Shown here piece after piece: positions 1-64,000 of a stretch of 64,000 nucleotides of DNA (positions are counted from its first letter, which is position 1; each line of letters begins with the position of its first letter). This stretch comes from Desulfosoma sp. GTDB lineage: Bacteria; Desulfobacterota; Syntrophobacteria; Syntrophobacterales; DSM-9756. Both the position numbers and the translations under genes were made by a program. The DNA lies in contig JBBFKY010000001.1 in NCBI GenBank assembly GCA_037481875.1, positions 530,706-594,705 of the forward strand. The letters run 5' to 3'. Under the pieces are notes generated by a model that had not been told where the DNA came from, did no database searches, and saw only the letters and a list, made by a program, of their open reading frames with translations.

Positions 1-524
1 GTAGCAGTCGAGTTCAGGGGCACAGCGAGTTGACACATGCCGGCGTTAGCAAGGTTGCAGCCTGGGGCTGTCATGCTATCACGGGTTTGATGCGGCAAAG
101 CGCCAAAGCCTGGGTTAGGTCCTAACTCTTCAATGATGGCGGAAAACTCTGTTACCACCTGCTGCCAGCGTTGGCCTTCGGATGCGGACACCCAGGTGTA
201 CCGAAACCGTCTTGGATCTATACCGATGAAAGGTAGGTAACGTTGCACCAGTTCCAGACGGCGTCGAGCATAAAAGTTTCCCACGGCATAGTGGCAGTCC
301 TTGGGATGACATCCGGAAACCAGAACCCCGTCGGCTCCTTGCGCCAGAGCTTTGATCACAAACAAAGGGTCCATACGTCCCGTGCAGGGTATACGAATGA
401 TGCGCAGATAAGGCGGTTGGCGAAACCGGCACACACCGGCGGTATCCGCTCCGCCGTAAGAACACCAGTTGCAGAGGAATCCCAGAATGCGAAGCGAAGA
501 ATGAGGTTTATCCGCGATGTTCAT
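1..524 (-). CDS. mvhD: MvhD-type hydrogenase/Hdr iron-sulfur subunit (partial)
   Basis: Small [2Fe-2S] protein that passes electrons from a hydrogenase or other donor into HdrA in bifurcating HdrABC-Mvh complexes. Reading from ATG at 524, the frame stays open to the window edge (174 codons seen). Cysteines lie at residues 18, 21, 32, 47, 72 and 77, in motifs such as CNWCSYGGAD and SGCHPKDCHY, which is the MvhD pattern. The family core ends near residue 140, so about 35 further codons are visible without a stop: either a C-terminal extension or a fusion to the next domain, which the window cannot show. It starts 7 bp after the hdrA stop, so it is the last visible gene of the hdr operon. Confidence 0.88.
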   Translation of the reverse strand, partial: MNIADKPHSSLRILGFLCNWCSYGGADTAGVCRFRQPPYLRIIRIPCTGRMDPLFVIKALAQGADGVLVSGCHPKDCHYAVGNFYARRRLELVQRYLPFIGIDPRRFRYTWVSASEGQRWQQVVTEFSAIIEELGPNPGFGALPHQTRDSMTAPGCNLANAGMCQLAVPLNSTA

Positions 525-531
525 GGTGTTT

Positions 532-2490
532 TCAAGCACACAAAGCCTCCAGTTCGGCCAGGATTTGGTCGTCCGTAAAATGCTTCAGTTGCGCGGCTTT
601 GGGAGGGCACGTGGCGTTGCAAAGGCCGCAGCCTTGGCAGACCGTATCCAAAACATGAGCTTTTCGAGAACCATCCCGAAGCGTTTTCCATTCGATGGCG
701 CCAAAGGGGCACACGGAAAGGCATTTCCCGCATCCGATGCACGCCTTTTCCAGCACACGGGCGGTTTGCGGGTCGGTGGTGATGCTGTCGCGTGCGAAAA
801 GGGCCAAAACTTTGGCGGCGGCGGCGCTTCCCTGAGCCACCGAGGCTGGAATGTCTTTGGGGCCTTGGCAAGCTCCGGCGAGGTAGATGCCGGCTGTGTT
901 GGTTTCCACAGGCTTGAGCTTGGGATGACCTTCCATGAAAAAGCCGTAGGGGTCGTAAGAAATACGCAGTTTTTCGGCCAGTTCTTTAGCCCCGTGAGAT
1001 GGTTCCATGCCTGTTGCCAAAACGACCAGGTCGGCTTGCACCTCCACTTGAGCTCCGAGAAGCGTGTCGGCGCCTTGCACCACCAAACGATCCCCTAAGG
1101 GATATATCTTACCCACGCGACCTCGAATGTATTGAACTCCGTAGTCTTCCACGGCTCGACGGACGAACTCGTCGTAGTTTTTACCGGGAGCTCGAATGTC
1201 CATGTAAAACACGTAGCAGCGGACGTCAGGAAGGTGATCTCGAGCCAAGATGGCTTGTTTGGCCATGACCATGCAGCACACTCCGGAACAGTACGGCCTG
1301 TCTACCGATTTGTCCCGGGATCCCACACAGGCGATGAAAACAATGTCCCGAGGTTCTCGTCCGTCCGAAGGGCGCCGAATATGACCTCCAAAGGGCCCCG
1401 AGGCGCTAAGAATGCGTTCGAACTGCATGGTGCTGATCACGTCCGCATAACGTCCGGCGCCGTACTCTCCATAGGCTGCAGAGTTAAAAAGATCGTAGCC
1501 GGTTGCTACAATGACGGCGCCCACATGTTCCGTGATGAAACGATCCTCCATTTCAAAGCGCACAGCACCGACTGGGCAGATTTTTTGGCACACTCGACAT
1601 TTGCCCGTCTTGAAATACCGGCATGCGTCCTTAAGGATATGCGCCTTTTTGGGGATGGCTTGAGGAAAGGGAATGCGAATGGCCGAAAGGGTTCCCAATC
1701 CCTCGTTAAAAGAATCGGGGGACTTCTTGGCCGGGCACTTTTCCATGCAAAGCCCGCATCCTGTGCAGGCGTTCCAATCCACGTAGGTCGCTTTTTGACG
1801 TAAGGTGATCGTAAAATTGCCGATGGTGCCGCTTAGGGATTCCACTTCCGTGTAGGTGTGCAGTGTGAGGTTTTCCTTTTGAGCCACATCCACCATTTTG
1901 GGGCCGAGAATGCATGACGAGCAGTCAATGGTAGGAAAGGTCTTGTCCAGCTTGGCCATTTTGCCGCCGATGGAGGCTTCCCGTTCCACCAAAACCACCT
2001 CCAGGCCCGCGTCGGCGCAATCCAGAGCCGCTTGAATACCCGCCACGCCCCCACCGATAACCATGACTCTTTTGGTGATGGGAACCTGAGAACCAAAAAG
2101 GGGTTCATTGAGCCTGACTTTGGCCACGGCCATTCGCACGAGATCGATCGCTTTTCGCGTGTTGACCGTCTTGTCCAACCCGATCCAGGAAACATGTTCC
2201 CGAATGTTGGCCATTTCCAGCATGTAGCGGTTAAGGCCCGCTTTCTCGACGGCCCGTCGAAAAGTCAGTTCATGCATACGAGGGGAACAGGCGGCGACCA
2301 CGACGCCTTGGAGTCCATGGTCCTGGATTGCATTTTGGATTTCCTGCTGCCCGGGTTCGGAACAGGTGTAGAGCAGTTCTGTGGCGTAGGCCACATCGGG
2401 CCATAACGAGGCCTGAGCTGCTACGGCCTGAGTGTCCACGGTGCCGGCGATGTTGGTGCCGCAGCGGCAAACAAAAACACCAATGCGCAT
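532..2490 (-). CDS. hdrA: CoB-CoM heterodisulfide reductase-like iron-sulfur flavoprotein subunit A
   Basis: Cytoplasmic FAD and 4Fe-4S protein that performs flavin-based electron bifurcation within HdrABC complexes. The 652-aa product shows the N-terminal CRCGTN motif (residues 8-13), the FAD Rossmann motif GGGVAG (146-151), a CSSC pair (190-193), a ferredoxin-type cluster motif CTGCGLCMEKCP (242-253), the YCSGVCC motif in mid-protein, and two further 4Fe-4S motifs near the C-terminus (CIGCGKCLSVCP and CQGCGLCNATCP). It has the usual length of a single-module HdrA. There is no sign of a selenocysteine codon here: all cluster ligands are Cys. It lies between hdrB (80 bp upstream) and mvhD. 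In sulfate reducers and syntrophs such modules link ferredoxin, NADH, H2 or formate to a thiol/disulfide couple; the actual partner cannot be told from this window. Confidence 0.95.
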   Translation of the reverse strand: MRIGVFVCRCGTNIAGTVDTQAVAAQASLWPDVAYATELLYTCSEPGQQEIQNAIQDHGLQGVVVAACSPRMHELTFRRAVEKAGLNRYMLEMANIREHVSWIGLDKTVNTRKAIDLVRMAVAKVRLNEPLFGSQVPITKRVMVIGGGVAGIQAALDCADAGLEVVLVEREASIGGKMAKLDKTFPTIDCSSCILGPKMVDVAQKENLTLHTYTEVESLSGTIGNFTITLRQKATYVDWNACTGCGLCMEKCPAKKSPDSFNEGLGTLSAIRIPFPQAIPKKAHILKDACRYFKTGKCRVCQKICPVGAVRFEMEDRFITEHVGAVIVATGYDLFNSAAYGEYGAGRYADVISTMQFERILSASGPFGGHIRRPSDGREPRDIVFIACVGSRDKSVDRPYCSGVCCMVMAKQAILARDHLPDVRCYVFYMDIRAPGKNYDEFVRRAVEDYGVQYIRGRVGKIYPLGDRLVVQGADTLLGAQVEVQADLVVLATGMEPSHGAKELAEKLRISYDPYGFFMEGHPKLKPVETNTAGIYLAGACQGPKDIPASVAQGSAAAAKVLALFARDSITTDPQTARVLEKACIGCGKCLSVCPFGAIEWKTLRDGSRKAHVLDTVCQGCGLCNATCPPKAAQLKHFTDDQILAELEALCA

Positions 2491-2570
2491 GAGTGTTCCC
2501 TCAGTTCAGCGTCCAACTGTGTGCGATAAGGCTATTGGAGTCCGATTCAAGCAAAGAACAGACAACCGAT

Positions 2571-3479
2571 TCATGCCACAAACGTGTCTTGTGAAGGCGA
2601 GGTTTGCTCTTTCAAACGTGCCGCAAGGACCTTATATGGAGACACCGCCAGCTTGTCCAACCCCAGATCCTCCTCGGCAAGCCCTAAAGCCCACCCGATG
2701 ACCTGGGTCAGGTAAAGAACCGGCAGATTGAATCGACGTCCCAGCGCCTTTTCCGCCTGAGCCTGTCTTAGATCCAAGTTCTGTTGGCACAAAGGGCAAG
2801 CCACGACAATCGCTTCGGCCCCCATACTTTGTGCCATGTCCAAAAGACGCCCCGAAAGGCGCGCTACCACGTCGCTTCGAGTCATCCCCGATGTGGCGCC
2901 GCAGCACTCGGTCTTGAAAGGAAAATCAGGCACGGAACATCCCAGGGCTTTCAAAAGCAGATCCATGGAAACGGGGTTTTCCGGATCGTCAAACTGGGCT
3001 GAATCCTGGGGGCGTGTTAACAAACATCCGTAGTAGGGCACAACCGAAACCCCATCCAAAGGCCGTTGCACAGCTTGAGCCAGAAGCTCCGGCCCTACCG
3101 TCTCATAAAGCAGCTGAAGCACGGAAATGGCGCGAACTCTGCCCGCGTATGGGAGCCCGAGAGCTTTTTGAAAAGCTTCGGGGCCGAAAGCATGAACCTT
3201 GATAGCCCCTTTGAGGGCCTTCAGGCAGCCCGGGCAAGGGGTCATGATGGTTTCCAGACCGGCTTTTTGGGCCAGAACCAGATTACGTCCGGCAAGGGTC
3301 GCCGAGAGCATGGGGTCATATAAGGATGCCGGCGTAGAGCCGCAGCAGTTCCAATCTTCCAGTTCCGCTAGTTGAAGGCCGAGCGCATTGCAAACGGTTC
3401 GTGTGGACAGATCGTACTCTGCAGCCAAGCCTTCCAGAGAGCATCCGGGATAGTAAGCAACGGGCTTGCTCATGGCCAT
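2571..3479 (-). CDS. hdrB: Heterodisulfide reductase-like subunit B (CCG domain protein)
   Basis: Catalytic subunit that carries the non-cubane 4Fe-4S clusters on which disulfides are reduced. The 302-aa product has two complete CCG (DUF3400-type) motifs: Cys13, Cys45-Cys46, Cys82 and Cys85, then Cys152, Cys192-Cys193, Cys228 and Cys231. All expected ligands are therefore present. Two ATGs lie two codons apart (3479 and 3473) and neither has a clearly better ribosome-binding site, so the first was kept. It is the middle gene of the hdrC-hdrB-hdrA order, 25 bp after hdrC. The substrate disulfide is unknown; bacteria of this type lack CoM/CoB, so a DsrC-like trisulfide or another thiol is the likely partner (inference). 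Confidence 0.94.
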   Translation of the reverse strand: MAMSKPVAYYPGCSLEGLAAEYDLSTRTVCNALGLQLAELEDWNCCGSTPASLYDPMLSATLAGRNLVLAQKAGLETIMTPCPGCLKALKGAIKVHAFGPEAFQKALGLPYAGRVRAISVLQLLYETVGPELLAQAVQRPLDGVSVVPYYGCLLTRPQDSAQFDDPENPVSMDLLLKALGCSVPDFPFKTECCGATSGMTRSDVVARLSGRLLDMAQSMGAEAIVVACPLCQQNLDLRQAQAEKALGRRFNLPVLYLTQVIGWALGLAEEDLGLDKLAVSPYKVLAARLKEQTSPSQDTFVA

Positions 3480-3504
3480 CCATCACCTATGGAGGAAAAG
3501 ACGC

Positions 3505-4071
3505 TCAAAAAATTTTTGAAAAACGTTTCACCAAAGCCGCTACCTGGCGTCGGCCTTGAATACGATGAGGAACGAAGCTCAACTTTCCAGTTTTCAGCAG
3601 CTGAGGCGCCAAGTCCAAATCCGCAAGCACGGTTCCGGAGCGAACCTTGTAAGTGGCGAGAAGGCCCATTTCATAAACGCGCCCAAAGAGGGCTACCGAT
3701 CGCATGAATTCTTCGGAAAAGCGCCTGAGGTTTTTATCGGCCACATAGCCGTTTTCCAGGGCCATGATGCGAAGAGTAGCCATGACACGGGCCACATCGA
3801 GGGTACAAGGGCATCGCACCGTGCAGGCCTGACATTGGCCGCATATCCAGATAGCTCGGCACTGAAGCACGGTGTCCTTTTGTCCTAGTTGTACCAGGCG
3901 CATAACCTGGTTGATGGGAAAGTCATAATCCCCCGTAAAAGCGCAACTGGCGGTGCAATTGCCGCACTGGTAACATCGAGAAATGCTTTGGCCGCTGAGA
4001 TCTTCCACTCGGCGCCCAAAATCAGGGTCGCTCTCCGCTTGAATTTTCAAAGTGTTCCGGCCGTTTTTCAT
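3505..4071 (-). CDS. hdrC: Heterodisulfide reductase-like subunit C (two 4Fe-4S ferredoxin)
   Basis: Ferredoxin-like subunit that carries electrons between HdrA and HdrB. The 188-aa product contains two classical CxxCxxCxxxC motifs, at Cys33/36/39/43 and Cys77/80/83/87, the second ending in CP. The C-terminal part is helical without further motifs. Start ATG at 4071 follows GAGGGG with short spacing. It sits 9 bp after the GAF-domain gene and 25 bp before hdrB, so all five genes of this strand are probably one transcript. Confidence 0.94.
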   Translation of the reverse strand: MKNGRNTLKIQAESDPDFGRRVEDLSGQSISRCYQCGNCTASCAFTGDYDFPINQVMRLVQLGQKDTVLQCRAIWICGQCQACTVRCPCTLDVARVMATLRIMALENGYVADKNLRRFSEEFMRSVALFGRVYEMGLLATYKVRSGTVLADLDLAPQLLKTGKLSFVPHRIQGRRQVAALVKRFSKIF

Positions 4072-4080
4072 GGTCGCCCC

Positions 4081-5130
4081 TCAGCGGCTGCTTCCTTCGT
4101 AGCCGAACTCGATCAGTAGCTGCTGGTATTCGTATTTGACGCGCTGATACATACGGGCATTTTCAATGGCCATGGCACACTGTTGGGCAATGGCGGCCGC
4201 GAATTGGATTTCCAAGTCGTGAAAAGGTGGGCGTTCTCCTGTCAGGATACGCAGCACACCGATAACCTTGCCTCGCACCTGCAACGGTATGGAGAGAATC
4301 TTTCGAATGCCTTCCTCGATGACTTCGCTTCGGTATTGTATGCGAGGGTCCGTGTACACGTCTTCGATGACCACAATGCGTCCCGCCATGTTTTCCGCGA
4401 TGCTCTTGGCCGCATCGACAGGTCCTTTCTTGAGAAAACGTTCGCTCAGGCCATAAGCCTGGGCCAAGTACAAGGTGTTGGTCTTCGTGTCCAAAAGGCG
4501 CACAGTGGTGCCCAAAACCCCCATGACCTGGGTGATCTTGGTCACGACCAGCTCCAAAACCTTGTTGATGGTAAGCGTAGAATTAATGGCGTGAGAAATT
4601 TCCTGAAAACTGGAAAGATAACGTCGTTCCCGTTCGATGATGTCTTCCAGCTTACGTTCCCAGACTAATGTGACGATGCCACGACCGGCTAAAGCTTCTG
4701 CGAACTGGATTTCTTCCTTGGTGAACCTTCGAGGTTCAGGGGCAAACAAGGCCACCATGCCCACAGATTGCTGTTCCACGTCCAAGGGAACAACCGCGGC
4801 GGCACGGACACCTTCCAGAAGCAAAGCCTCAAAGTCTTCACCGTCGTTGGCTAGACGAAGATCTTCAATCTGTATCACCTGTTGAGGCACGGAAGCACAA
4901 AGGCTTTCATCCTTGGGCTTGGAAAAGAGATAGGTTTCGCTGAGCCCGTAGCCTGCCACCAGTTCCAAACGAGAGCGATTCCTGCCGTAAGCCTTGATGA
5001 CCGCCCCTTTGAGAGCGAGAGACTCCGTCAGGCGTCGCGTGATAAGGTTCATGACATCGGCGGCTTCCACACCGTCACACAGGGCACGGCTGACCTCGAC
5101 AAAGGGCTTGAGAACGCTTGCCACATCCAT
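4081..5130 (-). CDS. Tandem GAF-domain sensor protein heading the hdr operon
   Basis: Cytoplasmic protein of about 349 aa made of two GAF modules, roughly residues 20-160 and 185-325 (for example SIPLQVRGKVIGVLRILTGE in the second), joined by an amphipathic helix, with no output domain, no helix-turn-helix and no kinase. GAF modules bind small ligands, haem or Fe-S clusters, or serve in dimerisation. I chose the start at 5130 (MDVASVL) because AGGAAAG lies 5 bp upstream; the longer frame from 5157 has no usable site and begins only 14 bp after a terminator. It overlaps nothing and runs 9 bp into hdrC. Being first in the hdr operon it may sense redox state or a metabolite for the complex, but this is inference. 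Confidence 0.8.
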   Translation of the reverse strand: MDVASVLKPFVEVSRALCDGVEAADVMNLITRRLTESLALKGAVIKAYGRNRSRLELVAGYGLSETYLFSKPKDESLCASVPQQVIQIEDLRLANDGEDFEALLLEGVRAAAVVPLDVEQQSVGMVALFAPEPRRFTKEEIQFAEALAGRGIVTLVWERKLEDIIERERRYLSSFQEISHAINSTLTINKVLELVVTKITQVMGVLGTTVRLLDTKTNTLYLAQAYGLSERFLKKGPVDAAKSIAENMAGRIVVIEDVYTDPRIQYRSEVIEEGIRKILSIPLQVRGKVIGVLRILTGERPPFHDLEIQFAAAIAQQCAMAIENARMYQRVKYEYQQLLIEFGYEGSSR

Positions 5131-5170
5131 AGCGGCTTTCCTTGCTCCTTGCAGCATCGCTCGAAGGGAA

Positions 5171-5200
5171 GAAAAAGCCCCTCGAAACCTTTCGAGAGGC
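5171..5200 (-). terminator. Rho-independent terminator upstream of the GAF-hdr operon
   Basis: On the minus strand an 11-bp stem with a G-U pair (GCCTCTCGAAA against TTTCGAGGGGC) is followed directly by a T-run. It would end transcripts coming from the pseudogene side, just before the GAF gene. It could equally act as an attenuator in the leader of the GAF-hdr operon if the promoter lies upstream of it. Confidence 0.7.
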
Positions 5201-5282
5201 TACTGAACGGTGATTCATTACAGGGGCGCCAATCTAGACGAACACTGTCGGTGCTGTCAACTCCTTTGCGTATCCTTTGTCG

Positions 5283-5780
5283 AGCCCTTGGGCTGAATTC
5301 GTGGACGATGCGGGCCACCAGAATCTTGCAGGTCGCCGATTCTCCCAAAAGGAGCCTCGACACCTTGCTCGGAGTCACCTTCTGAATGAGGCTCTGAAGG
5401 TTCAACATGGGCGGGCTCGGACCGATCATGAAAAAATCGTTGTCTTTTTCCGAGACCTCTAGGCGAAGGTCCAGATTTTCTCGGTGGAGGTCGTTTTCCT
5501 TTGCGGGCACTTGCATATTAACGTCAAAACCTGGGCGATGATGGCCGAAACGATGCTGAAAAAGCGGATATCCTCTTGAAAAGTCACCCCATGCCAGAAA
5601 AGGCGATCCAAACTGAGAACTCCCGAGGTACGCCCATGCAGAATCACCGGCACGCCGACAAAAGCGATCTGATCCTTTTGGATGGATCGGGATCCGGTTT
5701 TGTTCAGGAAAGAGGGGTTCGAGGCTGATGTTCGGGATCACAAAAGGCAAAATATCGAGAGAAAAACTCTTGCGGCACAA
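5283..5780 (-). pseudogene. Remnant of a NifA-type sigma-54 activator (GAF plus start of AAA+)
   Basis: Two frames must be joined to read a NifA-like protein. One begins around 5780 with the end of a GAF domain (IPNISLEPLF). After a one-base shift near 5698 it continues in a second frame (LNKTG, then KDQIAFVGVPVILHGRTSG, then SLDRLFW). It shifts back near 5522 into the linker and the start of an AAA+ domain (FFMIGPSPPM, LIQKVTPSK). The Walker A box reads GESATCKI where GESGTGKE is expected, so three key positions are changed. Similarity ends just after SPRA; the rest of the AAA+ domain and the helix-turn-helix are missing. Two frameshifts, a dead P-loop and truncation make this a clear relic. 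It lies directly upstream of the GAF-hdr operon on the same strand and may be its lost activator. Confidence 0.8.
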
Positions 5781-5919
5781 ACTTGTCCGCTGAAAGGAAG
5801 TCAGGAGCGTACACTCAGGTTTACTGTTTGGATTACAAAAGAGCCTTGGGTGATATCTTTTTGTACCCCTTCAGAGAAAGCTCACAAGCAGGCTGGTTTC
5901 ACGGCCCGGGTGAATTAAG

Positions 5920-6846
5920 CTAATCAAGAAGGCGTTTCAGGGACTCCTGGAATTCATCGAGGGAGCGAACCCTTAGAGCTTTCTTGAAAAGGATTTTCAA
6001 AGCATCCACCTCTTGGATCCTTCGAAGACAACGCAGGACGTCTTTGGGAACATCCTGAAACCGTGCATCCAGGGTTTCTAAAATATGTTCCCTCGTGGCC
6101 TCCAACGTTCCCTGCTGCATTCCCCGCTCTAATCCCTGCTCTAATCCCTGCTCTAATCCCTGTTGTCTTCCGCGTTCTATCCCCGAACGGAGACCCTCTT
6201 CATAGCCTTCCTTCTTGATCAGTTCATAGGCATAGGATTCCGTCATAATATCCCTCCTGCGATCCAGCAATTTCCTGGGTAAATCCTTGTCCACCAAGCC
6301 TGAAAGGAGTGCCATGCCGGTCAAAAGATCCGCCTTGTCGCTTCGTTTGAGCTGTGATTCGTAGATGACCTCTTCGGCCATTTGAAAAACTTCGGAGCCT
6401 CCCCGCATGAGCCCAACAAAAGGCATGAGGCACGGATTTCCTGATTCCAGCACCTTTCGAGCGTCCATAGCCGCAAGGGAAATGACCCGAAACCGGTAGT
6501 GAATGAAGTCGTTCTCAAAGGATTCCACCACGTTTCCGCTGGGAACGAGAAGCATCACTGCGGGATAGACCGTAAGACCCGTTTTCAAGCGGTAGCGAAC
6601 ATCGTATTCCAAAAGCTTCAAGGGGACTTGGGGTTCCCACCGGCTTTGAACTTCCAGGAGAACAATAAAGACACGCCCGTCGGACGTGTGCACCCGAATG
6701 GGGAAATCGCTCCGCCTGACCGTAGCCGTTTCCTGAGGAAGTTCCAAGAGCTCAGATTCCGCCACATCCAGTCCAAGAAAATATTCCAGCGCGGCCTGCC
6801 GGCAGTGGGCCAAAACAACCTTTACGGCCGCATCGTAGCCACCCAT
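5920..6846 (-). CDS. Rpn family PD-(D/E)XK nuclease/putative transposase
   Basis: About 308 aa. The N-terminal half matches the PD-(D/E)XK-like Rpn/transposase-31 family: an RSDFPIRV segment followed by a beta-hairpin with VLLEVQSRWEP, the E-x-Q form of the nuclease core, then YDVRYRLKTG and YPAVMLLVPSG. The C-terminal part has the usual low-complexity helix with repeated EQGLEQGLERG. I prefer the start at 6846 because AAGGAG stands 6 bp upstream; the longer frame from 6864 overlaps that site. These proteins nick DNA and promote recombination in E. coli and are often multi-copy, but many are single orphan genes like this one. No terminal repeats or partner gene are visible. Confidence 0.8.
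   Translation of the reverse strand: MGGYDAAVKVVLAHCRQAALEYFLGLDVAESELLELPQETATVRRSDFPIRVHTSDGRVFIVLLEVQSRWEPQVPLKLLEYDVRYRLKTGLTVYPAVMLLVPSGNVVESFENDFIHYRFRVISLAAMDARKVLESGNPCLMPFVGLMRGGSEVFQMAEEVIYESQLKRSDKADLLTGMALLSGLVDKDLPRKLLDRRRDIMTESYAYELIKKEGYEEGLRSGIERGRQQGLEQGLEQGLERGMQQGTLEATREHILETLDARFQDVPKDVLRCLRRIQEVDALKILFKKALRVRSLDEFQESLKRLLD
6126..6161. repeat. Three tandem 12-bp copies inside the Rpn-family gene
   Basis: Three perfect head-to-tail copies of a 12-bp unit (GCTCTAATCCCT on the plus strand) encode the EQGLEQGLEQGL run of the C-terminal helix. Copy-number change by slippage keeps frame, so length can vary without destroying the gene. Confidence 0.85.
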
Positions 6847-7342
6847 GGCGGACTCCTTACCCAAGTTTCCTGCTACCCTCTCAAATTACCATAGTCCTGT
6901 GGGATAGCAAACCACGTGATCCTTTGAAAGAACACGCCGTGATGAAGGATAGGGTTCAGACAAAGATGGCGGCGGTTGTGGGCCGTCTCGCCAGGAATTG
7001 ACAAGGTTTGAGAGCGAGAACTCTTTTTCTGAGGCGGCGAACCGAGAAAATCAACGCCCCTTCGAGAAGCACCTGGTTTGTGGCAGTTCCCAAAGCGAGT
7101 TATATAAAACGCCTTTGTAGGCCTGTAGGGCTACGGTGCGGCACGATCCTATGCCTTAAGTCGCCGGTTCATCCGGAAGCAAGGGTGTCCCGCTCCCACA
7201 ATGAGCGGATCAGTGGCCCGCGCCCCCAAGAAAAGAGACAGTCTCGGGTTAGTAGTTTGGGGGGGCGAAGTGGGCCTCGCTCCTGCTTCGAAAAAACATT
7301 AAAGACGAAACTTTGAAAATTAGGACACGCCACTTTCTCGAT
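6847..7342. other. Gene-free stretch with an imperfect inverted repeat
   Basis: No convincing coding sequence on either strand. At 7215-7276 two arms (GGCCCGCGCCCCCAA and TTGGGGGGGCGAAGTGGGCC) form an imperfect inverted repeat with a roughly 27-bp loop. No T-run follows. Nothing else was recognised. Confidence 0.5.
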
Positions 7343-7693
7343 TTAGAAATTAAAAACCTTGGCCTCAGCCGCCAACTTGATCAAAAGGGGTCCACCTTCC
7401 AGGGCCATGTTGGCATAGAATTTGGCTTCGTCTACCTGACGAGCCTTAGCACATGGGATTCAGACATAGATCGGGATTTCGTTTTCCACAAGGTAGGGCA
7501 GGTAGTCGTTGACACAATCCCCGGTGGCGGTTTTGATGGTGTAATCCCGCGTCGTGTCCGCCCACAGAACTCCTGAATCGATCAGAAACACATCCACCTT
7601 GTGCCCTTGGGAATGGGCGATCTTGGCGAACTGAAAACAACGAGCGGCCGCGTCGATTTCGTCGCGGCTCAAGACGAAAAGAAAGTTGGCCAT
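7343..7693 (-). CDS. DsrE-like selenoprotein (in-frame UGA read as selenocysteine)
   Basis: Small DsrE/DsrF-fold sulfur-relay protein. Translation from ATG at 7693 (strong AGGAGG site just upstream) gives 77 residues ending ENEIPIYV, then UGA at 7462-7460, then IPCAKARQVDEAKFYANMAL and on to VNFN-like end AKVFNF and TAA at 7345-7343: 116 residues counting Sec78. Reading UGA as Sec gives a UxxC redox motif where homologues of this family, as I recall them, have CxxC. Directly downstream of the UGA is a hairpin, GGCTCGTC-AGGTA-GACGAAGCC (7445-7424), starting 14 nt after the codon, with a GU-containing apical loop: the layout of a bacterial SECIS element. selC is present in the same window. A conventional caller would stop at 7460. 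The alternative, a nonsense mutation, is less likely because the downstream part remains conserved-looking and in frame. Confidence 0.82.
7424..7445 (-). promoter_or_regulatory. Candidate bacterial SECIS hairpin of the DsrE-like gene
   Basis: Stem of 8 paired bases with one bulged A, closing a five-base loop AGGTA. The loop begins 22 nt after the UGA codon, inside the range accepted for bacterial SECIS elements, and has G in the second loop position followed by GU. It lies within the coding sequence, as bacterial SECIS elements must. Confidence 0.75.
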
Positions 7694-7852
7694 TGCCCTC
7701 CTCCTTTGGTGCGTGAACGGGGAAAAGAAAAGGCTCACAAACTTGAATAAACATAGTTTAAGTGTCCTACACGATCAAGAGGAAAAAGCGATGCACGTGC
7801 CTAATCATTATCGGTCCGTTCTATGGATTGAAAAAGCATGCCGTTACATGCC

Positions 7853-8056
7853 ATGACGATCCAGATTCAGCCCTATTCTTCGAGGGTTCGGCTTCGATGC
7901 GTCTTAAAAATGCGGTTCGACGATCAGGTCACACTCTGGTTTTCGTTGGAGAGCGAAGGATTAGCCTGGCTCGTCACGCTGGCGAGACACCTGCATTTCC
8001 AGGGAATTCTGCGATTTGATGCTCATAGGAAGCACGGCGCTCCCTGCCCCTCTTGA
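7853..8056 (+). CDS. Possible small hypothetical protein
   Basis: A 67-codon frame with protein-like composition (for example VLKMRFDDQVTLWFSLES and GLAWLVTLARHLHFQGIL) and codon use like its neighbours. No ribosome-binding site precedes the ATG at 7853 or the alternative at 7838, and I do not recognise the family. It may be a fragment of a former gene. The surrounding 7694-8216 stretch holds nothing else that I can identify. Confidence 0.25.
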   Translation: MTIQIQPYSSRVRLRCVLKMRFDDQVTLWFSLESEGLAWLVTLARHLHFQGILRFDAHRKHGAPCPS

Positions 8057-8216
8057 ACGGCCTTGCCCGGAGATCCGGCATGATGTGTTCCAGGGTGAAA
8101 TACCACTCGGGCAGGTGCGGGAAATGTCTTGCCTTCAGCGAAGGCTTTAGGTTTCATTTGCAGGGTTGGTTTTCAACCGTTTTTTATATTGAAGGAGGAA
8201 CCTGAAAGTCTGTTCA

Positions 8217-8294
8217 TGGTCGGGACGGGCGGATTTGAACCGCCGACCCCCTGCTCCCAAGGCAGGTGCGCTGACCAGTCTGCGCTACGCCCCG
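8217..8294 (-). tRNA. tRNA-Pro (anticodon TGG)
   Basis: Full cloverleaf on the minus strand: 7-bp acceptor (CGGGGCG with CGTCCCG, one G-U), anticodon loop CTTGGGA giving TGG, T-loop GGTTCAAATCC, discriminator A and encoded CCA. The anticodon reads proline codons ending in A and possibly G. Confidence 0.95.
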
Positions 8295-8427
8295 ACGATT
8301 TCCCGAGTAAGCAGGATTGGCTCGCTGCGTATCATAGCGTTTGGCGAAATGCAAGACGATTGGCGGTTTACCAAGAAGGAGTGTCCTTTTTTCGCGACTA
8401 CCGTAGGCGAGGAGGCGTGAAGAATCG

Positions 8428-8832
8428 ATGAAAGATGTGTGCGAACAGGTAGCGCGACGAACCCGGCAAGTTCCCGCCGTTCAATGGTTGGGCATTCAGG
8501 TGCTGAAGGCTTACGCCGGCAAAGCGAGCGTGCGCCTTCCCTATCAGGCTCACATGTGCAATTCTCGAGGCATGGTACACGGAGGCCTTGTGAGTACTCT
8601 GGCGGATTTTGCAGGAGCCATGGCCCTGCTTTCCCTTTTGGAGGAAAAGGACTTCACGCCCACCATTGAAATGAGTTTAAACTTTCTGGAACCCGCACGT
8701 TCGGATCTTACGGCCGAAGCCGAGGTCCTTAAATGCGGCTCGCGGGTCGGTACGGCCTATGTGCAGGTTCGAGATGCCGAAGGATGTCTCGCGGCGGTGG
8801 CTCTTGTGAGCTACGCCATTTCCAGGACCTGA
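8428..8832 (+). CDS. PaaI-family hotdog thioesterase
   Basis: 134-aa single-domain hotdog protein that hydrolyses acyl- or aryl-CoA thioesters in the cytoplasm. The central helix carries the family signature MVHGGLVSTLADFAGAMAL, with the HGG and the following acidic residue of the catalytic site; strands ending in EMSLNFLEPA and SRVGTAYVQV complete the fold. It is followed 45 bp later by the phosphofructokinase gene on the same strand. Substrate cannot be predicted; aryl-CoA clean-up alongside the PaaK enzymes further on is possible. Confidence 0.85.
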   Translation: MKDVCEQVARRTRQVPAVQWLGIQVLKAYAGKASVRLPYQAHMCNSRGMVHGGLVSTLADFAGAMALLSLLEEKDFTPTIEMSLNFLEPARSDLTAEAEVLKCGSRVGTAYVQVRDAEGCLAAVALVSYAISRT

Positions 8833-8877
8833 AGCCCTTTGTCCCTGTTGTGAGCCATCGGGAACCAGGAGGAAATC

Positions 8878-11103
8878 ATGGAACGAAGCCTCGCGGTGAT
8901 GACCAGCGGCGGCGATGCGCCGGGCATGAATGCCGGAGTGCGCGCCGTGGTGCGGCGAGCCTTGGATTGTGGGTTCAAAGTTTACGGCGTCTTTAACGGC
9001 TATGAGGGATTGGTGGCCGGAGGCGATGCCATACGACCTTTAGGGTGGAACGACGTCGGGGGTATTTTGCCTCGAGGCGGCACATTTCTAGGGACGGCAC
9101 GATCGGAGAGATTCCGGACCCGTGAAGGCAGACGACAAGCCGTGCGGCATCTTGTAGCCCTGAGGGTGAACGCTCTGGTGGTCATCGGCGGGGACGGATC
9201 TTTGATGGGAGCCCACGTACTGGCTGATGAGTGGCCGTCGCATCTGGAAGATTTGCAAAAGGAAGGGCTGCTCGGCGCATCTGAGGCGGTCCCTGCGTCT
9301 CTAAGTGTCGTCGGTCTTCCCGGATCCATCGACAACGACCTTTACGGCACGGACATGTCCATCGGCGTGGACACGGCTTTGAATCATATCGTGCATGCCA
9401 TCGACGATCTCACATCCACCGCGGCTTCCCATCAGCGCACCTTCGTGGTGGAAACAATGGGACGCCACTGCGGCTACCTGGCTCTCATGGGCGCTCTTGG
9501 CGGAGGTGCCTCTTGGGTCCTGGTCCCTGAAGAGGAGCTGGATCTGCGCTGGCACCAAAAGATGACAAGGGCCATCGAAAGGGCGCGGGCCATCGGACGT
9601 CCCCACCAGATGGTGGTGGTGGCGGAAGGAGCACGTCATCCAGATGGATTGCCCATTCGCACGGAGGAACTCAAAAAGATTTTGGCTGATCGGTTGGGCA
9701 TCGATGTGCGTTTGACCGTCTTGGGTCATGTGCAGCGAGGTGGTGCTCCGTCGGCTTTTGATCGTATTTTGGCCACCCGTTTGGGGGTTGCCGCCGTAGA
9801 TGCTTTGGTCCAGGCGGGCGATCAGCCTCTACGGCACATGATCGGTTTGCAGAAAAACCGGGTGGTCATGACACCTTTAGTGGAAGTGGTGGAAAAAAGT
9901 CAGGCAGTGGGCAACCAAATCGACCAGGGCCACTACCAGGAAGCTCAAAAACTGCGTGGGGAAAGCTTTAGGCGGACCCTCGAACTCATCAAGACTCTGA
10001 CCCGCATCGAACCGGCAGCCGCCACCCATGGCGACGGCTCCGTGGCCATTCTCACAGGAGGCGCCGATTCGCCGGGGATGAACACGGCCGTGAGTATCGC
10101 CGCCCGCTGCCTCATGAACGAAGGCTTTTCCGTCATAGGCGTGCGCGATGCCTTTTGGGGCCTCATTCGCGGGGAATTCATGCCCTTGGAGTGGAATGAG
10201 TTGACATCGTGGGTGAACCGTCCCAGTTCTGAATTGGGGACCATGCGTCACAGCCTGAGCGATGAGGACGTTCATCGCGTGGCTGAAACCATCGAAAAGC
10301 ACCATATTCGGGGCTTGATCGCCATCGGTGGTTTAGGAACCTACATGAACGTGGCCAAGCTCATGGAACGTGCGCCCGAACTCAAGCCTTTATTCATTCC
10401 TATTGTCCTTGTTCCCGCAACCATCGACAACAACCTTCCGGGCACCGAATTCACCATCGGCGGAGACACCGCTCTGAACAACATCGTTCAGGCCCTGGAC
10501 AAGATACGCCACACGGCAGGAGCCACCAAGCGGACCTTTGTGGTGGAAGTGATGGGTCGTCAATCGGGGTATTTGGCCTTGATGGCGGCTTTGGCGTCGG
10601 GAGCCGAAAAAGCCTATCTTCCGGAAAAAGGGATCAGGTTGGCTGAATTGAATGAGGATGTAGCCCTGCTTCGAGAAAGCTTTCAGTGCGGCAAGAGAAT
10701 GGTTATTTATCTTCGTAACGAAAATGCTTCAAAGCATTACACCACCGATTTCATCAGCCGGCTTTTGGAGGAGGAAAGCCACGGGCTGTATCAGGTGCGC
10801 ACCGCTATTCTTGGGCATTTGCAGCGGGGCGGCGTGCCCTCGGCCTTTGACCGCATTCTGGCGAGCCGCATGGGATCGGCGGCGGCTCGAGAAATGAGCT
10901 CTATGCTGCGTCAGGATCGACGTGACGTACTGGTTCTGGGGCAGAGAGGCGGGGGGCTTGAAGTATCACCTTTGAAGCAGGTGCTTGAAGAGATGGATAT
11001 CGAGCAGGGACGCCCCAAGCACCAATGGTTTCTGGAGCTGACCGCCACGGCCGAAGCGCTGGCCAAGCATGCTCCTCAATGTGCCACAATCGGTTCGGAG
11101 TGA
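8878..11103 (+). CDS. pfkA: Tandem (eukaryote-like) 6-phosphofructokinase
   Basis: 741 aa made of two PFK domains in one chain, roughly 1-365 and 380-741. The N-terminal half has a full active site: GGDAPGMN (11-18), GGDGS (104-108) and PGSIDND (148-154, catalytic Asp152), then SHQRTFVVETMGRHCGYLA. The spacing and wording around GSIDND, with a roughly 30-residue insert after GGDGS and GTDMSIG behind it, resemble animal and fungal PFK more than the 320-aa bacterial enzyme. In the C-terminal half GGDGS has become GGLGT and TIDND has become TIDNN, so it has probably lost catalysis and may be regulatory, as in eukaryotic enzymes. Good RBS (AGGAGG) before ATG 8878. It phosphorylates fructose-6-phosphate; ATP or PPi as donor cannot be settled by eye, though GGDGS favours ATP. 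Confidence 0.9.
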   Translation: MERSLAVMTSGGDAPGMNAGVRAVVRRALDCGFKVYGVFNGYEGLVAGGDAIRPLGWNDVGGILPRGGTFLGTARSERFRTREGRRQAVRHLVALRVNALVVIGGDGSLMGAHVLADEWPSHLEDLQKEGLLGASEAVPASLSVVGLPGSIDNDLYGTDMSIGVDTALNHIVHAIDDLTSTAASHQRTFVVETMGRHCGYLALMGALGGGASWVLVPEEELDLRWHQKMTRAIERARAIGRPHQMVVVAEGARHPDGLPIRTEELKKILADRLGIDVRLTVLGHVQRGGAPSAFDRILATRLGVAAVDALVQAGDQPLRHMIGLQKNRVVMTPLVEVVEKSQAVGNQIDQGHYQEAQKLRGESFRRTLELIKTLTRIEPAAATHGDGSVAILTGGADSPGMNTAVSIAARCLMNEGFSVIGVRDAFWGLIRGEFMPLEWNELTSWVNRPSSELGTMRHSLSDEDVHRVAETIEKHHIRGLIAIGGLGTYMNVAKLMERAPELKPLFIPIVLVPATIDNNLPGTEFTIGGDTALNNIVQALDKIRHTAGATKRTFVVEVMGRQSGYLALMAALASGAEKAYLPEKGIRLAELNEDVALLRESFQCGKRMVIYLRNENASKHYTTDFISRLLEEESHGLYQVRTAILGHLQRGGVPSAFDRILASRMGSAAAREMSSMLRQDRRDVLVLGQRGGGLEVSPLKQVLEEMDIEQGRPKHQWFLELTATAEALAKHAPQCATIGSE

Positions 11104-11107
11104 GGTC

Positions 11108-11650
11108 ATGACGAGGAAAAAAATCCGATGGCTTCTTGGATGTTGCAGCGCCCTGGGGCTTCTCGCCGGGTGCGCTCATGTGATCTCTCCCGAGGTGCGG
11201 CAACAAGCGGCCATGAACCTGACCTTGGAAGAAGTTCGGCGAAATCCTGACTTTTACAAGGGCCAGGTGGTGATTTGGAGCGGAAAGATTCTTGCCGGGG
11301 AAAACAAGAGTGACGGTACGTGGCTTGAAATTTTGGAACTTCCGGCGGACCGGCAAGGAAAGCCGTCCAGCACGACCCGATCCGGAGGCCGCTTCTTGGC
11401 GAAAGAATCCAGGTTTCTGGACACCGCTCTCTACGCCCCTAACCGGCTGATTACAGTGGCGGGAACCATTTCAGGCAAGGAACAAAGGTTTGTTGGCGAC
11501 GTGCCGTATGTCTATCCCGTAGTCACTATCATGGAAATGCATCTATGGCCTGAAGAACCTCTCATTGTTCGGGATCCCTATGGCGATTCTTGCTACCATC
11601 ACCCTCCCATCTGGTGGCGGTTCTATTTCGGCCATGGTTGGTGTTGGTGA
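11108..11650 (+). CDS. slp: Slp-family outer-membrane lipoprotein
   Basis: About 180 aa. The product starts with a type II signal peptide, a basic MTRKKIRW, a hydrophobic stretch, then the lipobox LLAGC with lipidated Cys near residue 21. The body matches the Slp (starvation lipoprotein) family: EEVRRNPDFYKGQVVIWSG, then VYPVVTIMEMHLW and an aromatic C-terminus. I chose ATG at 11108, four bases after the PFK stop, over the longer frame from 11069 that would run inside pfkA; GGAGTGAG precedes it. It is probably co-transcribed with pfkA. Role unknown, likely envelope stress or metal/acid resistance. Confidence 0.85.
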   Translation: MTRKKIRWLLGCCSALGLLAGCAHVISPEVRQQAAMNLTLEEVRRNPDFYKGQVVIWSGKILAGENKSDGTWLEILELPADRQGKPSSTTRSGGRFLAKESRFLDTALYAPNRLITVAGTISGKEQRFVGDVPYVYPVVTIMEMHLWPEEPLIVRDPYGDSCYHHPPIWWRFYFGHGWCW

Positions 11651-11832
11651 CAATCCCGAAAATTTCTTTGAGAATTCACCCATAGTCACTTCGCCAAGGC
11701 CATGTATGGTTGTTGTGACGAAGCATGCTTCGACCCCGGAGCGTGTCCGAGAAGGAGAAAAGGCCGATGGTTTGCCTGGGCGCCCGGGCCTCCGCCCGTG
11801 CTCCCAGCGAAAATCTTTTGTCTGACAGTTTC

Positions 11833-13902
11833 TCAAACGGGCACAAGGCGACACGGCAAAGCCCGTACCCAGGGGGTGGCCATGATGGGATCTGTTCGAT
11901 CCACCCCCGTCACCATATTAAGATTCGCCGTGTCCCACCCGCGCATGGGATCGTCGGTCTTTTCCGGAAACCACCATCCAAAATCCGCTAACACCACTGG
12001 GTGTTGCAAGGCGTCCGTGAGATGGGCCCGTTGCGTAATGCGCCCGTGCATGGTTTCAATGAACACTTGTTGTCCTTCCGAGATGCCAAGCTGCGAGGCC
12101 GTGGCGTGAGGAATCCACACAGTGGGTTCAGGGTGACGATTTCTTAGAGTTTCCAAGTGTCGATAGGCCGAATGAAAGAAATGCTTGGGCTTTCGGCTTG
12201 TCAAAAGCAAAGGAAAATCATTGGACAAAGCCGCAGGATCTTCAGCGGCGGGAAGAGGCCGAAATCCCCATTTTTCTAAAAGATTCGAACGTAATTCCAC
12301 CTTGCCCGAAGGCGTCTTGAAACCTCTGGCTTCGTAGCTACGGAAAAGTCTGGGGCCGAACAAGACGCCTTTTTCGCAAAATTCTCGATACGACAGCCCG
12401 GAAGGGGCCAGAATGGCATCCAAAATGTCTGATTCTTTCGCCCAGAAACGATCCCCAAAACCTATCCTCTTAGCCCATTCGGTAATGATCCATAGATCGG
12501 AACGGCACTCTTCGGGAGGATCCACCAATTTGGGCCGTGCCGTAATAAAACCGTGAGGCAGGCCATAATGGCCGATGTCATCGTATTCCATGGGCAAGGC
12601 CACGGGGAGCACAAGATCCGCCAGGGCGGCCGTGGGCGTCATCACCTGATCGGCTACGGCAAGAAAATCCAAAGATTCTAGAGCCTTTTTGACGCTTGGG
12701 GCTTCCATGTAACTGAGCAGAGGGTTTGTCCCCTGCACATATAGACAGCGAATGGGGTAGGGGGATTGGTTTAGAATGGAGCGTACCACCATCCAGCTGG
12801 GCACGGAAATAAGGCGCGGAATGATGCGGTGGTAGTGGTTCAGAAGTTTCTTTGGTCGATCTGGAAAATCATCCAGAGCGATCATGTCCTTCAGGGGCAT
12901 GAGCCGCGGCATTTCCGCACGAATGTTCCCGCCTGGTTCCTCAAGGTTACCGGTGACGGCCATGAGATGGACCAGAGCTCGGCACGTGTCGGCGCTTTTG
13001 GGAGTCTGTTCCACGGCGTTGCCCCACTGAAGGCAGGCTGGCCGACTCTGGGCGTAAAGTCGAGCCGCCGCGATGATCTTTTCCGCAGGGACCCAACATC
13101 CCGCCGCAACCCGTTGGGGTGTGTAAGGCTTGATGGCTTCTCGAAGGTCTTCAAAGCCTACGGTCCATTTTTCCACAAATTCTCGATCATAAAGACCTTC
13201 TTCCACGATCACGTGCAAAAAGCCCATGGCTAAAAGATCATCGGTTCCCGGGCGAATCTGAAGCCAGATATCGGCTTTTTCCGCAAGGGATGTTCGTAAC
13301 GGATCCACGACCACCAACCGAGCCCCCTGTTTCAAGCAGGCATGCAGGTGGCCTCCCAACACCCCTTCCTCGTTGGTGGCCGGCGGATTGCTTCCCCAAA
13401 GCAAAACACAACGGGACGGACCGTCCAGGTCGGCTACCGGAAAAAAGCCGCAAGTCACCAAGGCCATTTGTTCCCGAGGCATGTGGCACACGTGCTGGCT
13501 TCCCGCCATGTTGGGACATCGAAGAAGGTTGGCCAAACGAAGAAGCAGGAAGAATTCCGGTCCTTTGGGAGCTCCTTGAGCGAAAGCGAGACTTTCCGGA
13601 CCCATCCTCTGGAGGGCGTGGGAAAAATGCTGTGCCAGAAGATCCAGGGCCTGGTCCCAAGAAATGGTTTCCCAAAGGCCGGAACCTCGAGGCCCGTTTC
13701 GGCGAAGCGGTTTTGTGAGCCGTAGCGGGCTTTCCAGACGGTCCTTTGCCGAAAGCCCTTTTCGGCAGTGCCAACCGTGGCTGAAAGGATCGTCGGGGTC
13801 GGGGAGCACTTTGTGAAGGCGGCCGTCTTGCACCAAAACTTTGAGGCCGCAGCCCCCGTGGTCGAAGCGGGCACAATGGGTTCGAAACCATTCCTGAGCC
13901 AT
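11833..13902 (-). CDS. Molybdopterin-dependent oxidoreductase (DMSO reductase superfamily)
   Basis: 689 aa cytoplasmic catalytic subunit with bis-MGD Mo or W cofactor. The N-terminus should bind 4Fe-4S, but the ligand pattern is Cys10-x3-Asp14-x3-Cys18-x27-Cys46: Asp stands where a second Cys is expected. Later motifs are normal: GLWETISWDQAL, then SQHVCHMPRE with Cys139 as probable metal ligand, LLWGSNPPATNE, and a C-terminal cofactor-binding domain with VWIPHATASQLGISEGQQV. No Tat signal and no adjacent ferredoxin or membrane subunit. It has Cys, not Sec, at the metal, as in formate dehydrogenase/nitrate or polysulfide-type relatives. The substrate is unknown. Convergent with slp; the next gene on its own strand upstream is the recognisable His-rich protein. 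Confidence 0.85.
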   Translation of the reverse strand: MAQEWFRTHCARFDHGGCGLKVLVQDGRLHKVLPDPDDPFSHGWHCRKGLSAKDRLESPLRLTKPLRRNGPRGSGLWETISWDQALDLLAQHFSHALQRMGPESLAFAQGAPKGPEFFLLLRLANLLRCPNMAGSQHVCHMPREQMALVTCGFFPVADLDGPSRCVLLWGSNPPATNEEGVLGGHLHACLKQGARLVVVDPLRTSLAEKADIWLQIRPGTDDLLAMGFLHVIVEEGLYDREFVEKWTVGFEDLREAIKPYTPQRVAAGCWVPAEKIIAAARLYAQSRPACLQWGNAVEQTPKSADTCRALVHLMAVTGNLEEPGGNIRAEMPRLMPLKDMIALDDFPDRPKKLLNHYHRIIPRLISVPSWMVVRSILNQSPYPIRCLYVQGTNPLLSYMEAPSVKKALESLDFLAVADQVMTPTAALADLVLPVALPMEYDDIGHYGLPHGFITARPKLVDPPEECRSDLWIITEWAKRIGFGDRFWAKESDILDAILAPSGLSYREFCEKGVLFGPRLFRSYEARGFKTPSGKVELRSNLLEKWGFRPLPAAEDPAALSNDFPLLLTSRKPKHFFHSAYRHLETLRNRHPEPTVWIPHATASQLGISEGQQVFIETMHGRITQRAHLTDALQHPVVLADFGWWFPEKTDDPMRGWDTANLNMVTGVDRTDPIMATPWVRALPCRLVPV

Positions 13903-13926
13903 GGGTTCCTCCTGGGTGGCACAGCG

Positions 13927-14271
13927 TCACAGGTTCAATTCTTGTCGAGCTTTTTTAAGAAGATCATTGAGTTCCAAAGAACCGTGCGCAACTTTTTCTA
14001 AAACTTCCGCTACCTGAGCCAGCCCATCCGATTGAGCGTGCTGTGCCCATCGGCGATAGGACACCGCGTGGTCTTCGTTATGATGAATCCAGTGCTCCAG
14101 CATTTTGGCCAGCTTTTCCTTCATGGAAAGGGCACTGGGTTCCTGATCGCCCTTTGGATCGTGACCTTCGTGATGATTGTGACGTCCTTCGGGCGTGACG
14201 TCGCGATGCTGGTGGTCATGGCTGTGAGGATGCTTGTGTTTGGAGCCTGAAGCATCGTGATGATGACCCAT
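13927..14271 (-). CDS. Histidine-rich probable metal-binding protein
   Basis: 114 aa. The first 40 residues are extremely His-rich (MGHHHDASGSKHKHPHSHDH and onward), followed by a helical domain with conserved-looking WIHHNEDHAVSYRRWAQHA. I chose ATG at 14271, which has AAGGAGG 6 bp upstream, over the longer frame. The composition suggests storage or delivery of Ni, Co or Zn in the cytoplasm. It follows the DUF4198 gene by 23 bp, so the two are an operon, consistent with a nickel/cobalt handling pair. Function is inferred from composition and context only. Confidence 0.8.
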   Translation of the reverse strand: MGHHHDASGSKHKHPHSHDHQHRDVTPEGRHNHHEGHDPKGDQEPSALSMKEKLAKMLEHWIHHNEDHAVSYRRWAQHAQSDGLAQVAEVLEKVAHGSLELNDLLKKARQELNL

Positions 14272-14294
14272 GGGTTTCCTCCTTGGATGCGCAA

Positions 14295-15104
14295 TCATTT
14301 CATGTCCGTGGTGTGTACCCAAAAGACGGCTCCAATCTCCACGGGCTTGGGTTTTCCGTCTTTTTTCAGTTTCCAGGAAGCTTCGTTGAGGGCCGCGAAA
14401 CCCCACCAGCCTGCACGGGGCATGGCATAGGTGAACACACCGTTTTTGTCCGCCTTCACCACCTGAGTCACATACGGATCGGAAGGCGGCACCACCTTGG
14501 ATGGATTGTCCGAAGATTCATTCAGGTATTCCACTTCCACTTCGGCATAAGGGACAGGTTTTCCTTTTAGGAGCACGCGACCGGTAAAGACGTTTCCGGT
14601 CCATAGCCCGTAGGGCCGAGTCAAGGGGACGATTTCTGTTTCTAAGCCTATGGGCTCATCCCAGCCTTCCTCAAGCCCTAAAGCTTGAACGCACACCTTC
14701 GTGTAGTGCACGATGAATTTGTCTTCCGCGGGTTCCCAGTGTGGATCCGGCTCCATGAAGAAAACGTAGTTTCCCGGCTTACGCACCGTGTAGGTGGTTT
14801 CCCAGTACGTGAAGTCCTTGTCCTGGTCAGAGGCGCGGCCTTTGCGCGGTTGTAAAGATGCGGTGAGGTCCGTTTTCTGGCCGTTATGAAAGAAGCCGAA
14901 CCTTTTAGGTTTGGCCATTTCCATGTAATGGCCTTCCATGGGATGAAGGAATTTGGCCTGTATCGTAAGCGTCTTGGCATCTTCCGCCGTAACGATGTCA
15001 TCGGAGGGAAGAATCAGGCCGAAGTGGGCTGAAACGGAGCTTGCGCTAAAGAATCCCACAAACAAGGCGGCGACGAAGACCGAGAGAAACCTGGGATGTT
15101 TCAT
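14295..15104 (-). CDS. DUF4198 periplasmic protein (nickel/cobalt uptake accessory, NikK-like)
   Basis: 269 aa with a clear Sec signal peptide (MKHPRFLSVFVAALFVGFF, cleavage after SVSA). Cleavage would leave an N-terminal His (HFGLILPS), a possible amino-terminal metal ligand. The mature part is beta-rich: AKTLTIQAKFLHPMEG, then YTVRKPGNYVFFMEPDPHW, GKPVPYAEVEVEYLN, and a final Gly/Trp-rich segment typical of DUF4198 proteins found with nickel or cobalt ECF transporters. Start at 15104 has AAAGGAGG upstream. No transporter genes lie nearby; its immediate partner is the His-rich protein. Confidence 0.85.
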   Translation of the reverse strand: MKHPRFLSVFVAALFVGFFSASSVSAHFGLILPSDDIVTAEDAKTLTIQAKFLHPMEGHYMEMAKPKRFGFFHNGQKTDLTASLQPRKGRASDQDKDFTYWETTYTVRKPGNYVFFMEPDPHWEPAEDKFIVHYTKVCVQALGLEEGWDEPIGLETEIVPLTRPYGLWTGNVFTGRVLLKGKPVPYAEVEVEYLNESSDNPSKVVPPSDPYVTQVVKADKNGVFTYAMPRAGWWGFAALNEASWKLKKDGKPKPVEIGAVFWVHTTDMK

Positions 15105-15448
15105 GACAACCTCCTTTTGTTCTGAGTGTTTGGAGCTATGCTTGAACGGCAAGTTGTTTCATGTGCGGTCTTCGTGACCGGAGGTAGACAGGGCCATGTC
15201 CATGCTCTTAGGCATGTTAGGGCCGTCGTGATGAGGGAAATATTCCCAAGCGTCCTCGGCTGGGTTCGAAAGGTTTCAACCTTTCATTGCCGATTCAATG
15301 TGAAGGAAAAGACAAACCTTGTCAAGGCGCGCCTAAAGGTCCTTGAAACCATGAACACCGTGAAAGGGTAAATTTAAGGGTTCGGCCCGTGCTTTCGTAG
15401 GGGTATACCAATGTATCCGCCCCGCCCTCCTAGGAAAGGATAGTCGAT
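15105..15448. other. Divergent intergenic region, no gene seen
   Basis: It separates the minus-strand DUF4198 operon from plus-strand genes and must hold promoters for both. I see no riboswitch or convincing -35/-10 pair here; no frame on either strand looks coding. Confidence 0.4.
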
Positions 15449-15601
15449 ATGTGGCGTGTCGACCGTTGCGCCTATGCAGGGATTTACCGGTCAGTGGTGA
15501 CCTGGGTCATTGAGGCGGACACACGGGTTCGAGCCCAAGGTTCACGGTGCGTAGAGATTTGTGTTACAGTGCACCACCGAGTTTCCATGTTGCCGAACTG
15601 A
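15449..15601 (+). CDS. Possible 50-aa leader ORF upstream of the TusA-like gene
   Basis: A 50-codon frame from ATG 15449, with AAAGGA 8 bp upstream, ends in TGA 12 bp before the TusA-like start. The product (MWRVDRCAYAGIYRS at its start) has no recognisable domain. It may be a small protein or chance; listed because spacing to the next gene fits translational coupling. Confidence 0.25.
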   Translation: MWRVDRCAYAGIYRSVVTWVIEADTRVRAQGSRCVEICVTVHHRVSMLPN

Positions 15602-15613
15602 AGGGAAAACCCC

Positions 15614-15907
15614 ATGGATAAGACCAAACAAGAAATGGGCCGACCATGGAACCATGAAGTTGTGGCCGACTACCGAAACGACTGTTGAGCCGGGTTTTTG
15701 GACGTAAGTTTACGTCTGAGATTCGTGCGGCCCGGACAAAGCTTTCGATTCCTCATCACCGCAGAGCAGAGGTCAAAAATGGAGCGAGTTATCGCTCACA
15801 ACGGAGGCAAGATCCTGCAGTCTCTGGAAACGATTGACGGTGTCGAAATGACCGTCACCACAGGTCTTGCCCCTGAACCCCGTCCATCGGTAGAGAGTCA
15901 ACCTTAA
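15614..15907 (+). CDS. TusA-like selenoprotein (vicinal Cys-Sec, in-frame UGA)
   Basis: 97 residues when UGA at 15686-15688 is read as Sec25. The N-terminus runs MDKTKQEMGRPWNHEVV then ADYRNDC, then UGA, then AGFLDVSLRLRFVRPGQSFR, FLITAEQRSKMERVIAHNGG and KILQSLE. The frame is the usual TusA-type sulfur carrier: a D-x-x-x-D-C segment, a helix, a PG turn, a strand, then a helix ending in xGG or GH. Relatives I recall have DCGSGLL at this place, so Sec replaces the residue just after the catalytic Cys, giving a CU pair. A palindromic hairpin GACGTA-AGTT-TACGTC (15701-15716) begins 12 nt after UGA with GU in its apex, as expected for SECIS. Start has AAGGG 8 bp upstream. The remainder would otherwise be called only from TTG 15698. 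Confidence 0.75.
15701..15716 (+). promoter_or_regulatory. Candidate bacterial SECIS hairpin of the TusA-like gene
   Basis: Perfect palindrome of 16 nt forming a 6-7 bp stem with GU at the tip. The tip is 19-20 nt after the UGA codon, close to the geometry of E. coli fdhF. Such a palindrome could alternatively be a protein-binding operator, but it sits inside a gene at the exact SECIS distance. Confidence 0.65.
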
Positions 15908-15970
15908 GAAAATTTTCGCTTGACAAGGATGGCTTTCTAGCGCTAGCAGAAAGCTACAATTCGTTCAAGC

Positions 15971-16129
15971 GATCAGGTGCTTGCTGCTTAATAGGGAATC
16001 CCGTGAAAATCGGGAGCGGTCCCGCCGCTGTGAACGGGGACGGAGCCTGCGGAAAGCCACTGGCGACGGAGAGTCGTCGGGAAGGTGCAGGTAACCGGTG
16101 GATCCGTGAGCCAGAAGACCTGCCTGATC
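15971..16129 (+). ncRNA. Cobalamin (B12) riboswitch aptamer
   Basis: Conserved elements occur in the right order: closing stem GATCAGG (15971-15977) with CCTGATC (16123-16129), AATAGGGAA, GTGAAAATC, GGTCCCGCCGCTGTGAACGG (roughly 16015-16040), the B12-box region AAAGCCACTGG, GGGAAGGTGCAGG and GAGCCAGAAGACCTGCC. It lies 220 bp upstream of a small ORF and cbiK, which it should switch off when cobalamin is plentiful. Confidence 0.95.
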
Positions 16130-16196
16130 CTGAGGAAACGCGGCACGGGTGGATGCCGAAACGTTTCCGTGTGAGGACCAAGTGAAACTGGGTGCA

Positions 16197-16231
16197 ATCC
16201 TTAGGGCCAAGGGCTCTAAGGATTTTTTTTT
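16197..16231 (+). terminator. Riboswitch expression-platform terminator
   Basis: ATCCTTAG (16197-16204) pairs with CTAAGGAT (16216-16223), followed by a run of nine T. It lies 70 bp after the aptamer and before the first gene, so ligand binding probably causes premature termination. Confidence 0.85.
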
Positions 16232-16350
16232 GGGAAAAAGGCGGCCCACCTTTTTCTCGGCACCACCCTCCTCATCGTTCCTTTCACCCTTTGACCGTCC
16301 GGAGCCCCGCTCATGCCGGCTCCGGGCGCCTCTCAAAACGGAGGAGCAAC

Positions 16351-16599
16351 ATGAAAAGAGGCCTGATTGTCTATGTGACCGGAGGCGGAGAACTTTACGA
16401 AGACAGCTGGGGATCCTATGCGTGCATGGATCGGTTCGGCGCCGATGTGGTGGCTGTTGCACACACGGAGTTTGACATCGCTGAAAACTGGTGGCGCATG
16501 GTCACTCGCGGTATGCAGGAAATTCTCTGTGTCCGAGCGCAGGTGGACAGCGAACTTGGCATGTCCATTATCGGGGATCCGCTTCGTATCTGCGGCTGA
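16351..16599 (+). CDS. Unknown 82-aa protein under B12-riboswitch control
   Basis: Starts at ATG 16351 with GGAGGAG 5 bp upstream. The product begins MKRGLIVYVTGGGELYEDSW and contains ACMDRFGADVVAVAHTEFDI and ends IIGDPLRICG. I do not recognise a family; the opening beta-strand plus Gly-rich turn looks like half of an alpha/beta fold. Because it lies between a cobalamin riboswitch and cbiK it is probably linked to cobalt, corrinoid or tetrapyrrole handling. The stop is a UGA followed by A-rich sequence with no hairpin at SECIS distance, so it was taken as a real stop. Confidence 0.75.
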   Translation: MKRGLIVYVTGGGELYEDSWGSYACMDRFGADVVAVAHTEFDIAENWWRMVTRGMQEILCVRAQVDSELGMSIIGDPLRICG

Positions 16600-16648
16600 A
16601 AAAAGTTTTTCAGGTGACACGCTTTACATGGGATGGGAGGAATAGTTT

Positions 16649-17566
16649 ATGATGACACGGTTCCTGGGAAATGCATTTTCTTTTCTGGGCATGCTGGTTG
16701 TGCTGTCGGTGGTTTTGGGAAGCGTGGGGGCGGGGACGGCTATGGGAAAACAGAAATCCGGACAAGAAGTGAAACCTGTCATCCTTGTGGTGGCTTTTGG
16801 AACAAGTGTGCCGGAAGCTCAAAAAGCCTATGACGCCATCGACCAGCAGATCGCAAAAGCTTTTCCATCCATGGAAAAGCGCTGGGCCTACACCTCCAGC
16901 ATTATTCGAAAAAAACTTCGATCTCAGGGAACATTCATTGATTCTCCGGAAACGGCCTTAGCCAAACTCATGGAGGACGGCTACACGCACGTCGCCGTCA
17001 TGTCCCTGCATGTGATTCCGGGAGCTGAATTTCATGATCTTTACATGAACGCCCGCCTGTTCACGCAAATGGCGGGCGGCTTTAAGAAGGTCACTTTCGC
17101 TCGCCCCTTGCTTTCATCAGCCGAGGACATGCTTGAAACGGTACGGGCGATGGCTGAAAGTGTGCCTTCCGAACGTCGGCCTGAAGAACCAGTGATTTTC
17201 ATGGGGCATGGAAGTGAACATCATCCCGCGGACACGGTCTATGTGGCCATGGAGGCCTATTTTAGAAAACACGATAAAAACATGTTCCTTGCCACCGTCG
17301 ACGGCTCTCCCACCTTTGACGAGGTTCTGGCTGGCTTGCAAAACCGTGGCGTGAAGAAAGCCTATCTTGTTCCCTTTATGGTCGTGGCCGGCGATCATGC
17401 TCGCAACGACATGGCAGGGGATGATCCCGACAGTTGGAAATCTCAACTGGCGGCCAAAGGCATCAAGGCCGTTCCCGTTTTTCGCGGCATGGGAGAAATT
17501 CCGGCAGTGGTCAATATTTGGATTCGTCACCTGCGCTCTGCCGTGGACGCTTTGGGAATACCGTAA
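16649..17566 (+). CDS. cbiK: Periplasmic sirohydrochlorin cobaltochelatase CbiK
   Basis: 305 aa class II chelatase that inserts Co2+ into sirohydrochlorin for anaerobic B12 synthesis. The first ~33 residues are a signal peptide, so this is the periplasmic CbiK form known from Desulfovibrio, which can also bind haem. Mature motifs include VILVVAFGTSVPEAQKAYD, the active-site His segments MSLHVIPGAEFHD and MGHGSEHHPAD, and VPFMVVAGDHARNDMAGDD. Start ATG 16649 follows GGGAGGA by 7 bp. It is the second gene behind the B12 riboswitch. Its 3' end overlaps the convergent QueG-like gene by 40 bp. Confidence 0.93.
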   Translation: MMTRFLGNAFSFLGMLVVLSVVLGSVGAGTAMGKQKSGQEVKPVILVVAFGTSVPEAQKAYDAIDQQIAKAFPSMEKRWAYTSSIIRKKLRSQGTFIDSPETALAKLMEDGYTHVAVMSLHVIPGAEFHDLYMNARLFTQMAGGFKKVTFARPLLSSAEDMLETVRAMAESVPSERRPEEPVIFMGHGSEHHPADTVYVAMEAYFRKHDKNMFLATVDGSPTFDEVLAGLQNRGVKKAYLVPFMVVAGDHARNDMAGDDPDSWKSQLAAKGIKAVPVFRGMGEIPAVVNIWIRHLRSAVDALGIP

Positions 17567-18312
17567 CTGCAGGGCACGTTCGCCACGCATTTCCCGCAGA
17601 CGTCCACCAAGGGAAGATCGTTGTAATGACGATCATTTTCCAAAAGTTGGGCGTAACAGCGATGTCGGTCCAGACCGTCGGCGGTGAGCGCGCCGTAAAC
17701 GCAGCGACGCACACATACCTCGCAGGTATGGCCGGATTTGGCGAGGCAATACTCCGCGGGTTGGCGTGGTGTCGGCTCTATGGGCTTGGATGTCACCAGG
17801 CTTCCTAGTCGGCCGCACGCCCCCTGTTCCGTAATAAGCTGATGGTGGATTCCAAAAGTTCCCAATCCGGCGATGTAGCCGAGGTGCTTATGAGACCACC
17901 GGCTCACCAATCGTTTTTCGTCGAAATTGTGCGTCGCCGGCGTCACGGCGCTCTCGTAGCCTTCTTGGGCCAGACGATCGTGCATAGCCGACGAAATTTC
18001 GGCGATCAAAGCGTTGGTGGCCACGTAGGCTTCGGCCCAGGATCGAGCCGCGTAGGGTTTTTCCTTATGATTTTCCTTGGCAAGGCTTTCTTGAAAAGGA
18101 AGAAAAAATACGATCACGGAAACGGCGTTGGCAAGCAGGTCTTGAGGCAAGGCGTGATCGGGTGTGGTCACGAGCCGAAGTTTTTCAAAAAGAGGATCAT
18201 GAACGTGAGCGATCCCGACACATGCCGGAAGCCTCCAATAGGAACGGCCGCCATGACGGTCGGCCCAAAGCTGGATTCGGTCTTCAATGATTTGATGCCA
18301 TTCTGACCTCAT
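17527..18312 (-). CDS. Epoxyqueuosine reductase-like iron-sulfur protein
   Basis: 261 aa related to QueG and to reductive-dehalogenase-type Fe-S modules. The C-terminal half has two cysteine clusters, CEVCVRRCVYGAL and DVCGKCVANVPCSYG, plausible for two 4Fe-4S centres; the N-terminal half lacks the full QueG corrinoid-binding length. It is shorter than true QueG, so epoxyqueuosine reduction is not assured. Placement next to the corrinoid genes is suggestive because this superfamily uses cobalamin. Start ATG 18312 is followed by MRSEWHQIIEDRIQLW. Confidence 0.75.
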   Translation of the reverse strand: MRSEWHQIIEDRIQLWADRHGGRSYWRLPACVGIAHVHDPLFEKLRLVTTPDHALPQDLLANAVSVIVFFLPFQESLAKENHKEKPYAARSWAEAYVATNALIAEISSAMHDRLAQEGYESAVTPATHNFDEKRLVSRWSHKHLGYIAGLGTFGIHHQLITEQGACGRLGSLVTSKPIEPTPRQPAEYCLAKSGHTCEVCVRRCVYGALTADGLDRHRCYAQLLENDRHYNDLPLVDVCGKCVANVPCSYGIPKASTAERR

Positions 18313-18449
18313 GGGAATCCCCCTATGGAAGATGCGTCACACAAAACCGCCGGTTTTTTCCTCCATTGCGTTCGCTGGATCAAGCCTTTAGAATGCAAGA
18401 GTCTTGGAAAGCGAAAATGTGAAATGTCCGAAGAAGCTTTGGTGTTTGC

Positions 18450-18944
18450 ATGGCGAAGGATTTTTCCGGTTCTTTGTCCGAGGCATCCCGTGCGGATCGA
18501 ACAGCGCGCCGATGGGATCTTGTGGTGACTGTTTCCATGGCGCTCCTGCTGCTCATACCCATCCCCTTCGTTCAGTTTCGATCCTGGCCTGAAAGACGCC
18601 TGATTTTGGAACGTCCTGTGCTCCCCTGGAGTTCTTTTCGCCTATGCTACCGGCCTCTGGATACGGATCAGCCTGTGGTGGAGCAGTACCGATTTGACCG
18701 TTCAGGCCGCTTGAACCCGCCCTTGGCACCCGGTGTTTTTCCCATGGTCCTGGAATCTCGTGAACCCCCTATGCTGCAATGGCAGAAGCATCCGGAAATG
18801 GGACTGCAGGATCTTCATACCCAGGCAAGCTTTTTGGATATCACCGTCCGATGGCAGCCCGTGCTGGCCTATCCTTTGAGAATGCTTAAGGACGCATGGA
18901 AGGATCATCCTTTGGGATCCCAAGGAGGGGGAGCCAGGCGATAG
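18450..18944 (+). CDS. Hypothetical membrane-anchored protein
   Basis: 164 aa with a basic N-terminus and one transmembrane helix (DLVVTVSMALLLLIPIPFV, about residues 23-41), then a soluble region with FRLCYRPLDTDQPVVEQYRF that weakly recalls DUF1850 proteins. No family can be assigned firmly. Its last 40 bp overlap the convergent TPR gene. The start has no strong ribosome-binding site. Confidence 0.55.
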   Translation: MAKDFSGSLSEASRADRTARRWDLVVTVSMALLLLIPIPFVQFRSWPERRLILERPVLPWSSFRLCYRPLDTDQPVVEQYRFDRSGRLNPPLAPGVFPMVLESREPPMLQWQKHPEMGLQDLHTQASFLDITVRWQPVLAYPLRMLKDAWKDHPLGSQGGGARR

Positions 18945-19459
18945 ATCACTCGAATTCTTTCCGGATTGACCCCTTCATCCAAAAGGGCCACGATACGTCG
19001 AAGACTGCGCCTGAGTCTATAAAGGGCGGCGTAAGAAGCCATCAAGTCGAAAGGGGCTCGGTTCATCTTGGGATAAGCCTTTTCAAAGACTTTCAAAGCT
19101 TCATCCAATCGTGCCAACCCCTGGCGATAGTCGTTTTCCAACATGGAGACGGAAACGAGGTTGCTCAAAAGGCCAAAACACAGGACGGAATCGTCGGCAC
19201 ACACTTCCAGGCCTTCTTGAAGAAGGTTTCGAGCCTTCTCCGTGGCGTGATGATGCAGGTAAAGATAGCCCAGATCCCGACAGAGGCGGCCTTGAAGATC
19301 CCGAAAACCATGGCGCCTCGCCAGATCCAAAGCCTGCTGATAATAACGAATGGCTTTGATGAAATGACGATGGCTGCAGGCCTGATCCCCTTGATGCATC
19401 CAGATCAAAACTTGATCTCGATCCGGCTGCCGGTCCGGGGGGTCATGAGGAGGGTTCAC
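18905..19459 (-). CDS. TPR-repeat protein
   Basis: 184 aa, mostly helical pairs matching tetratricopeptide repeats: HFIKAIRYYQQALDLARRHG, GYLYLHHHATEKARNLLQEG and YRQGLARLDEALKVFEKAYP, about residues 20-140. No signal peptide and no catalytic motif, so a cytoplasmic scaffold. It starts 16 bp after the flippase-like gene and is probably co-transcribed with it. Confidence 0.75.
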   Translation of the reverse strand: MNPPHDPPDRQPDRDQVLIWMHQGDQACSHRHFIKAIRYYQQALDLARRHGFRDLQGRLCRDLGYLYLHHHATEKARNLLQEGLEVCADDSVLCFGLLSNLVSVSMLENDYRQGLARLDEALKVFEKAYPKMNRAPFDLMASYAALYRLRRSLRRIVALLDEGVNPERIRVIYRLAPPPWDPKG

Positions 19460-19475
19460 CGAAGAACTCCTTGAT

Positions 19476-20513
19476 TCATGCGGGCTCGTGAAGCTGTAGA
19501 TAGGGAAATACGTGTCGGCTCACCAGAAAACTCACAGCCAAAGGCAGCCAATAGTAGGCGAACCGATACAAGAGCACGGCCAAAAGAGCTTGGTTGTAGT
19601 CTTTACCCAAAAGATAAAAGGCCCCGGCCATGGACCCTTCCATCATTCCAAGGGAAACGGGCGTGATGGAAAACAACCCGGCAAAGATTCCGACAGAAAA
19701 CCCTACGGCCAGTTCGTTCAAAGATACGGCACATCCGACGGCTTTGAAGGAGAACTTGAGACACAAAAACATGAACAACCAGTCTAAGGCCGCGTAGACA
19801 ACAGGCCCTGCAAGCCGAGAGGTGTTCTGCAACACTAGCGTCATGCTTTCATCAAAATTCTGAAAAAACACTTCCGCCTTCTTGGGAAAAATCCATTGAG
19901 GTTTTTTAAGGATCAAGGCGAACCGATGAAAAGCTCGAAGGCTCAAGTCCCACATTCGACGACGAAAGGTAGGGCTGATGAGAATCTGAAAGGTAACCCA
20001 GGTGAAGAGCAAAGCGAACCCCATCACCAGGACGGCTATTCCCAATTGTTTGGCGTGAAGCTGCGTGTGTCCGTAAAGATAAAAAAAACCGAGATAGATC
20101 AAAAGAACGGCGACGGTATTGGTCAAGAATCCATGGACCATGGAAATGCTCAGGGTGCGGCTGGCGGGGATGCGTTGTTGGCTGAGAAGGTAGACTTTCA
20201 AGGCAAGACCGCTAAGTCCGCCGACGGGCATGAGGTAGTTAACGCAGCAGGAAACAAGGGAGAGGGAAAGGACCAACCCCATAGGACGGCGATGATCCAG
20301 GGTTTTCAGCAGCTCAAAAAGCACCATGCCCATGAATACATAACTGACCACACTGGCTCCGAGGGCTGTCACGGCCCACAATGGCTCAATTTCACTAAGC
20401 CTTTTGGACAGAACGGGAAAATCCGCTTGCCAGATGACAAAAGTAAAAAGAGCACCCCCCACGAGGGTGGCGATCCATAAGCGGATGCGACGACGCGCAA
20501 GCACACTCACCAT
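19476..20513 (-). CDS. Lysylphosphatidylglycerol synthase TM-region (UPF0104) membrane protein
   Basis: 345 aa, about eight hydrophobic helices, no soluble domain. It matches the UPF0104/AglD-like transmembrane family: QADFPVLSKRLSEIEPLWAV at the start, the polar motif MPVGGLSGLALKVYLL, and NELAVGFSVGIFAGLFSITP followed by GSMAGAFYLLG near the end. Members are predicted lipid flippases or relatives of the MprF membrane part; no aminoacyltransferase half is present here. Confidence 0.85.
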   Translation of the reverse strand: MVSVLARRRIRLWIATLVGGALFTFVIWQADFPVLSKRLSEIEPLWAVTALGASVVSYVFMGMVLFELLKTLDHRRPMGLVLSLSLVSCCVNYLMPVGGLSGLALKVYLLSQQRIPASRTLSISMVHGFLTNTVAVLLIYLGFFYLYGHTQLHAKQLGIAVLVMGFALLFTWVTFQILISPTFRRRMWDLSLRAFHRFALILKKPQWIFPKKAEVFFQNFDESMTLVLQNTSRLAGPVVYAALDWLFMFLCLKFSFKAVGCAVSLNELAVGFSVGIFAGLFSITPVSLGMMEGSMAGAFYLLGKDYNQALLAVLLYRFAYYWLPLAVSFLVSRHVFPYLQLHEPA

Positions 20514-20746
20514 GGGCTCCTCAAAGTCGACACATGTCTCAGCACACTCCCCCTCTTACCAAAGCTGCAAGTCTCAGAAAAGTCGATCTTTAAGGTTCCT
20601 TGGAAGGATGTTCGAAAAGACTCCGGCTGTCTTGTCGATCACGGCTTCAAAAATTCGAGATATTCATGCTTGCGAAAGAAGCCTATTCGACGTTACTCAC
20701 GGGTAACAACTAAGGGTATGAAAAAAGAATAAGAGGTCGGGATCCC

Positions 20747-21616
20747 ATGGCAGCGAAACACCATGAATATTCCCCCGAAGAAGTGCTTGCCATGGTGGGA
20801 ACCATTCCCACCTTTCCCAACGCCGTCTCTCAGCTCATGAAACAGCTCAAAGATCCGGACACCGACCTCGATGAGATTGCTTCCACGATTTCCGGAGATC
20901 CCGGCTTGTGCGTCCAGGTGTTGCGCATGGCCAATTCCCCCTTATACAGACCCGGGTTCTCTTCACCGATAACCCTGAGCATTTTCCGGGCTGTACAGTT
21001 GCTAGGGCGAAAGGTCATGGTATCCGCTGTTTTGAGCCATGCCCTGCGAGGCATGATTCGCCATTCGTCCCTGGCGGAAAAACTGCTTTGGGAACACGCC
21101 ATAGCGTGTGCTGTCATCACCGCCGAAGTCGTCCGTCTCATGGGATCCAAGAACGTAGAAACCGCCTACGTGTGCGGGCTTTTACACGACGTTGGTAAGA
21201 TGATCATGTGCCTAAAGTTTCCGGGAGACATGCACGCCATTTTGGAAGACCAGTACAACCAGCCTTTGGACGAAGACTCGGTCCTTTCTTCCGTGGCCAT
21301 GGAAAGAGAACGTCTTGGTATCGACCATAGCCGCGTCGGTGCCGTGTGCCTCAATGTCTGGCAGTGCGGCGAGGAAGCCGCCGTCGCCTCTGCCTATCAC
21401 CACCGCCCAAAAGATGCCGGAGGAAGGTCTGTCTGGCCCGCCGTGGTCCGCCTGGCTGACCTTTTCTCCCATAAAATGGAATACGGCCCCATTCGTCGCC
21501 CTCTGATGGATCTCGGGCCCCTGGAAAGAGCCCTACGTCTTGACCGTTCCCAAATGGGTCAATACTTGGAACGCTGGCGTAGCAAGATTGAGGAAACCCT
21601 CCTCACCTTTTCTTAA
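20747..21616 (+). CDS. HDOD domain protein
   Basis: 289 aa. Residues about 15-215 form an HDOD domain (IPTFPNAVSQLMKQLKDPDT, then DPGLCVQVLRMANSPLYRPG, then YVCGLLHDVGKMIMC). The HD residues of the related phosphodiesterases are partly kept (HDVGK) but no GGDEF or EAL domain is attached. HDOD proteins act as signalling scaffolds. Single gene with its own promoter region upstream (20514-20746). Confidence 0.88.
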   Translation: MAAKHHEYSPEEVLAMVGTIPTFPNAVSQLMKQLKDPDTDLDEIASTISGDPGLCVQVLRMANSPLYRPGFSSPITLSIFRAVQLLGRKVMVSAVLSHALRGMIRHSSLAEKLLWEHAIACAVITAEVVRLMGSKNVETAYVCGLLHDVGKMIMCLKFPGDMHAILEDQYNQPLDEDSVLSSVAMERERLGIDHSRVGAVCLNVWQCGEEAAVASAYHHRPKDAGGRSVWPAVVRLADLFSHKMEYGPIRRPLMDLGPLERALRLDRSQMGQYLERWRSKIEETLLTFS

Positions 21617-21684
21617 AGGGCTCCCTTAGGGCACGCCGACTCGCCATCTCCTTCAAACCGATCGATCCCGAGGGCAAGCTCATA

Positions 21685-21706
21685 GAAAAAGGCCCTTTCG
21701 GGCCTT
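21685..21706 (-). terminator. Terminator after tRNA-Gly
   Basis: Minus strand AAGGCCC-GAAA-GGGCCTT followed by a T-run, located 17 bp beyond the tRNA-Gly 3' end. A GNRA-type tetraloop caps a 7-bp GC-rich stem. Confidence 0.85.
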
Positions 21707-21722
21707 CTATGAAACGGCTGTC

Positions 21723-21799
21723 TGGAGCGGGAGACGGGCTTCGAACCCGCGACCCTCAGCTTGGAAGGCTGATGCTCTAGCCAGCTGAGCTACTCCCGC
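21723..21799 (-). tRNA. tRNA-Gly (anticodon TCC)
   Basis: Complete cloverleaf on the minus strand: acceptor GCGGGAG with CTCCCGC, D-arm AGCTCAGCTGGCTAGAGC, anticodon loop CTTCCAA giving TCC, T-loop GGTTCGAAGCC, discriminator T and encoded CCA. Confidence 0.96.
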
Positions 21800-21959
21800 T
21801 CGACATGTTCTTTTTAGCATAGCCTTTCATGCGTTTTCAACGAGAATTTTGTCTTGCTTTTTGACCCAGAAAGTGGGATTCGATGTCATGAAACAATGTT
21901 TGCCCTTCAGGTTGGGTTCAGGGGAGCGCCTTTGTTTTTTGACGCTGAGAGGAGGTCCC

Positions 21960-22955
21960 ATGGAAAAGTATTTTCGAGAGTTCATGGATCAGGTGAACAT
22001 GTTGGCCGTATTTAAGGCTCGACGTGTGCTGCAGCGTGTCCTGCCTCCAACCCTTTTGGCCCGTTATGAAAGGCTTTCTGCGGACTTGGGGGCGGATATT
22101 TATATAAAACATGAAAACCATTTGCCCACCAATTCCTTTAAAGTACGTGGCGCTGTGAATTTTATGGCCCATGTCACTCCGGAGATTGAGCGCTCGGGCA
22201 TTGTGGTGGCGACTCGAGGCAACCACGGCATGGCGGTGGCTTGGGCGGCTCGAGAGAAGGGCATCTTTTGCAATGTGGTAGTGCCTGAAGGCAATGATCC
22301 GGAAATCAACGCCGAGATTACCTCTTATGGGGCGCAGCTCATTGTCAAGGGGGCTGACTTTTACGAAGCCCAGGATTACTGCGAGGAGTTGGCGGAAAAT
22401 GCCGGCTACTATTATCTCAGACAGGGTAACGATCCCCACTTGATCACCGGCACGGCGGTTATGGGTTTGGAGATTTTTGAAGAACTGCCGGAGGTGGAGG
22501 TAATCCTTATGCCTATTGGAGGCGGCACGGGGTGTGCGGCTCTGGCCACGGTGATTCGCGGCATCAATCCCAACGTGGAGCTCATCGGGGTGCAGGCCCA
22601 GAACGTGCCTTCCTTTTACGAATCATGGAAGCGTAAAGAAAAAGTCACGGTGCCTTCGGCGCACACCGTCGCGGATGGGCTGGCGGCTCGATCGGTTTTT
22701 GAGGTTCCCTTTTTGCTTCTAAAAGATGTCGTCAGCGATGTGGTGTTGCTGACGGAAGAGGAGCTCATCGATGGGGTGCGGCTGGCTTTGCGCTACACCC
22801 ACAATCTGGCGGAAGTGGCCGGAGCGGCGGCTCTAGCGGCGGCTTACAAGATTCGAGAACGTCTTGCAGGTAAAAAAGTTGTGGTGGTCATGACGGGTGG
22901 CAACATGACTTACGGAAAGCTGGAAAAGATACTGGCCGAACACGGGGCTGGATGA
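21960..22955 (+). CDS. Threonine/serine dehydratase (PLP fold type II)
   Basis: 331 aa PLP enzyme that deaminates threonine to 2-oxobutyrate (or serine to pyruvate). The PLP lysine is Lys61 in PTNSFKVRGA, the phosphate-binding loop is PIGGGTG about residue 182, and the C-terminal segment is VVVVMTGGNM. It lacks the C-terminal ACT-like regulatory domain of IlvA, so it resembles the catabolic TdcB type. I chose ATG 21960 with AGGAGG just upstream, over the longer frame from 21849. Related folds such as hydroxyaspartate or hydroxyectoine lyases cannot be excluded. Confidence 0.85.
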   Translation: MEKYFREFMDQVNMLAVFKARRVLQRVLPPTLLARYERLSADLGADIYIKHENHLPTNSFKVRGAVNFMAHVTPEIERSGIVVATRGNHGMAVAWAAREKGIFCNVVVPEGNDPEINAEITSYGAQLIVKGADFYEAQDYCEELAENAGYYYLRQGNDPHLITGTAVMGLEIFEELPEVEVILMPIGGGTGCAALATVIRGINPNVELIGVQAQNVPSFYESWKRKEKVTVPSAHTVADGLAARSVFEVPFLLLKDVVSDVVLLTEEELIDGVRLALRYTHNLAEVAGAAALAAAYKIRERLAGKKVVVVMTGGNMTYGKLEKILAEHGAG

Positions 22956-23072
22956 CCCTCAAAAACGTGGCGTCAAGAAAGAAGGCGCGGCGCAATTCCT
23001 CGGTATTTTGAAGGGGGTAGGGTCTTTTCAGTCAGGTTCCAGGTTCCGGGCAAGATCCTTTCATGATAGGGT

Positions 23073-23627
23073 TTAGGCTGCCGAGCGGCCTTCCAGCACC
23101 ACTTTGTCCGCACCGTCCTTTTCTTCCAGGTAGACGTTCACTTGTTGATCGGGTCGAGTTTTCAGCTCCAGACCCACGAAATGGGCACAGATGGGCAATT
23201 CTCGATGGCCGCGATCCACCAAAGCGGCCACGCGAACCCTTTTCGGCCGACCGTAATCCATGAGGGCATCCAGAGCTGCGCGAATGGTCCGCCCGGTAAA
23301 AAGGACGTCATCGACCAGGACGATGTCTTTGTCTTCCAAGGAAAAAGGAAGCACTGTGGCACGTACCTTTGGTTGAATGTGTAGTCGGGACCAGTCGTCA
23401 CGGTAGAGATTAATGTCCAGGGTCCCAATGGGCACGTTAAGGCCGTATTTCTTTTGCAAAATCTTCCCTAAACGCCGTGCCAGAAAGACTCCTCTCGTGT
23501 GGATTCCCACAAGGGCCAAAATGGAAGGGTCATCGGCTTCCTGATAAATGTCCTGAGCGATGCGCTCGAGAGCTCGACTCATCGCGTCGGTTTCCATAAC
23601 CACATGATCGTGTGCCTGTGCTTCCAT
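23073..23627 (-). CDS. pyrR: Bifunctional pyr-operon regulator/uracil phosphoribosyltransferase PyrR
   Basis: 184 aa PRTase-fold protein that senses UMP/PRPP and can also make UMP from uracil. The PRPP loop DIVLVDDVLFTGRTIRAALD is intact, as are the LVGIHTRGVFLARRL segment and VDRGHRELPI. I chose ATG 23627 (GCAGGAAAG nearby) over the longer frame. The gene stands alone with its own promoter and an attenuator-like terminator in the leader; no other pyr gene is in the window. Confidence 0.92.
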   Translation of the reverse strand: MEAQAHDHVVMETDAMSRALERIAQDIYQEADDPSILALVGIHTRGVFLARRLGKILQKKYGLNVPIGTLDINLYRDDWSRLHIQPKVRATVLPFSLEDKDIVLVDDVLFTGRTIRAALDALMDYGRPKRVRVAALVDRGHRELPICAHFVGLELKTRPDQQVNVYLEEKDGADKVVLEGRSAA

Positions 23628-23660
23628 GAACTTTCCTGCCGTACCGTATGGAGTGGAAAG

Positions 23661-23684
23661 AAAAAAGGCGCCTTTTTCGGCACC
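23661..23684 (-). terminator. Attenuator-like terminator in the pyrR leader
   Basis: Minus strand GGTGCC-GAAAAA-GGCGCC stem-loop followed by six T. It lies between the predicted promoter and the pyrR start codon 34 bp away, so readthrough must be needed for pyrR expression. I could not identify the classical PyrR-binding loop in the short leader. Confidence 0.75.
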
Positions 23685-23719
23685 CGTGGCGCGCAAACAA
23701 TAAATGCATGTTCACCTTT

Positions 23720-23748
23720 AACTTAGGAAAGATCGACACCCTTGTCAA
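23720..23748 (-). promoter_or_regulatory. Sigma-70-type promoter of pyrR
   Basis: TTGACA (23748-23743) and TAAGTT (23725-23720) on the minus strand with 17 bp between them. This would start transcription near 23713, giving a leader of about 85 nt that contains the terminator. Confidence 0.65.
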
Positions 23749-24277
23749 TCATTTCGAAAGCCCACAATGCGGAGAAAATATTAAGCCTGAAGCCGGCGGA
23801 TTACGGGGGCTCGAGGGCGGACACCTCGGTCCGCACCACAGAGGTCTGTGGTGACCCATGGCCTATGGGGGCGTCCCGGCGGGGTGGATTCATGCGGCGC
23901 GGCAAAACCCTGTAGGGGCGCCCGGGTGTGTGCGCTCCAAAAACCTGCCTCGGTGCGATGTCTTTTTCGGCGGACACATCGGTCCGCTCCTACACGATGT
24001 GGACAAAAGGTGCACAAAGGATGGTCTGAGGGGGAACCCATTGGCATGGCCCCAGTTTAGAATCCTCTGGGCGGCCCGGTGTGTCCGCCCCAAAACTCCT
24101 GGGTTAAACCGATTCCCCGGTGAGCCTCGAAACGCGTATGATGCCCGTCAGAAGGGTGCAGGCCGCTTCTTGACGAGGGAATCAAACCTCTGGTAAGGGG
24201 CTGCGAACACCAACCGCGTGCACCGCTGCGCAGGTAGTCAAGCCATTGAAGGCTTTGCTTGAAAAAGGAGATGTTCC
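23749..24277. other. Gene-free region with GCGGAC-N6-GTCCGC palindromes
   Basis: No coding frame is convincing. Two copies of a palindromic element are seen at 23817-23834 and 23970-23987 and a weaker relative at 24070-24089; a separate 8-bp inverted repeat CACCACAG-AGGT-CTGTGGTG lies at 23834-23853. The whole block looks like repeat-derived intergenic DNA. Confidence 0.6.
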
Positions 24278-24964
24278 ATGGGGGCAAAGAAGATCAAGGT
24301 TCGAAAAAAAGACACGGAAAAAGCCGAAGAGATTTTGAGCGTCACCCAGCGCGTGCTGGAATGGGGGAGGCGTCATGTCACGGTTTTGTTAGGCGCCGTT
24401 GCAGGGCTTTTGTGTGTGCTTGTTCTGTCCTGGGCCGTCGGGGCGTATTCGGACATGAAAGAACGTCGAGCCCAGAGGGAACTGGCCGGTCTTTGGAGAG
24501 AGACCGAGGTGCTGGATATCAAGGATACGGCCGCCTTGCAGGAGCACCTGACCCGTTTGCAATCGGTTGCGGAAAAACATCGAGGAACTTCGGCTGCGGC
24601 CGCAGCGGCCGTCACGATGACAAGGTTGCTTTTTGAAAACGGCCGATATGAGGAAGCCCTCCAGTGGTCTGAAAGGGCCGCCAAAGGCTTTTCCAAAGAT
24701 GCGACGGTGGAGTTGCTCTTGGACTACGGCCGCCTGATGTGCCTGGAAGCTTTGGGCCGGGTGGATGAGGCTCTGGCGGGCTGGGGGGCTCTGGCGGACA
24801 AGGCGGAAGGAGGCCTCAAGCGCGAAGCCCTCTGGCATCAAGCCCGTCTGGCCGCCGCCAAGGGGGATCGTGAAAAAGCCGGGCAACTTTATGACGCGGC
24901 CCTTGAGGTCAAGGGGTTTTACCCGGAAGATGCCTTCCTGAAGGCGGAAAAGGGTCGCCTCTAA
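24278..24964 (+). CDS. Membrane-anchored TPR protein (YfgM-like)
   Basis: 228 aa. The N-terminus is lysine-rich (MGAKKIKVRKKDTEKAEEIL), then one transmembrane helix (about residues 34-56), then TPR-type helices on the far side: RYEEALQWSERAAKGFSKDA and ALGRVDEALAGWGALADKAE. The layout equals YfgM/Tol-associated TPR proteins, which act with periplasmic chaperones or Sec. RBS AAAAGGAG precedes ATG 24278. Family name is tentative. Confidence 0.7.
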   Translation: MGAKKIKVRKKDTEKAEEILSVTQRVLEWGRRHVTVLLGAVAGLLCVLVLSWAVGAYSDMKERRAQRELAGLWRETEVLDIKDTAALQEHLTRLQSVAEKHRGTSAAAAAAVTMTRLLFENGRYEEALQWSERAAKGFSKDATVELLLDYGRLMCLEALGRVDEALAGWGALADKAEGGLKREALWHQARLAAAKGDREKAGQLYDAALEVKGFYPEDAFLKAEKGRL

Positions 24965-25338
24965 GGATGTTTCGTTCGAGACCCCAGAATGAGCCGTACC
25001 AGGCTGTGCCATTTTACCGTCCACCTGCAGAAAAGGCTCTTGGTGAGTGCTTGGGATGGGTTTTGCCTTGACATGGAACGCTGCCTTGGGTAAGGGACGC
25101 TGGTGAGTATCAAGTACGACAGGGTCTGAGAGCGGCCTGCACCACAAAGGATAAGAGCGATCATGAAACGGTTCTTTCGCTTCGGCTTTATCGGCGGTGA
25201 TGGGGGCTTCTTTTTTAGGAAGTCTGCCCATGGCCGAGCGGGGTAGGCGGAAAGAGCCGAAAGCTGAAAGCCTCGCCGAAGCGTGAAAGCCAGCCATGGG
25301 TAGACGAAAACGGAACCCATGGCTTTTATGTTTTTCAA
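24965..25338. other. 374-bp gap, possible untranslated RNA or long leader
   Basis: No frame looks coding on the plus strand; long minus-strand frames here overlap the TPR gene antisense and have no start signal. The stretch ends in a strong plus-strand terminator. It could be a 3' UTR, the leader of paaK, or an unrecognised small RNA. It does not match tmRNA, RNase P RNA, SRP RNA or common riboswitch cores that I know. Confidence 0.4.
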
Positions 25339-25371
25339 AGCCGTGGGTTTCTTGAAACCTGCGGCTTTTTT
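25339..25371 (+). terminator. Strong rho-independent terminator before paaK
   Basis: AGCCGTGGGTTTC pairs with GAAACCTGCGGCT (13 bp with two G-U pairs) around a TT turn, followed by six T. It ends 60 bp before the paaK start codon, so paaK is either transcribed from a promoter just after it or controlled by readthrough. Confidence 0.85.
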
Positions 25372-25430
25372 ATTGGCAACTTTTCAGACAGATGCGCACA
25401 GCATTGAGACCACAAGGAGGACAGATTGCG

Positions 25431-26732
25431 ATGATCTACGACATGGAATACGAAACCCTACCGCGAGAGGCTTTGGAGGCCATTCAGTTAAGGCGTTTGC
25501 AGACCACACTGCAGCGCGTGTACGCTACGGTTCCTTTTTACAGAAGGCGCTTTGATGAAGTGGGGTTCAAGCCTTCGGACCTCAGGAGTCTTGAAGATTT
25601 AAGGCGTGTCCCTTTCACGACCAAACAGGACCTTCGAGACAATTATCCTTACGGGCTTTTTGCGGTCCCCATGGAAAACGTGGTGCGCATTCATGCCTCT
25701 TCAGGCACCACAGGAAAGCCTACCGTTGTCGGCTATACGGCTCGAGACATCGAAACCTGGGCCACACTTATGGCGCGATCCCTTTCCGCCGCCGGGGCTA
25801 CTCGAGGCGACATCATTCACAATGCCTATGGTTACGGCTTGTTCACCGGAGGTCTAGGGGTTCATTACGGAGCGGAAAAGCTGGGCGCTTCGGTGATTCC
25901 TATCTCCGGTGGAAACACCAAACGCCAGATCATGATCATGAAGGATTTCGGAGCCACCATACTTACATGCACTCCGTCTTACGCTCTGCATTTGGCCGAA
26001 GTTGCTCACGAAATGGGTGTGGATTTCAAAGACCTCAAGTTCAAAGCGGGTCTTTTCGGTGCGGAACCTTGGTCGGAAAAGATGCGCGAGGAAATTGAAA
26101 GAAAACTTCATTTGAGTGCCCTGGACATCTACGGCCTTAGTGAAGTTATCGGCCCTGGTGTGGCCGTGGAATGTTTGGAAGCCAAAGCGGGTTTACACAT
26201 CTTTGAAGACCATTTCATTCCAGAAATCATTGATCCCAATACAGGAGAGGTGTTGCCGCCTGGATCGACGGGTGAGCTTGTCTTCACCTCCATCACCAAG
26301 GAAGCTTTTCCCGTGATTCGTTACCGGACTCGGGACATCACCAGCCTGAACACGGAACCCTGTCTTTGTGGTCGCACTTTTGTGCGCATGAACCGTGTGA
26401 GCGGTCGAAGCGATGACATGCTCATTATACGGGGCGTGAACGTCTTTCCATCCCAGATTGAAAGTGTGCTCATGGAAATCCAGGGGGTTGAACCCCATTA
26501 TCAGCTCGTTGTGGACCGTGAGGACAATTTGGACAAGCTGACGGTTCTTGTGGAAGTGGGCGAGTCCGCTTTTTCGGACAAGGTGAAAACCCTTCAGGAT
26601 CTGGAAAAGCTCATCACCAAGAATATCAAGGAGTATCTTGGTGTGTCTGCCAAAGTGAAACTGGTGGAACCCAAGACCATCGCTCGAAGCGAAGGCAAGG
26701 CTGTTCGAGTGATCGATAATCGGAAACTGTAA
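25431..26732 (+). CDS. paaK: Phenylacetate-CoA ligase (PaaK family)
   Basis: 433-aa adenylate-forming enzyme that converts an aryl acid, CoA and ATP to aryl-CoA, or runs backward to make ATP from aryl-CoA during amino-acid fermentation. The P-loop motif is [16 protein letters not shown] (about residues 88-103), the central motif [14 protein letters not shown], and the hinge/Lys region is [14 protein letters not shown] at the C-terminus; the intact Lys supports activity. RBS AAGGAGG lies 10 bp upstream of ATG 25431. It heads a cluster with an ACT protein and a complete Liv-type ABC transporter. Confidence 0.92.
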
Positions 26733-26758
26733 TGGGCCGTAAAGAAAGGAGGCCGAGC

Positions 26759-27190
26759 ATGAGAGTGGAACAGATTTCGGTTTTTTTGGAAAACAAGGCA
26801 GGGCGCCTGGCGGAAGTGACTCGAGTTTTGTCGGAAGCCGGCGTGAACATTCGAGCCCTGTCTCTGGCGGACACCTCAGATTTCGGAATCTTGCGCCTCA
26901 TCGTCAACGACAACGAAAAGGCCAAGGAGGCTTTGAAGGCCAACGGTTTCACCGTGGGCAAAACAGACGTGGTCGCTGTGGAAGTGGAAGATCGACCTGG
27001 AGGGTTGCACAGGATTTTGGACATTCTAAGAAAGGCGGGCATCAACGTGGAATACATGTACGCCTTTGTGCAGCAAAGCGGCGACAATGCCGTGATCATC
27101 TTCCGCTTTGATAATTTGGACGAAGCTGTTCGTGTGCTCACGGACAACGGCGTCACCGTGATCAACGGCAGCAAGGTCTACACCATGTAG
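26759..27190 (+). CDS. Tandem ACT-domain protein
   Basis: 143 aa with two ACT modules, about residues 1-68 ([20 protein letters not shown]) and 70-143 ([20 protein letters not shown]). Such proteins bind amino acids and regulate partner enzymes. Start 26759 has AAAGGAGG upstream; the frame from 26732 overlaps paaK only by chance. It sits 26 bp after paaK, and the pairing ACT-PaaK is frequent in anaerobes that degrade aromatic or branched amino acids, so it may tune the ligase. Confidence 0.9.
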
Positions 27191-27286
27191 CGGTCGGTGC
27201 AGGGACTTCGCACTCTTGCCGGCATCGGCGAGGGGTGAAGAAGTCATCGTTGAACGGGACAAGAGCAGGACACAGGAGGAAGAGCG

Positions 27287-28447
27287 ATGAAAGGCAAGGC
27301 AAGACCGTGGATTTCTTGGATGGCGGCCGCAGCGGTGATGCTGGCATGGATGGCGGGGCCGAAGACTCTCTTTGGCGCCGAGCCGTACAAGATCGGAGGA
27401 GTTTTTTCCATCACGGGCTCTTCCTCTTTTCTCGGAGATCCCGAGAAGAAAAGCCTCGAGATGGCCGTCGATGAAATCAATGCACGAGGCGGCATTGACG
27501 GACGACCGGTGGAAGCTGTCATCTACGATACGGAAGGCGATCCTACAAAGGCGGTCCTGGCCGTCAACAAGCTCATCAGCAAAGACAATGTGCTGGCCAT
27601 TATCGGCCCCAGCCTGACCCCCACCACCTTGGCTGTGATACCCATTGTGGAACGAGTTCAGGTGCCGCTCATCAGTTGCGCTGCGGGGATTCAAATCGTG
27701 GAACCCGTCAAACCCTACGTGTTCAAAACGGCCCAAAGCGATGTTCTGGCAGTGGCCACCATTTACAAGCACATGCAAAAACATGGCATTAAAAAGATCG
27801 GCATTCTGTCTGTGACCAACGCCTTTGGAGTGAGCGGTCGAGATCAGCTGGTCAAGCAAGCACCCGAGTACGGCATCACCATTGTCAAGGAAGAAGCTTA
27901 CGGCGCCAACGATACAGACATGACGGCTCAGCTGACGAAGATTAAAGGAGAAAATCCTGATGCCGTGGTCTGCTGGGGCACCAATCCCGGACCTGCCGTG
28001 GTGGCCAAAAACATGCGCCAGCTGGGTCTTACTTTTCCGCTTTATCAGAGCCATGGGGTGGCTTCTCCCAAGTTCATTGAACTAGCCGGGGAAGCTGCCG
28101 AAGGGATTCGCCTGCCCACCGGAAAAATTCTCGTGGCCGATCTCCTGCCGGACTCCGATCCGCAAAAAGTCGTGCTGACTGCATACATCACCGAATACAA
28201 CAAGCGTTATGGAGGCGGCGTTTCAGGTTTTGGAGGTTACGCCTATGACGCCATGCAGATACTAGCCAAGGCCCTTCAGGGGACCGGTGGGGACAAGGCC
28301 AAGATTCGCGACAATCTAGAAAAGATTTCCAACCATGTGGGGATCAGCGGCATCTTTAACATGACGCCTCAGGATCATAACGGCTTGGGGCCCGAAGCCT
28401 TTGTCATGGTTGAAATTCGCAATGGCACATGGAAACTTGTGGACTAA
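27287..28447 (+). CDS. livJ: Branched-chain amino acid ABC transporter substrate-binding protein
   Basis: 386 aa type I periplasmic binding protein. Signal peptide about residues 1-31 ending near TLFGA. The mature domain starts EPYKIGGVFSITGSSSFLGD, followed by DEINARGGIDGRPVEAVIYD and IGPSLTPTTLAVIPI, typical of the LivJ/HAAT group. AGGAGGAAG lies 6 bp upstream. First of five liv genes in order J-H-M-G-F. Ligand may be branched or aromatic amino acids or aromatic acids, given the flanking ligases. Confidence 0.92.
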   Translation: MKGKARPWISWMAAAAVMLAWMAGPKTLFGAEPYKIGGVFSITGSSSFLGDPEKKSLEMAVDEINARGGIDGRPVEAVIYDTEGDPTKAVLAVNKLISKDNVLAIIGPSLTPTTLAVIPIVERVQVPLISCAAGIQIVEPVKPYVFKTAQSDVLAVATIYKHMQKHGIKKIGILSVTNAFGVSGRDQLVKQAPEYGITIVKEEAYGANDTDMTAQLTKIKGENPDAVVCWGTNPGPAVVAKNMRQLGLTFPLYQSHGVASPKFIELAGEAAEGIRLPTGKILVADLLPDSDPQKVVLTAYITEYNKRYGGGVSGFGGYAYDAMQILAKALQGTGGDKAKIRDNLEKISNHVGISGIFNMTPQDHNGLGPEAFVMVEIRNGTWKLVD

Positions 28448-28471
28448 AAGGCTAGAGGATACGACCGTTTC

Positions 28472-29350
28472 ATGGGTGAATTCCTTCAGTTTCTCTTTAC
28501 AGGCGTCACCACCGGGGCCATCTACGGCTTAATCGCTCTGGGCTTCAATGTGCTCTACAACGCCACGGATCTTGTCAATTTCGCTCAAGGCGAATGGGTG
28601 ATGCTCGGCGGCCTGCTGTTTTACAGCCTGGGCGTATCCTTGGGATGGCCCATGGTGGCAGCTTTTGCCATCGCTGTCCTTCTGGTGGCTCTGTTGGGGC
28701 TTCTCCTGGAAAGAGCGGCGCTTCGGCCGGTCAAGAAACCGGAACCGATCACCCTCATTATTATCACCGTTGGGGCGAGCATCTTTCTTCGAGGAGTGGC
28801 CATGCGTCTGTGGGGTAAGGATCCTTACAGCGTGCCGCCCATCACGGCTTCCGTGGAGCCTGTTCGCCTATGGGGGGCGGCGCTCATGCCCCAGAGCTTA
28901 TGGATTTTAGGTGTTGTTGTGGTCCTGATGACGGGCTTGCATCTTTTCACAAAGCGCACCTTGACCGGCAAGGCCATGGAAGCCTGCGCCATTCATCGAA
29001 ACGCCGCATGGATTCTGGGTATTCCCAGTGAACGCATGATCCTTTTGGCTTTCGCTCTAAGTGCGGCCTTGGGGGCTGTCGGTGGCGTCATTATTGCCCC
29101 TATCACCATGCCCAGCTATGACATGGGTACCATGTTAGGGTTGAAAGGGTTCTGTGCGGCCATGCTGGGAGGTCTCGGAAGCCATTGGGGAGCAGCCTTG
29201 GGAGGCGTGCTCTTAGGTGTTCTGGAATCCTTGGGGGTGGGTTATTTCTCTTCGGGCATCAAGGACGCCATTGCGTTTCTCGTGCTCCTGATCATTTTGA
29301 TTGTGCGTCCGTCGGGGCTTCTGGGAGCCTCAGCAGTGAAGCGGTTTTAG
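28472..29350 (+). CDS. livH: Branched-chain amino acid ABC transporter permease LivH
   Basis: 292 aa integral membrane protein with about eight hydrophobic helices. It has the LivH pattern ITTGAIYGLIALGFNVLYNA-like start (here VTTGAIYGLIALGFNVLY), DLVNFAQGEWVMLGG, and the cytoplasmic EAA-like loop GAVGGVIIAPI. It is 24 bp after livJ. Confidence 0.93.
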   Translation: MGEFLQFLFTGVTTGAIYGLIALGFNVLYNATDLVNFAQGEWVMLGGLLFYSLGVSLGWPMVAAFAIAVLLVALLGLLLERAALRPVKKPEPITLIIITVGASIFLRGVAMRLWGKDPYSVPPITASVEPVRLWGAALMPQSLWILGVVVVLMTGLHLFTKRTLTGKAMEACAIHRNAAWILGIPSERMILLAFALSAALGAVGGVIIAPITMPSYDMGTMLGLKGFCAAMLGGLGSHWGAALGGVLLGVLESLGVGYFSSGIKDAIAFLVLLIILIVRPSGLLGASAVKRF

Positions 29351-29403
29351 AAGCGTGTCCCAGAACGATCAAGGGTCCTTGGATCCAGCGTTTATTCCAA
29401 GGT

Positions 29404-29428
29404 AGGGGCGAGGCATCGCCTCGCCCCT
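29404..29428. repeat. GC-rich palindrome between livH and livM
   Basis: AGGGGCGAGGC-ATC-GCCTCGCCCCT, an 11-bp perfect inverted repeat with a 3-nt loop. No T-run follows, so it is not a standard terminator, but a stable hairpin here could stabilise the upstream livJH message or reduce expression of livMGF. The 214-bp livH-livM gap contains nothing else. Confidence 0.8.
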
Positions 29429-29564
29429 CCAAGTCTGAAGCTTCGTTTTTTCTTGGGGCGAGGGTCTTCCAGCCCGAAATTCATGTAGGCGGCACGCCCG
29501 TGTTTTCATGGAAATGGGTATTATGGCACAGTCTTCTGGTTCCGGGTGAAGCAAAGGAGTGTCG

Positions 29565-30569
29565 GTGGGTTCCGTGAAGAGGTTAGGGTCGACCACCGCT
29601 TTTGCACTGGGGGTGACGACCGTTGGGTTATGGACAAAGAATCCCTATGTTCAGCAACTTCTTATTATTATTGGTATTCACACTTTGTTAGCCCTGGGTC
29701 TGAACATGCTTATGGGGTATGCCGGCCAGATTTCTTTGGGGCATGCGGCTTTTTTCGGTATGGGAGCCTACGGTACGGGCATTCTCACCACCCATTTTCA
29801 ATGGTCCCCATTGGCATCCCTGCCTCTGGTGTTGGTCGCAGCGTGTTTTTTGGGCTACCTTATCGGACGACCTGTGCTTCGCCTTTCCGGTTATTACCTG
29901 GCCATGGGAACCCTTGGTTTGGGTATCATCGCTCATGTCATTTTTCGCGAATGGGATACCTTTACGGGAGGAGCTTCCGGTCTGGTGGGGATTCCTCCAT
30001 TGACCTTCGGCCCCGTGATGATAATGCTTGGCACTAGCGGCTTCTACACCGTCTGGGGAACGGTCCTTTTGTTTTTCGTCCTATGCGGCCGTGTGGTGAA
30101 TTCCCGTGTGGGATGGGCGTTGCGCGCCTTGGGAGATAGTCAGAAAGCTGCGGCCGCCTGCGGAATCCATACAGCGCACCTCAAAGCCCTGATCTTTTCG
30201 TTCAGCGCAATGATGGCCGCCTTAGCCGGATACCTGTACGCTCATCTTTTGGGATTCATTAGCCCGAGTTCCTTTGATTTTCTTATGTCCATTCGCATGG
30301 TCACCATGGTGGTGATCGGAGGGATGGCCAGCATTTGGGGATCGCTGCTGGGAGCTTCTGTCATCACGCTGCTTCCGGAATGGCTTCACGTGTTTTCCGA
30401 CTACGAGATGATGGTGTACGGTTTGATCCTTATGGTCGTCATGATTTTTTTACCTCAAGGACTGACTCGAGGCGTCCTGGATGCCGTGCAGCAGGCTCGA
30501 TCCCACACTCACCGCAACATCAGGGGGGCTCAAGAGGCGTCCGCTTCGAGGAAGGGAGAAGAAGTGTGA
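29565..30569 (+). CDS. livM: Branched-chain amino acid ABC transporter permease LivM
   Basis: 334 aa membrane permease with the LivM motifs LLALGLNMLMGYAGQISLGHAAFF (split over residues about 40-65) and GSLLGASVITLLPEW near the C-terminus. Several GTG codons are possible; GTG 29565 is best because AAAGGAG ends 5 bp before it, whereas GTG 29559 overlaps that site. Its stop overlaps the livG start. Confidence 0.9.
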   Translation: MGSVKRLGSTTAFALGVTTVGLWTKNPYVQQLLIIIGIHTLLALGLNMLMGYAGQISLGHAAFFGMGAYGTGILTTHFQWSPLASLPLVLVAACFLGYLIGRPVLRLSGYYLAMGTLGLGIIAHVIFREWDTFTGGASGLVGIPPLTFGPVMIMLGTSGFYTVWGTVLLFFVLCGRVVNSRVGWALRALGDSQKAAAACGIHTAHLKALIFSFSAMMAALAGYLYAHLLGFISPSSFDFLMSIRMVTMVVIGGMASIWGSLLGASVITLLPEWLHVFSDYEMMVYGLILMVVMIFLPQGLTRGVLDAVQQARSHTHRNIRGAQEASASRKGEEV

Positions 30570-31342
30570 AGGGGGCATCACAAACTTTTCTCTCCATCGA
30601 AGGCGTCTGCAAGGCCTTTGGGGGTGTTCAGGCCCTGTATGAGGTGTCCTTTTCGGTTGCTCGGGAGCACATTCACGCCCTCATTGGTCCCAACGGTGCG
30701 GGAAAAACCACTCTGTTCAATGTCATTTCCGGAGCGTTTGCTCCGGATAAGGGATCCGTCTCCCTGAATGGGGCTTCGATCCAGGGAAGACCTATGCATG
30801 AACTGGTGCGGCGAGGTATTGCCAGAACCTTTCAAAATGTGGAACTCTTTGCCAGCATGACCGTGCTGGAAAATGTCCTTGTCGGCTGTCACACCCGAAC
30901 CCGCTGCGGCCTCTTGGGGGCCATGGCACGCTGGCCATGGGTGGGTCGCGAAGAGCGTTGGGCAAGACAAAAGGCCATGGATCTTCTGGAGTTTGTCGGA
31001 CTGGTTGAGGTAGCGCACCGTCGGGCTGTGGATCTTCCCTTTGGGTGGCAGCGTCTTGTGGAAATTGCCCGAGCTTTGGCCAGCGACCCGAAACTCCTGC
31101 TTCTGGACGAGCCTGCTGCCGGACTTAATGCTGTGGAAACCGAGAGGTTATCCCGTCTTGTGCAGGAGATTCGTGCTCGAGGCATCACCGTGCTGCTGGT
31201 GGAGCACGACATGAATCTTACCATGGACATTTCCGACCGAATCGTGGTCTTGGATCGCGGTCGGAAGCTGGCGGAAGGAACCCCTCGAGAAATCCAGGCC
31301 AGTGAAGCGGTCATGGAAGCCTATCTCGGTAAAAAGCACTAA
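30566..31342 (+). CDS. livG: Branched-chain amino acid ABC transporter ATPase LivG
   Basis: 258 aa ATPase. Walker A GPNGAGKTTLF, Walker B LLLLDEPAAGLN, and the long family-specific insertion with RTFQNVELFASMTVLENVLV. The signature loop reads LPFGWQRLVEIARAL, a variant of the family LSYGQQRRLEIARAL, so worth noting though probably functional. The start is GTG 30566 in the overlap GTGTGA with livM, with GGGAG 5 bp upstream; the longer frame from 30335 lies inside livM. Confidence 0.92.
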   Translation: MKGASQTFLSIEGVCKAFGGVQALYEVSFSVAREHIHALIGPNGAGKTTLFNVISGAFAPDKGSVSLNGASIQGRPMHELVRRGIARTFQNVELFASMTVLENVLVGCHTRTRCGLLGAMARWPWVGREERWARQKAMDLLEFVGLVEVAHRRAVDLPFGWQRLVEIARALASDPKLLLLDEPAAGLNAVETERLSRLVQEIRARGITVLLVEHDMNLTMDISDRIVVLDRGRKLAEGTPREIQASEAVMEAYLGKKH

Positions 31343-31363
31343 AGGAAAGGGCGTCACGATTCC

Positions 31364-32107
31364 ATGTTGGTGGTTCGAAATCTTCGAGCCGGCTACGGTC
31401 GTATCGAGGTTCTGCACGGGGTGAGTCTTTCCGTAAGGCGTGGAGAGATTGTGGCCTTGGTGGGAGCCAACGGAGCCGGCAAGAGTACTTTGCTCAAGAC
31501 CATTGCCGGTCTGATAGTTCCTTCGCAAGGAGAAATTCTTCTGGAAGATCGGTCCTTAGCCGGCGAGAACCCGCCGCAAATCATCGCTGCAGGTGTCGGA
31601 TTCGTTCCCGAGGGACGATGGTTGTTCCCGCCCATGAGTGTTGTGGACAATTTGCTTTTAGGGGCTTACCTGAGACTGCGGGAAGGGGACAAGGAAGGGG
31701 TTCGCCTGGATCTGGAACGTGTTCTGGAAATCTTTCCCATTCTTGCTGAACGAAGAAAACAGCAGGCGGGTTCCCTTTCCGGAGGAGAACAGCAGATGCT
31801 GGCCATTGCTCGAGCCCTCATGAGCCGTCCTAAGATGCTCATGCTCGATGAACCTTCCACGGGACTGGCGCCTCTGCTCGTGGAAAAGATCTTTGAAATC
31901 ATTGTGCAGCTTAACGCAGAAGGTATCACCTTTCTTCTTGTGGAACAAAACGCTCGAGCCGCGCTGGCCGTGGCGAACCGCGGCTATGTTTTGGAAACCG
32001 GCCGTATGGTGCTTCAAGGAAAAGCTCAAGACCTGTTGGAAGATCATGAAGTCAAAAGAGCGTACTTGGGCAAGGATTATCGAGAGTTTGCGGAAGGGAG
32101 GGCCTGA
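31364..32107 (+). CDS. livF: Branched-chain amino acid ABC transporter ATPase LivF
   Basis: 247 aa ATPase with Walker A GANGAGKSTLLK, signature LSGGEQQMLAIARAL, Walker B MLMLDEPSTGLAPLL and switch His region LLVEQNARAAL. It is the fifth liv gene and overlaps the following ligase-like gene by one base (TGATG). Confidence 0.94.
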   Translation: MLVVRNLRAGYGRIEVLHGVSLSVRRGEIVALVGANGAGKSTLLKTIAGLIVPSQGEILLEDRSLAGENPPQIIAAGVGFVPEGRWLFPPMSVVDNLLLGAYLRLREGDKEGVRLDLERVLEIFPILAERRKQQAGSLSGGEQQMLAIARALMSRPKMLMLDEPSTGLAPLLVEKIFEIIVQLNAEGITFLLVEQNARAALAVANRGYVLETGRMVLQGKAQDLLEDHEVKRAYLGKDYREFAEGRA

Positions 32108-33399
32108 TGGGCGGTCTAAGGAACGGCAACGGGGAAAGATGGACGCCTGAGGAACGACGCCAGCAGCAGCTGGAACAGCTTCAGGTCTCATGCAATCGAG
32201 CCTATAAGAGCGTGCCGTTTTACCGTAACCGTTTCCAGGCCTTAGGCTTGTCCCCTCAAGACATCACAAGTCTGGACGACCTCAGACGCCTTCCTTTCAC
32301 GGAACGGAGGCATTTTAGAGAGCATTATCCGTATGGGTTGTTTGCCGTGCCTTTGCGTGACATCGTAAGGATTCACACGGCTCCTGGAGCCGCCGGAGGC
32401 TTGACGGTGAGCGGTTACACCGCCCGGGACCTGCGGGTGTGGAAAGAAATGGTGGCTCGGGCGCTCCTTGCGGCCGGGGTCTGCGCCGACGATATCCTTC
32501 AGATCGTTCTTCACCCAGGCTTGGCCAATTGGGGCCAGGATTACAAAGACGGAGCCGAGGCGCTTCTGGCCGGCGTCATTCCCCTCAACGCTTTGCATAT
32601 CAGTAAACAGATTTTGGTCCTTCGCGATTATAAGACTTCGGTGCTGGTCACAACGCCCAGTTCCGCGCTGCAGATTCAAGAACTCTTGTTTGCAGCCGAT
32701 ATCAATCCCAATGAATTGTCCTTGAAGACCTTGATTCTTGTAGGAGAACCCGCCGAGCTTCATGTTCGTCGATTCATCGAAGACCATCTGCATGTCACCA
32801 CCTGGCAACACTATGGTTTGAGTGAAGTGCCCGGACCGGCGGTAGCCTATGAATGCGAAGGGCATGAGGGGTTGCATGTTTCCGAAGACCATTTTCTGGT
32901 GGAAGTGCTGGACCCGAACACTCAGGAGCCGGTCCCGGACGGTGAAAGCGGCGAACTGGTTCTGACCAGCCTTAGCACTCAAGCGTTTCCGCTGATACGT
33001 TTCCGTACGGGAGATTCGGTGCGAGTTTTGAATCGTGAATGTCCATGTGGGCGGACTTTGCTCCGAGTGGAATGGTTACCAGACCGTGTGGATGATCTCA
33101 TGGTGATTCAGGGAGTGAAGATTCAAAGGGAACAGGTGGCGGTTCGAGTGGCTCAAACCATGGGCTTCGCTCCGGAAAGACTTTCCGTGCACCTTGTGCA
33201 GCAAGGTGGCTACAAAGCGCTCGAAGTGCGTTTGGGCATGGAAGAGAGACTTTTCAGTGATGAAATCAAAGATTTGGAACGCTTGGTGCGAAAAACCGCT
33301 TTTGAACTCCGTCAGGAATTCGGTGTTCCCGTGGAGGTGCGGCTTTTGGAAGGTCCAAGTGTTCAACCCATTTCCAAGGTCGAAAAGCATCGCCCGTAG
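32107..33399 (+). CDS. Degenerate PaaK-like protein (probable pseudo-ligase)
   Basis: 430 aa, co-linear with the PaaK at 25431 over its whole length (for example [20 protein letters not shown] and HYGLSEVPGPAVAYECEGHE). The nucleotide-binding motif has decayed from SSGTTGKPT to APGAAGGLT (about residues 93-101), losing the Thr pair and the Lys, and the C-terminal catalytic Lys segment SEGKAVRVI is replaced by VQPISKVEKHRP. The reading frame is nevertheless intact and translationally coupled to livF, so it is likely expressed. It may have become a binding or regulatory partner of the real ligase or transporter. Fold class is certain, catalytic loss is inferred. Confidence 0.85.
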   Translation: MGGLRNGNGERWTPEERRQQQLEQLQVSCNRAYKSVPFYRNRFQALGLSPQDITSLDDLRRLPFTERRHFREHYPYGLFAVPLRDIVRIHTAPGAAGGLTVSGYTARDLRVWKEMVARALLAAGVCADDILQIVLHPGLANWGQDYKDGAEALLAGVIPLNALHISKQILVLRDYKTSVLVTTPSSALQIQELLFAADINPNELSLKTLILVGEPAELHVRRFIEDHLHVTTWQHYGLSEVPGPAVAYECEGHEGLHVSEDHFLVEVLDPNTQEPVPDGESGELVLTSLSTQAFPLIRFRTGDSVRVLNRECPCGRTLLRVEWLPDRVDDLMVIQGVKIQREQVAVRVAQTMGFAPERLSVHLVQQGGYKALEVRLGMEERLFSDEIKDLERLVRKTAFELRQEFGVPVEVRLLEGPSVQPISKVEKHRP

Positions 33400-33502
33400 C
33401 GATTCGAATCGTCCCGTCGGCAAACGATTTTCACGAAGCAATGCGAACAGATGTCTTTTTCGCCTGATGAAATAGGGCGCGGTATGAAGGAGGTGCCAAG
33501 CC

Positions 33503-34423
33503 ATGGATGTGCTGGTTGTGGGGGCGGGAGCCATCGGTGGCTACTATGGAGGCCGACTGGCTCAAGGGGGCGCTCGCGTCTCGGTGGTGGCTCGGTCTGA
33601 TTACGAGGTGGTGCTTCGGGAAGGGATTCACATTCAGAGCCCGGCGGGAAATTTTCGTTTTCGGCCGGATCACGTGGTCCAAAGGGCCGCGGATCTGGGT
33701 CGCTTTCCCGAGGTCATTTTGGTGGGTTTAAAGGTTCTGCCTTCCATTCGACCAGCGGATCTCCTTGCGGGAGCCGTAGGCCCGAAAACATCAATTTTTC
33801 TTATTCAAAACGGGGTGGACATAGAAAGACCTTGGGTGGAGGCTTTTCCCGAAAACGAAATTCTCAGCGGACTGGCTTTCATCTGTGTTCATCGAACAGC
33901 GCCCGGATGTGTGCTCCATCAGGATTACGGTCGATTGGTCTTAGGGCGTTACCCCACGGGATCGTCCACAACGGCCGAAAAGCTGGCCGAAATGTTTCGC
34001 AAAGCCGCCGTGCCGTGTGAGGTTACTCAAGATGTGGTCACGGCTCGATGGCAAAAGCTCGTTTGGAATGCTCCCTTTAATCCCATGTCCGTCCTGTGTG
34101 GAGGGGCCAGCACGGCGCAGATGCTTGCCCATGAAGAAACGACGCGGCTTGTGCGATCGGTCATGGAAGAGGTGTGTGCCGTGGCTTCGGCGGCGGGCCA
34201 TGAGCTGCCAGAAGACGTGGTGGATCGCATGATTGCCGATACACGAAAAATGACCCCTTACAAAACCAGCATGCTTTTAGACTATGAAGGGGGTCGTCCT
34301 ATGGAAGTGGAAGCCATTTTGGGCAATGCTGTGAGGATAGCCCGTCATTTTCGCGTTCCCGTGCCTCACATGGAAACGCTCTATGCCTTAATGTGTGGGA
34401 TCGACCAAAAATCACCATCGTAA
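33503..34423 (+). CDS. Ketopantoate reductase-family protein (PanE/ApbA-like)
   Basis: 306 aa NADPH-dependent 2-oxoacid reductase fold. The Rossmann motif VVGAGAIGGYYGGRLAQGGA occupies residues 4-23; LVWNAPFNPMSVLCGG holds the catalytic-helix Lys/Asn region and SMLLDYEGGRPMEVEAILGN the C-terminal dimer domain. The family contains many enzymes that are not pantothenate reductases, so the substrate is open. Its stop is only 4 bp from the 3' end of the convergent selC gene. Confidence 0.85.
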   Translation: MDVLVVGAGAIGGYYGGRLAQGGARVSVVARSDYEVVLREGIHIQSPAGNFRFRPDHVVQRAADLGRFPEVILVGLKVLPSIRPADLLAGAVGPKTSIFLIQNGVDIERPWVEAFPENEILSGLAFICVHRTAPGCVLHQDYGRLVLGRYPTGSSTTAEKLAEMFRKAAVPCEVTQDVVTARWQKLVWNAPFNPMSVLCGGASTAQMLAHEETTRLVRSVMEEVCAVASAAGHELPEDVVDRMIADTRKMTPYKTSMLLDYEGGRPMEVEAILGNAVRIARHFRVPVPHMETLYALMCGIDQKSPS

Positions 34424-34427
34424 AAAA

Positions 34428-34526
34428 TGGCGGAAGTGCATGGGAATCGAACCCACCTGGGACGCCCCTCAGCGCCCCACACCGGATTTGAAGTCCGGGA
34501 GCCCCACCAGTGAGCTTGGCACTTCC
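34428..34526 (-). tRNA. selC: Selenocysteine tRNA (tRNA-Sec, anticodon TCA)
   Basis: 99-nt tRNA with encoded CCA. It has the hallmarks of bacterial tRNA-Sec: 8-bp acceptor stem (GGAAGTGC with GCACTTCC), discriminator G, anticodon loop CTTCAAA giving TCA that reads UGA, a very long variable arm (GGGGCGCTGAGGGGCGTCCC region), and T-arm GGTGGGTTCGATTCCCA. It shows the organism decodes UGA as selenocysteine. Transcribed toward the 3' end of the PanE-like gene. Confidence 0.96.
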
Positions 34527-34629
34527 GCCGCCCTTTTTAATCCAGAGGAACGTTTTTGGCAAGGCTTTGCCCCGGGTCCTTCGTCGGGGCGGCGTTGGGT
34601 GTGAGCTGGACTTTGTCTTCCGGATTCAT

Positions 34630-35805
34630 TTAATGACTCTTGCGTTTTTTTGCTGGGCTTACTCTAATCAGCTCGTAGTCTCGAAAACCCAACCCTAAGG
34701 ATTCCGCATATTCTAGTTGATGTTCCCACGCAATGTTAGGATAGACGGCCCGAATCTTGTCCTTCGGTGCAGGCAGCATGGCACCTAGTCGGCTTCCGGC
34801 CAGAACAGGCTGGGCGTTCAAAAGATCCACTGAAGCTTGGTCAATGGCCACGGGGTCCGTTGAAGCCATGATGCCAAGATCCGCCACGATAGGAGCGTCG
34901 GCTGATGAGTGACAATCGCAGGCCGGGGAAATTTGCGTAAGAAAATTGATGAAAAAGCTTTTGTCCTCTTTACCGTGCAAAGCCCCGACTGTGTATTCCA
35001 CCATGCGCTCCATAAATCCTACGATGTCCTTGTCCCACTGGATGTCAATGGCTTCTTCGGGGCATGCATGGATGCACGATCCGCACCCCACGCATTTGGC
35101 CGGATCGATGCGGGCCACTTTCTTGACGGCTTCTTTGGGGCATGCCATGCCTTCAGGTCGCTCCACCAGCGATAGAGCCTCATGAGCGCACACGGCAACA
35201 CAGGAACCGCAGGCGATACATTTTTTCGGGCGTATTTTGGGTTCCATGACACTGTGCTGGTGCAGCTTTCCACGGCGCGACGCGCCGCCCATACCCACAT
35301 TTTTGATGGCGCCTCCAAACCCGGCTAATTCGTGCAGCTTGAAGTGAGCCACAGAAACCAAAGCCTCGGCTCGAACCAGTGCCGAAGCGATGTATACCTC
35401 CTGGCATCGTTGCAAGCACACAGGAACCGCCACTTCATCCCGGCCGTCCAGACCATCGGCGATCAGCACGGGTGCGCCCACCACTTCCAAAACGAACCCG
35501 TGGCGGATGGCTGTTACCAAATGATCCACAGCGTTGCCTCGTGTGCCCACATAAAGCGTCCCAGCATCGGTTAAAAACGGGCGTCCTCCGGCGGCAGCAA
35601 TGGCGTCGATGATGGGACGGACCAACAAAGGGCGTATAAAGGCTGTATTGCCTCGTTCTCCAAAATGCATTTTAACGGCTGTCAAAGCCCGTTTGGGAAT
35701 ACGTCTCGCCAGTCCAGCTTCTTTTAGAAGATAGGTGATCTTGTCCAAAAGATTGCAGGTATCATCGGCTCGAAGATCGATAAAGTATACAGCACTTCTT
35801 GGCAT
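34630..35805 (-). CDS. DUF362 domain 4Fe-4S protein
   Basis: 391 aa. DUF362 fold (SAVYFIDLRADDTCNLLDK at the start, KMHFGERGNTAFIRP and GAIKNVGMGGASRRGKLHQH in the middle) with an inserted two-cluster ferredoxin: CIACGSCVAVCAHEAL and CVGCGSCIHACPEEAI, about residues 193-260. An unknown redox role; such proteins are common in anaerobes. It follows the DUF1614 gene by 15 bp and pckA by one further gene, suggesting a shared transcript. Confidence 0.85.
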   Translation of the reverse strand: MPRSAVYFIDLRADDTCNLLDKITYLLKEAGLARRIPKRALTAVKMHFGERGNTAFIRPLLVRPIIDAIAAAGGRPFLTDAGTLYVGTRGNAVDHLVTAIRHGFVLEVVGAPVLIADGLDGRDEVAVPVCLQRCQEVYIASALVRAEALVSVAHFKLHELAGFGGAIKNVGMGGASRRGKLHQHSVMEPKIRPKKCIACGSCVAVCAHEALSLVERPEGMACPKEAVKKVARIDPAKCVGCGSCIHACPEEAIDIQWDKDIVGFMERMVEYTVGALHGKEDKSFFINFLTQISPACDCHSSADAPIVADLGIMASTDPVAIDQASVDLLNAQPVLAGSRLGAMLPAPKDKIRAVYPNIAWEHQLEYAESLGLGFRDYELIRVSPAKKRKSH

Positions 35806-35820
35806 GTTTTCTCCTTCCGG

Positions 35821-36495
35821 CTACCAGGACAAAAGAACGGCTAGAATGCCCGTAAGAAAGATTCCGTCAAAGGTGCCGGCTCCCCCGATGGATGCCACAG
35901 GAGCCTTTAGTTCCCGAAGTCGATGCAAGTTCAGCAGGTCGGCCCCAATAAGAGTGCCCAAGGTTCCGGCCACGTAGGCCGTGGGAGGCGCCCACTGGTG
36001 ATTGAACAAAAGGGCGGCCAAAGCGGCCACAAGAGGCGGAATGAACATGGGGGTGGCGATCCCCAGCCCGGGAACGGGACGGGCGATACGATGAATCACA
36101 TAGGTCACAACACCCGTGGCCAACAGCATGCGAATGGGATTTTGAGCGTTGATGAGAAGATAAAGGGAAATGAGCGTGGGAATGACGGCCCCGCCCACGT
36201 TGACGGCCAGAACCATTTCTCGAGGCCGTTGCCAGCGTGGTGGGCGATACCGTAACCCGAAGAAAGAAACCACGTCGATGATCGTCGGTTCGTCTTCCAA
36301 TGGAAGACGTTTCACGGGAATATTGACCATGCTTCCGACGATACACAGGAAGAGCAAAGAAAAAAGATGTTCCGGCGGAATACCCAGCCTGGCAAAAGCC
36401 ATGGCAAAAAGCCCGAATTTGACGAGCCCGAAGACAAGAAACAAAAGAAAAACGAACAGAAAGAAAAAGATCACAAGAAACGGTGGAAAAAACAT
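35821..36495 (-). CDS. DUF1614 membrane protein
   Basis: 224 aa with about seven hydrophobic segments and conserved family features: FARLGIPPEHLFSLLFLCIV and VNIPVKR early on, LAVNVGGAVIPTLISLYLL, and GADLLNLHRLRELKAPVASI followed by GGAGTFDGIFLTGILAVLLS near the C-terminus. DUF1614 proteins have no known biochemical role. Spacing of 11 bp to pckA and 15 bp to DUF362 marks an operon. Confidence 0.85.
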   Translation of the reverse strand: MFFPPFLVIFFFLFVFLLFLVFGLVKFGLFAMAFARLGIPPEHLFSLLFLCIVGSMVNIPVKRLPLEDEPTIIDVVSFFGLRYRPPRWQRPREMVLAVNVGGAVIPTLISLYLLINAQNPIRMLLATGVVTYVIHRIARPVPGLGIATPMFIPPLVAALAALLFNHQWAPPTAYVAGTLGTLIGADLLNLHRLRELKAPVASIGGAGTFDGIFLTGILAVLLSW

Positions 36496-36506
36496 AGGTA
36501 ATCCTT

Positions 36507-38111
36507 TCAGCCCAGGACGGCTCTGACGGCGGGATCCACATGGTCCGCATATTGTTCGAAATTCTTTCGAAAAAGCTCCTTAAGATGTTCCGCCTGACGG
36601 GTATAGGCCTTGGTATCTTGCCAGGTGGCAGCAGGTGTCAGCATTGCCTTGGGAACTTGAGGGCATTCCCTTGGTATGAGTAAACCGAAATAAGGTTCCT
36701 TGTAAAATTCCACCGAATCCAGAGCACCGCTCAAAGCCGCGTGAACCATGGCACGTGTGTAGGCGATAGGAATCCGTCGACCAACCCCATAAGGCCCTTC
36801 GATCCATCCCGTGTTTATGAGCCAGCATCGGGAACCATGGGCTTCCATGCGACATCGCAGCAGTTCGGCATAAACGTGTGGCGGCAAAGCCATAAAAGGA
36901 GCACCGAAACAGGTGCTGAAGGTGGCCTGAGGTTCCGTAATACCGGCCTCGGTGCCCGCAACTTTAGCCGTGTATCCGGAAAGAAAGTGAAACATGGCTT
37001 CATAAGGATTCAGTTTGGCAATGGGCGGCAGCACGCCGAAGGCGTCGCAGGTGAGCATGACAATGTCCTTGGGATGAGGAGCCATGCCGCTGGAGGAGGC
37101 ATTTTCAATAAACGACAGGGGATAGGCCGCTCGAGTGTTTTCGGTCAGACTATCGTCATTAAGGTCGATGTGCCGCGTTTGTGTGTCAATGGCGACATTC
37201 TCCAGTACCGTCCCGAAACGCCGTGTGCATTGATAAATTTGAGGTTCGGCTTCCGGTGACAAACGAATCACCTTCGCGTAACAGCCCCCTTCAAAATTGA
37301 AAATACCGTTGTCGCTCCAACCGTGTTCATCATCGCCGATCAAGGTTCGATGGGGATCGGCGGATAGGCTGGTTTTTCCGGTACCCGAAAGGCCGAAAAA
37401 GATGGCCGAATGGCCGTCTGACCCCACGTTGGCCGAACAATGCATGGGGAAAACACCTTTTTGCGGCAAAAGAAAATTCATCATCGTAAACACGGATTTT
37501 TTGATTTCTCCGCCATACCCTGTCCCACCGATGAGGATGCGTTTCTTGCCAAAGTGTTCGATAATGAAAGCTCCCGAACGCGTGTGATCCCATTCGGGCG
37601 AAGCGCGAAAGTGTGGGGCGGCGATCAGCGTGTATTCCGGCTGAAATTGTTCCAGTTCCCGCCGGTCGTCAATACGAATGAACATGTTCCGAGCAAAAAG
37701 ACTCTGCCACGCCATTTCTGTGATGATGCGCACCGGGACTCGGTATCGAGGATCGGCTCCCACATAGCAGTCCTGAACATAGATTTCCCGACCTTGAAGG
37801 TAAGCTAAGAGACGTGCTTCCAGTTTGTCGAAGTCCGAAGGATCAAAAGCGCGATTGACGGGGCCCCACCAAATCTTGTCTTCAGAGCTGGGTTCTCTAA
37901 CCAGGAATTTGTCTTGCGGCGCTCGGCCCGTGTAGGTTCCGGTGCGGACCACCAAAGGGCCTTGCCGAGCCAAAAGACCTTCCTGGCGCTTGATGGCTTG
38001 TTCGTAAAGGACCGGTGTCGGGGCGTTATATAGAACACGCGTGTAATTGACCATACCTTGAACTTCTATAGGAACCTTTCGACCTTCCGTGGGTCTGTTG
38101 CATGTTTCCAT
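36507..38111 (-). CDS. pckA: ATP-dependent phosphoenolpyruvate carboxykinase
   Basis: 534 aa gluconeogenic enzyme (oxaloacetate + ATP to PEP + CO2 + ADP). The kinase-1 P-loop is GLSGTGKTSLSADPHR (about residues 240-255), the PEPCK-specific segment is GGTGYGGEIKKSVFTMMNFL, and oxaloacetate-site and Arg elements appear in RTGTYTGRAPQDKFLV (about 57-72). Length and motifs are those of the ATP type, not GTP type. It is followed by DUF1614 and DUF362 genes. With the FBP aldolase/phosphatase at 50.6 kb it supports a gluconeogenic lifestyle. Confidence 0.96.
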   Translation of the reverse strand: METCNRPTEGRKVPIEVQGMVNYTRVLYNAPTPVLYEQAIKRQEGLLARQGPLVVRTGTYTGRAPQDKFLVREPSSEDKIWWGPVNRAFDPSDFDKLEARLLAYLQGREIYVQDCYVGADPRYRVPVRIITEMAWQSLFARNMFIRIDDRRELEQFQPEYTLIAAPHFRASPEWDHTRSGAFIIEHFGKKRILIGGTGYGGEIKKSVFTMMNFLLPQKGVFPMHCSANVGSDGHSAIFFGLSGTGKTSLSADPHRTLIGDDEHGWSDNGIFNFEGGCYAKVIRLSPEAEPQIYQCTRRFGTVLENVAIDTQTRHIDLNDDSLTENTRAAYPLSFIENASSSGMAPHPKDIVMLTCDAFGVLPPIAKLNPYEAMFHFLSGYTAKVAGTEAGITEPQATFSTCFGAPFMALPPHVYAELLRCRMEAHGSRCWLINTGWIEGPYGVGRRIPIAYTRAMVHAALSGALDSVEFYKEPYFGLLIPRECPQVPKAMLTPAATWQDTKAYTRQAEHLKELFRKNFEQYADHVDPAVRAVLG

Positions 38112-38154
38112 GGCGAGCCGCTCCTGTAAAAGATCTCTGGCCGATTCAACAAGG

Positions 38155-38706
38155 CTACAAAAACCTTATTACAGCATCGAGCAAGGAATTGTATACAGGA
38201 ACGTGTGAAGGAATATTGACGGGATTAGAAGAACGCCGAACAAGCACGGGAAGACAGCCGGCGTTTTGAGCGGCGGCCACATCGCTGAGCTTGTCACCGA
38301 TAAAGGCCGTTTCCGCGAGAGGAATACGAAAGTAAGAAGCCGCAGCCAAAAGCATACCTGGTGCCGGTTTTCGGCAAGAACAGCTTTCATTGGGCCGATG
38401 TGGGCAATAAAAGGCTGCATCAATCCATCCTTGAGCTGAACGCGCCTGCTCAAGCATGAGTTGATGCATGGCAAAAAATTCTTGCCAGTCCACCAGACCT
38501 CGATGCAGGGCGGATTGGTTGCTGATGATGATCACACGAATACCACGCGCATTCAGCCATCGCAAGGCTTCCAGGGCATCGGCATAAAAAACTAGCTCGT
38601 CGCGGTTCTTGATATAGTCGGGACGGTCCTCATTGAGAATGCCGTCCCGATCCAGAAAAAGAAAGGGTCCCGGTGAAGGATTCGGTTGAGCTATCCAGAT
38701 GATCAA
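38155..38706 (-). CDS. gmhB: HAD-IIIA phosphatase (GmhB/HisB-N-like)
   Basis: 183 aa. HAD motif I FLFLDRDGILNED, motif II IISNQS, motif III KPAPGML and motif IV FIGDKLSDVAAA are all present, together with the zinc-loop C-x-H…C-x-C (YCPHRPNESCSCRKP) typical of D-glycero-manno-heptose 1,7-bisphosphate phosphatase. It probably serves heptose synthesis for lipopolysaccharide. 43 bp upstream of pckA on the same strand. Confidence 0.82.
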   Translation of the reverse strand: MIIWIAQPNPSPGPFLFLDRDGILNEDRPDYIKNRDELVFYADALEALRWLNARGIRVIIISNQSALHRGLVDWQEFFAMHQLMLEQARSAQGWIDAAFYCPHRPNESCSCRKPAPGMLLAAASYFRIPLAETAFIGDKLSDVAAAQNAGCLPVLVRRSSNPVNIPSHVPVYNSLLDAVIRFL

Positions 38707-38814
38707 TGGAACCTTTTGCCTCTTTCATGCCTTGACATAAACACATTCTAAGAAAAAAATGTCACGTTGCAAATTTCCACGATACGGCCCTTTCGCTCCT
38801 AACAGGAAAAGTGC

Positions 38815-39540
38815 GTGAACACAAGATCCCTTTACCATCTTGAAAAGCTCTTAGGGTACCAGTTTCGATCCGTTGAAACGTTGCATCAGGCTTTGGTGCA
38901 TCGATCCTACGCCCACGAAAAAGCGAACTCGGGCATGGAGGATAACGAACGCCTGGAATTCCTTGGAGACGCCGTTTTGAGCCTCACCATATCTCACATG
39001 CTGTGGATGCGATTTCCGGAAGCGGATGAAGGAAGCTTGTCTCGTATGCGAGCATCCTTGGTCAACGAAGGGAGTTTGGCGGCCATTGCCACGGACCTTG
39101 GGCTGGGAAACTTGATTCGGTTGGGAAAAGGAGAAGAAGTTTCCGGAGGACGGACGAAACCGTCTATTTTGGCTGATGCGGTGGAAGCCTTGCTGGGGGC
39201 CGTCTACCTAGACGGTGGCTTGGACGCCGCTTTTGAGGTGGTGCGCCGGTTTTTTCAGGAAAAATTGGAACAAGTGACCGCTGAAGAAGATCCTTTGCGC
39301 CGTTTGGACAAAGATTATAAAACGCAACTTCAAGAACTCACTCAGGCTCAAAAAAGGTTGGTGCCACAGTATGACGTGGAACGGGAAGAAGGACCGGACC
39401 ACGACAAAGTGTTTTACGTGACTGTCACTGTGGAAGGAAAGCTTCTGGCTCGAGGAGTGGGCAAGAGCAAAAAGGCGGCGGAGCAGGATGCGGCACGAAA
39501 AGCCTTAAGCTTTCTGAAGGCCGGAGAAGCGAAACCATGA
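38815..39540 (+). CDS. rnc: Ribonuclease III
   Basis: 241 aa double-strand RNA endonuclease that matures rRNA and other RNAs. The signature ERLEFLGDAVLSLTI carries the catalytic acidic residues (about residues 43-57), the second acidic cluster is ADAVEALLGAVYLDGG, and the C-terminal dsRBD (about 160-235) ends SKKAAEQDAARKALSF. Start is GTG 38815 with AGGAAAAG upstream. Its stop overlaps the next gene's start (ATGA). Confidence 0.95.
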   Translation: MNTRSLYHLEKLLGYQFRSVETLHQALVHRSYAHEKANSGMEDNERLEFLGDAVLSLTISHMLWMRFPEADEGSLSRMRASLVNEGSLAAIATDLGLGNLIRLGKGEEVSGGRTKPSILADAVEALLGAVYLDGGLDAAFEVVRRFFQEKLEQVTAEEDPLRRLDKDYKTQLQELTQAQKRLVPQYDVEREEGPDHDKVFYVTVTVEGKLLARGVGKSKKAAEQDAARKALSFLKAGEAKP

Positions 39541-42500
39541 AAGCCGGAATGAATCTCCCCCAAGTCTCACTGAAGTGGATCCTCTTGGGCGTTTTGGCCG
39601 CCATAGCTTTTGGGGCCGGTTTCCTATGGTTCTATCTCACTCATGAAAATGCCCATGAAAAAGAGACGGCGCATTTCCTGGAGACCATCGCCCAGTTCAA
39701 AGCCGAAGAGCTTGCGAATTGGGTTCAGGACCAAAAAGATGATGCATCGGCTTTGCAGCATTCAACCCTCTTCAGGGACTATTTGACGCGCTTTTTGGCG
39801 GACGCGGAAGCCCCTATTACGGAATCCCTGGAGGATCTCCTGCGATACGTGGCCACCAGCCATGTTGCGGACGATGTGCTTGTCTTGGATCGAGAGGGTC
39901 GAGTTCGGTTTGCTTTGAGCGGTGCCCAGAAGGTTCATTCGGATGACGCTGCCGCTCTTGAAGAAGCGCTCAAAACAGGTCGTCCCGTCATGACTGATCT
40001 GCATGTCGATCTGGATACCGATGAAGCCTTTCTTACAGTGGCCGTGCCGGTCTATGGCTGGGGAACCACACCCGTGGAAGCTTTAGGAGGAGTTCTTCTG
40101 GTGACCAAAGCTTTGCGGTTTATCAACCCCATAACACAGGCATGGCCTGTTCCCAGTTCCACGGGAGAAGTGCTGCTGGTGAGGCGTGAAGGAAACGAAG
40201 TGGTGTTTCTGAATGCTTTGCGCCATAAACCCGATGCGGCCTTTCGTCTTCGCCTGTCCTTGGACCGAGTGGATCTCCCGGCGGCCATGGCGGCTCGAGG
40301 CCAAACAGGTGTGGTTCAAGGGATCGACTATCGCGGTGTTCCCGTGACGGCGGCCATCATGCCTGTGAAAGGAACTCCCTGGTTTCTGGTGGCCAAAATG
40401 GATCGCCAGGAAATAGAGGCTCCTTTGCGTAAGATGTCTCTATCGATTGTGGGGCATTTTATAGGGTTCACTGCCTTTCTCATCGTCCTGGTTTTCGGGG
40501 CGCGTCAAAGCGCCGAAAAGGCCTACTATGAACGCTTGTATCGTGCTGAATCCGACCTAAGAAAATCCATGGCTCGTCAAGCGGCCGTGCTCGATGCCAT
40601 GAGCGATGCGGTCATCGCTACGGACCCTGAAGGCCGTGTGGAAGTGTGGAATCCGGAGGCGGAAAAGCTGTCGGGTTTTTCAGCTCATGAGGTTATGGGG
40701 AAAACATTGTCCCAGATTCTTGCGATTCAGGATGCTGCAAAGAAACCGGTGCCCGAAGGCCTTTTAGGACTGGCGAGGAAAGAATTTGATGGGAGCGCCG
40801 CTCCTTCTTTTTATCTCGTGCATCGGTCGGGTCGAACGATTCCCGTCTCGGTGAGTGTCTCTCCCCTGGAAAGTCAATCCGGCGAACCGAAGGCTTTTAT
40901 CTTTTGCTTGAGGGATGAGAGCCGTGAAAGGCTATCGAGACGGATCATGGAGATTCGATTGGATTTGATGGAACGATCCGAAACCGAAGGCGTTGACCGT
41001 ATTTTACCCAAGATTCTTCAGGATGTGGCGGATCTTATGGAAAGTGCCGTAGGTTTCTATGTGTCCTTGGTTGGCGATACCGACGAAGTTCAATGCGTCT
41101 ATTGGTCCGAAAAAATGCCGGAAAATTTTTGTGGAAAGAATTGCACGGACGGTCATCGCCATTTGGAACACGCCGGAATGTGGGCTGAACCAGCTCGATC
41201 GCATAAGCCTTTGATCATAAACGACAGCAGAACCTTGGGAGTTGGGCGAGGTATGCCCGAGGGCCACGGACCGGTGGAGCGTCTTCTCGTGGTGCCCGTT
41301 ATCCAGGACGGCAAGCCCCGCGCCTTATTAGCCCTGGCTAATAAAAGTTCCGAATATACTCAGTTGGATGCGGAAACCCTCGAGACGCTGGCCAGCTTCA
41401 TCCATCAGGTGGTGGAACACCGCAAAGCCGAAGAAAAACTCAGACAAAGTGAAGCCCGCTACAAGAGCCTTTTTCAAGATCACAAGGCCGTGAAACTCCT
41501 GATAGACCCACAGAACGGACACATCGTGGACGCCAATCGAGCAGCGGTGGATTTTTACGGCTGGTCCCAAGAAGAATTGACGCGTATGTTCATTCAACAG
41601 ATCAACACGTTGCCTCCAGAAGCCGTCAAAGAACGCATGAAAGAAGTGAAGGAAGGACGGCGGGGCTATTTTGAGTTCCAGCACCGTCTTGCCGATGGAT
41701 CCGTAAGAGACGTGGAAGTGTACAGCAGCCGCATTGATGTGGACGGAAAACCGTACCTCCATTCCATCATTCACGATGTGACCGGAAGGAAAAGAATGGA
41801 AGCCGAGCGGGCTCGGTGGCTGACTGCTATCGAGCAGGCCGGTGAAGTGATGCTCATCACCGATGCCGACGGTTTCATTCAGTACGTGAACCCGGCTTTT
41901 GAGGCTGTTACGGGATACACTCGGGAGGAAGCGGTTGGCCAAAAGCCCGCCATCTTAAAGAGCGGGCTTCAAGATGAGGCGTTTTATCGCGATATGTGGG
42001 CTACCTTGAAGGCCGGAAAGAAATGGTCAGGCCGCTTGGTCAACAAGAAAAAAGACGGAACCTTGTATACGGAAGAGACTACCATCACGCCGGTTAAGGA
42101 TGCCGAAGGCAATGTCGTTAATTATGTGGCCGTCATGCGGGATATTACGGAAAAGCTTCAGTTGGAACAGCAGTTTTACCAGGCTCAGAAACTGGAATCT
42201 GTGGGACGCCTGGCGGGAGGAGTGGCCCACGACTACAACAACAGCCTCACCATTATTTTGGGATTTGCGGATCTCGCTTTGAGAGAACTTCCCAAGGAAA
42301 GCTTGGCTGCCGACTACATTCGTGAAATCACTCGAGCGGCGGAACGATCCGTGTCCATCACACGTCAATTGCTGGCTTTTGCCCGCAAACAAATCATCGA
42401 GCCCATCGTGATGGATTTGAATGTTTCGGTGGAGGGAACCCTAAAAATGCTAAGGCGCCTCATCGGGGAAGACATCAATTTGGTATGGAAGCCAGGGTCC

Positions 42501-43316
42501 CATTTATGGAAGGTCAAGATGGATCCCGTGCAGTTAGATCAAATCCTGGCGAATCTATGTGTCAATGCTAAGGACGCCATCGGAGGTGTTGGAACCATAA
42601 CTTTGGAGACGGCAAACATTTCCATCGGTGAAGACTACTGCGCGACCCATGCGGAGTTTATTCCCGGAGATTACGTCATGCTGGCCGTAACCGACACAGG
42701 CTGCGGTATGGATAAGGACACTCTGGATAAGATTTTCGAGCCTTTTTTCACCACCAAAGAATTGGGAAAGGGAACTGGGTTAGGATTATCCACGGTTTAC
42801 GGTATTGTACGGCAAAATCGTGGTTTCATTAATGTGTACAGCGAGCCCGGTGTGGGAACCACCTTTAAAATCTATTTACCACGGGAGACGGAAGAGGTGT
42901 CCACCCCGGCTAAAGAGCCATCCTTGGATGAGGTGCCGCGGGGTAAAGGGGAGACCGTTCTCCTGGTAGAAGACGACCCTGTGCTCTTGGAAATGACGAA
43001 AGTCATGCTGGAGGATCTTGGTTACGAAGTGTTGGCGGCGGCAAATCCCAAGGAGGCTTCGGCCTTGGCCAAGGAATATTCCGGGACCATAGATCTGCTC
43101 ATGACCGATGTGATCATGCCCGACATGAACGGAAAGGCTCTGGCTACCGAGGTTCGAGAAGGACGCGCTGGCGTGAAAGTCCTCTATATGTCAGGGTATA
43201 CGTCCAACGTGGTTGCCCATCACGGGATCTTGGACCCTGGAGTGTCCTTCTTGGCAAAGCCGTTCGGGTATAAAGATCTTGCGAAAAAAATTCGCGAAAC
43301 CTTGGACAAGGGCTAA
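39537..43316 (+). CDS. Membrane hybrid sensor histidine kinase with PAS/GAF array
   Basis: 1259 aa. Layout: TM helix at about 14-34; large extracytoplasmic sensor (35-300, Cache-like); TM at about 300-320; PAS (341-460); GAF (470-625); PAS (630-750); PAS (755-870); HisKA with phospho-His in RLAGGVAHDYNNSLTIILGF (about 892-911); HATPase (1000-1115) with GKGTGLGLSTVYGIV; receiver (1140-1255) with DLLMTDVIMPDMNG. The order of kinase then receiver makes it a hybrid kinase that needs another phosphotransfer partner. It is coupled to rnc by a 4-bp overlap, a pairing with no obvious functional meaning. Confidence 0.9.
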   Translation: MKAGMNLPQVSLKWILLGVLAAIAFGAGFLWFYLTHENAHEKETAHFLETIAQFKAEELANWVQDQKDDASALQHSTLFRDYLTRFLADAEAPITESLEDLLRYVATSHVADDVLVLDREGRVRFALSGAQKVHSDDAAALEEALKTGRPVMTDLHVDLDTDEAFLTVAVPVYGWGTTPVEALGGVLLVTKALRFINPITQAWPVPSSTGEVLLVRREGNEVVFLNALRHKPDAAFRLRLSLDRVDLPAAMAARGQTGVVQGIDYRGVPVTAAIMPVKGTPWFLVAKMDRQEIEAPLRKMSLSIVGHFIGFTAFLIVLVFGARQSAEKAYYERLYRAESDLRKSMARQAAVLDAMSDAVIATDPEGRVEVWNPEAEKLSGFSAHEVMGKTLSQILAIQDAAKKPVPEGLLGLARKEFDGSAAPSFYLVHRSGRTIPVSVSVSPLESQSGEPKAFIFCLRDESRERLSRRIMEIRLDLMERSETEGVDRILPKILQDVADLMESAVGFYVSLVGDTDEVQCVYWSEKMPENFCGKNCTDGHRHLEHAGMWAEPARSHKPLIINDSRTLGVGRGMPEGHGPVERLLVVPVIQDGKPRALLALANKSSEYTQLDAETLETLASFIHQVVEHRKAEEKLRQSEARYKSLFQDHKAVKLLIDPQNGHIVDANRAAVDFYGWSQEELTRMFIQQINTLPPEAVKERMKEVKEGRRGYFEFQHRLADGSVRDVEVYSSRIDVDGKPYLHSIIHDVTGRKRMEAERARWLTAIEQAGEVMLITDADGFIQYVNPAFEAVTGYTREEAVGQKPAILKSGLQDEAFYRDMWATLKAGKKWSGRLVNKKKDGTLYTEETTITPVKDAEGNVVNYVAVMRDITEKLQLEQQFYQAQKLESVGRLAGGVAHDYNNSLTIILGFADLALRELPKESLAADYIREITRAAERSVSITRQLLAFARKQIIEPIVMDLNVSVEGTLKMLRRLIGEDINLVWKPGSHLWKVKMDPVQLDQILANLCVNAKDAIGGVGTITLETANISIGEDYCATHAEFIPGDYVMLAVTDTGCGMDKDTLDKIFEPFFTTKELGKGTGLGLSTVYGIVRQNRGFINVYSEPGVGTTFKIYLPRETEEVSTPAKEPSLDEVPRGKGETVLLVEDDPVLLEMTKVMLEDLGYEVLAAANPKEASALAKEYSGTIDLLMTDVIMPDMNGKALATEVREGRAGVKVLYMSGYTSNVVAHHGILDPGVSFLAKPFGYKDLAKKIRETLDKG

Positions 43317-43415
43317 GCGGACGGCTTTCTTTGAGCCATGGATGGGAGTGCTTTTCTGGTGGGCGTTGTGGAAGCGAGGTGGATACTGGAAACTCTGGAA
43401 CGGGAGGTGGCACGC

Positions 43416-44168
43416 ATGGGTGAGCTATCGGCAATCAAGAGTTTTGAAGAATTGACGGCGGAAGAACTGGTTCCTTGGGTGATGGACGGGCTTCGGCGCA
43501 CGCTGGTGCATTACGGATGTTGGTTTCGTGAAGTGGAATACCAATTGGGAATGATCAAGGCCATGGAGGTGGAAGCGGAAGCCGGAGATGCCGCTTTTTC
43601 CATTATTCTTAAAAGGTTGTCAAAGGTTTTGGGCTTTGAAATGGACGGCGATGTCCCCAAGGCGCTTAAGAACCTGGACAAGACCAAACTGTTGGAGCTC
43701 ATGGACGCTGTGGGCACCAACTGGCTGGCCAATGACGGTGTGTGGTTTCAGGCGGTGGAAAAACGCTTTGGTATGGATGCGGCCAAACGGTGCAATGATA
43801 CGTGTTGGACACGATTTTCTCCCTATGAAGCCCTGCGCATTAAAAAACTCTTGGGCCTGGAGCCGCTTCCTGGATTGGCCGGCCTTAAAGCCGCTCTGGG
43901 TTACCGCCTTTACGCCCGTATCAATCGCCAAACCATCGAAGATGTGGACGATCATAGTTTTATCTTTCGCATGGTGGATTGCCGTGTGCAAGCGGCTCGT
44001 AAACGCAAGGGCCTTCCCGACTATCCCTGTAAATCGGCAGGCCTTGTGGAATACCCCTATTTCGCCGAAGCCATTGATCCAAGAATTCGTACCGAATGCG
44101 TCGGGTGCCCGCCTGATGCCCATCCGGATTCTTGGTGGTGTGCCTGGAAATTCACTTTAAAAGCATAG
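43416..44168 (+). CDS. DUF6125 family protein
   Basis: 250 aa, soluble, with Cys-rich ends: WVMDGLRRTLVHYGCWFREV early on and RTECVGCPPDAHPDSWWCAW near the C-terminus, a pattern I associate with DUF6125 and related L-2-amino-thiazoline-4-carboxylate hydrolase-like proteins. Start 43416 is preferred because GGGAGGT lies 7 bp upstream; the frame from 43338 has no ribosome-binding site. Function unknown. Confidence 0.75.
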   Translation: MGELSAIKSFEELTAEELVPWVMDGLRRTLVHYGCWFREVEYQLGMIKAMEVEAEAGDAAFSIILKRLSKVLGFEMDGDVPKALKNLDKTKLLELMDAVGTNWLANDGVWFQAVEKRFGMDAAKRCNDTCWTRFSPYEALRIKKLLGLEPLPGLAGLKAALGYRLYARINRQTIEDVDDHSFIFRMVDCRVQAARKRKGLPDYPCKSAGLVEYPYFAEAIDPRIRTECVGCPPDAHPDSWWCAWKFTLKA

Positions 44169-44618
44169 GAACCCTCAGGACTCTCAAAAACCGGATCTTC
44201 GGCCTTTCCTGTCGGGGCGGACCCAAGTGTCCGCCCCGAGATGAACGCCTGGTCTCGGTGATTTCCCTGTCTGGTCCACACGGAACACCTTGTGGGGACA
44301 ACCCCATATGTGCGTCCCAAAGGCCCGAGGTTTGGGAGCAGATCAAGGGGCACACAACGGTGCCGCCTCACAAGACCCAGCGGATTTGTGGAGGGTCATG
44401 CCGTGAGGACGGGTTGCGTTGCAAAAAGGATACACTCCCAAGGGTCGTGTGCTTTTTTCGCCACACCCGACGACCGTGAAGACCTCACCGGAGGCCCTCA
44501 TTCCACCACGAAAACCTTGACTTTACAGCTATGTAAGAAAAACCCCGCCTCTGCTCAAGGGAAAGGGTCTTCTGGTACACCGCTTGCTCTAGCAGAATCG
44601 TCGAGGAGGAAGAGACCA
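44169..44618. other. 450-bp gap with a GCGGAC-N6-GTCCGC palindrome
   Basis: No coding frame here has a start signal; the lpxC frame stays open leftward by chance to 44292. A palindrome CGGGGCGGAC-CCAAGT-GTCCGCCCCG occupies 44213-44238, and GC-rich flanks resemble the 23.8-24.1 kb repeat block. Confidence 0.6.
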
Positions 44619-45560
44619 GTGCGCTATGACCTTTTCACGCAACATACGATTCAAGCGGAAGTGCGATTCAGCGGGACGGGCCTGCATTCGGGGGCTTGTG
44701 TGCATGTCAGGCTCTGTCCCGCGCCTCCCGACCACGGCGTGATCTTTTACCGCGTGGATATGCCGGGATCTCCGAGCGTCCCCGCCCGTTATGACCATGT
44801 GGTGGACACATCCTTGGCCACCGTGATCGGCAAAAACGGGGTGTGCGTGTCCACGGTGGAACATTTCATGGCGGCCTTGCGGGTGGTCGGATTGGACAAT
44901 GTGCGGGTGGAAATCGATGGGGCGGAAATGCCGGTTTTAGACGGCAGCGCGAAACCTTTCTTGGATATTCTTCAAGACGCGGGCGTCAAGGACCAGAAGG
45001 TTTCGAAAAAGTGCTTGCGGATTGATCATCCGTTTATGGTGAGTCAAGGGGACGCCTACATCAAGGTGTTTCCGTCCGATGAGTTGCGTATTTGCTACAC
45101 TATTGAGTTTCCGCATCCTTTGGTAGGGCGCCAGGCTTATGTCTGGTCCTTTGATCCTGGATCTTTTGCGAGGGAAGTGGCGTGCGCACGCACCTTTGGG
45201 TTTTTGAGGGACGTACAAAGCCTGCAAAGTCGCGGCTTGGCTTTGGGAGGTTCTTTGGAAAACGCCGTGGTCTTTGACGATCTGGATGTCCTTAATCCAG
45301 AGGGGCTTCGGTATCGGGATGAATGCGTCCGGCATAAGGTGCTGGATTTTGTGGGTGATTTGGGGCTGTGCCCGTTTCCGGTCTTTGGAACTTTTGAAGC
45401 TTACAAGGCGGGGCATGCTCTGCACAATCGTCTGTTGAGAGCCCTGTGTGAGCGACCCGGATATGTGCGTTTCATCCCGGCTGTTGCGGCGGTCCATTCT
45501 GGAAGGGCGATGCCGCCCCGCCCAAACCTCTCCTGGAAACCACCTGTTTTGTCTGTCTGA
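44619..45560 (+). CDS. lpxC: UDP-3-O-acyl-N-acetylglucosamine deacetylase
   Basis: 313 aa zinc deacetylase, the committed step of lipid A synthesis. The zinc ligands are in TVEHFMAAL and HKVLDFVGDLGL (His, His and Asp), and the opening TLHSG-like motif appears as SGTGLHSGACVHVRL. Start is GTG 44619 preceded by GAGGAGG 9 bp away. Length agrees with the E. coli enzyme. Presence shows a lipopolysaccharide outer membrane. Confidence 0.94.
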   Translation: MRYDLFTQHTIQAEVRFSGTGLHSGACVHVRLCPAPPDHGVIFYRVDMPGSPSVPARYDHVVDTSLATVIGKNGVCVSTVEHFMAALRVVGLDNVRVEIDGAEMPVLDGSAKPFLDILQDAGVKDQKVSKKCLRIDHPFMVSQGDAYIKVFPSDELRICYTIEFPHPLVGRQAYVWSFDPGSFAREVACARTFGFLRDVQSLQSRGLALGGSLENAVVFDDLDVLNPEGLRYRDECVRHKVLDFVGDLGLCPFPVFGTFEAYKAGHALHNRLLRALCERPGYVRFIPAVAAVHSGRAMPPRPNLSWKPPVLSV

Positions 45561-45659
45561 AAGGGGGGCCAAGGTTTCGGCCTATTGACTTGTCAACGCT
45601 GAGCGCCTTCGCTAGAATCCTTCGCCTAGGAAAACCATAAAGGGGAAGGGTCGAACGCG

Positions 45660-46238
45660 ATGCGCAAAGCGTTTTTTTTTGCTGGTTGTTTCCTGTGGCT
45701 CACTTTGGCGGCCGTCGATCCTGTATGGTCCCGAAATACAGCGGATATCGTTGACCTGAAGGTCTTTGCGGACCCTCCTACCCTTAAGATCAGCTTTCGC
45801 ATCGACAATTGCTTCAATGAAGACATGGAACAGGCTATTCAAAGCGGAGTGGCCACCACCTTTCGTATTCGTGTTCGTGTTGAAAAGGATGGTTTGCCAT
45901 GGTTACGCGAACGTCTTGTGGATGCTTCGGTGGAGCGCACCATTCGCTACGATACCTTGCATGAACAGTACCTGGTGTCCCGGGCGGATGAGCCCACCTC
46001 ATGGCTTTCCACAAAGGACTGGGAAGAAGCCAAGATCTGGATGAGTGAAATTCGTGACTTTCCTGTCATGGCTCTCTGGCGTCTGGCTTCGGATCAAACG
46101 TACTTGGTCCAAGTCAAAGCGGAATTATCTAAAGCTCAGGTGCCGAACTTTTTACGATATATTTTTGTCTTCGTAAGCCTCTGGGATTTCGAAACACCCT
46201 GGGTGACCGCGTATTATACCCACTCCCCGACCCGTTGA
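45660..46238 (+). CDS. DUF4390 domain protein
   Basis: 192 aa with a signal peptide (MRKAFFFAGCFLWLTLAAVD) and a beta-rich periplasmic body (KISFRIDNCFNEDMEQAIQS, TFRIRVRVEKDGLPWLRERL, RYIFVFVSLWDFETPWVTAY) matching DUF4390. It stands 9 bp before an NtrY-like kinase, the usual genomic neighbour of this family in Desulfobacterota, and may be an accessory sensor for that kinase (inference). Confidence 0.82.
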   Translation: MRKAFFFAGCFLWLTLAAVDPVWSRNTADIVDLKVFADPPTLKISFRIDNCFNEDMEQAIQSGVATTFRIRVRVEKDGLPWLRERLVDASVERTIRYDTLHEQYLVSRADEPTSWLSTKDWEEAKIWMSEIRDFPVMALWRLASDQTYLVQVKAELSKAQVPNFLRYIFVFVSLWDFETPWVTAYYTHSPTR

Positions 46239-46247
46239 GATGCCGTC

Positions 46248-48500
46248 ATGACGTCCCAAGACACTGCCATGATTCGCCGGCGCCGTCGACGCGAAAGGGC
46301 CGTGATTTTTACGGTTTTGTCTCTTGTCCTGGTCTTGGGTTTCTTTCAGGGATGGTTCTTTCACTACAAATCCGAACTGTCCCTGTTCAGTAACGTGCTC
46401 CTTATCGTTCTCGTCAATGTCAATCTGATCCTGCTGCTTCTGCTCCTCTACCTGGTCATTCGTCAGATCGTGAAGCTTGTGTTTGAGCGAAAAAAAGGGG
46501 TGCTGGGCCACAAGTTGCGCACGCGTCTTACCCTGGCTTTTGTGGCCCTGACCTTGATTCCTACTGTTCCACTCTTTGCCATAGCCGTGCAGTTTATGTC
46601 CCTGAGTCTCAACTATTGGTTCAGTAACAAGGTGGAGCAATCTTTAGCGCAAAGCCTGGAATTGGGTAGAGGATATCTTCGACAGGTCCATCGGGATGCG
46701 CTTGCAGAACTAAAGACGGTGTCGGCGGAAATATTTTCTCATGGTTCCGAACGAGAAGACGGCTCCTTGGCTCTTCAAATACCGCCGTTGTTCTGGGAAC
46801 GTCACCAGCTTGCCGCGGTCTTTCTCGTGGATGCTGAAGGAAGGTTGCTGGATGTGGCTTGGGGAAATCCCGAGTGGTCAAGGTTCGAGGCGACGTTGGC
46901 GCAGACGGTTCGGGATCGACTCAAGGATGTGACAGTCCAAACGGAAGGGGTCCCTCTGGCCATGGGAGAACTCGGGGATGCTCTCCTCGTTTGGGATCAT
47001 CTAGAAGTCCAAGGTGAGGATCCTCACGCCCCCAAGTCTTTGGGGGTGCTTCGAAGGCTTCCTTCAGACCTCATGGCCAAGCTGAACACGGTGGTTCAGG
47101 GTTATCAAAACTATCGGCAATTGAAACTCTTTAAAGCCCCCTTGAAAACCACCTACTTGATCACCTTTTCCATTGTGACGTTGCTGGTGGCTTTTGCCGC
47201 CATCTGGTTTGGATTGTACCTGGCACGCCATATCACCGGTCCCATTCAAAGCTTGCTGACCGCCACGAACCAGGTGGCTCACGGGAATCTGGATGTGAGC
47301 CTTCATGTGGACCGGGAAGACGAGATGGGGCTTCTGATGGTGTCGTTTAACCACATGGTACGCGACTTGAGAGCGAGTCGAGAACAGCTCACGAAGGCTT
47401 ATCAGGCTCTGCAGCAAAGCCACCAAGAGTTGGAAGCACGCCGCCGATACATGGAAATTGTTTTGGGCAACATTGGAGCCGGGGTTGTGGGCGTGGCCGC
47501 AGATGGCACCGTGCAGGCCATGAACAAGGCAGCGGAACAGATGTCCGGCATACGAGCTGAAGAAATCACGGGAAAGCATTACAGGAATTTTCTCCAGCCG
47601 GAGCATTTGGAAGTGGTGAAGTCTTTTCTCAGGCTTTATCGAATCAGCCGCCAAACCTACATGGAAAAGCAGGTGCAGGTGCTGGTGGGAAACCGTCTTC
47701 TGAGCCTGTTGGTTAAAGTCAGTGTCCTGCTGGATGAAAACAAGAAGCTTCAGGGTGCCGTGGTGGTGCTGGATGACTTGAGTGAACTGCAAAGGGCGCA
47801 GAGGGCCGCGGCTTGGAGAGAAGTGGCGCGTCGTATCGCCCATGAAATCAAAAACCCCCTTACCCCCATTCGACTGTGTGCCCAGAGATTACGCCGCCGT
47901 TATGGAACAGATGAACAGGGTGGAGATGCGGTGGTCAATGAATGCACGGAAACCATTATTCAGCAAGTGGATCATATGAAACGGCTGGTCAATGAATTTT
48001 CGCAATTCGCCCGCATGCCGGAAGCACGACCGCAGCCGTGTGACTTGAGGGTTCTGGCTCAGGAAGCCTTGGCTTTATACCGACACACCCACGGAAACAT
48101 TCGGTTTCAGCTGAAATCCAGCGAAGATTTTCCGATCCTTTTTTTGGATTCGGATCAGTTTCGCCAAGTTTTGAATAATCTTTTGGAAAACGCCGTGCAA
48201 GCGCTTGACGGTCGGGAAGGGGACGTGGAGATTCGGCTGGATTACGATCCCATTCTCAGAATCGCACGCCTGGAATGTGCGGATACGGGTCCAGGACTGT
48301 CTTCCGAAGCCAAAGGAAGGGTTTTTGAACCGTACTTCTCCACCAAGGAAAAGGGGATGGGATTGGGTTTGGCTATTGTGGCCAAGATTGTGGCGGATCA
48401 TCACGGCTTTGTGCGGATTCGAGACAATGTGCCGCATGGAACGGTGTTTATCATAGAACTGGCTGCAACCTTTGGTGAAGAGACTCAAAACTGGATCTGA
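46248..48500 (+). CDS. NtrY-like membrane histidine kinase
   Basis: 750 aa. Three hydrophobic helices at the N-terminus (about 17-37, 47-72 and 88-113), a periplasmic sensor, a fourth helix at about 301-325, HAMP (328-380), PAS (395-510), HisKA with RRIAHEIKNPLTPIRLCAQR (about residue 530) and HATPase (622-748) with GMGLGLAIVAKI. This is the NtrY architecture. It is followed 45 bp later by a sigma-54 response regulator, its evident partner. Confidence 0.9.
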   Translation: MTSQDTAMIRRRRRRERAVIFTVLSLVLVLGFFQGWFFHYKSELSLFSNVLLIVLVNVNLILLLLLLYLVIRQIVKLVFERKKGVLGHKLRTRLTLAFVALTLIPTVPLFAIAVQFMSLSLNYWFSNKVEQSLAQSLELGRGYLRQVHRDALAELKTVSAEIFSHGSEREDGSLALQIPPLFWERHQLAAVFLVDAEGRLLDVAWGNPEWSRFEATLAQTVRDRLKDVTVQTEGVPLAMGELGDALLVWDHLEVQGEDPHAPKSLGVLRRLPSDLMAKLNTVVQGYQNYRQLKLFKAPLKTTYLITFSIVTLLVAFAAIWFGLYLARHITGPIQSLLTATNQVAHGNLDVSLHVDREDEMGLLMVSFNHMVRDLRASREQLTKAYQALQQSHQELEARRRYMEIVLGNIGAGVVGVAADGTVQAMNKAAEQMSGIRAEEITGKHYRNFLQPEHLEVVKSFLRLYRISRQTYMEKQVQVLVGNRLLSLLVKVSVLLDENKKLQGAVVVLDDLSELQRAQRAAAWREVARRIAHEIKNPLTPIRLCAQRLRRRYGTDEQGGDAVVNECTETIIQQVDHMKRLVNEFSQFARMPEARPQPCDLRVLAQEALALYRHTHGNIRFQLKSSEDFPILFLDSDQFRQVLNNLLENAVQALDGREGDVEIRLDYDPILRIARLECADTGPGLSSEAKGRVFEPYFSTKEKGMGLGLAIVAKIVADHHGFVRIRDNVPHGTVFIIELAATFGEETQNWI

Positions 48501-48545
48501 CCATTTAAGGCGCTTTTCCAAAAAGACGGGACGGCGGGGGACGCC

Positions 48546-49949
48546 ATGGGAATCAAGGTTCTGGTGGTGGATGACGAACCGAACATTGTTCGATCGCTCA
48601 AGGGAGTTTTGGAAGACGAGGGCTATGAAGTGGTGTCGGCCGCTTCCGGAGAATCGGCTCTGGAGGAACTACGCAAAGAATTTCCCGATGTGGTGCTCCT
48701 GGATATATGGCTTCCAGGGATGGACGGTTTGGAGGTGCTGCAGCGGATCAAGGAAACGTACCCGGCGCTTCCTGTGATCATTATTTCCGGTCACGGCACC
48801 ATAGAAACGGCGGTGCGGGCGACCCGCATGGGAGCCTTTGACTTTGTGGAAAAGCCCCTGTCTTTGGAAAGGGTACTGGTGAGTCTTCAGAACGCCTTGC
48901 AGGTTTCCCGTTTGGAATCGGAAAATCTGCTATGGCGTCAAAAGGCGGAAAGACGTTATCGTATTACGGGTCAAAGCCCGGCCATCGTACGTCTGCGCGA
49001 ATTTATCGAACGGGCGGCTCCCAGCAACGCCACCGTGCTCATCACCGGGGAAAACGGGACGGGCAAAGAACTGGCCGCTCGTTCCATTCACTATCTCAGC
49101 CCTCGAAGGCAAAAGCCCCTCATTGAAGTTAATTGCGCCGCCATTCCGGAAGAACTGATTGAAAGTGAATTGTTCGGGCATGAAAAAGGGGCGTTTACCG
49201 GGGCTCAGGAAAGACGGCGAGGTAAATTCGACCTGGCGGACGGAGGAACCTTGTTCCTTGATGAAATCGGGGACATGAGCCTCAAGACTCAGGCAAAGAT
49301 ATTGCGTATTCTTCAGGAACAATCCTTTGAAAGGGTTGGAGGATCTCGAACCATTCGCGTCGATGTGCGTATCGTGGCCGCCACCAACAAGGATCTGACC
49401 GAGGAAATCAAGGCGGGAAGATTTCGTCAGGACCTGTATTTTCGGCTGAATGTCATCCCCATTCATGTGCCGCCTCTAAGGGAACGGTTGGAGGACATTC
49501 CCTTGTTGGTGGAAGATTTTTTGGAACAGTTTTCTCGAGAGAGTTCCATGGGTCGCAAGGTCCTTGCACCGGAAGTGTATCCGGTATTGAGCCGCTATGC
49601 ATGGCCGGGAAATGTCAGGGAATTGAAAAACTTTGTGGAACGTTTGGTGATCATGACCCCTTCACGCACCATTACCCTTAAGGATCTGCCTGAAGATTTT
49701 CTGCGACAACTGGGTGACGATGCGCCGAAAAATGATCCCTTTCAGCATGCCACCTTCAAGGAAGCCCGGTTTTCCTTCGAAAGGGAATACCTCTGGCGAA
49801 AACTCAAGGAATTCGACTGGAACGTGTCGCTGACCGCCCAAAATATCGGCTTGGAAAGAACTCACCTGCATCGAAAAATGAAGGCTTTGGGGTTGCGGCC
49901 GACTCATGAGACGGAAGAAGACGGTGAAAACCGTTCGGCACAGGTCTAA
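48546..49949 (+). CDS. NtrX-like sigma-54-dependent response regulator
   Basis: 467 aa. Receiver domain with phosphoacceptor Asp53 in LLDIWLPGMDG; AAA+ domain with Walker A GENGTGKE, the sigma-54 contact loop GAFTGA, Walker B GGTLFLDEIGDM and the Arg-containing NVRELKNFVERLV segment; C-terminal Fis-type helix-turn-helix (NVSLTAQNIGLERTHLHRKM). All activator elements are intact, in contrast with the relic at 5.3-5.8 kb. Stop is embedded in the first copy of a 37-nt direct repeat. Confidence 0.93.
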   Translation: MGIKVLVVDDEPNIVRSLKGVLEDEGYEVVSAASGESALEELRKEFPDVVLLDIWLPGMDGLEVLQRIKETYPALPVIIISGHGTIETAVRATRMGAFDFVEKPLSLERVLVSLQNALQVSRLESENLLWRQKAERRYRITGQSPAIVRLREFIERAAPSNATVLITGENGTGKELAARSIHYLSPRRQKPLIEVNCAAIPEELIESELFGHEKGAFTGAQERRRGKFDLADGGTLFLDEIGDMSLKTQAKILRILQEQSFERVGGSRTIRVDVRIVAATNKDLTEEIKAGRFRQDLYFRLNVIPIHVPPLRERLEDIPLLVEDFLEQFSRESSMGRKVLAPEVYPVLSRYAWPGNVRELKNFVERLVIMTPSRTITLKDLPEDFLRQLGDDAPKNDPFQHATFKEARFSFEREYLWRKLKEFDWNVSLTAQNIGLERTHLHRKMKALGLRPTHETEEDGENRSAQV

Positions 49950-50056
49950 CCCTCATGACGGGAACCGAAGATGTTCGGTGCCGAATAGCAAGCTCGTTCC
50001 CGGCGGCGGTAGATGGCAAGTCTAACCCTCATGACGGGAACCGAAGATGTACGGTG
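49944..50056. repeat. Pair of 37-nt direct repeats, 76 bp apart
   Basis: The segment GTCTAACCCTCATGACGGGA and its following 17 nt at 49944-49980 recurs at 50020-50056 with one mismatch. The first copy contains the stop codon of the NtrX-like gene; the second ends just before a promoter-like stretch preceding tRNA-Pro. It looks like a recent local duplication of the intergenic segment. Confidence 0.85.
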
Positions 50057-50107
50057 AGGTTCCCTTGACATGGTTGGGGTTTTGGTGCTAAGAGTGCGCG
50101 ACACTGT

Positions 50108-50185
50108 CGGGGCGTAGCGCAGTCTGGTCAGCGCACTAGCATGGGGAGCTAGGGGTCGGCGGTTCAAATCCGCCCGTCCCGACCA
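50108..50185 (+). tRNA. tRNA-Pro (anticodon GGG)
   Basis: Complete cloverleaf: acceptor CGGGGCG with CGTCCCG, anticodon stem CTAGC/GCTAG with loop ATGGGGA giving GGG, T-loop GGTTCAAATCC, discriminator A, encoded CCA. Outside the anticodon arm it is nearly identical to the TGG isoacceptor at 8.2 kb. Confidence 0.96.
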
Positions 50186-50576
50186 GTGGACTCTATATTT
50201 TGCGGTTTTCTCCTCATTTTTAGAAACGCCTATTGGAACCTAGGCAATAACAAACCCCATTGTTGCACGCATTCCATCCTCGGAGCATCAGCCGCGAACC
50301 GCTATCTTTCATTCCTGCCTTCCATGCATGCAATCCCACTGGGAAGGGCCTGTCAGGGATGGGAAGCACGCGTCCACGGAGCGGCAATCGGTTTCCAGGG
50401 ACGCCCAGACCAATCCATCACGGTGCATACGGCTGATTTTCGGTGTGATTACATAGTCTTTCGGGGCGGACATTTCTGTCAGCCCCTTCAGTTGTTCCCC
50501 ACTTTTCAAAAATAGATCGCGAAGGGCTTACCTTAGGGATCCACACCGGAACATGAACTGAAAGCTCACACAATAC
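50186..50576. other. 390-bp gap after tRNA-Pro with one palindrome
   Basis: No coding frame is convincing and no integrase or attachment-site repeat of the tRNA end is visible. A palindrome GGGGCGGACA-TTTC-TGTCAGCCCC lies at 50463-50486, a slightly decayed member of the GCGGAC-N6-GTCCGC family. Confidence 0.55.
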
Positions 50577-51710
50577 CTAGGGCTTTTCAGGGGTGCTTTC
50601 GTTCACATCTCGTCCTCGAATCTGAAAACGGTGTTCAAGGTCTTTGAGTTTCTGCACAATCCCGCCGTATTCCAATTCGGCGTAAGGCAGCATGGCGTTT
50701 CCGAAAAAGCCTTGACGACGGATTTCCGTGGCCTTGTCGGAAATTTTTTGCCGGACTCGGTCCCAGTAGGGATGGTCAAAGGCGTCCACGGCGCTGGTCA
50801 GACGCCCCTTGTGAACGCAGTAAGCGGCACAGGAAACAATAGGGGGGCCATCGAAGAAGGATGTTCCCGTGTTTTGCTTCACGGGCATTAGGGGTCCGTT
50901 GTGGCTGCCGCGCATAAATCCGGCGACGTAGGCTCCCAGATTAAACGGCGCCAAGACTTCCCCCGTGGCGGGAAAAGCCCCTTGCACGCGCACCAGCATG
51001 ATGGGATCATCTTTTCCCGTGTATTTTCCAGCAATGTTGTGTAGTCGCGTAGTGCTGACCGCCGCAGCTTGTTCCCCGGTCTCCCGAGAATGAATGGATT
51101 CGATCACAAACCTTTCAGGATCCCGAAGCAGAGAGGCGATATCGTAGAGATCTTCCGGAGCGTTTAAAGTGATAATGCGGTCAGCTTCCACATGATTGAC
51201 ATCCATGATTGTAAAAGAAAAGCCTTGAAACATGCTTGGGGAAAGAATGAGCCCGGAACAATACATGGGATCGGCAAAGGCCAGATAGAGCGGCAGGTTG
51301 TAAGCCCCGGGATCTGTTTTATCGGCCGCGAAAAACAGAAAGGGTTCCGCGGTCCGTTCCTCGATCTCCATTTCGGCCACGGCAGGGCCTAAACCACGAA
51401 CATTGCCCGCAAAGGCATCTTTAAGCAGGTCTTGGCCCGCTCCGTAGAGACCTTGATCCTTCGCCACATCCGTTCCGGCCTTGAAGGCGTTCCAGGCCAG
51501 TCGATGCACTTCCTCATTGCACACCCCGCCCGTGTGGGTGCACAGGATGGCGATGTCGTCTCCTGTGTAAGTGACCCGAAAATCAATGAGCATTCCCCGA
51601 TGATGCTGTTTCACATGTCCCACAACCGCTTCCAACAGCCTGCGGCTGGGTTGAATGTGACCTCCAACGCTGCCGATGTCCGCCTTGATGGCTGTCAATG
51701 TCGTCCTCAT
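50577..51710 (-). CDS. fbp: Fructose-1,6-bisphosphate aldolase/phosphatase
   Basis: 377 aa bifunctional gluconeogenic enzyme that condenses triose phosphates and dephosphorylates the product to fructose-6-phosphate. This type is typical of archaea and of thermophilic or deep-branching bacteria. The N-terminus TTLTAIKADIGSVGGH carries the metal and His residues, TYTGDDIAILCTH follows, and the Schiff-base Tyr/Lys segment is AGKYTGKDDP near residues 228-232. Start 51710 has AGGGAGGT 5 bp upstream; the longer frame from 51878 does not. It complements pckA and counters the PFK at 8.9 kb. Confidence 0.94.
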   Translation of the reverse strand: MRTTLTAIKADIGSVGGHIQPSRRLLEAVVGHVKQHHRGMLIDFRVTYTGDDIAILCTHTGGVCNEEVHRLAWNAFKAGTDVAKDQGLYGAGQDLLKDAFAGNVRGLGPAVAEMEIEERTAEPFLFFAADKTDPGAYNLPLYLAFADPMYCSGLILSPSMFQGFSFTIMDVNHVEADRIITLNAPEDLYDIASLLRDPERFVIESIHSRETGEQAAAVSTTRLHNIAGKYTGKDDPIMLVRVQGAFPATGEVLAPFNLGAYVAGFMRGSHNGPLMPVKQNTGTSFFDGPPIVSCAAYCVHKGRLTSAVDAFDHPYWDRVRQKISDKATEIRRQGFFGNAMLPYAELEYGGIVQKLKDLEHRFQIRGRDVNESTPEKP

Positions 51711-52174
51711 AGCCCACCTCCCTTGGGTTGAAATGTGAACTCGGCAACGGGGCGCTTCGGTCCCCACAATCCAGAGGCGTTCAATCTGATGAGATGGCGG
51801 AAAGCCGAACCCCACTAAATCAAACCATGACCAAAGGATAGAAGAAGATGCCCGAGGACAGAACCGGATCAGGGGCAAGACAAGTGCGCAGAAGCGTGTT
51901 GATGCGTACGTCTATTCAGAAAGCTTTGGAACAGGAACCGCCGCAGTGAAATTCCTAAACCTTTCCCGCTTCGAGAGCTTTTCCTAAAAAGCCTGTCGAA
52001 GATCTAGATTCAGGGTATGCATAACACAAAAACATCTTCGACACCAGCAAGGTTTACGAAAACTCTTCATGAGTCACAAGCCATAGCCCAGAAGCACGGT
52101 GCGCCGTACCCGTATGGACTCCACCATAACGATTACACGACCAAAGACGTCGAGAAGATTTTCTACGCTTCGGG
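51711..52174. other. 464-bp gap between fbp and recD, no gene seen
   Basis: It holds the fbp upstream region and the recD downstream region, both on the minus strand. A plus-strand frame at 52017-52250 runs antisense into recD and has no ribosome-binding site. No terminator or repeat was recognised. Confidence 0.4.
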
Positions 52175-54310
52175 CTACCAGAGTCGAAAACCGAGACCTG
52201 ATCGGCGTTCCGTGACACGTCGCAAAGCGCTATGGAGAATGCTTTCATGAGCCCAGATTTCGACGCTCTCCGTGGCACGGGTCACAGCCGTATACAAGAG
52301 CTCCCTGGTGAGGACTTTGACATCCCGATCGGGTAAGATGACTAACACGCGGGTGTACTCCGACCCCTGGGATTTATGTACCGTCATGGCATAGGCGGTT
52401 TCGTGTGCGGGAAGTCGTGAGACAGGAACTTTTTTAAGAGTTCCATCGACCTGGCGAAACCAGGCCATAAGACGCTGAGTGACAGGGTCCGGCCACAAAA
52501 GCCCCACATCGCCGTTAAAGAGGCCCACATCATAGTCGTTTTCAAGGACGATTAAAGGTTTTCCTTGGTAATACCGCGTTCCTTGAGGAATATGCCCAAG
52601 CTCCGCCAAAAGGCTTTCCACAATCTCGTTTATGGTCGTCACGCCAAAGGGACCTTCTCTGACGGCGCACAGGATACGGAAAGATTCCAACCTTAGCGAA
52701 GCCTCATCAAGGCTTCCAGCCCCTGGAACCTTTGAAAAATTTTGTTCCACCACGATTCGAAGGGCTTGCCGAAGTTCCTGTTCTCGAACCCAACGGCAAC
52801 ACAATTGAGGGTTATTCAGAGCCGTTGTTTTGTGGGAAGCACTCCACGCAACCACAGGAATCGGCCAGGATTCTCCGGCACCGGATCGAATGCATTCTGC
52901 CAGGTGTCCCAGGCCGCCGTCCTTGGAAAACCGATAGTTCTTTTCCAGAAAAACTATGCATTCGCCGAACGGGGACACCGAAAGATTCGGGCAAGGAGAT
53001 TCTTCGGGAAGTTTCATTCCCGTGGCCGCTTCGACTTTGTCTTTCCATACTCGACCTCGCCGAATAGGATTGGGATCGTCGCCCGCTTGGTCCTTCCTGA
53101 ATCGACCACACAAGTCCGAAAACACATTCCCAGCTTCAACAGACGCCAACTGATCTTTGTCACCGAGCAGAATCCAACGGGCATGAGGGGGAAGGGCCGC
53201 CGCCGTATGAGCCATGAGAGGAAGATCGATCATGGAAGCTTCGTCCACGATAAGGACGTCCAGATGCAGGGGATTTTCCGGATTGTATCGAGGAACGGAT
53301 CGACCCTGGCGGACTCCCAAAAGCCGATGCAAGGTCATGGCTTGCTGAGGAAGATGTTCCAGCCACTGACCCCCGTGTGCATAAGACTTCAGAGAATTTC
53401 GCAAGGATTCAGTGATACGGGCCGCCGCTTTGCCCGTCGGGGCGGCCAAGGCGATACGCAAGGGACGTTGGGACAAATGTTGCAGGACACCGAGGATGCC
53501 GGTCACCGTATATGTTTTCCCTGTTCCTGGGCCCCCGGAAATGATGCAAAGCCTTTTCATGGCAGCGACGGCTGCGGCAACGCGTTGCCAATCCACTTCC
53601 TCTTCTGAAGATGCAGGCGGAAAGACGTGATGGATGGCCGAACGTACGGATTCCGGAGGGATGTCGTCGATCCAACCTTGGGCGAGTTTCCTCAGACGGC
53701 GCGCCACATCCCATTCATAATACCAGTAGCGTGCCAGATACAGCAAAGAGCCGTCCAACACCAAGGGCTTTAAAAAAGGTAATGGCTGTGTGTGAACTGG
53801 GCTGTTTCCAGAATGCTTATAAGAGCCTGGATCCATCCCCCTGAGTGGTGGCATCCCGTCCGTAGATATGGGAGGCATAAATCCCGTGCTCCCAGGGAAA
53901 CCATCGCCCAACTCCCCTGTCGGACAAGCTTTTGGAGTCTTTTTCGTTGGAGCTTCCAGCCCCATAAGTTGCCAGGCGTCAGAGTCGTGATCCTGAAAAA
54001 CATTCGAAACATGAAACACGGCTCGGGACCGGGCCAGGGTCTGGATCCAGGCTGTAGGCGATCTTTTCGGGGGAAGGTTCAAAGCCTCAATGTTAATCGT
54101 TCCCACATTGTCAAGAAGACGGTTTTCCGCAAGATCTTCAAGATCGAGACAGACATCGCCTTGGCTGACTCGAAGACTTACCAAAGCCGCGGCCAGGGCC
54201 ACTTCGTTCTTGATGTCGTCGGCATCTTGTGCGGAGACCCATAGAGCAAAATGCCGGTCCAGAGGACGTAAGATGCCGAGGCGCACCAAAGTATCCAGAG
54301 TGTCTTTCAT
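52175..54310 (-). CDS. recD: Exodeoxyribonuclease V alpha subunit RecD
   Basis: 711 aa 5'-3' helicase subunit of RecBCD. Walker A IISGGPGTGKTYTVTGILGV at about 255-275, Walker B VLIVDEASMIDLPLM, and the C-terminal motif ETAYAMTVHKSQGSEYTRVL with LLYTAVTRAT. About 10 bp after recB, third gene of the recC-recB-recD operon. Confidence 0.93.
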   Translation of the reverse strand: MKDTLDTLVRLGILRPLDRHFALWVSAQDADDIKNEVALAAALVSLRVSQGDVCLDLEDLAENRLLDNVGTINIEALNLPPKRSPTAWIQTLARSRAVFHVSNVFQDHDSDAWQLMGLEAPTKKTPKACPTGELGDGFPGSTGFMPPISTDGMPPLRGMDPGSYKHSGNSPVHTQPLPFLKPLVLDGSLLYLARYWYYEWDVARRLRKLAQGWIDDIPPESVRSAIHHVFPPASSEEEVDWQRVAAAVAAMKRLCIISGGPGTGKTYTVTGILGVLQHLSQRPLRIALAAPTGKAAARITESLRNSLKSYAHGGQWLEHLPQQAMTLHRLLGVRQGRSVPRYNPENPLHLDVLIVDEASMIDLPLMAHTAAALPPHARWILLGDKDQLASVEAGNVFSDLCGRFRKDQAGDDPNPIRRGRVWKDKVEAATGMKLPEESPCPNLSVSPFGECIVFLEKNYRFSKDGGLGHLAECIRSGAGESWPIPVVAWSASHKTTALNNPQLCCRWVREQELRQALRIVVEQNFSKVPGAGSLDEASLRLESFRILCAVREGPFGVTTINEIVESLLAELGHIPQGTRYYQGKPLIVLENDYDVGLFNGDVGLLWPDPVTQRLMAWFRQVDGTLKKVPVSRLPAHETAYAMTVHKSQGSEYTRVLVILPDRDVKVLTRELLYTAVTRATESVEIWAHESILHSALRRVTERRSGLGFRLW

Positions 54311-54320
54311 GGGTCCTTTC

Positions 54321-57300
54321 CTACCCGGTGCTTTCTGAAAACATGGCGCTTAAACGGAGCACATCAGGTTTTTCGGGCCGATGGTAAAAGACGCCGGTAA
54401 TCCCTTTGTTCTCGGGGCGCATACCCCGAAGGAACAAGTAAAAGACACCACCAAAATGGGTGTCGTAATCATAACGAGGAAGACGTAATCCAAGGAATCG
54501 ATGCACAGCCACGGTGTAAAGAAGCATCTGAAGAGGATACCGATGTTTGTGCATGGCCGATTCCAGTTGTTCCGAGCCATAATCTTCCACGCGATTTCCC
54601 AAATGGTTGGACTTGTAGTCGGCTATGAAGTAGCGGCCACGGTAACGAAAAACCAAATCGATGAAACCGTGAACCAACCCATGAACGGACTCAAACTGAA
54701 GCCCTTTGACAGACTTTTCGTAAAAATCCACATGTTGCAAAGCCCGATACAAACGATCGGGGTTCAGAGCCCCTGTAGGAAAATGAAATTCCCATTCGTG
54801 GAACCGATCTTTAAAAGCAATGTCACGAAGGCTCAGGGATTCGGTTCCGTGAACCAGAGGGGTCTCTAGAACGTTGCACACCATTTGAAGAACAGGATGG
54901 TGCCAGCTTTGTTCAAGACCATGTCGAGACAAAGTGTCGGCAATGACGGGTTCCAGATCTTGAGGCGTCAACGTAGCGAAATCTATTTTTTCAAAGATTT
55001 CGTGGAGGCATTGACCTGCTCGAGTGCCTCGAGGAAAAAGAAAAATGGGCTCGATTTGTTCAAAGGGTTCTTCGAGTGGGCTCTCGTCCACAAGAACGCC
55101 GTCGTAGTCGGGAGTGTGGGATTCGGCGCCTGTGGTCAAATGAGAATAACTTGTGACCCGCCATGGAAGTCCCAAAACCGCCTGAAACCTTTTCACCTCA
55201 TACACGGGTTTTCTTTCCCGATCGCTGCGAAGGCGTTCTTGCCTTTGCCAATCAGCTATTTCCACAGCGATCACGCCTGAAGAAGACTGCGCTATGGCTT
55301 CCAGATTTTTCCGCAGCTTTTCGTCATTCTTGCTGGAGTCTTCGTCTGTGGAAAACTGGTCCATGATGCTTCGTGCTGTTTCTTGACATCGATCGACGCC
55401 AGGTTCAGGGAACAAGAGATACGCCATGGCGGACTCGGAAGCCAGGCTCACGCGTCCCCACCAGGTGACACACACATATTTGGCGCGGGTCAGCGCCACG
55501 TAGAGAAGGCGCATGTATTCGGCCATTTCTTCTCGTTCCGCTTGTATTCGGTGCTGGTCTATTTCGGATGATCCCAGGTCCACACATGGCGAAAGATCCT
55601 TCGCGTCATGAAACCTTACGATTTTGGAATCTTTGTCCTTTTTCGTTCTTCTGAGATTCCACGGAAAAGGCAGGAAGACCACGGGGTATTCCAACCCCTT
55701 GCTTTTATGAATAGTGACCACCTGCACCAGGTTTTCATCACTTTCCAGCCGTAATTGTTCTTCTTCCGGAGCGTTCTCTTCTTGCAGCCGGTCTTTGTAC
55801 CAACGGAGCAGTCTGTCGACTCCGGGATAGCTCTGACTTGACCGATGTAAAAGTTCTGCAAGATGCAGGAGATTTGTCAGACGTCTTTCCCCGGCGGGAA
55901 GAGCCCGCACATGCACGGGCACGCCTTCCTCCTTGAGCAGTGTCATGAAAGCCGCGAGAAAACCATGACGATTCCAGATTTCTCGATACCTGTGGAATCG
56001 AGATTGCACATCTTCCATCAGGGTTTCATAGCTGTCCAGGGTACTCAGTCGACGAGCATTCCAGCCGAGGGTTTCCGTAGCCAGAGCCCATCGCAGGCGG
56101 CGTTCATCGACGGGATCCGCTATCGCCTCGAGAACGGCCAAAAGATCTGTGGCTTCCAGAGACCTAAAAACACTGTCCCGCTGTAAGCTGACGCTGGCCA
56201 CACCTCTTTGACGCAGGGCTTCCTGAATCCGACGGCCTTCTCGATGGGAACGCACCAACACGGCTATGTCTCGAGCCCTGAGCGGCTCTTCCCCGATGGT
56301 CAGGAGTCCTTGTTGAGAAAGATTCAACCATTCCACGATGGTGGCCGCGCAGTCGGAAGCGGCCGCCTCGACGGCTGCATCTACGGTGATCGAGCCATCT
56401 TTCGTCAAATCGAGACCCTGGCAAGGTAAAAAGCGAATTTGCACGGCGGGTGGGACTTTTCCATGCAGACGTAAAGGTGTCTTGTCAGCTTCGGGGCCGC
56501 TACGGACCGGATAAAAAGGAATGTCCTGATGAAAAATGAAAGGGTAAGGGTGCCTGGAAAAGAGATGGTTGATGGCATGGACCAGATGTGACGAGGAACG
56601 CCAATTGGTGTCCATGGTGTAGGTGTTGGCAGGGCCGGTGTTCCGTTTGGCACGCATATAGGCGAAAATGTCGGCACCTCGAAAGCTGTAAATGGCCTGT
56701 TTCGGATCCCCGATAAGGCACATGGAGAAAGGAGCCTCGAATGAACCATAAATTTTCTCAAAAATGCGGTACTGAAGAGGGTCTGTGTCCTGAAATTCAT
56801 CAATGAGGGCCACCGGATACTTTTGACGAATTTTTTCGGAAAGAGCCGCCCCGTAAGGGCCTGAAAGGGCCTCATCCACCCGTTGCACCAAGTCGTCAAA
56901 CCCCAACACGCGTTCCAGGTCTTTGCGACGGGAAAGCGCTTGACGCACAAAATCATCGGCAGCTTTGAGGATCACAGTACGTTGGCCCTCGAGGATTTCT
57001 TTCTGTAGCTGGAGGTAACGGTCAAAGAGATCAAAAATTTGATGGGACGGAGGGGCCGCGCCCGCTTTGACTTTTTGGGCCAGAAACGATGAGCTGAGCC
57101 TTTCAAGAGGCGACGGCAGGGGTATGGGAGTGATTGCGGTGTCGGCCAGGGTGTCCATGGTCGTCAGAAGGGTTTCCACGGTGTCGACCCTGTAGAAACG
57201 GCGATTTAGCGCCTTGTGATCTTTAAGAATTTTTGCGATATGGTCCCGATCCTTTTGCCACGTGTTACGAATCTCCTGAAAAAGCGACTTGGCATCAGCG

Positions 57301-57929
57301 AAATTTCGAACACTTTCAGAGGATAGTTCAGGAAAAATCTTTGGAGGGACAACACTTCGCAGTGCCGAAAGATCTTGCAGAAGTCCATCCGGACCCTTCC
57401 ACGTGCTCAGAAGCCATTGGGCCTTTTCCTCTTCGGCGTCCTTCATGATGTGACGCCAGAAATCGGCAACCGCTTCCCGCACAAGGGCCTTATCCTCGGG
57501 AAGGACATCCCAGTCGAACGGCACGCCGCAAGCAAAAGCAAATTCCTGAAGAATCCTCTGACAGAAACCATGCATGGTGTAAACAGCCGCTTCATCCATA
57601 CGGCAGGCGGCTTCCATGAGAAGCCAGGGCAGGTTTTCTTTTTCCGAGTTATTTTGAGACACCCAGGGGGCGAACATGGGATCGTTCCATCGACCCGTGG
57701 ACACCTCCCGCCAAGCCCCGTGGAGGCGCTGCCGAATGCGAACTCGCAGTTCTTCCGTGGCGGCGTTGGTATAAGTCACCACGAGGATCTGGCCGATGGG
57801 CAACCGTCTTTCTACGAGAAGGCGGAGCACGAGGGTCACAATGCTATGAGTTTTCCCTGTACCGGCGCTGGCTTCGATAAGCCGAACACCTTCCAGGGGG
57901 AGCAGTAAAGGATCGAGAGGCTGTGTCAT
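54321..57929 (-). CDS. recB: Exodeoxyribonuclease V beta subunit RecB
   Basis: 1202 aa. UvrD-type 3'-5' helicase with Walker A LIEASAGTGKTHSIV (residues 18-32), Walker B VALIDEFQDTDPLQYRIFEK, motif VVTIHKSKGLEYPVVFLPFP and a C-terminal nuclease domain with GFIDLVFRYRGRYFIADYKS (about residues 1085-1105) holding the catalytic Asp-Asp-Lys set. Complete helicase-nuclease. Acts with RecC and RecD in double-strand break repair and degradation of linear foreign DNA. Confidence 0.95.
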   Translation of the reverse strand: MTQPLDPLLLPLEGVRLIEASAGTGKTHSIVTLVLRLLVERRLPIGQILVVTYTNAATEELRVRIRQRLHGAWREVSTGRWNDPMFAPWVSQNNSEKENLPWLLMEAACRMDEAAVYTMHGFCQRILQEFAFACGVPFDWDVLPEDKALVREAVADFWRHIMKDAEEEKAQWLLSTWKGPDGLLQDLSALRSVVPPKIFPELSSESVRNFADAKSLFQEIRNTWQKDRDHIAKILKDHKALNRRFYRVDTVETLLTTMDTLADTAITPIPLPSPLERLSSSFLAQKVKAGAAPPSHQIFDLFDRYLQLQKEILEGQRTVILKAADDFVRQALSRRKDLERVLGFDDLVQRVDEALSGPYGAALSEKIRQKYPVALIDEFQDTDPLQYRIFEKIYGSFEAPFSMCLIGDPKQAIYSFRGADIFAYMRAKRNTGPANTYTMDTNWRSSSHLVHAINHLFSRHPYPFIFHQDIPFYPVRSGPEADKTPLRLHGKVPPAVQIRFLPCQGLDLTKDGSITVDAAVEAAASDCAATIVEWLNLSQQGLLTIGEEPLRARDIAVLVRSHREGRRIQEALRQRGVASVSLQRDSVFRSLEATDLLAVLEAIADPVDERRLRWALATETLGWNARRLSTLDSYETLMEDVQSRFHRYREIWNRHGFLAAFMTLLKEEGVPVHVRALPAGERRLTNLLHLAELLHRSSQSYPGVDRLLRWYKDRLQEENAPEEEQLRLESDENLVQVVTIHKSKGLEYPVVFLPFPWNLRRTKKDKDSKIVRFHDAKDLSPCVDLGSSEIDQHRIQAEREEMAEYMRLLYVALTRAKYVCVTWWGRVSLASESAMAYLLFPEPGVDRCQETARSIMDQFSTDEDSSKNDEKLRKNLEAIAQSSSGVIAVEIADWQRQERLRSDRERKPVYEVKRFQAVLGLPWRVTSYSHLTTGAESHTPDYDGVLVDESPLEEPFEQIEPIFLFPRGTRAGQCLHEIFEKIDFATLTPQDLEPVIADTLSRHGLEQSWHHPVLQMVCNVLETPLVHGTESLSLRDIAFKDRFHEWEFHFPTGALNPDRLYRALQHVDFYEKSVKGLQFESVHGLVHGFIDLVFRYRGRYFIADYKSNHLGNRVEDYGSEQLESAMHKHRYPLQMLLYTVAVHRFLGLRLPRYDYDTHFGGVFYLFLRGMRPENKGITGVFYHRPEKPDVLRLSAMFSESTG

Positions 57930-58073
57930 GGGATCATCCTAAAATTTTCACCTAAATTGGTTGGGATTTGTATGGGCGAGGTGTCGCCTCTCTGCTACCT
58001 TGATATGGCATTAAGGACCTTGGTAATGCGAGTTCTTTGAAGGGCCGCTAGAAAGTCTCCTTTTTTTCTCGCT

Positions 58074-61000
58074 TCATAAAACGATGGGCCCGAAGACCTT
58101 CCAAGCCACCTGCGCAAAAGCTTCGTCCAGAGGCTCAAGCCCTCGGAAAGCCATTTGAACAGCCACGTCGTAGGCGTCGCCTCTTTCGTAATATTCATCC
58201 TTCCACGTTTTCCCGCAGAGGCGTGCCGGGGGAACCAAGACAGGGGCTCCGTTGGACTCTTTGGCATAGGCCCAACTGGATTCAGGGAAAAAGGGCAATG
58301 GACGCTGTTGCCCCTGAAACCAAAGATCCACAAGATCCTCTAGATATTTTTCCGGATTTTCCACGGGATTGAAACGAAGGAATTCCCTGTTCCCCATACC
58401 AATGTGAAGACTTTCAAGGGCCACCCCCGAGGGACGGGCGGCACACAAGGCCAGATGCTGAATCCAAAGCCTCAGACGGTCCTTGGCCTTAATGGAGGCC
58501 GGCCGGTACACCAAACGTCCCCGTTCCGTCACATTCGGTAACCAACCGCGCACTCTTATGTCTCCTATTGGAATGTCCACTTCCACCACCCGCGGTGACG
58601 TTCCTCGATGCTCCAAAACCTTGCGAGCCATTTCGTGCATGGCCTCGTACTTTTCTTGGAAACAAAGATCACCGGCCACACCATGAGGCAACCAGCCTCG
58701 ACCTTTCAATCTTTGCCGTAATGCCTCGGGGCTTTCCTTTCGAAGCAAACCCTCAAGAATTTCCACATTCATCCAGTACCCTACCAAGCCATCCACGATG
58801 AAGGGTTCTTCGTCTTCAAGGGTTTCTGCTTTTCGGGAAACAGCCAGTCCCAATCGTTTCTCCAAGAACCAGGCGGAAGGGTTATCAAAGAATCGAATGA
58901 GGTCCTCCAAAGCCACTTCTTTCACGGAAAGTACGGGAAGGGAAAATTCTTTATCCACAAAGGGAGGAACATCCGATTGTTCCCGAGCTTGCACTGCGTG
59001 AAGCCACAAGGTGTCATAAGAAAAATGTTGAGGACTGGAGCCGTCATAGAGTCGAGGGCTGAAAGGTTGAAGCGAATGAAAGCGCACGATGTGGTCCACA
59101 AGGGATCCATTTTCGGCTCGGTAACTTTGTTCCACATAATCCAGGAGTTCCGAAACCACCACCGAGGGTGCCTTCAAAGTATTGTCCCGAATATCCCGCC
59201 CGATATAACTGACGTAGAAAACATCCCTTGCCGACATGAGAGCCTCAAGGAAGAGGTATCGGTCTTCAAAACGACGCCGTCGATCGCCGGGTCTTGGGCT
59301 TCGAGCCAATAGGTCGAATTCGGGAAGACGTTCGGTTCGAGGAAAATCGGTGTCGTTCATGCCCAAGATGCACATCACACGGAAGGGAATGGAGCGCAAG
59401 GGGACCAAGTTGCAAAAGGTGATGCCTCCGGTCAGAAATCGGCGAATGTTTGGGGATTCCGCAAGAAGACTTTCCAAATGGGGTCGAACCACTTCGACGG
59501 ATAGGGGTTCCGAGCAGTCGGCTTTATGGGCGGCCGAAGCGAAGGTGTCGAGAGCCTGTCGAAAGCGATCGAGAGATTCCTGGGCATCGGGGTGAAAAAA
59601 GGCGTCTAGAAGAGCGTTGCCGTGAAGCTGCCATTCCTGAGGGGATTTGGGAATTTGAAGGATCCGGCGCCACGTGCGGATCGCGTCCAGAAGATCGTGA
59701 AGGCCCCCGAGCCACGGAGCGTCCGAGGCTTCCACATCGGGATAGGCGAGTACGTCGCCCCAGAAAAGTTCCTGAGGCGGCAGAGCGTACCCGGCAAGGA
59801 GGCGGTCCAGCCCCATACGCCATGTGTGGGAGGTATCTCGAGGAAGACCCATTTCCTCGCGCATGGCAGCGTCCAACGCCCAGCGAACTCCAGCCTCAAG
59901 GACCCATGATCGGACTCGATCCAACCCTTTTTCATCGAAACCGAACCGGGTGGCAATGGAAGGGATTTCTAGAAGCGACAAGATATCAGACGCCGTGCAG
60001 CGCCAGTGCGGCAATCGAAGAAGATCCAGGATTCTTTGAAGCACCGGATCTTCTTCCACAGACTTTCGGTCCGAAATGTTCCATGGAAGCCTGGGATTAT
60101 CGCGCGTGCCGAAAACGGCTTCCACGTAAGGCGCATAGACATTTATGTCCGGCGCCATGACCACCACATCTTCCGGAGTAAGGCCGGGTAGGGTTTCCAG
60201 TAGATGCGCCAGATGATCATGGAGGACTTGAATTTCCCTCATGGGACTGTGACAGGCATGGATTTGCAAAGAATTCAGATCGAGCGCTGGCAGCCGCTCT
60301 TCTGGATTGGGTGTCCGACGATCTCTGAAATTGTAGATATCATGCTGTACCGCTTCAAGAAGTGTGGTCGGTTCAAAATCCTCAAGGAAGTCCTCATCAT
60401 TACCCTGAATATCCTGAATGTGACGAAAAAGGAAACAGCCCGACAAAGCCCACGACATCATCAAAGGATTGATCCCGATACCATGACGACATCCATTTTC
60501 CTGATGCCAGGAGAGATCTTTGCCGACAGGATCGGCTCTCAGGGCTGGAATGTCACCCCAATATTCGCGACTCGGGTTCATGAAATAGAGCCTTACATCC
60601 ACTTTGGATGCGAGAACATCAAGGACTTCCAAGTGTACTGGGGCAATCAAGGCCACCCCGAACAGGCTGACGCGTGAAGGAAGTCTTTCGGGCCGTAGCG
60701 GACCGCTTCCGTTTCCAACAGCCTTCAGAAACTGAAGATGCCTTTGGGCTTGGTGGGGTACGGGATTTTCATGGACCAGAGCTCGCCAAAGATGGGCCTG
60801 CCAATCCGAATCTTCCCCAGTTTCCCAGGAACGCAAAATATCCTGGCGATACACCAGATAACGGTCAAAAGCCCTGGCGACTTGGGCCGCCAACTGATAC
60901 CGTTTCAACCCTGATGGATCGGCGTCCAAGTAGTGCCGAAGTTCCTGAAATTCTGGATCGAGGTTATAAGTGCGAAGCAGTTTGAAGATGCGCCAGGTAA

Positions 61001-61280
61001 GGTCTAAGCAGCTCCAGGAATCTTCATGTTTTGCTGCGGATTCATCTTCCCCAAGCCAGGCCCTGTAGACAAGATCCACTAAGGCTGCGGGGACAAGGAA
61101 CTGCACATGAGCCGCAATCCCTTGATGTCGGGCCAACTGGTGCGTGAGCCATCGCGCCGTGCCCATGTCTTGCACCACCACCACTTCAGGGGTCATGGGG
61201 TCGTCAAGAGGTTCCTGCAGGTCGCGTAAAAGGGCTTGAAAAAGCTTTTCGATTCTTTGACTCTGCACAATGCGCCACAT
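58074..61280 (-). CDS. recC: Exodeoxyribonuclease V gamma subunit RecC
   Basis: About 1068 aa subunit that in E. coli splits the DNA strands and reads Chi. The N-terminus MWRIVQSQRIEKLFQALLRD aligns with E. coli RecC (MLRVYHSNRLDVL), so I chose ATG 61280 rather than 61355 or 61298. Further family segments: VVQDMGTARWLTHQLARHQG, HACHSPMREIQVLHDHLAHL, RVMCILGMNDTDFPR and LEALMSARDVFYVSYIGRD. RecC-RecB gap is 144 bp. Family identity is secure; Chi specificity cannot be read from the sequence. Confidence 0.92.
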   Translation of the reverse strand: MWRIVQSQRIEKLFQALLRDLQEPLDDPMTPEVVVVQDMGTARWLTHQLARHQGIAAHVQFLVPAALVDLVYRAWLGEDESAAKHEDSWSCLDLTWRIFKLLRTYNLDPEFQELRHYLDADPSGLKRYQLAAQVARAFDRYLVYRQDILRSWETGEDSDWQAHLWRALVHENPVPHQAQRHLQFLKAVGNGSGPLRPERLPSRVSLFGVALIAPVHLEVLDVLASKVDVRLYFMNPSREYWGDIPALRADPVGKDLSWHQENGCRHGIGINPLMMSWALSGCFLFRHIQDIQGNDEDFLEDFEPTTLLEAVQHDIYNFRDRRTPNPEERLPALDLNSLQIHACHSPMREIQVLHDHLAHLLETLPGLTPEDVVVMAPDINVYAPYVEAVFGTRDNPRLPWNISDRKSVEEDPVLQRILDLLRLPHWRCTASDILSLLEIPSIATRFGFDEKGLDRVRSWVLEAGVRWALDAAMREEMGLPRDTSHTWRMGLDRLLAGYALPPQELFWGDVLAYPDVEASDAPWLGGLHDLLDAIRTWRRILQIPKSPQEWQLHGNALLDAFFHPDAQESLDRFRQALDTFASAAHKADCSEPLSVEVVRPHLESLLAESPNIRRFLTGGITFCNLVPLRSIPFRVMCILGMNDTDFPRTERLPEFDLLARSPRPGDRRRRFEDRYLFLEALMSARDVFYVSYIGRDIRDNTLKAPSVVVSELLDYVEQSYRAENGSLVDHIVRFHSLQPFSPRLYDGSSPQHFSYDTLWLHAVQAREQSDVPPFVDKEFSLPVLSVKEVALEDLIRFFDNPSAWFLEKRLGLAVSRKAETLEDEEPFIVDGLVGYWMNVEILEGLLRKESPEALRQRLKGRGWLPHGVAGDLCFQEKYEAMHEMARKVLEHRGTSPRVVEVDIPIGDIRVRGWLPNVTERGRLVYRPASIKAKDRLRLWIQHLALCAARPSGVALESLHIGMGNREFLRFNPVENPEKYLEDLVDLWFQGQQRPLPFFPESSWAYAKESNGAPVLVPPARLCGKTWKDEYYERGDAYDVAVQMAFRGLEPLDEAFAQVAWKVFGPIVL

Positions 61281-62023
61281 GTTCGAAGGCCTTTCCATGC
61301 GAGGTGTCAGAGCTCGGCACAGAGAGGGTTGACGCCGTGTTTTCGAAGACGGCACTCTACCATATCTTCTTCGGGCTTCTGCCCACGATTTTGGTCAACA
61401 CGCCACCTAAACGACCTCGAAGTCCTTATCCAAAAGAAAGTTTCCCTTAGGGGTGCAGGTGTCCAGCTGCACAAAAAGCGGGTGGAAGGCCAGACCTTCC
61501 AGGAAAACCGTCGCCTCTTGGTTTCAAGAGAAGTTCTATACTTGGGAAATTCTCCAAGCCCATAGTGGAGCCCTTTACGCCGAACGGGAACCGTCTATCC
61601 CAAGAACTCGGGGCCCTTGCACAGCCACAAGGCCTGGACAGCCTTTTCCGCCACCTTAGGGGATGCGAAACAGCTCTCCTTATCCTCCCTCCTTGAAAGC
61701 GTAGCGGGCATGCTTCATGGTGGCATCAGCTTATCGGAACCCGTCCTCGGCCCGGTTTCCAATGGCAGCGTCTACGAGTGCACCATCGAACGATAACCTC
61801 CCCATTGATGGTAACAACTCGATTCTCAGCGAGAATCCAAACGGTTGTCTTTCTGTAAGGGCCTGTGGGTTCGGAGCAACCCTGGGGATGTGCCCAACTA
61901 TTCTCTTAGGGCACATAAACTGCGGCGCATAGACTGCGGCACATAAACTCTAGTGCATGAACAGTAAGGGCGGACCGACATGTCCGCCCTTCAGCCGTCC
62001 ACTCCCTATCTTTGCCGCAAACT
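61281..62023. other. 740-bp gene-poor gap upstream of recC
   Basis: It includes the recC promoter region (minus strand) and the region beyond the dsrE stop. Short frames here have no start signals or family features. A palindrome AAGGGCGGAC-CGACAT-GTCCGCCCTT lies at 61966-61991, 32 bp beyond the dsrE stop codon, where it could also act as a factor-dependent 3' end. Confidence 0.5.
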
Positions 62024-62488
62024 TTACGTAAACATGTTGATCCGGCAATGAATGGCATGCTTCAAATAGTCTTCAGCCGTCTGTATCTCGACACCGTCAA
62101 TAAAATCGTTCTGAGAAAGCCCCATCATGTCGACGGTCATCTTGCAGGCCACAAGCCGGATGCCTTCAATCTGAGCCATTTCCAATAATTCCCCCAGGGA
62201 AGGGATGTGGGCGGCGTCCATCTTTTGGCGCATCATTTTGGTGGCCATGGCAGACATGCCGGGAATTGCCCCCAGAGGCCCGGGCGGAATAAATCGGCAT
62301 TTGTCTTGGTAATTCTTACGAATCACGTTGATTCCCATAAAAGTGTAAAAGATGGTGGCTTCCATACCGAGACGGACGGCATTCAAACCGAGGACCAACG
62401 AAGGATAAGCGCCGTCTAGCGTGTCCCGGCTGCAAATAAAAGTGCAAGAGATCTTTTCTTCAGGGTTTTTCTGACCTTGATCCGCCAT
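62024..62488 (-). CDS. DsrE/DsrF/DrsH-like sulfur-relay family protein
   Basis: 154 aa of the larger DsrE-like subfamily (also called peroxiredoxin-family in some annotation). Features: KISCTFICSRDTLDGAYPSL with an early Cys, GLNAVRLGMEATIFYTFMGI, and LLEMAQIEGIRLVACKMTVD with the conserved Cys usually modified during sulfur transfer. RBS AAGGAGG precedes ATG 62488. It follows an ArsR-type regulator by 21 bp and is probably controlled by it. Unlike the 7.4 kb gene it uses Cys throughout. Confidence 0.9.
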   Translation of the reverse strand: MADQGQKNPEEKISCTFICSRDTLDGAYPSLVLGLNAVRLGMEATIFYTFMGINVIRKNYQDKCRFIPPGPLGAIPGMSAMATKMMRQKMDAAHIPSLGELLEMAQIEGIRLVACKMTVDMMGLSQNDFIDGVEIQTAEDYLKHAIHCRINMFT

Positions 62489-62509
62489 AAGATATGTCCT
62501 CCTTCGGTT

Positions 62510-62854
62510 TCAAGTTTCCCGATGCTCCCCTTCGGCCGCAGAGTCGTTGTCGGGTGCAGGGGATTCGGTTTCTTGAGCGCACACGCACTGAATGATTTTC
62601 AGAACTCCTGGAAAGGCGATCCGGTAAAAAACCTGTGTTCCCTCCTTTCTGGAAGCCAAAATACCCCGTGATTTCAAAAGATTCAGATGTTGGGAGGTGT
62701 TGACTTGAGCTGATCCCACCCTTTGACAGATTTCCGTGACATTCTTTTCCCCGTCTTCCAAGACCTGCAAAATGCTGAGGCGCACCGGATGCGCTACGGC
62801 TCGAAGCATTTCCGCAGCCTTTTCCAGACGTTCATGTCGAAACGAAACCGTCAT
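62510..62854 (-). CDS. ArsR-family winged-helix repressor
   Basis: 114 aa. Winged HTH with ILQVLEDGEKNVTEICQRVG, SAQVNTSQHLNLLKSRGILA and SRKEGTQVFYRIA. It lacks the ELCVCDL metal site; Cys remaining are in the C-terminal CVCAQE (about residues 96-101), possibly a thiol or persulfide sensor like BigR/SqrR types (inference). Operon with the DsrE-like gene below it; an operator-like inverted repeat overlaps its promoter, suggesting autoregulation. Confidence 0.9.
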   Translation of the reverse strand: MTVSFRHERLEKAAEMLRAVAHPVRLSILQVLEDGEKNVTEICQRVGSAQVNTSQHLNLLKSRGILASRKEGTQVFYRIAFPGVLKIIQCVCAQETESPAPDNDSAAEGEHRET

Positions 62855-62883
62855 ACTTTCTCCACCGATGCCGTTCTGTTATG

Positions 62884-62930
62884 TTAAAGTATTTTTATGT
62901 TCTAATACTCTAATTATTGAGCTCCGTCAA
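62884..62930 (-). promoter_or_regulatory. Promoter and probable ArsR-family operator
   Basis: Minus strand TTGACG (62930-62925), 17 bp, TATTAG (62907-62902). An inverted repeat TTAGAGTATT-N10-AATACTTTAA (62913-62884), 9 of 10 positions symmetric, overlaps the -10 box and transcription start. This is the normal place for an ArsR-type repressor to bind. It lies 30 bp upstream of the regulator's start codon. Confidence 0.7.
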
Positions 62931-63323
62931 GAATTTTTTGATGTTTTAAAGATTGGGAACGACCAGGATCTGTGCGGATCACCGCAACATCGAGTTCATC
63001 AGGCCATCCCGATGTTCACCGTCCGTGAAAAGTCATCCGCGCAAGAAATTCAGACCAAGAGGAAGAGTTCCGATAGCTTTCGATCAAGACTTCCAAGGCA
63101 AAGGAGCGTTGAGGACCAGTTGAAGAACCAAGCGGGCAAGGATTCGGCCCCACGAACCCAAAGAGGCCGCGGTCGTTTTTCGAGGAGAAACGATGCAGGG
63201 ACAATCCAGGAACTGGTCTGGCAACAGAGACGGGCGATCGTTTTTAGGGGGCGAGGAAAGCGTCAAGGATGGCGCCAAAAGAAGAGAATCAAAAGGGCGC
63301 TCACCCTTTCCGCAAAGCGCCTT
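62931..63323. other. 393-bp gap, no gene seen
   Basis: Lies between the ArsR promoter and the stop of the coiled-coil gene. A longer plus-strand frame crosses it but runs antisense through arsR and has no start signal. No repeats or terminator were recognised. Confidence 0.4.
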
Positions 63324-64000
63324 CTAAGCTACGAGGCGTTTGAGTTCAGCCACGTCTTCTTCCAGTTTTATCACTCGGTGTTCTAAGCTGGCATATTCTT
63401 CCCGCCGCACGATCACCTCATAAAGTCTGCCTATGTATCTATTGGTTTCATCGATCCGATCGTTGCTTCGATCGATTCGTTCAGTGTTTTTATCGATTCG
63501 CCCGCCAAGATCCCTTCGAAGCTCATCCATCCGTTGCGAGAGCTCTTCACGGACGCCATCGATGCGTTGGGTCAGTTCCTCACGCACGCTTTCTATGCGC
63601 TGGGTCAGCTCCTCGCGGACGCTTTCTATGTGCTGGGTCAGTTCGCCTCGGACGCCATCGATACGGTCGGTGAGTTCCTCACGCACGCTTTCTATGCGCT
63701 GGGTCAGCTCCTCGCGGACGCTTTCTATGTGCTGGGTCAGTTCGCCTCGGACGCCATCGATACGGTCGGTGAGTTCCTCACGGACGCTTTCTATGCGCTG
63801 GACAAGCTCCTTACGGAATCCATTCAACTCCTCACGAACGCCATGAATGGACCGTGTCAGTTCTTCTCGAGTGCCTTGAATGGATTGGGTCAATTCCTCA
63901 CGAACACCGTGAATGGACTGGGTCAACTCCTCACGAACGCCATGGATGGACCGTGTCAGTTCTTCTCGAGTGCCTTGAATGGATTGGGTCAATTCCTCAC
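63324..64000 (-). CDS. Hendecad-repeat coiled-coil protein (5' end beyond window)
   Basis: At least 225 codons; the frame is open at the window edge, so the true start lies outside. The visible part is built from about 13 copies of an 11-residue unit of the form TQRIESVREEL, alternating with TDRIDGVRGEL, then a less regular helix ending LEHRVIKLEEDVAELKRLVA. Eleven-residue periodicity predicts a long right-handed or straight coiled coil rather than a heptad coil. DNA copies with an exact 99-bp period (three units) at about 63588-63785 show recent expansion. No membrane segment is seen. Function unknown. Confidence 0.8.
   Translation of the reverse strand, partial: EELTQSIQGTREELTRSIHGVREELTQSIHGVREELTQSIQGTREELTRSIHGVREELNGFRKELVQRIESVREELTDRIDGVRGELTQHIESVREELTQRIESVREELTDRIDGVRGELTQHIESVREELTQRIESVREELTQRIDGVREELSQRMDELRRDLGGRIDKNTERIDRSNDRIDETNRYIGRLYEVIVRREEYASLEHRVIKLEEDVAELKRLVA

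Follow-up and report, generated by a model that had tools for sequence, protein, structure and literature searches.

A gene that encodes a one-domain selenoprotein with a predicted TusA fold lies in the 64-kb window, the whole stretch of DNA that was analyzed (Table 1). In this protein, selenocysteine (Sec25) takes the place of the sulfur-accepting cysteine at the predicted start of helix 1, an invariant cysteine (Cys24) directly precedes it, and the CPxP motif is absent. The protein belongs to a family of about 100 distinct sequences, here called the CU family, essentially all of which come from sulfate-reducing bacteria and their relatives. We regard it as close to certain that the protein is a selenoprotein and has the TusA fold. 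The CU family appears to be a novel selenoprotein family and also a new form of the TusA fold, rather than standard TusA.

Table 1. Features of the selenoprotein gene and of its surroundings in the window
Feature	Position	Strand	Basis and remarks
CDS, TusA-fold selenoprotein with Cys24-Sec25	15614..15907	+	Readthrough translation and homologues; 97 residues through the UGA, then TAA stop
Probable Shine-Dalgarno sequence, AAGGG	15601..15605	+	Read in the sequence; 8 nt 5' of the ATG
TGT codon, Cys24	15683..15685	+	No exception among 99 distinct members; aligns immediately N-terminal to the TusA catalytic Cys
TGA codon, Sec25	15686..15688	+	Invariant; on the TusA catalytic Cys in the alignment
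SECIS hairpin, 7 bp, GU tip	15701..15716	+	Covariation; starts 12 nt after the UGA
Cobalamin riboswitch	15958..16141	+	RF00174, 115.2 bits; downstream context, not part of the selenoprotein
CbiK-like sirohydrochlorin cobaltochelatase	16649..17566	+	NF047852, 212.9 bits, below the cut-off of 400; context only
selC (tRNA-Sec)	34432..34526	-	Rfam RF01852, 74.5 bits, gathering threshold 47

RESULTS

An in-frame UGA is conserved throughout the family

The reading frame of the gene is interrupted solely by a single TGA, and the readthrough product contains the stretch ADYRNDCUAGFLDVSLRLRF. An ATG 72 nt 5' of the TGA is also present in three other genomes (G001, G002, and G015). A sequence-only reading of this DNA had proposed a selenoprotein here, and its coordinates, frame, TGA, D-C-U-A-G-F-L motif, and hairpin were all found to be correct when the sequence was read again. 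The gene would be truncated or overlooked by an annotation pipeline that ends the frame at the UGA or begins it downstream.

Homologues were found by protein search in 22 of 196 genomes, and each match contained exactly one internal stop, always TGA and always at the same place. When 395 genomes of the phylum were searched with a profile, all matches with E values below 1e-10 carried one TGA at this same site. The few matches that lacked the TGA had E values of 7e-6 or worse, and those in two genomes (G245 and G327) translate as ordinary CP-type TusA proteins. In one class of the phylum, which lacks strong members, the matches were likewise all weak and were TusA proteins of the same ordinary CP type. 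When all GTDB contigs were scanned from the protein sequence, nothing was found, which we attribute to the use of back-translated patterns that have TGY where the gene has TGA. Alignment of 99 distinct sequences defined the family motif D-[YS]-R-x-D-C-U, with both C and U invariant; members that came from the DNA-pattern scan described below had been selected partly on this motif, while those from the protein and profile searches had not.

In many families, sequence conservation extends both upstream and downstream of the UGA. Homologues continue past the UGA rather than ending there, and the upstream DYRxDC is conserved as well. In most close pairs, synonymous changes 3' of the TGA exceed or roughly match nonsynonymous ones (for example, 21 versus 12). 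No sense codon was found at the UGA site in any family member identified; of the two forms, CU and CC, that the sequence-only reading had suggested looking for, CU was found across the 99 distinct sequences compared and CC was not. The profile has C in the column that Sec occupies, so any Cys version should have scored no worse than the Sec versions. A Cys version was also not seen at the LysR_Se genes of three relatives in family f54 that lack the CU gene. The failure to find a Cys version argues that selenium chemistry is essential, and this TusA-fold family seems to need Sec and not merely to tolerate it.

The hairpin downstream of the UGA covaries

The putative SECIS element has perfectly paired arms, GACGTAA (15701-15707) and TTACGTC (15710-15716), with GT at the tip. 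Taken alone, this hairpin is only mild evidence, because 6 of the 2,083 TGA trinucleotides in the window are followed, at a similar distance, by a perfect 7-bp hairpin. Across 38 distinct sequences, compensatory changes were found in all seven stem pairs and 98.5% of cells were paired, whereas sliding the stem partner by 1 to 3 columns as a control left only 33 to 56% paired. The proposal that this hairpin is a SECIS element is thereby borne out. Together, the conserved UGA, the coding conservation that flanks it, and the covarying SECIS element support the identification of the gene as encoding a selenoprotein. Elsewhere in the window, TGA codons with strong hairpins in open frames also occur at 41362 (-) and 47015 (+).

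Selenocysteine machinery in carrier genomes

In addition to the selC gene in the window, selB was present in all nine carrier genomes tested, including the window's own. A selB gene above the cut-off was absent from G245 and G327, neither of which has a CU family member. In two carriers with both the CU gene and selB, the best tRNA-Sec match was weak (G253, E value of 3e-9; G387, E value of 7e-9), which we read as a selC gene that is divergent or unassembled. Most selC-bearing relatives lack the CU gene. The genome of the window contains two SelB-like genes, both above the selB cut-off (G000:C2:106378-108279 and G000:C2:316899-318791), and a second genome, G153, likewise contains two.

A predicted TusA fold with Sec aligned to the catalytic Cys

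A structure predicted from 39 family members had a mean pLDDT of 84 and the order b-a-b-a-b-b. Its matches in the PDB included YeeD (Z score of 10.1), TusA (9.3 to 9.4), and a SirA-like protein (9.2). The top seven matches were all small TusA-type proteins or domains (YeeD, TusA, SirA-like, and HP1264; Z scores of 8.4 to 10.1), and the first non-TusA protein came next at 7.5. Comparison by hhalign gave a probability of 95.3% (E value of 2.2e-8) against one subset of TusA domains from relatives and 66.8% (E value of 5e-5) against a broader TusA set. The predicted model, the structural matches, and hhalign thus support the TusA fold that had been proposed. At the sequence level, the Pfam TusA model did not match the window protein and matched 5 of the 39 members weakly (best E value, 1.3e-4), and a PDB sequence search gave chance-level matches only. 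Matches to BRCT and other Pfam models were weak, short, and inconsistent between members and were rejected.

In both hhalign comparisons, Sec25 aligned with the CP-motif Cys that is catalytic in TusA, and Cys24 fell one residue earlier. In the predicted model, Sec25 lies at the start of a helix spanning residues 24 to 37. The sequence-only reading had placed Sec next to the catalytic Cys; the vicinal Cys-Sec pair stands, but the register does not, since Sec itself aligns with the catalytic Cys and the additional conserved Cys is at position -1. The D-C-G-S-G-L-L motif ascribed to TusA-type relatives was not found among 27 aligned TusA domains of the order, which instead show D-x-[RK]-G-x-x-C-P or a close variant. 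In all 99 members, the residue after U is K, A, R, S, W, L, or T; because it is never Pro, the CPxP signature is lost.

Distribution

A scan of 84,980 species with a DNA pattern that covers both D..R..DCU and the SECIS element identified 78 loci, of which about one is estimated to be a chance match. Because the pattern recovers 29 of 39 known members, this count is a lower bound. The record titles of these loci are deltaproteobacterial, except for a few metagenome-assembled genomes labeled only Proteobacteria or Bacterium, and the family is essentially confined to deltaproteobacterial (Desulfobacterota-type) genomes. Named carriers include Desulfacinum hydrothermale, Desulforhabdus sp., Desulfoferrobacter suflitae, "Candidatus Electrothrix" (cable bacteria), and "Candidatus Desulfobulbus rimicarensis." The dsrA gene was present in 30 of 30 carriers and in 22 of 30 noncarriers, both sets having been picked by hand and compared without regard to kinship.

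Some Desulfobulbus-type genomes have two copies of the CU gene (L131/L169, L138/L181, and L164/L177), one of a DYRKDCUWG type and one of a DYRGDCUKGYKDVRLRLK type. At one further locus (L199, near 5373-5422 on the minus strand), the CU motif and hairpin are kept and the downstream frame is unlike the family, suggesting a decayed copy or a sequencing error.

Gene neighborhood

The gene context of the CU family varies by clade. In the window's own family, a cobalamin riboswitch and a CbiK-like gene are downstream of the CU gene; the riboswitch also adjoins the CU gene at L056-L059 and L061. Between the riboswitch and the CbiK-like gene is an open reading frame for an 82-residue protein (16351-16599, plus strand) that was conserved in 5 of 6 relatives checked and had no NCBIfam match. 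A terminal Sec in this protein (..RICG-TGA) was considered and rejected; the TGA occurs in 5 of 6 aligned copies, and G001 has a TAA/TAG stop. In family f82, the CU gene lies between an agmatinase-like gene and dus.

In families f54 and f39, the CU gene is directly 3' of a LysR gene whose product passes the LysR_Sec_metab model (NF040786; 269 to 274 bits versus a cut-off of 250 in the four genomes tested), and LysR homologues were found upstream of the CU gene in 21 of the 78 loci. In f54 and f39, the CU gene is probably under the control of a selenium-responsive LysR regulator. Genome-wide, no association with LysR_Se was seen (26 of 30 carriers versus 24 of 30 noncarriers, hand-picked and with kinship ignored). 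Since LysR_Se is about equally common in genomes without the CU gene, the link is local only. The selenium cluster of the window's own genome is on another contig (L126; G000:C8:42000-61900), away from the CU gene, and contains LysR_Se, a YedE-like gene, TusA, a DUF3343-like gene, SelD, a zinc-type ABC transporter, and a YedF-like gene; these names were assigned by eye, except for LysR_Se and the TusA domains.

DISCUSSION

In TusA, the Cys that corresponds to Sec25 relays sulfur in persulfide form. The explanation that we favor, to which we would give an even chance when taken as a whole, is that the CU protein is a chalcogen carrier or reductase in sulfur and selenium handling. A chalcogen, either sulfane sulfur or selenium in reduced form, would pass from a donor to Sec25, or Sec25 would attack a persulfide or selenotrisulfide. 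Cys24 could then resolve the adduct through a Cys-Sec selenenylsulfide, which a thioredoxin-type reductant would reopen. Because the Pro that follows the TusA Cys is missing, the classical sulfur relay may have been lost. The presence of Sec on a sulfur-carrier scaffold in sulfide-bathed organisms poses a testable question: whether the cell handles selenium or sulfane sulfur with Sec in a role that Cys could not fill.

There are two serious rivals, namely, a carrier that supplies SelD with selenium and a metal ligand; the sequence-only reading had likewise suggested a selenium or metal ligand, or a sulfur carrier of altered reactivity, as possible roles. According to the first rival, Sec25 and Cys24 bind selenide or zero-valent selenium and hand it to selenophosphate synthetase, and the gene is switched by a selenium-responsive LysR. 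The position of the CU gene behind LysR_Sec_metab in f54 and f39 fits such a dedicated carrier, as do published comparative genomics that tie TusA-domain proteins such as YedF to SelD (PMC5322559, PMC2432076) and the description of the in vivo selenium donor of SelD as unresolved (PMC13188914). However, the CU gene of the window's genome is outside the selenium cluster, the majority of relatives with selC manage without the CU gene, and a requirement for Sec to deliver selenium for Sec would be circular, although that is possible because SelD is often itself a selenoprotein. On balance, we consider a dedicated selenium carrier unlikely. The broader proposal that a Sec-Cys TusA scaffold, LysR_Se controlled in some lineages, delivers selenium to SelD and is the missing selenium-donor step in these sulfate reducers is speculative and, in our judgment, rather improbable; if true, it would mean that a selenium-donor protein can pick out selenium where sulfide is in great excess. 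The CU pair might instead bind mercury, arsenic, or copper, making the protein a small chaperone or detoxifier. Other prokaryotic CU motifs do occur in organometal-related selenoproteins (SaoL, SaoC, HgcA, and MbdU; PMC13188914), but no metal resistance gene was seen recurring beside the CU gene in the loci examined, and the Sec position is that of the chalcogen-transfer residue, so we hold this reading to be quite unlikely.

It could also be supposed that no selenoprotein is made, the UGA being a true stop or the gene a decaying TusA. The lack of a Pfam TusA match for the window protein alone and the few comparable hairpins that arise by chance in a window of this size would be in keeping with that view. 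Yet the protein conservation before and after the UGA in many families, the invariant UGA itself, and the covariation of the hairpin refute it in practice, and we give it almost no credence.

The CU family apparently adds an unlisted selenoprotein family, one with no Cys counterpart found. No model in NCBIfam of June 2026 matches it, and the table of 119 selenoprotein families in a 2026 review (PMC13188914) has no TusA/SirA entry or fitting family. A phrase-based literature search found no paper on it. SirA-like and YedF proteins have been linked to selenium metabolism, and their SirA domain carries a CPxP motif; no mention of a Sec-containing form was found in these papers (PMC2432076, PMC5322559).

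With the TusA/SirA-like sulfur carriers (PF01206; Escherichia coli TusA, 3lvj/1dcj; DSY4693, 3hz7), the CU family shares the b-a-b-a-b-b fold and a D-x-R-G stretch leading into the reactive residue with which helix 1 begins; it differs from them in having Sec for Cys, an extra invariant Cys at -1, and no CPxP. The best fold match, YeeD (TsuB; 8k1r), is a TusA-like protein that works with the thiosulfate importer YeeE. YeeD has Cys where the CU family has Sec, and no YeeE-type transporter gene was noticed near the CU gene in the loci examined. YedF (TIGR03527), which joins TusA to DsrE and is linked to SelD, has in common with the CU family a TusA domain and a connection to selenium metabolism. 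In contrast, the CU protein is a single domain of 97 residues without a DsrE part, and the window's genome encodes a YedF-like protein in addition to it (L126:14478-15080). The sequence-only reading had held that a vicinal CU pair in a TusA fold was not a textbook arrangement. The pair itself is known, since CU motifs are described in SaoL, SaoC, HgcA, KCU-star, MbdU, and the Csac_0668-type 2Fe-2S protein (PMC13188914); its occurrence in a TusA fold is new. These proteins share the adjacent Cys and Sec with the CU family and are distinct from it by the domain identifiers given in that review.
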